Positions 1 through 10,055 of a stretch of 10,055 nucleotides of DNA are shown here, in pieces. Location: assembly GCA_031263835.1 (NCBI GenBank), contig JAISEZ010000056.1:1-10055 (forward strand), written 5' to 3'. The notes beneath the pieces were generated by a model that was not told the origin of the DNA, ran no database searches, and saw only the letters and a program-made list of their open reading frames with translations. The position numbers were made by a program, and so were the translations under genes. Within the stretch, counting starts at the first letter, position 1. Every line of letters starts with the position of its first letter. This DNA is from Tannerella sp. (GTDB taxonomy: Bacteria; Bacteroidota; Bacteroidia; Bacteroidales; Tannerellaceae).

Positions 1-57
1 GTGGAATCATCCGGGTTGAATATTGGCGCCATAACATGACCGTTTTTAGAAAATCCG

Positions 58-65
58 TATCTTTG
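58..65 (+). promoter_or_regulatory. Predicted -7 box upstream of ribBA
   Basis: TATCTTTG fits the Bacteroidetes -7 consensus TAnnTTTG exactly. No good -33 TTTG is visible about 19-20 nt upstream, so the assignment rests on the -7 box and its position. Transcription would start near 70-73, giving a leader of about 40 nt before the ribBA ATG, too short for an FMN riboswitch. Confidence 0.5.
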
Positions 66-110
66 CAGGCCATCTTCGTGTTTGGAAGGTACGGAACAAT
101 ATTTTAATGT

Positions 111-1322
111 ATGGAAAAGTTGAATACGATTGAAGAAGCGATTGAGGATTTCCGCGAGGGGAAGTTCCTGATAGTGGTGGACGATGAAGACCGCGAAAAC
201 GAAGGCGACTTCATCATTGCCGCCGAGAAGATTACGCCGGAAAAGGTGAACTTCATGATGACGCACGGTCGCGGCGTGCTGTGCGCCCCCATCACGGAGG
301 AGCGCTGCATCGAACTGGAACTGGACATGCAGGTGGCACGCAACACCTCCATGCTCGAAACGCCGTTCACCGTGACGGTCGACAGGCTGGGCGGCGGCTG
401 CACGACGGGCGTATCCATGTATGACCGCGCACAGACCATCCTGGCCCTGGCCTGCCCCGAAACCGTGCCGGCCGACCTGGGACGGCCGGGACACGTCAAC
501 CCCCTGCGCGCCCGTTCGCGCGGCGTCCTGCGACGCTCCGGACACACGGAGGCGACGGTGGACATGGCGCATCTGGCCGGACTCTATCCCGCCGGCGCGC
601 TGATTGAAATCATCAACGACGACGGCACCATGGCGCGTTTGCCGCAGCTGATGGAAGTCTCGCGCAGGTTCGGCATCAAAATCATTTCCATTCACGACCT
701 GATTGCCTACCGTCTGCAAACGGAATCGCTGGTCGAGATGGGCGTGGAAGTCAATCTGCCAACTCAGTACGGCCATTTCCGCCTGATTCCCTTTCTCCAG
801 AAAAGTACCGGCCAGGAACACATCGCCCTGATTAAGGGGGAAATCCGGAAAGACGAACCGGTACTGGTGCGCGTACATTCCTCCTGCATCACGGGCGACA
901 TCTTCGGTTCGCTGCGCTGCGAATGCGGGGAACAGCTGCACGCGGCCATGCGCAAGGTCGAAGAGGAAGGCTGCGGCGTCATTCTCTACCTGAATCAGGA
1001 AGGCCGCGGGATTGGCCTGATGGAGAAAATGAAAGCCTACAAGCTGCAGGAAGACGGACTGGACACGGTGGACGCCAACCTGCACCTGGGGCATCAGGCC
1101 GACGAACGCGACTACGGCGTGGGCGCCCAGATACTGCGGCGGATAGGCGTCACCCGGATGCGGCTGATGACGAACAACCCCGTCAAGCGTGTCGGACTGG
1201 AGGCCTACGGGCTGACCGTGTCGGAAAACATCCCCATCGAAGTGCCCCCCAATCCCTACAACGAATTTTATATGAAAACAAAGAAGGAACGGATGGGACA
1301 TATCCTCCACAATATCAGGTGA
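111..1322 (+). CDS. ribBA: Bifunctional 3,4-dihydroxy-2-butanone-4-phosphate synthase / GTP cyclohydrolase II
   Basis: This cytosolic 403-residue fusion catalyses both entry steps of riboflavin synthesis: ribulose 5-phosphate to dihydroxybutanone phosphate, and GTP to the diaminopyrimidine precursor. The RibB half (about residues 1-200) shows the acidic loop [10 protein letters not shown] (24-33), HGRG (52-55), GCTTG (96-100), GRPGH (124-128) and HTEA (145-148). The RibA half (about 210-403) shows the zinc cysteines C259, C270 and C272 in the usual spacing, QEGRGIG (296-302), DERDYG (331-336) and TNNP (354-357). Both active sites look intact and the length is normal for RibBA. The ATG at 111 places the acidic loop where the family has it; the ATG at 107 is in another frame. 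No other riboflavin gene is visible here. Identification is secure. Confidence 0.97.
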
Positions 1323-1360
1323 AATCGACGGCGCGAAGCGGCGGCGGCGGATGCACCGGC

Positions 1361-1391
1361 AGACGTTCCGTCTCTTCTTTTGTGATTTTTT
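1361..1391 (+). terminator. Weak putative terminator after ribBA
   Basis: A short hairpin, AGACG (1361-1365) with CGTCT (1369-1373) around a 3-nt loop, is followed by a T-rich run reaching 1391. It lies 38 bp past the ribBA stop and before the aspC promoter box. The 5-bp stem is marginal. Confidence 0.3.
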
Positions 1392-1416
1392 AAATGCCTG
1401 AATCTCCGAATTTGAT

Positions 1417-1424
1417 TACTTTTG
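1417..1424 (+). promoter_or_regulatory. Predicted -7 box upstream of the aminotransferase gene
   Basis: TACTTTTG matches TAnnTTTG. The -33 region is not convincing. The predicted start of transcription near 1430 leaves only about 10 nt before the ATG at 1441 and about 19 nt before the in-frame ATG at 1450, which slightly favours the second start. Confidence 0.5.
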
Positions 1425-1440
1425 AGGCCCAAAAAAGAGT

Positions 1441-2643
1441 ATGTATAATATGACACAAGTATCTGAACGTATAGCAAGCCTGTCGCCGTCGGAAACGCTG
1501 GCGATGTCGCAAAAGAGCAGTGAACTGCAGGCGCAGGGCATTGACATCATCAATTTAAGCGTGGGTGAACCCGACTTTTTTACTCCCGACCACATCAAGG
1601 CCGCGGCGAAAAAAGCCATTGACGACAACTTTTCATTCTATTCGCCGGTAGCGGGTTACATGGACTTGCGAAAAGCCATTGTCGCCAAGCTGAAGAACGA
1701 AAACGGACTGGATTATACGACCGACGCGATTGTCGTCTCCAACGGCGCGAAACAGTCGGTATGCAACGTCCTGCTGAGCATCGTCAATCCGGGCGACGAG
1801 GTAATAGTTCCCGCGCCATACTGGGTGAGTTACGTTGAAATGGTGAAGCTGGCCGGAGGGACGAACGTCGTGGTCACCGCCGGCATCGAACAGGATTTCA
1901 AAATCACCCCCTCCCAGCTCGAAGCCGCCATCACGCCCAGGACGAAAGCCCTGATTCTGTGTTCGCCCTCCAACCCGACCGGCAGCGTATATACGAAAGA
2001 AGAACTGCAGGGACTGGCGCAAACGATTGCCGGACATCCGGACATCATCGTCCTGTCCGACGAAATCTACGAGCATATCCGGTACGGGGGCAGGCACGAG
2101 AGTATCGCCCGGTGTCCCGAAATCAAAGACCGCGTGGTTGTCATCAACGGCGTCTCCAAGGCATACGCGATGACGGGCTGGCGCATCGGTTTCATTGCCG
2201 CGCCGCTGTGGATTGCGAAGGCGGTCAATAAATTACAGGGACAGTATACGTCCGGCCCGAGTTCGATATCCCAGAAAGCCGCCGCAGCCGCCTTTGCCGG
2301 CGACCGGCAGTGTGTGGAAGACATGCGCCGGGCGTTTCTTCGCCGGCGCGACCTGGCGTTGAGCCTGCTCAGGGAGATTCCGGACGTGAAGGTCAATGTA
2401 CCCCAGGGCGCCTTTTACCTCTTCCCCGAAGTCGGCGCCTACCTCGGCAAAAGCGCCGGCGCGTACCGGGTTAACGACGTCGTGGACCTGGCGATGTATC
2501 TGCTGGAAGTCGGTCACGTAGCGACCGTAGGTGGCGCCGCATTCGGTGCGCCGACCTGCATCCGGCTGTCCTACGCCACCTCGGACGAACGGCTGGCGGA
2601 AGCGCTCGGACGAATCCGGGAAGCGCTGGCAAAACTGAGCTGA
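1441..2643 (+). CDS. aspC: Class I pyridoxal-phosphate aminotransferase, aspartate aminotransferase type
   Basis: This 400-residue fold-type I PLP enzyme probably transfers the amino group between aspartate and 2-oxoglutarate in the cytosol. Visible landmarks are SVGEPDF (40-46), NGAKQ (101-105), PAPYWVSY (124-131), SPSNPTG (175-181, with N178), SDEIYEH (206-212, with D207 and Y210), the PLP-binding lysine K240 in SKAYAMTGWRIGF, and the C-terminal arginine R375 in IRLSYAT that should hold the substrate carboxylate. Length and motif order are those of the bacterial aspartate/prephenate aminotransferase subgroup, so other amino acids or prephenate could be substrates. The start is either 1441 or the in-frame ATG at 1450; the promoter position mildly favours 1450. 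It has its own promoter box, so it is probably not tied to ribBA. Element A begins at its stop codon. Confidence 0.92.
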   Translation: MYNMTQVSERIASLSPSETLAMSQKSSELQAQGIDIINLSVGEPDFFTPDHIKAAAKKAIDDNFSFYSPVAGYMDLRKAIVAKLKNENGLDYTTDAIVVSNGAKQSVCNVLLSIVNPGDEVIVPAPYWVSYVEMVKLAGGTNVVVTAGIEQDFKITPSQLEAAITPRTKALILCSPSNPTGSVYTKEELQGLAQTIAGHPDIIVLSDEIYEHIRYGGRHESIARCPEIKDRVVVINGVSKAYAMTGWRIGFIAAPLWIAKAVNKLQGQYTSGPSSISQKAAAAAFAGDRQCVEDMRRAFLRRRDLALSLLREIPDVKVNVPQGAFYLFPEVGAYLGKSAGAYRVNDVVDLAMYLLEVGHVATVGGAAFGAPTCIRLSYATSDERLAEALGRIREALAKLS

Positions 2644-2755
2644 ATCAGTGGTTAATGGTTAGTGGTTAATGGTTAACGGTTAATTAATGGTTGGGTTCGC
2701 ATGAATCATTAACCACTAACCACTAATCACTAACCACTAATCACTAATCACTAAT
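2642..2755. repeat. Element A: heptamer-array inverted repeat
   Basis: The left arm holds five tandem 7-mers at 2651-2685 (GTTAATG, GTTAGTG, GTTAATG, GTTAACG, GTTAATT). The right arm holds seven at 2707-2755 (CATTAAC, CACTAAC, then CACTAAY units), roughly complementary to the left. The loop contains GGGTTCGCAT (2693-2702). The left end, GAATCAGTGGTTA, overlaps the aspC TGA and resembles the left end of element D. Pairing is imperfect, but a long low-GC hairpin can form. It could serve as a terminator or mRNA 3' end, or be a copy of a dispersed repeat. Confidence 0.8.
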
Positions 2756-2903
2756 TAGCTACACTTTACCCTCTTCACTTTATGCTACCGTAATATGGCG
2801 GAAAATGTGCGCTTTATCATCTGATAGAAGGCCTTATATAGTTAATTAGCGTTAATGTCGATATTTTTATTCGTTCAAGTTTTCCACTTACAGAAAAAAA
2901 TTT
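2756..2903 (+). other. AT-rich intergenic stretch without a gene
   Basis: No convincing reading frame, tRNA or structured RNA was recognised here. The stretch lies between element A and the -7 box of the TPR lipoprotein gene. It contains small palindromes (TATCATCTGATA near 2815, AAGGCCTT near 2830) with no assigned role. It may carry upstream promoter elements. Confidence 0.4.
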
Positions 2904-2911
2904 TAGCTTTG
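2880..2911 (+). promoter_or_regulatory. Predicted promoter of the TPR lipoprotein gene
   Basis: TAGCTTTG (2904-2911) matches TAnnTTTG, and TTTT at 2880-2883 stands about 20 nt upstream as a partial -33 TTTG, with an A-tract between. Transcription should start near 2917-2919, leaving an A-rich leader of about 71-73 nt before the ATG at 2990. An upstream ATG at 2919 falls almost exactly at the predicted transcript start. Confidence 0.6.
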
Positions 2912-2918
2912 CACGCAA

Positions 2919-2940
2919 ATGAGAAAATAAACTTTATTGC
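2919..2940 (+). repeat. Upstream copy of the downstream gene start, with a 3-codon uORF
   Basis: These 22 bp match 2990-3011, the first 22 bp of the TPR lipoprotein gene, at 21 positions. The single difference, T for A at 2928, turns the reading M-R-K-K into M-R-K-stop (ATG AGA AAA TAA). The copies are 71 bp apart and the similarity stops at both ends. It could be a leftover of a small duplication or a regulatory upstream ORF in the leader; a role is not shown. Confidence 0.65.
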
Positions 2941-2989
2941 ATTAATAAACGAAGAACAAACAAACAATATTAACTAAGTTACAGTCATT

Positions 2990-4681
2990 ATGAGAAAAAA
3001 AACTTTATTGCCATTCCTTGCAATGGCCGCGATTTTTGCGCTTGCTTCCTGTTCAGGAAAGCTGAAACCGTTATCGGATCAGTACATCAAAGCTGATCCT
3101 CAACCGCTTGAAGCCATCGGCGGACAAGTACCTGTTACCATCAGCGTCACTTATCCAGCCAAATGGTTTAATAAAAATGCCGTTGTAACCATTACACCGG
3201 TTCTTCGCTACGCCTCGGGTGAAACGTGGGGCACGGCGTACACGTATCAGGGCGAAAAGGTAAAGGCGAACAACCAGTCTATTCCTTACGGCTCCGGTGG
3301 AAACGTGACCATGAAATCGACCTTCAAGTATAAACCCGAAATGAAAAAATCGGAGCTATACCTGACCTTCGATGCGAAAATCAAAAACAAAACCGTCAAG
3401 CTGCCGGATATCAAAATCGCAGACGGCGTAGTAGCCACATCGGCTTTGGCCGACGCGGGTACGGCCACTCCTGCCATTGGCCCGGACAAGTTCCAGCGGA
3501 TCATCAAGGAAGCCTACGATGCAAACATCCTCTTCCTGATCCAGCAAGCCGAGTTGCGCTCGAAAGAGTTGAGCAAGGGGGAAATAAAAGACTGGCAAGA
3601 CCTGGTTGAGAATGCGTACGAAGCGCCGAACCAGAATGTTGCCCTCGAAGTTTCTGCCTATGCTTCTCCCGATGGCGGTGTGAAGCTGAACGATGCACTG
3701 GCCGGAAAGCGTGAAACCAACACTTCCAAATATCTGGCGAAGGAACTGAAGAAACGCAAGATCGACCTGCCGGTAGATGCGCATTACACCGCTCAGGACT
3801 GGGAAGGATTCCAGGAACTGGTATCGAAATCGAGCCTTCAGGACAAAGATCTCGTGCTGCGCGTGCTTTCCATGTATAAAGATCCGGAAGAAAGAGAGCG
3901 CGAAATCAAAAACATCTCGTCGGTATTCAAATCGCTGGCCGATGAAATCCTTCCGCAGCTGCGCCGTTCACGCCTGATTGCCAACATTGAAATCATCGGC
4001 AAGTCCGACGAGGAAATCAGCAGTCTGGCACAAAACAACGCGGGTGCGCTGAATATCGAAGAGCTGCTTTATGCCGCCACGCTGACGAAAAACGCGACCG
4101 ACAGGGAATCCATCTATAACAAGTCAACCCAGTTGTTCCCGAACGACTACCGTACATGGAACAACCTCGGCACGCAGCGTTTTGCCGCCGGCGACCTGGC
4201 CAAAGCGGAAGAACTGTTCAACAAGGCCAACGGCGTGAAGAGCAACAGTGAATCGAACGTCAATCTGGGCCTGATTGCCTTGACAAAAGACGATATCTCC
4301 AAAGCACAGCAGCTGATTGGCGGCGCATCGAACGTTCCCGAACTGGGCGAAGCCCTGGGCGTACTCTATCTGGAACAGGGCGAATATGCCAAGGCCGTCA
4401 GTTCGTTTGGCGCAACCAAGAGCAACAATGCGGCGCTGGCGCAAATCCTGACCAGGGATTACAGCAAAGCGTCCCAGACACTGAACGCCGTTGCCGCTCC
4501 GGATGCCGTCACCGATTATCTGAAAGCCGTCGTTGCCGCCCGTACGAACGATACGAACGGCGTCATCAACAACCTGAAAGCCGCCATCGCCAAGAAACCG
4601 GCGCTGGCCAAGGAAGCAGGGCTTGATCTTGAATTTGCAAAATATGCAACGGACTCGGCATTTACAAGTCTGGTGAGATAA
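2990..4681 (+). CDS. Lipoprotein with OmpA-like region and C-terminal TPRs
   Basis: This 563-residue protein starts with a lipoprotein signal (basic MRKK, hydrophobic stretch, lipobox L-A-S-C with C21 as the acylated cysteine), so it is probably anchored in the outer membrane. Residues 25-150 look beta-rich, without a recognised motif. Residues 215-340 resemble the OmpA-like region of Bacteroidetes envelope proteins: ASPDG at 225-229 followed by N234 and R241, then helical segments with DWEGFQ (270-275). Residues 385-545 carry TPR-like helical pairs, for example around WNNLGTQRFAAGDLAKAEELF (390-410). The family suggests peptidoglycan contact plus protein scaffolding, but the exact function is unknown. 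It stands as a single unit, with its own promoter and a strong terminator at 4710-4748. It may be well expressed, judging from its AT-rich promoter, which is an inference. Confidence 0.8.
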   Translation: MRKKTLLPFLAMAAIFALASCSGKLKPLSDQYIKADPQPLEAIGGQVPVTISVTYPAKWFNKNAVVTITPVLRYASGETWGTAYTYQGEKVKANNQSIPYGSGGNVTMKSTFKYKPEMKKSELYLTFDAKIKNKTVKLPDIKIADGVVATSALADAGTATPAIGPDKFQRIIKEAYDANILFLIQQAELRSKELSKGEIKDWQDLVENAYEAPNQNVALEVSAYASPDGGVKLNDALAGKRETNTSKYLAKELKKRKIDLPVDAHYTAQDWEGFQELVSKSSLQDKDLVLRVLSMYKDPEEREREIKNISSVFKSLADEILPQLRRSRLIANIEIIGKSDEEISSLAQNNAGALNIEELLYAATLTKNATDRESIYNKSTQLFPNDYRTWNNLGTQRFAAGDLAKAEELFNKANGVKSNSESNVNLGLIALTKDDISKAQQLIGGASNVPELGEALGVLYLEQGEYAKAVSSFGATKSNNAALAQILTRDYSKASQTLNAVAAPDAVTDYLKAVVAARTNDTNGVINNLKAAIAKKPALAKEAGLDLEFAKYATDSAFTSLVR

Positions 4682-4709
4682 TAAAGTTGATTGATTGATT
4701 ATTAGCGTT

Positions 4710-4752
4710 GAAAGGCGGAATTTCCTGTGAAGAGGTTTTCCGCCTTTCTCTT
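4710..4752 (+). terminator. Hairpin terminator after the TPR lipoprotein gene
   Basis: GAAAGGCGGAA (4710-4720) pairs perfectly over 11 bp with TTCCGCCTTTC (4738-4748); a short inner CCT/AGG helix may extend it. A pyrimidine-rich, T-containing tail follows. It lies about 30 bp past the stop codon. A similar GAAAGGCGG hairpin follows rpoZ. Confidence 0.8.
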
Positions 4753-4821
4753 TGAAGATTCAATGATTCAAAGATTCAAGGGATGCGACCCATTGAATCT
4801 TTGAATGATTGAATCTTTGAA
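4751..4821. repeat. Element B: near-perfect hairpin of GATTCAA units
   Basis: Left arm 4755-4782 pairs with right arm 4789-4817 with one mismatch and one bulged base, and the stem can extend outward a few pairs. The arm is three GATTCAA units separated by single bases. The closing GGG/CCC pairs leave a 6-nt loop, ATGCGA. It directly abuts the preceding terminator and ends about 13 bp before the -33 element of the next gene. It may be a second terminator or insulator, or a member of the same repeat class as A, C and D. Confidence 0.8.
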
Positions 4822-4833
4822 TTTATATTATGA

Positions 4834-4863
4834 TTGTATTTCGAACAAAATAGTGTACATTTG
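4834..4863 (+). promoter_or_regulatory. Predicted promoter of the paaK-like gene
   Basis: TTG (4834-4836) and TACATTTG (4856-4863) are separated by 19 nt, the best -33/-7 pair in the window. Transcription should start near 4870, giving a leader of about 27 nt before the ATG at 4897. Confidence 0.7.
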
Positions 4864-4896
4864 TCGCCAAATTGAAATCAATAAATAACATGAGGT

Positions 4897-6198
4897 ATGA
4901 TTTGGAATGACACAATGGAATGTATGTCCCGGGTAGAACTGCAGAAATTGCAGTCTATCCGGTTGAAAAAACTGGTGGAACATGTTTACCACAACACGCC
5001 CTTTTACCGGCGGAAAATGCAGGAAATGGGCATCACACCCGACGATATTCAGTCGATTGACGATATCGTGAAACTGCCGTTTACCACCAAGCAGGATTTG
5101 CGCGACAACTATCCTTTCGGACTGATGGCCGTGCCGATGTCGGAGATTGTACGCCTGCACGCTTCGTCGGGGACGACGGGCAAACCGATTGTGGTAGGAT
5201 ATACGCGCAGGGACTTGAGCGTGTGGTACGAAGGAGTAGCCCGCTGCCTGACGGCCTACGGGGTGACGCGGAACGATATTATTCAGGTATCCTACGGTTA
5301 CGGCCTGTTTACCGGCGGTCTGGGCGCCCACGGAGGCGTGGAGCTGATTGGCGGAACCGTAATCCCGATGAGCAGCGGAAATACGCAGAAACAGATTCAG
5401 CTGATGCACGACTTCGGCGCAAACGGACTGGCCTGTACGCCGTCGTATGCCCTGCGCCTCGCCGAAGCCATTCGCGAATCGGGCTTGCCGATTGAAGACT
5501 TCAAGCTGCGCGTCGGCGCGTTCGGCGCCGAACCGTGGACTGAAAACATGCGGAAGGAACTGGAAGAGAAGTTGCGTATCAAGGCGTATGACATCTACGG
5601 CCTGACGGAAATCAGCGGCCCGGGCGTGGGTGGCGAGTGCGAGTGTCAGGACGGCACGCACCTGTGGGAAGATCATTTCTACCCGGAAATCGTAGACCCG
5701 AAAACACTGGAACCGGTAACGCCCGGCGCACCCGGCGAGCTGGTTTTCACCACGCTGACGAAAGACGGCATGCCCATGCTTCGCTATCGCACGCGCGACC
5801 TGACGGCCCTGAACTACGAAAAATGCCGGTGCGGCCGGACGGCCGTTCGCATGGACCGTATCCTCGGACGCAGCGACGACATGCTGATTATCCGCGGCGT
5901 GAACGTATTCCCGTCCCAAATCGAATCCGTCATTCTGGAATTGCCCGAATTCGAACCGCATTATCTGATTATCGTGGATCGCGTGAACAACATTGATACA
6001 TTTCAGGTGCAAGTGGAACTCCGTCCGGAATATTATTCCGACGAAATGAACCGGATGCTTGCCATAAAAAATAAGGTGGCCGCCCGCATGCAGAGCGTAC
6101 TGGGTATCCAGCCCGACATCAGAATCGTGGAACCCCGCACGCTGGAACGCAGCCAGGGCAAAGCCAAACATGTGATTGACAACCGGAAATTAGTCTAA
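4897..6198 (+). CDS. paaK: Phenylacetate-CoA ligase-like AMP-forming enzyme
   Basis: This 433-residue member of the adenylate-forming (ANL) superfamily should activate an aryl acid such as phenylacetate or indoleacetate to its CoA thioester, using ATP. The core motifs are in order: SSGTTGK (90-96, phosphate loop), YGLTE (234-238), YRTRDLT (297-303), GRSDDM (324-329) followed by the hinge region GVNVFPSQIE, and the C-terminal QGKAKH with candidate catalytic lysine K422. Two CxC pairs, C248/C250 and C310/C312, look like a metal site. Length is usual for PaaK. The ACT-domain gene follows at once, a pairing common in Bacteroidetes and archaea, where it is often linked to indolepyruvate ferredoxin oxidoreductase in arylacetate or aromatic amino-acid metabolism. 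Those oxidoreductase genes are absent here. Substrate is inferred from family only. Confidence 0.92.
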   Translation: MIWNDTMECMSRVELQKLQSIRLKKLVEHVYHNTPFYRRKMQEMGITPDDIQSIDDIVKLPFTTKQDLRDNYPFGLMAVPMSEIVRLHASSGTTGKPIVVGYTRRDLSVWYEGVARCLTAYGVTRNDIIQVSYGYGLFTGGLGAHGGVELIGGTVIPMSSGNTQKQIQLMHDFGANGLACTPSYALRLAEAIRESGLPIEDFKLRVGAFGAEPWTENMRKELEEKLRIKAYDIYGLTEISGPGVGGECECQDGTHLWEDHFYPEIVDPKTLEPVTPGAPGELVFTTLTKDGMPMLRYRTRDLTALNYEKCRCGRTAVRMDRILGRSDDMLIIRGVNVFPSQIESVILELPEFEPHYLIIVDRVNNIDTFQVQVELRPEYYSDEMNRMLAIKNKVAARMQSVLGIQPDIRIVEPRTLERSQGKAKHVIDNRKLV

Positions 6199-6219
6199 TT
6201 GATCAAATATAAGTATGCT

Positions 6220-6645
6220 ATGTTAGTAAAACAACTGTCCATTTTTTTGGAGAACAAGAGAGGCCGCTTCACGGAAGTGGCCAAGTTACTGGGTAAGGAA
6301 AACATCAACATGACGGCGTTTACCGTTTCCGAAAACTCGGATTTCGGGATTCTGCGCCTGATTGTATCGGACACGGACAAGGCGCTTTCAGTGCTTCGCG
6401 ACCACAAGTATGCCGTCATCGAAGCCGACGTCTTCTGCCTGCACTGTCCGAACCTGCCCGGAGCGCTCGGCAGAGCGATGAACATCATCACCGAAGCCGG
6501 CATATTCATTGAATACATGTACGCTTTCTCGGAAGGCGATTCCGCACACGTGATTATCCGTCCGGACGATCTGGAAAAATGCGCACAGGTATTAATGGAT
6601 AACAAACTGGAACTGATTGCAGCCAATGAATTGTATAAGTTATGA
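6220..6645 (+). CDS. Tandem ACT-domain protein, partner of the PaaK-like ligase
   Basis: The 141-residue protein consists of two ACT domains, about residues 1-68 (LSIFLENKRGRFTEVAKLL) and 70-141 (CPNLPGALGRAMNIITEAG). ACT pairs usually bind amino acids at their interface and signal to an enzyme, so this protein may sense an aromatic amino acid and affect the adjacent ligase; that is inference. The ATG at 6220 is preferred because residues from LVKQLSIFLENK onward match the usual family start. A longer reading from a TTG at 6199, right after the ligase stop, would add seven untypical residues. The 21-nt gap from the ligase stop implies one mRNA. Element C begins about 10 bp after its stop. Confidence 0.88.
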   Translation: MLVKQLSIFLENKRGRFTEVAKLLGKENINMTAFTVSENSDFGILRLIVSDTDKALSVLRDHKYAVIEADVFCLHCPNLPGALGRAMNIITEAGIFIEYMYAFSEGDSAHVIIRPDDLEKCAQVLMDNKLELIAANELYKL

Positions 6646-6654
6646 TTATTGATG

Positions 6655-6776
6655 CGAATCGGTAAAATAGTAGATAGTAGTTAGTAGAATGGTAGCGCAG
6701 GTTCGCCGTACGGCAATCGGGCTTTGTGTATGAAACTCTACTGACTGCTAACTACTATCTACTAACTGCCGATTCG
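6655..6776. repeat. Element C: inverted repeat with conserved core
   Basis: Outer arms CGAATCGG (6655-6662) and CCGATTCG (6769-6776) pair perfectly. Inner arms TAGTAGATAGTAGTTAG (6668-6684) and its exact complement (6748-6764) pair over 17 bp. Between them lies an asymmetric core, 6688-6736, containing GGTTCGC (6700-6706) and the palindrome GCCGTACGGC (6705-6714). The core recurs in inverted orientation in element D. The element separates the ACT gene from the bamD promoter. It may end the upstream mRNA, but no T-tract follows the stem. Confidence 0.88.
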
Positions 6777-6819
6777 AATTATTAACGTTATACATGGTGG
6801 CAGTTTGAGCGGGAAGCAT

Positions 6820-6827
6820 TACCTTTG
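6820..6827 (+). promoter_or_regulatory. Predicted -7 box upstream of bamD
   Basis: TACCTTTG matches TAnnTTTG exactly. The -33 position 19 nt upstream reads TGG (6798-6800), a weak match; TTTG at 6804-6807 is too close. The leader before the ATG at 6846 would be only about 12 nt. Confidence 0.55.
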
Positions 6828-6845
6828 CCGCCTAAAATCAGGTAA

Positions 6846-7652
6846 ATGAAAAAGGTTGTATTTTTAGGAATAGCGATTTTGTTGTGTGCCTCATGCGGCG
6901 AATACAACAGAATCTTGAAAAGTACAGACTATGAATTGAAGTATTCGTATGCCAAGAAATATTTCAACCAGAAGAAATACACCAAGTCGGCAACGCTTCT
7001 GGAAGAAGTAGTCACGCTCTTCAGAGGCACGTCCTATGCGGAGGAATCGCTGTACCTGCTGGCACAGAGTTATTACGGGCAGAAGGATTACCAGACGGCA
7101 GCGAATTATTTCGAGACTTATTACAACTCCTACCCGAAGGGCGAGTACACGGAACTGGCGCGTTTCTATTCCGGCTACGGGCTGTATCTTGATTCGGCCG
7201 ACCCGCGCCTGGACCAGGGACAGACCTACAAGGCCATCGCGCAGCTGGAGCTTTACATGGAATACTATCCCCAGAGCGAACGGGCGAAGCAGGCGCAGGA
7301 AATCCTGTTTGAACTGCAGGAAAAGCTGGCATATAAGGAACTGATAAGTACGCAGCTGTACTATAATCTGGGAACTTACATGGGTAACAATTACCGCGCC
7401 TGCGTAATCACCGCCGACAATGCGCTGAAGGATTATCCGTACTCCAAATACCGCGAGGAATTTATTCTGCTGAAAATAAAAGCGAAATACGAACTGGCGC
7501 TGGTGAGTGTGGAAGACCGTCTGCAAGGCCGTTACCGCGATGTGGTAGATGAGTACTACAATTATGTCAATGAATTTCCGGAAGGAAAACATACCCGGCA
7601 AATCAAGAAATATTTTGACTATGCCAACAAGCGAATAAGTAGAAATTATTAA
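6846..7652 (+). CDS. bamD: Outer membrane protein assembly factor BamD (lipoprotein)
   Basis: BamD is the essential lipoprotein partner of BamA in the complex that inserts beta-barrel proteins into the outer membrane, acting on the periplasmic side. The 268-residue product has a short signal peptide ending C-A-S-C, with C17 as the predicted lipidated cysteine; the cysteine at -3 is not the usual lipobox residue. The mature part is almost wholly helical with TPR-like repeats rich in Tyr, for example KYFNQKKYTKSATLLEEVV (about 38-56), SLYLLAQSYYGQKDYQTAANYF (about 68-89) and LELYMEYYPQSERAKQAQEIL (about 133-153), the BamD/YfiO pattern. Length fits the family. It has its own promoter box and is followed after 10 bp by rpoZ, a pairing typical of Bacteroidales, so both are probably on one mRNA. 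Confidence 0.92.
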   Translation: MKKVVFLGIAILLCASCGEYNRILKSTDYELKYSYAKKYFNQKKYTKSATLLEEVVTLFRGTSYAEESLYLLAQSYYGQKDYQTAANYFETYYNSYPKGEYTELARFYSGYGLYLDSADPRLDQGQTYKAIAQLELYMEYYPQSERAKQAQEILFELQEKLAYKELISTQLYYNLGTYMGNNYRACVITADNALKDYPYSKYREEFILLKIKAKYELALVSVEDRLQGRYRDVVDEYYNYVNEFPEGKHTRQIKKYFDYANKRISRNY

Positions 7653-7662
7653 GATATAAAGT

Positions 7663-7995
7663 ATGGATTATCGTAGATCGAAAGCACCGACCACCACGGT
7701 CACGCGCGACATGCTGAAGCTGTGCCGCGATACGGGAAATGTTTATGAAACCCTGATGGTTATTGCCAAACGCGCCAACCAGATTTCTTCGGAAATAAAG
7801 CATGACCTGGAGAAGAAACTGCAGGAATTTGCGTTCTATAATGACAATCTGGAGGAAGTGTTTGAAAACAGGGAACAGATTGAAATTTCCCGTTATTATG
7901 AGAAATTGCCGAAACCCACGCTCATTGCGGCGCAGGAATATGAAAACGGCAAGATTTATTACCGGAATCCCTTAAAGGAAAAAAGCAACCTTTAA
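7663..7995 (+). CDS. rpoZ: DNA-directed RNA polymerase omega subunit, Bacteroidetes type
   Basis: This 110-residue protein resembles the divergent omega subunit of Bacteroidetes, which helps fold and hold the beta-prime subunit. The omega-like features are NVYETLMVIAKRANQIS (26-42), corresponding to the conserved helix with the A-x-R-A-x-Q-I core, and KPTLIAAQEYENGKI (84-98), corresponding to the KPT..A..E...GKI segment. It lacks a signal peptide and is charged, as expected for a cytosolic protein. It starts 10 bp after bamD and ends before a hairpin terminator at 8020-8051. The assignment rests on the two motifs and the neighbourhood; sequence divergence is high in this family. Confidence 0.82.
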   Translation: MDYRRSKAPTTTVTRDMLKLCRDTGNVYETLMVIAKRANQISSEIKHDLEKKLQEFAFYNDNLEEVFENREQIEISRYYEKLPKPTLIAAQEYENGKIYYRNPLKEKSNL

Positions 7996-8019
7996 GCCGT
8001 TCATGCCTTACTAACCACG

Positions 8020-8060
8020 GAAAGGCGGGACTTTTCGCAGGCCGGCCTTTCTCACTTTAA
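8020..8060 (+). terminator. Putative terminator after rpoZ
   Basis: GAAAGGC (8020-8026) pairs with GCCTTTC (8045-8051), extended past one mismatch by GG/CC. The tail CTCACTTTAA is only moderately T-rich. The sequence resembles the terminator at 4710-4748, including CCTTTCTC on the right side. It may only partly separate rpoZ from the DUF4293 gene, which has no clear TAnnTTTG box of its own. Confidence 0.6.
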
Positions 8061-8075
8061 CAGACAAGTACAATT

Positions 8076-8534
8076 ATGATACAGCGCATACAAACCGTCT
8101 ATTTGTTGCTGGTGGTCGCGGCCATGACCGCCGTGCTTTTCCTGCCGCTGGCCACCGTGCAGGCAGGGGGAGTTTCCTATACGTACGACGTGCTGGGCAT
8201 GCACACGGCGACCGTTCCCCCGGAACTGACCCATCCGGCATGGGCATTGTGCGCCCTGTCCGCGGTGACCGTACTGCTTGCGCTGGCATCCGTTTTCCTG
8301 TACAGGAAACGGATGCGCCAGATTCGCCTCTGCATCTTCAACGCCGTGCTGCTGGTCGGGTTTTATGCGATATTCGCTTTTTTCCTCTGGAACCTGTCCG
8401 CACAGTCCGATTTTCATTTCAGCGTACGTTTTGCCCTCTCACTGCCGTTAGTCAGTTTGATTCTGAATTATCTGGCTATCCGCAATATCGGAGCGGACGA
8501 AGTGCTTGTCCGCTCGCTGAACCGTCTAAGATAG
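8076..8534 (+). CDS. DUF4293 family integral membrane protein
   Basis: This 152-residue protein of unknown function has four predicted membrane spans, about residues 7-29, 55-76, 83-105 and 116-136, with a basic loop YRKRMRQIR between spans 2 and 3 that should face the cytosol. The opening MIQRIQTVYLLL and overall size are typical of the DUF4293 family, which is found in Bacteroidetes next to bamD and rpoZ. Between spans 1 and 2 is a polar loop, residues about 30-54, probably periplasmic. No catalytic motif is seen. The gene lies 24 bp after the rpoZ terminator stem and 29 bp before mtgA, which suggests co-transcription with mtgA. A role in the envelope is plausible from the neighbours only. 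Confidence 0.8.
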   Translation: MIQRIQTVYLLLVVAAMTAVLFLPLATVQAGGVSYTYDVLGMHTATVPPELTHPAWALCALSAVTVLLALASVFLYRKRMRQIRLCIFNAVLLVGFYAIFAFFLWNLSAQSDFHFSVRFALSLPLVSLILNYLAIRNIGADEVLVRSLNRLR

Positions 8535-8563
8535 CCGTACCGTCATGAAAAGGGTTTCTTCGT

Positions 8564-9277
8564 ATGAAAACCGTCAAACGTATTTTCATCCTGTGCCGGA
8601 ATCTGCTCCTTTTGCTGGTTGCATCCGCCATCCTCGCGGTAGTGATATATAAATATGTACCCGTTTATTACACCCCGCTCATGTTTATTCGCCTGTGCGA
8701 GAAAGACGGAGCCGGCGGAATCAGTCATCACTGGACGCCCATAGGGCAAATATCCCAGTCGACGGTGCAGGCCGTAGTGGCGTCGGAAGACAATCTTTTT
8801 ATGGAACATCACGGTTTCGACCGCAAGCAAATCGACCGGGCAATTGAGGAAGCGAAAAATGGCCGCCGTCTGCGCGGCGCCAGTACGATTTCGCAGCAGA
8901 CCGCCAAAAACGTATTCCTGTGGCCGGGAAGAAGCTATTTGCGGAAGGGACTGGAAGCCTGTTTCACCCTGCTAATCGAATGGATTTGGGGCAAGGAGCG
9001 TATCATGGAAGTGTATCTCAATTCCATTGAGATGGGGACAGGCATCTACGGCGTGGAAGCGGCTTCCCTGGCGTATTTCGAAAAACGGGCATACGAACTT
9101 ACGCCGGAGGAAAGCGCTCTGCTGGCGATTTCCCTCCCCGCGCCACGAAAAATGAACCCGAAACGGGTATCGGCCTACATGCAGGGGCGGCAACGCCATA
9201 TCCTTTCGCTGATGAAAAAGATAAAACCCGTCAACATGGGATACCGTTACCCGGGAAGCTCTTATAGTTCCTATTAA
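8564..9277 (+). CDS. mtgA: Monofunctional biosynthetic peptidoglycan transglycosylase
   Basis: MtgA polymerises lipid II into glycan strands on the outer face of the inner membrane. The 237-residue product has one N-terminal membrane anchor (about 10-30) and a family 51 glycosyltransferase domain. The first catalytic glutamate is E75 in SEDNLFMEHHGFD (74-86). GASTISQQ (105-112) with N116 forms the second motif. E131 in RKGLEACF is the likely second glutamate, matching E290 of E. coli PBP1b. KERIMEVYLNSIEMG (144-158) gives the third motif. There is no transpeptidase domain, so it is not a class A PBP. The start at 8564 gives a normal short cytosolic tail; the ATG at 8545 is out of frame. Element D begins 3 bp after its stop. 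Confidence 0.95.
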   Translation: MKTVKRIFILCRNLLLLLVASAILAVVIYKYVPVYYTPLMFIRLCEKDGAGGISHHWTPIGQISQSTVQAVVASEDNLFMEHHGFDRKQIDRAIEEAKNGRRLRGASTISQQTAKNVFLWPGRSYLRKGLEACFTLLIEWIWGKERIMEVYLNSIEMGTGIYGVEAASLAYFEKRAYELTPEESALLAISLPAPRKMNPKRVSAYMQGRQRHILSLMKKIKPVNMGYRYPGSSYSSY

Positions 9278-9280
9278 TGA

Positions 9281-9426
9281 GAATCAGTAGTTAGTAGTCA
9301 GTAGTTAGTAGTTAGTAGATGATAGAATAAAGTCACGGTTTCATACACAAAACCCGATTGCCGCACGGCGAACCTGCCCGCTGCCATTCTACTAACTACT
9401 GACTACTAACTACTAACTACTGATTC
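9281..9426. repeat. Element D: inverted repeat with conserved core
   Basis: Arms of 38 bp (9281-9318 and 9389-9426) are complementary at 36 positions. Each is GAATCAG-TAG followed by four 7-mers, TTAGTAG or TCAGTAG. The only difference between arms is which 7-mer carries TCAGTAG. The 70-nt interior includes the core 9338-9388, the reverse complement of the element C core with about 46 of 49 positions identical plus a 2-nt insertion; it includes GCGAACC (9368-9374). The element fills nearly the whole mtgA-lipB gap and ends 15 bp before the lipB ATG. Confidence 0.9.
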
Positions 9427-9441
9427 ACATAATTGATTGAT

Positions 9442-10055
9442 ATGAAAGAAGCGTATGACTATCAGGATTTGGGACGGATTGCATATACGGATGCGTTAGC
9501 CGTTCAGACGTCGGCCTTTGAGGCGCTGTTGAAAGCCAAAGAGCAGGGCGTACAGGGTAAAAACGTGCTGTTTTTCTGTGAACACGAGCCTGTTTTCACG
9601 CTGGGGAAAAACGGCCGGAAGTCGAATCTGCTGATTCCGGAAACGGAACTGAAGGAGAGAGGAATTTCCTTTTATTCGACCGGCCGGGGAGGCGACATCA
9701 CGTATCACGGGCCGGGACAGATCACCGGTTATCCGGTGTTCGATCTGGAAATGTTCCGTCTCGGTTTGCGGCAATATATTGAAACACTGGAAGAGATTGT
9801 GATCCGTTTTCTTTCGATGTACGGTTTGAAGGGAGAACGTCTGAAGGGCGCCAGCGGCGTCTGGCTGGACGCCCATACCGGCGAGGCGCGGAAAATCTGC
9901 GCCATCGGCGTGAAAAGCAGCCGCTACGTGACGATGCACGGTTTTGCGCTGAATATCCTGACAGACCTGTCGGCCTATTCCCTGATTAATCCCTGCGGAC
10001 TTGTCGGCAAGGGCGTCACTTCGCTGGACAGGGAAGTGGGAGAACCGCTTGATTT
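9442..10055 (+). CDS. lipB: Octanoyltransferase LipB (3' end beyond the window)
   Basis: LipB moves the octanoyl group from acyl carrier protein to lipoyl-dependent enzymes, the first committed step of lipoate synthesis in the cytosol. The frame is open from the ATG at 9442 to the end of the window, giving 204 codons and two extra bases; only the C-terminus is missing. The family motif RGGDITYHGPGQ is at 82-93, the catalytic lysine is K151 in KICAIGVK, and the catalytic cysteine is C185 in LINPCG, so the active-site dyad is intact. No SD sequence or TAnnTTTG box is seen in the 15 bp between element D and the ATG, nor in element D, so lipB may be read from the mtgA promoter through the hairpin or from an untypical promoter. 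Confidence 0.95.
   Translation, partial: MKEAYDYQDLGRIAYTDALAVQTSAFEALLKAKEQGVQGKNVLFFCEHEPVFTLGKNGRKSNLLIPETELKERGISFYSTGRGGDITYHGPGQITGYPVFDLEMFRLGLRQYIETLEEIVIRFLSMYGLKGERLKGASGVWLDAHTGEARKICAIGVKSSRYVTMHGFALNILTDLSAYSLINPCGLVGKGVTSLDREVGEPLD

Follow-up and report, generated by a model that had tools for sequence, protein, structure and literature searches.

The window analysed here, i.e., the whole stretch of 10,055 nucleotides, belongs to a Tannerella sp. genome (assembly GCA_031263835.1, contig JAISEZ010000056.1) of 2.05 Mb in 331 contigs, the completeness of which is estimated at 63%. The nearest named relative of the RpoZ-like protein encoded at 7663-7995 was found in the MAG Tannerella sp. 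Im510_bin41 (93% identity), and we take MAGs of this kind to originate from termite guts. Two intergenic regions are considered below, namely gap 1, between an ACT-domain gene and bamD, and gap 2, between mtgA and lipB; the gene names were assigned from the sequence by the first-pass annotation. Each gap carries an element whose boundaries are terminal inverted repeats (TIRs) of the form TGCGAATCRG, the family termini being TGCGAATCRG...CYGATTCGCA.

Element 1 (126 bp, 6653-6778, forward strand) has the TIR TGCGAATCGG ... CCGATTCGAA and comprises a left arm (6668-6687), a core termed core A (6688-6736) and a right arm (6745-6767). It is flanked by TTATTGA on the left (6646-6652) and TTATTAA on the right (6779-6785). 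Element 2 (152 bp, 9278-9429) lies on the reverse strand, with the TIR TGAGAATCAG ... CTGATTCACA and the second copy of core A at 9338-9388, also on the reverse strand; read along the forward strand, its left arm occupies 9286-9318 and its right arm 9389-9423. Its flanks are CTATTAA (9271-9277), which contains the stop codon of mtgA, and TAATTGA (9430-9436), matching at four of seven positions. The arms are genuine inverted repeats consisting of tandem AGTAGNN heptamers, and no ORF of 80 amino acids or longer was found inside either element. Downstream of element 1 and before bamD, a TACCTTTG motif is present at 6820-6827, which fits the Bacteroidetes -7 box, and the end of element 2 is 12 bp from the start of lipB.

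The first-pass annotation had reported that the two gaps share a core of about 50 bp in opposite orientations, with 46 of 49 identities and a 2-nt insertion. This resemblance was reproduced when 6688-6736 was aligned locally with reverse-complemented 9338-9388 (46 identities, three mismatches and one 2-nt gap). The alignment scored 76, and no score above 28 was reached when the window was shuffled 50 times by mononucleotides and both strands were compared. The location of the cores inside inverted-repeat arms at both gaps was likewise confirmed. The alignment of the two copies continues beyond the core through the arms to the outer ends, ATGYGAATCRG in both.

Both gaps proved to be free of the repeat in relatives, so the search for empty sites that the first-pass annotation had proposed gave a positive answer. 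The ACT/bamD gap carried neither a heptamer pair nor the end motif TGCGAATCRGYAG at any of 29 same-genus loci (L089-L117), and its length was 57-124 bp in the relatives versus 203 bp in the window. No repeat was present in the mtgA/lipB gap at any of the 11 same-genus loci having both neighbours; the gap measured 12-86 bp at eight of these loci versus 167 bp in the window, and at L102-L104 it spanned 155-161 bp (counted from where the mtgA match stops), yet lacked the repeat. Two named records (L118 and L119), which may duplicate genomes G004 and G063, agree with the empty gaps. Element 1 is an insertion: in gap 1, near relatives show ATTATTAACG once, with one TTATTAA in place of the TTATTGA, element and TTATTAA of the window. 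Gap 1 therefore holds a 7-bp duplication with one subsequent change.

We also compared 80 clusters of the repeat in the own genome, each of at least 25 bp, with the relatives' sequence retrieved. Both flanks were colinear in a relative for eight clusters, and the repeat was present there in none of the eight, of which only two or three empty sites were clean enough for reading a duplication. At L073, the element stands between TTATTGT and TTATTGA, and G004 carries TTATTGA once; L033 resembles this case but has an eroded end, and at L029 and L031 other sequence occupies the empty site.

The family as a whole bears a 7-bp target-site duplication. Among 30 TIR-bounded heptamer elements, the 7-mer flanks matched at six or seven of seven positions in 10, against a permuted mean of 2.8 and with 0 of 5000 permutations attaining that number. 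Of the lengths from 3 to 11 in these elements, only 7 departed from permuted pairing (0.595 vs 0.507, z 3.8; next z 1.2). The signal was weaker when all 56 strict TIR pairs were taken (z 2.2 at length 7; 11 pairs matching at six or seven of seven vs 2.7), because this set includes chance pairs and because target preference lifts the baseline. With 95 more loosely defined pairs, length 7 reached z 5.8, but lengths 3 to 6, 10 and 11 also scored between 2.8 and 3.7, and this set is therefore not relied on. The commonest bases of the flanks were TTATTAA on the right and T-G/T-ATTAA on the left.

Consistent with the dispersed repeat proposed in the first-pass annotation, a 72-bp core region matched 15 places in the own genome and one in the congener G028, and none in the other 59 of 60 relatives (E <= 0.001). 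Searching with a 118-bp region of element 1 returned 127 own-genome places at E <= 10, many of which were arm matches only. The end motif TGCGAATCRGYAG occurred at 114 exact sites in the own genome versus 0 for the reversed control. The arm pattern AGTAGTTAGTAGNNAGTAG was counted 204 times in the own genome; seven of the other 36 genomes of the genus also contained it, and all 24 genomes from other families in the order lacked it. For core A, one degenerate exact pattern hit no stretch among GTDB genome contigs, a collection that may not include the genome of the window. Of 103 own-genome clusters inspected, 22 were lone matches to the 12-13-bp motif, mostly due to chance. Among 47 two-armed elements, a TIR was recognisable within 16 bp on both sides in 20, on one side in 15 and on neither in 12, and a single element lay mostly within an open frame of at least 110 codons.

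The same ends and arms enclose no fewer than two interiors, core A and a longer core B that spans ~125 bp from arm to arm; by eye, the two have only short motifs such as ATRYACAAAAYC in common. Elements lacking heptamers are bounded by these ends as well. What stays constant is therefore the ends and, for the most part, the arms, and the core is variable, which is the opposite of what the first-pass annotation had inferred in regarding the core as the mobile or selected part. Its reading as a dispersed MITE-like repeat holds, and the mobile unit is the whole element instead of the core. It is very improbable that the core moves on its own and was inserted in pre-existing heptamer palindromes. 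Such an origin could account for cores A and B occupying the same place between identical arms and for the heptamer arrays of G003 and G024, which lack this TIR. Nevertheless, the lone core-A copy of G028 is flanked by degenerate versions of the same arms and TIR, the relatives lack the whole element in gap 1 and not merely its core, and mixed elements (e.g., L011 and L012) can be explained by template switching too.

The heptamers themselves offer a clue to how the arms arose. In the parent insertion sequence (IS) described below, the end reads TGCGAATC-AGTAGTT-GAAA, and an example of the own-genome ends reads TGCGAATC-AGTAGTT-AGTAGTT-AGTAG. As the AGTAGNN unit is already present in the parent TIR, the arms look like ends expanded in the foldback style, and their simplest origin would be tandem copying of this unit. 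In G001, nine heptamers were counted in one arm of an element whose flanks form a 7/7 duplication, and just one unit, AGTAGTA, at its opposite end. Left and right arms showed no correlation in copy number over the 47 own-genome elements (r 0.03), and the unit dinucleotides at equal rank agreed in 56 of 116 comparisons (0.48 vs 0.50 permuted). Thus, each arm changes alone and exact pairing of the stem is not maintained. The congeners G003 and G024 hold 13 and 45 heptamer matches, respectively, without the TGCGAATCRG TIR, and therefore the association of heptamer arms with TGCGAATC is not strict. We also considered the heptamers as ladders of 7-bp duplication footprints, an idea dropped for the arms because they are inverted and duplications are direct. 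Tandem heptamers of other sequence, (TTAGTGA)n and (TAATTCA)n, occur outside the element ends.

These data bear on the small RNA segment suggested in the first-pass annotation. A conserved regulatory or small RNA, acting as a hairpin terminator or mRNA stabiliser and with its structure under selection, would suit the intergenic position of both copies and the strong folding predicted for them (-59 and -76.5 kcal/mol, flanks included). The independent variation of the arms described above runs against it, as do the repeat-free gaps of the relatives, the lack of any Rfam match at gathering score within the window, and the alignment of 13 of the 16 known core-A places, where the five predicted pairs of core A displayed no compensatory change. 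With the arms varying independently and no compensatory pairs, an RNA role is left without support, and we give it scarcely any credence.

A complete IS with the termini of the family was found in the congener G023 (L336). It is 1063 bp long, TGCGAATCAGTATTT...CAACTACTGATTCGCA, and is flanked by TTATTCA and TTATTAA, which match at six of seven positions; it has the same TIR as the elements of the window and a similar 7-bp target. The first-pass annotation had held that a match to an IS end would speak against its reading of the repeat, and this IS provides such a match. A 303-aa ORF encodes its transposase, for which the best NCBIfam model is IS982 (NF033520; E 2.2e-33), albeit at 115.9 bits against a model cut-off of 130; the score against Pfam DDE_Tnp_1 is 42.9, above the cut-off of 23. 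According to the part of PMC7335449 used here, ISs of the IS982 family are 845-1282 bp long with a DR of 2-10 bp when present, and a 7-bp DR is listed for IS1187 (Bacteroides fragilis) and ISPrsp2 (Parabacteroides). The L336 IS falls within both ranges and resembles these two in its length of ~1 kb, its ~300-aa transposase and its 7-bp DR, but differs in its score below the NCBIfam cut-off and in its terminal repeat, which starts with TGCG. In the same part of that source, the inverted repeats start with AC in 57 of 69 members and CC in five, leaving seven of 69 with other starts, and we therefore term the IS IS982-related and not a member of the family.

ISs with the termini of the family were found in congeners, e.g., G023, G034 and G001, and none was found in the own genome, which is 63% complete. 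Matches to the L336 transposase were obtained in 12 of 41 same-genus genomes; G023 had 22 and G034 had 18, the majority being short pieces. The same two genomes have the most TIR matches after the own genome (35 and 19, respectively); the end motif TGCGAATCRGYAG was detected in 13 of 40 other same-genus genomes, in several of which a single match is no more than the reversed control yields. Of the 33 G023 end motifs that were listed, 14 or more lie ~100 bp from a contig end, as with collapsed repeats. Among the loci retrieved, the end began with TGCGAAT in every readable copy with at least 46% identity, and a decayed IS of G001 has TGCGAATCAGYAGTAGCRAC in common with seven distinct own-genome ends. 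We failed to find an L336-type transposase in the own genome at E <= 1e-5, or relatives of it in viral contigs. The IS982 profile hit eight pieces in the own genome, one of them above the cut-off; five were retrieved and the sequence of four was inspected. The three with a readable end carry a different one, (AC)GTCAGTTCGA (L413 and L416, ACGTCAGTTCGACCTAAG; L412, GTCAGTTCGACCTAAG), and L414 has no end. As their 12-nt start is that of ISPg3 as given in Table 2 of PMC4596501, these pieces were rejected as the parent.

The REP-like nature proposed as an alternative in the first-pass annotation can be judged against the same observations. If the elements were REP/BIME-like, their GTAG-rich hairpins would be the substrate of a RAYT-type Y1 transposase; the elements are indeed palindromic, intergenic and multicopy with GTAG-rich arms, and one Y1_Tnp gene is present in the own genome. 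Genes of this type occurred in five of 12 chosen genomes, and the flanks were read for the own-genome gene. The latter, the sole one found in this genome, lies amid other repeats, and its 2.2-kb locus in the incomplete genome holds no heptamer pair. No target duplication is known for RAYT-associated REPs, and the 7-bp duplication is present here. Together with the DDE-type IS of the congener that has the same termini, this leaves the REP reading extremely improbable.

We favour, at a probability of roughly 0.86, the reading in which both gaps harbour insertions of a single family of MITEs, i.e., non-autonomous DNA transposons, moved in trans by an IS982-related DDE transposase, with arms that are expanded TIRs and a core that is exchangeable. 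Compared with the features of prokaryotic MITEs in the part of PMC10969869 used here, the elements are short (126 and 152 bp, below 500 bp), contain no transposase gene, have TIRs at both gaps, and are multicopy (114 TIR ends) with both gaps empty in relatives; the 7-bp target duplication is seen at the family level and at gap 1, and gap 2 shows it weakly (4/7). The transposase would recognise the termini TGCGAATCRG...CYGATTCGCA in trans and insert the element at AT-rich, TTATTAA-like sites, duplicating 7 bp. The inner part of the TIR, AGTAGTT in the parent, would have grown into tandem arrays of the heptamer, probably through slippage that affected the two ends separately, and the expanded ends would then form a foldback-type structure with the core as an exchangeable filling. 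We infer that the copies in the window were mobilised by the L336 transposase or one closely similar to it and that slippage built the arms. One may speculate further that the heptamer arrays are extra transposase-binding sites, which would favour long-armed elements in the competition for scarce transposase, that the unit and the duplication are both of 7 bp owing to the same spacing in the transposase complex, and that the arms are a cassette carrying interchangeable cores around the genome, although we consider this extension unlikely.

The closest parallels among known systems are BrickBuilt and MITE464/PgRS of Porphyromonas gingivalis, which, in the portion of PMC4596501 used here, are also intergenic Bacteroidales MITEs with TIRs like those of full-length ISs of the host, internal tandem repeats and several interiors behind similar TIRs. 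Their repeats are of 23 and 41 nt and lie between a leader and a tail, whereas those described here are of 7 nt and form inverted arms; the ISs related to them are listed in the IS5 family, and their duplication varies in length between copies. Foldback and Galileo of Drosophila share long, internally repetitive TIRs (PMC3573991, in part), but these are eukaryotic and the likeness is architectural only. GTAG REPs are also palindromic, intergenic and frequently GTAG-bearing, but as described in the section of PMC3733652 used here they are of 20-40 bp with short stems, many of them tied to RAYT genes; the elements of the window are longer, bounded by TIRs and flanked by duplications. In titles and abstract openings, we found no report of heptamer-armed elements.

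Two odd repeats are hereby explained by one heavily amplified intergenic MITE family in one Tannerella-like lineage, and the likely kind of its parent can be named. MITEs of an IS982-related IS are ordinary in kind; the combination of heptamer-expanded inverted ends, exchangeable cores and a heavy load is unusual, and tandemly repeated inverted ends are uncommon for bacterial MITEs as far as the literature was searched. It is possible that both elements influence gene expression. In genomes of this kind, covariation should be required before a long intergenic hairpin is annotated as structured RNA, and the family would provide a system suited to asking whether repeated ends help a non-autonomous element to capture transposase.

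A heptamer array of the congener G024 (locus L344, contig G024:C65) contains an IS982-like IS, which has the ends TGCGAATTAAGGG and is flanked by TTAGTAA/TTACTAA. Fragments of an IS982-like IS other than the likely parent of the MITEs were found in the window's own genome, G000, at loci L412, L413 and L416 (contigs C199, C64 and C113, respectively); they are placed at or near contig edges, and their ends, (AC)GTCAGTTCGACCTAAG, are ISPg3-like.

Beyond the element ends, additional heptamers, (TAATTCA)n and (TTAGTGA)n, are repeated in tandem in the flanks of loci L219, L223, L247 and L250; here too, the repeat unit is as long as the 7-bp duplication. Loci L216, L219 and L281, as well as L064 and L082 in G024, hold a third dispersed repeat, whose ends resemble ATGCACAAAACCATGCCGCGTGCAGTATA. 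This repeat is frequently fused to heptamer arms, and its motif is similar to one within core A, the ~50-bp segment between the arms of the two window MITEs.

We also noticed a RAYT-type Y1_Tnp gene (L057, G000:C287:399-743) surrounded by palindromic repeats, CAATAGCACAGGGCAACGCCCTGTG, which are probably the REPs of that gene; a similar repeat is present at other G000 sites, such as L014.
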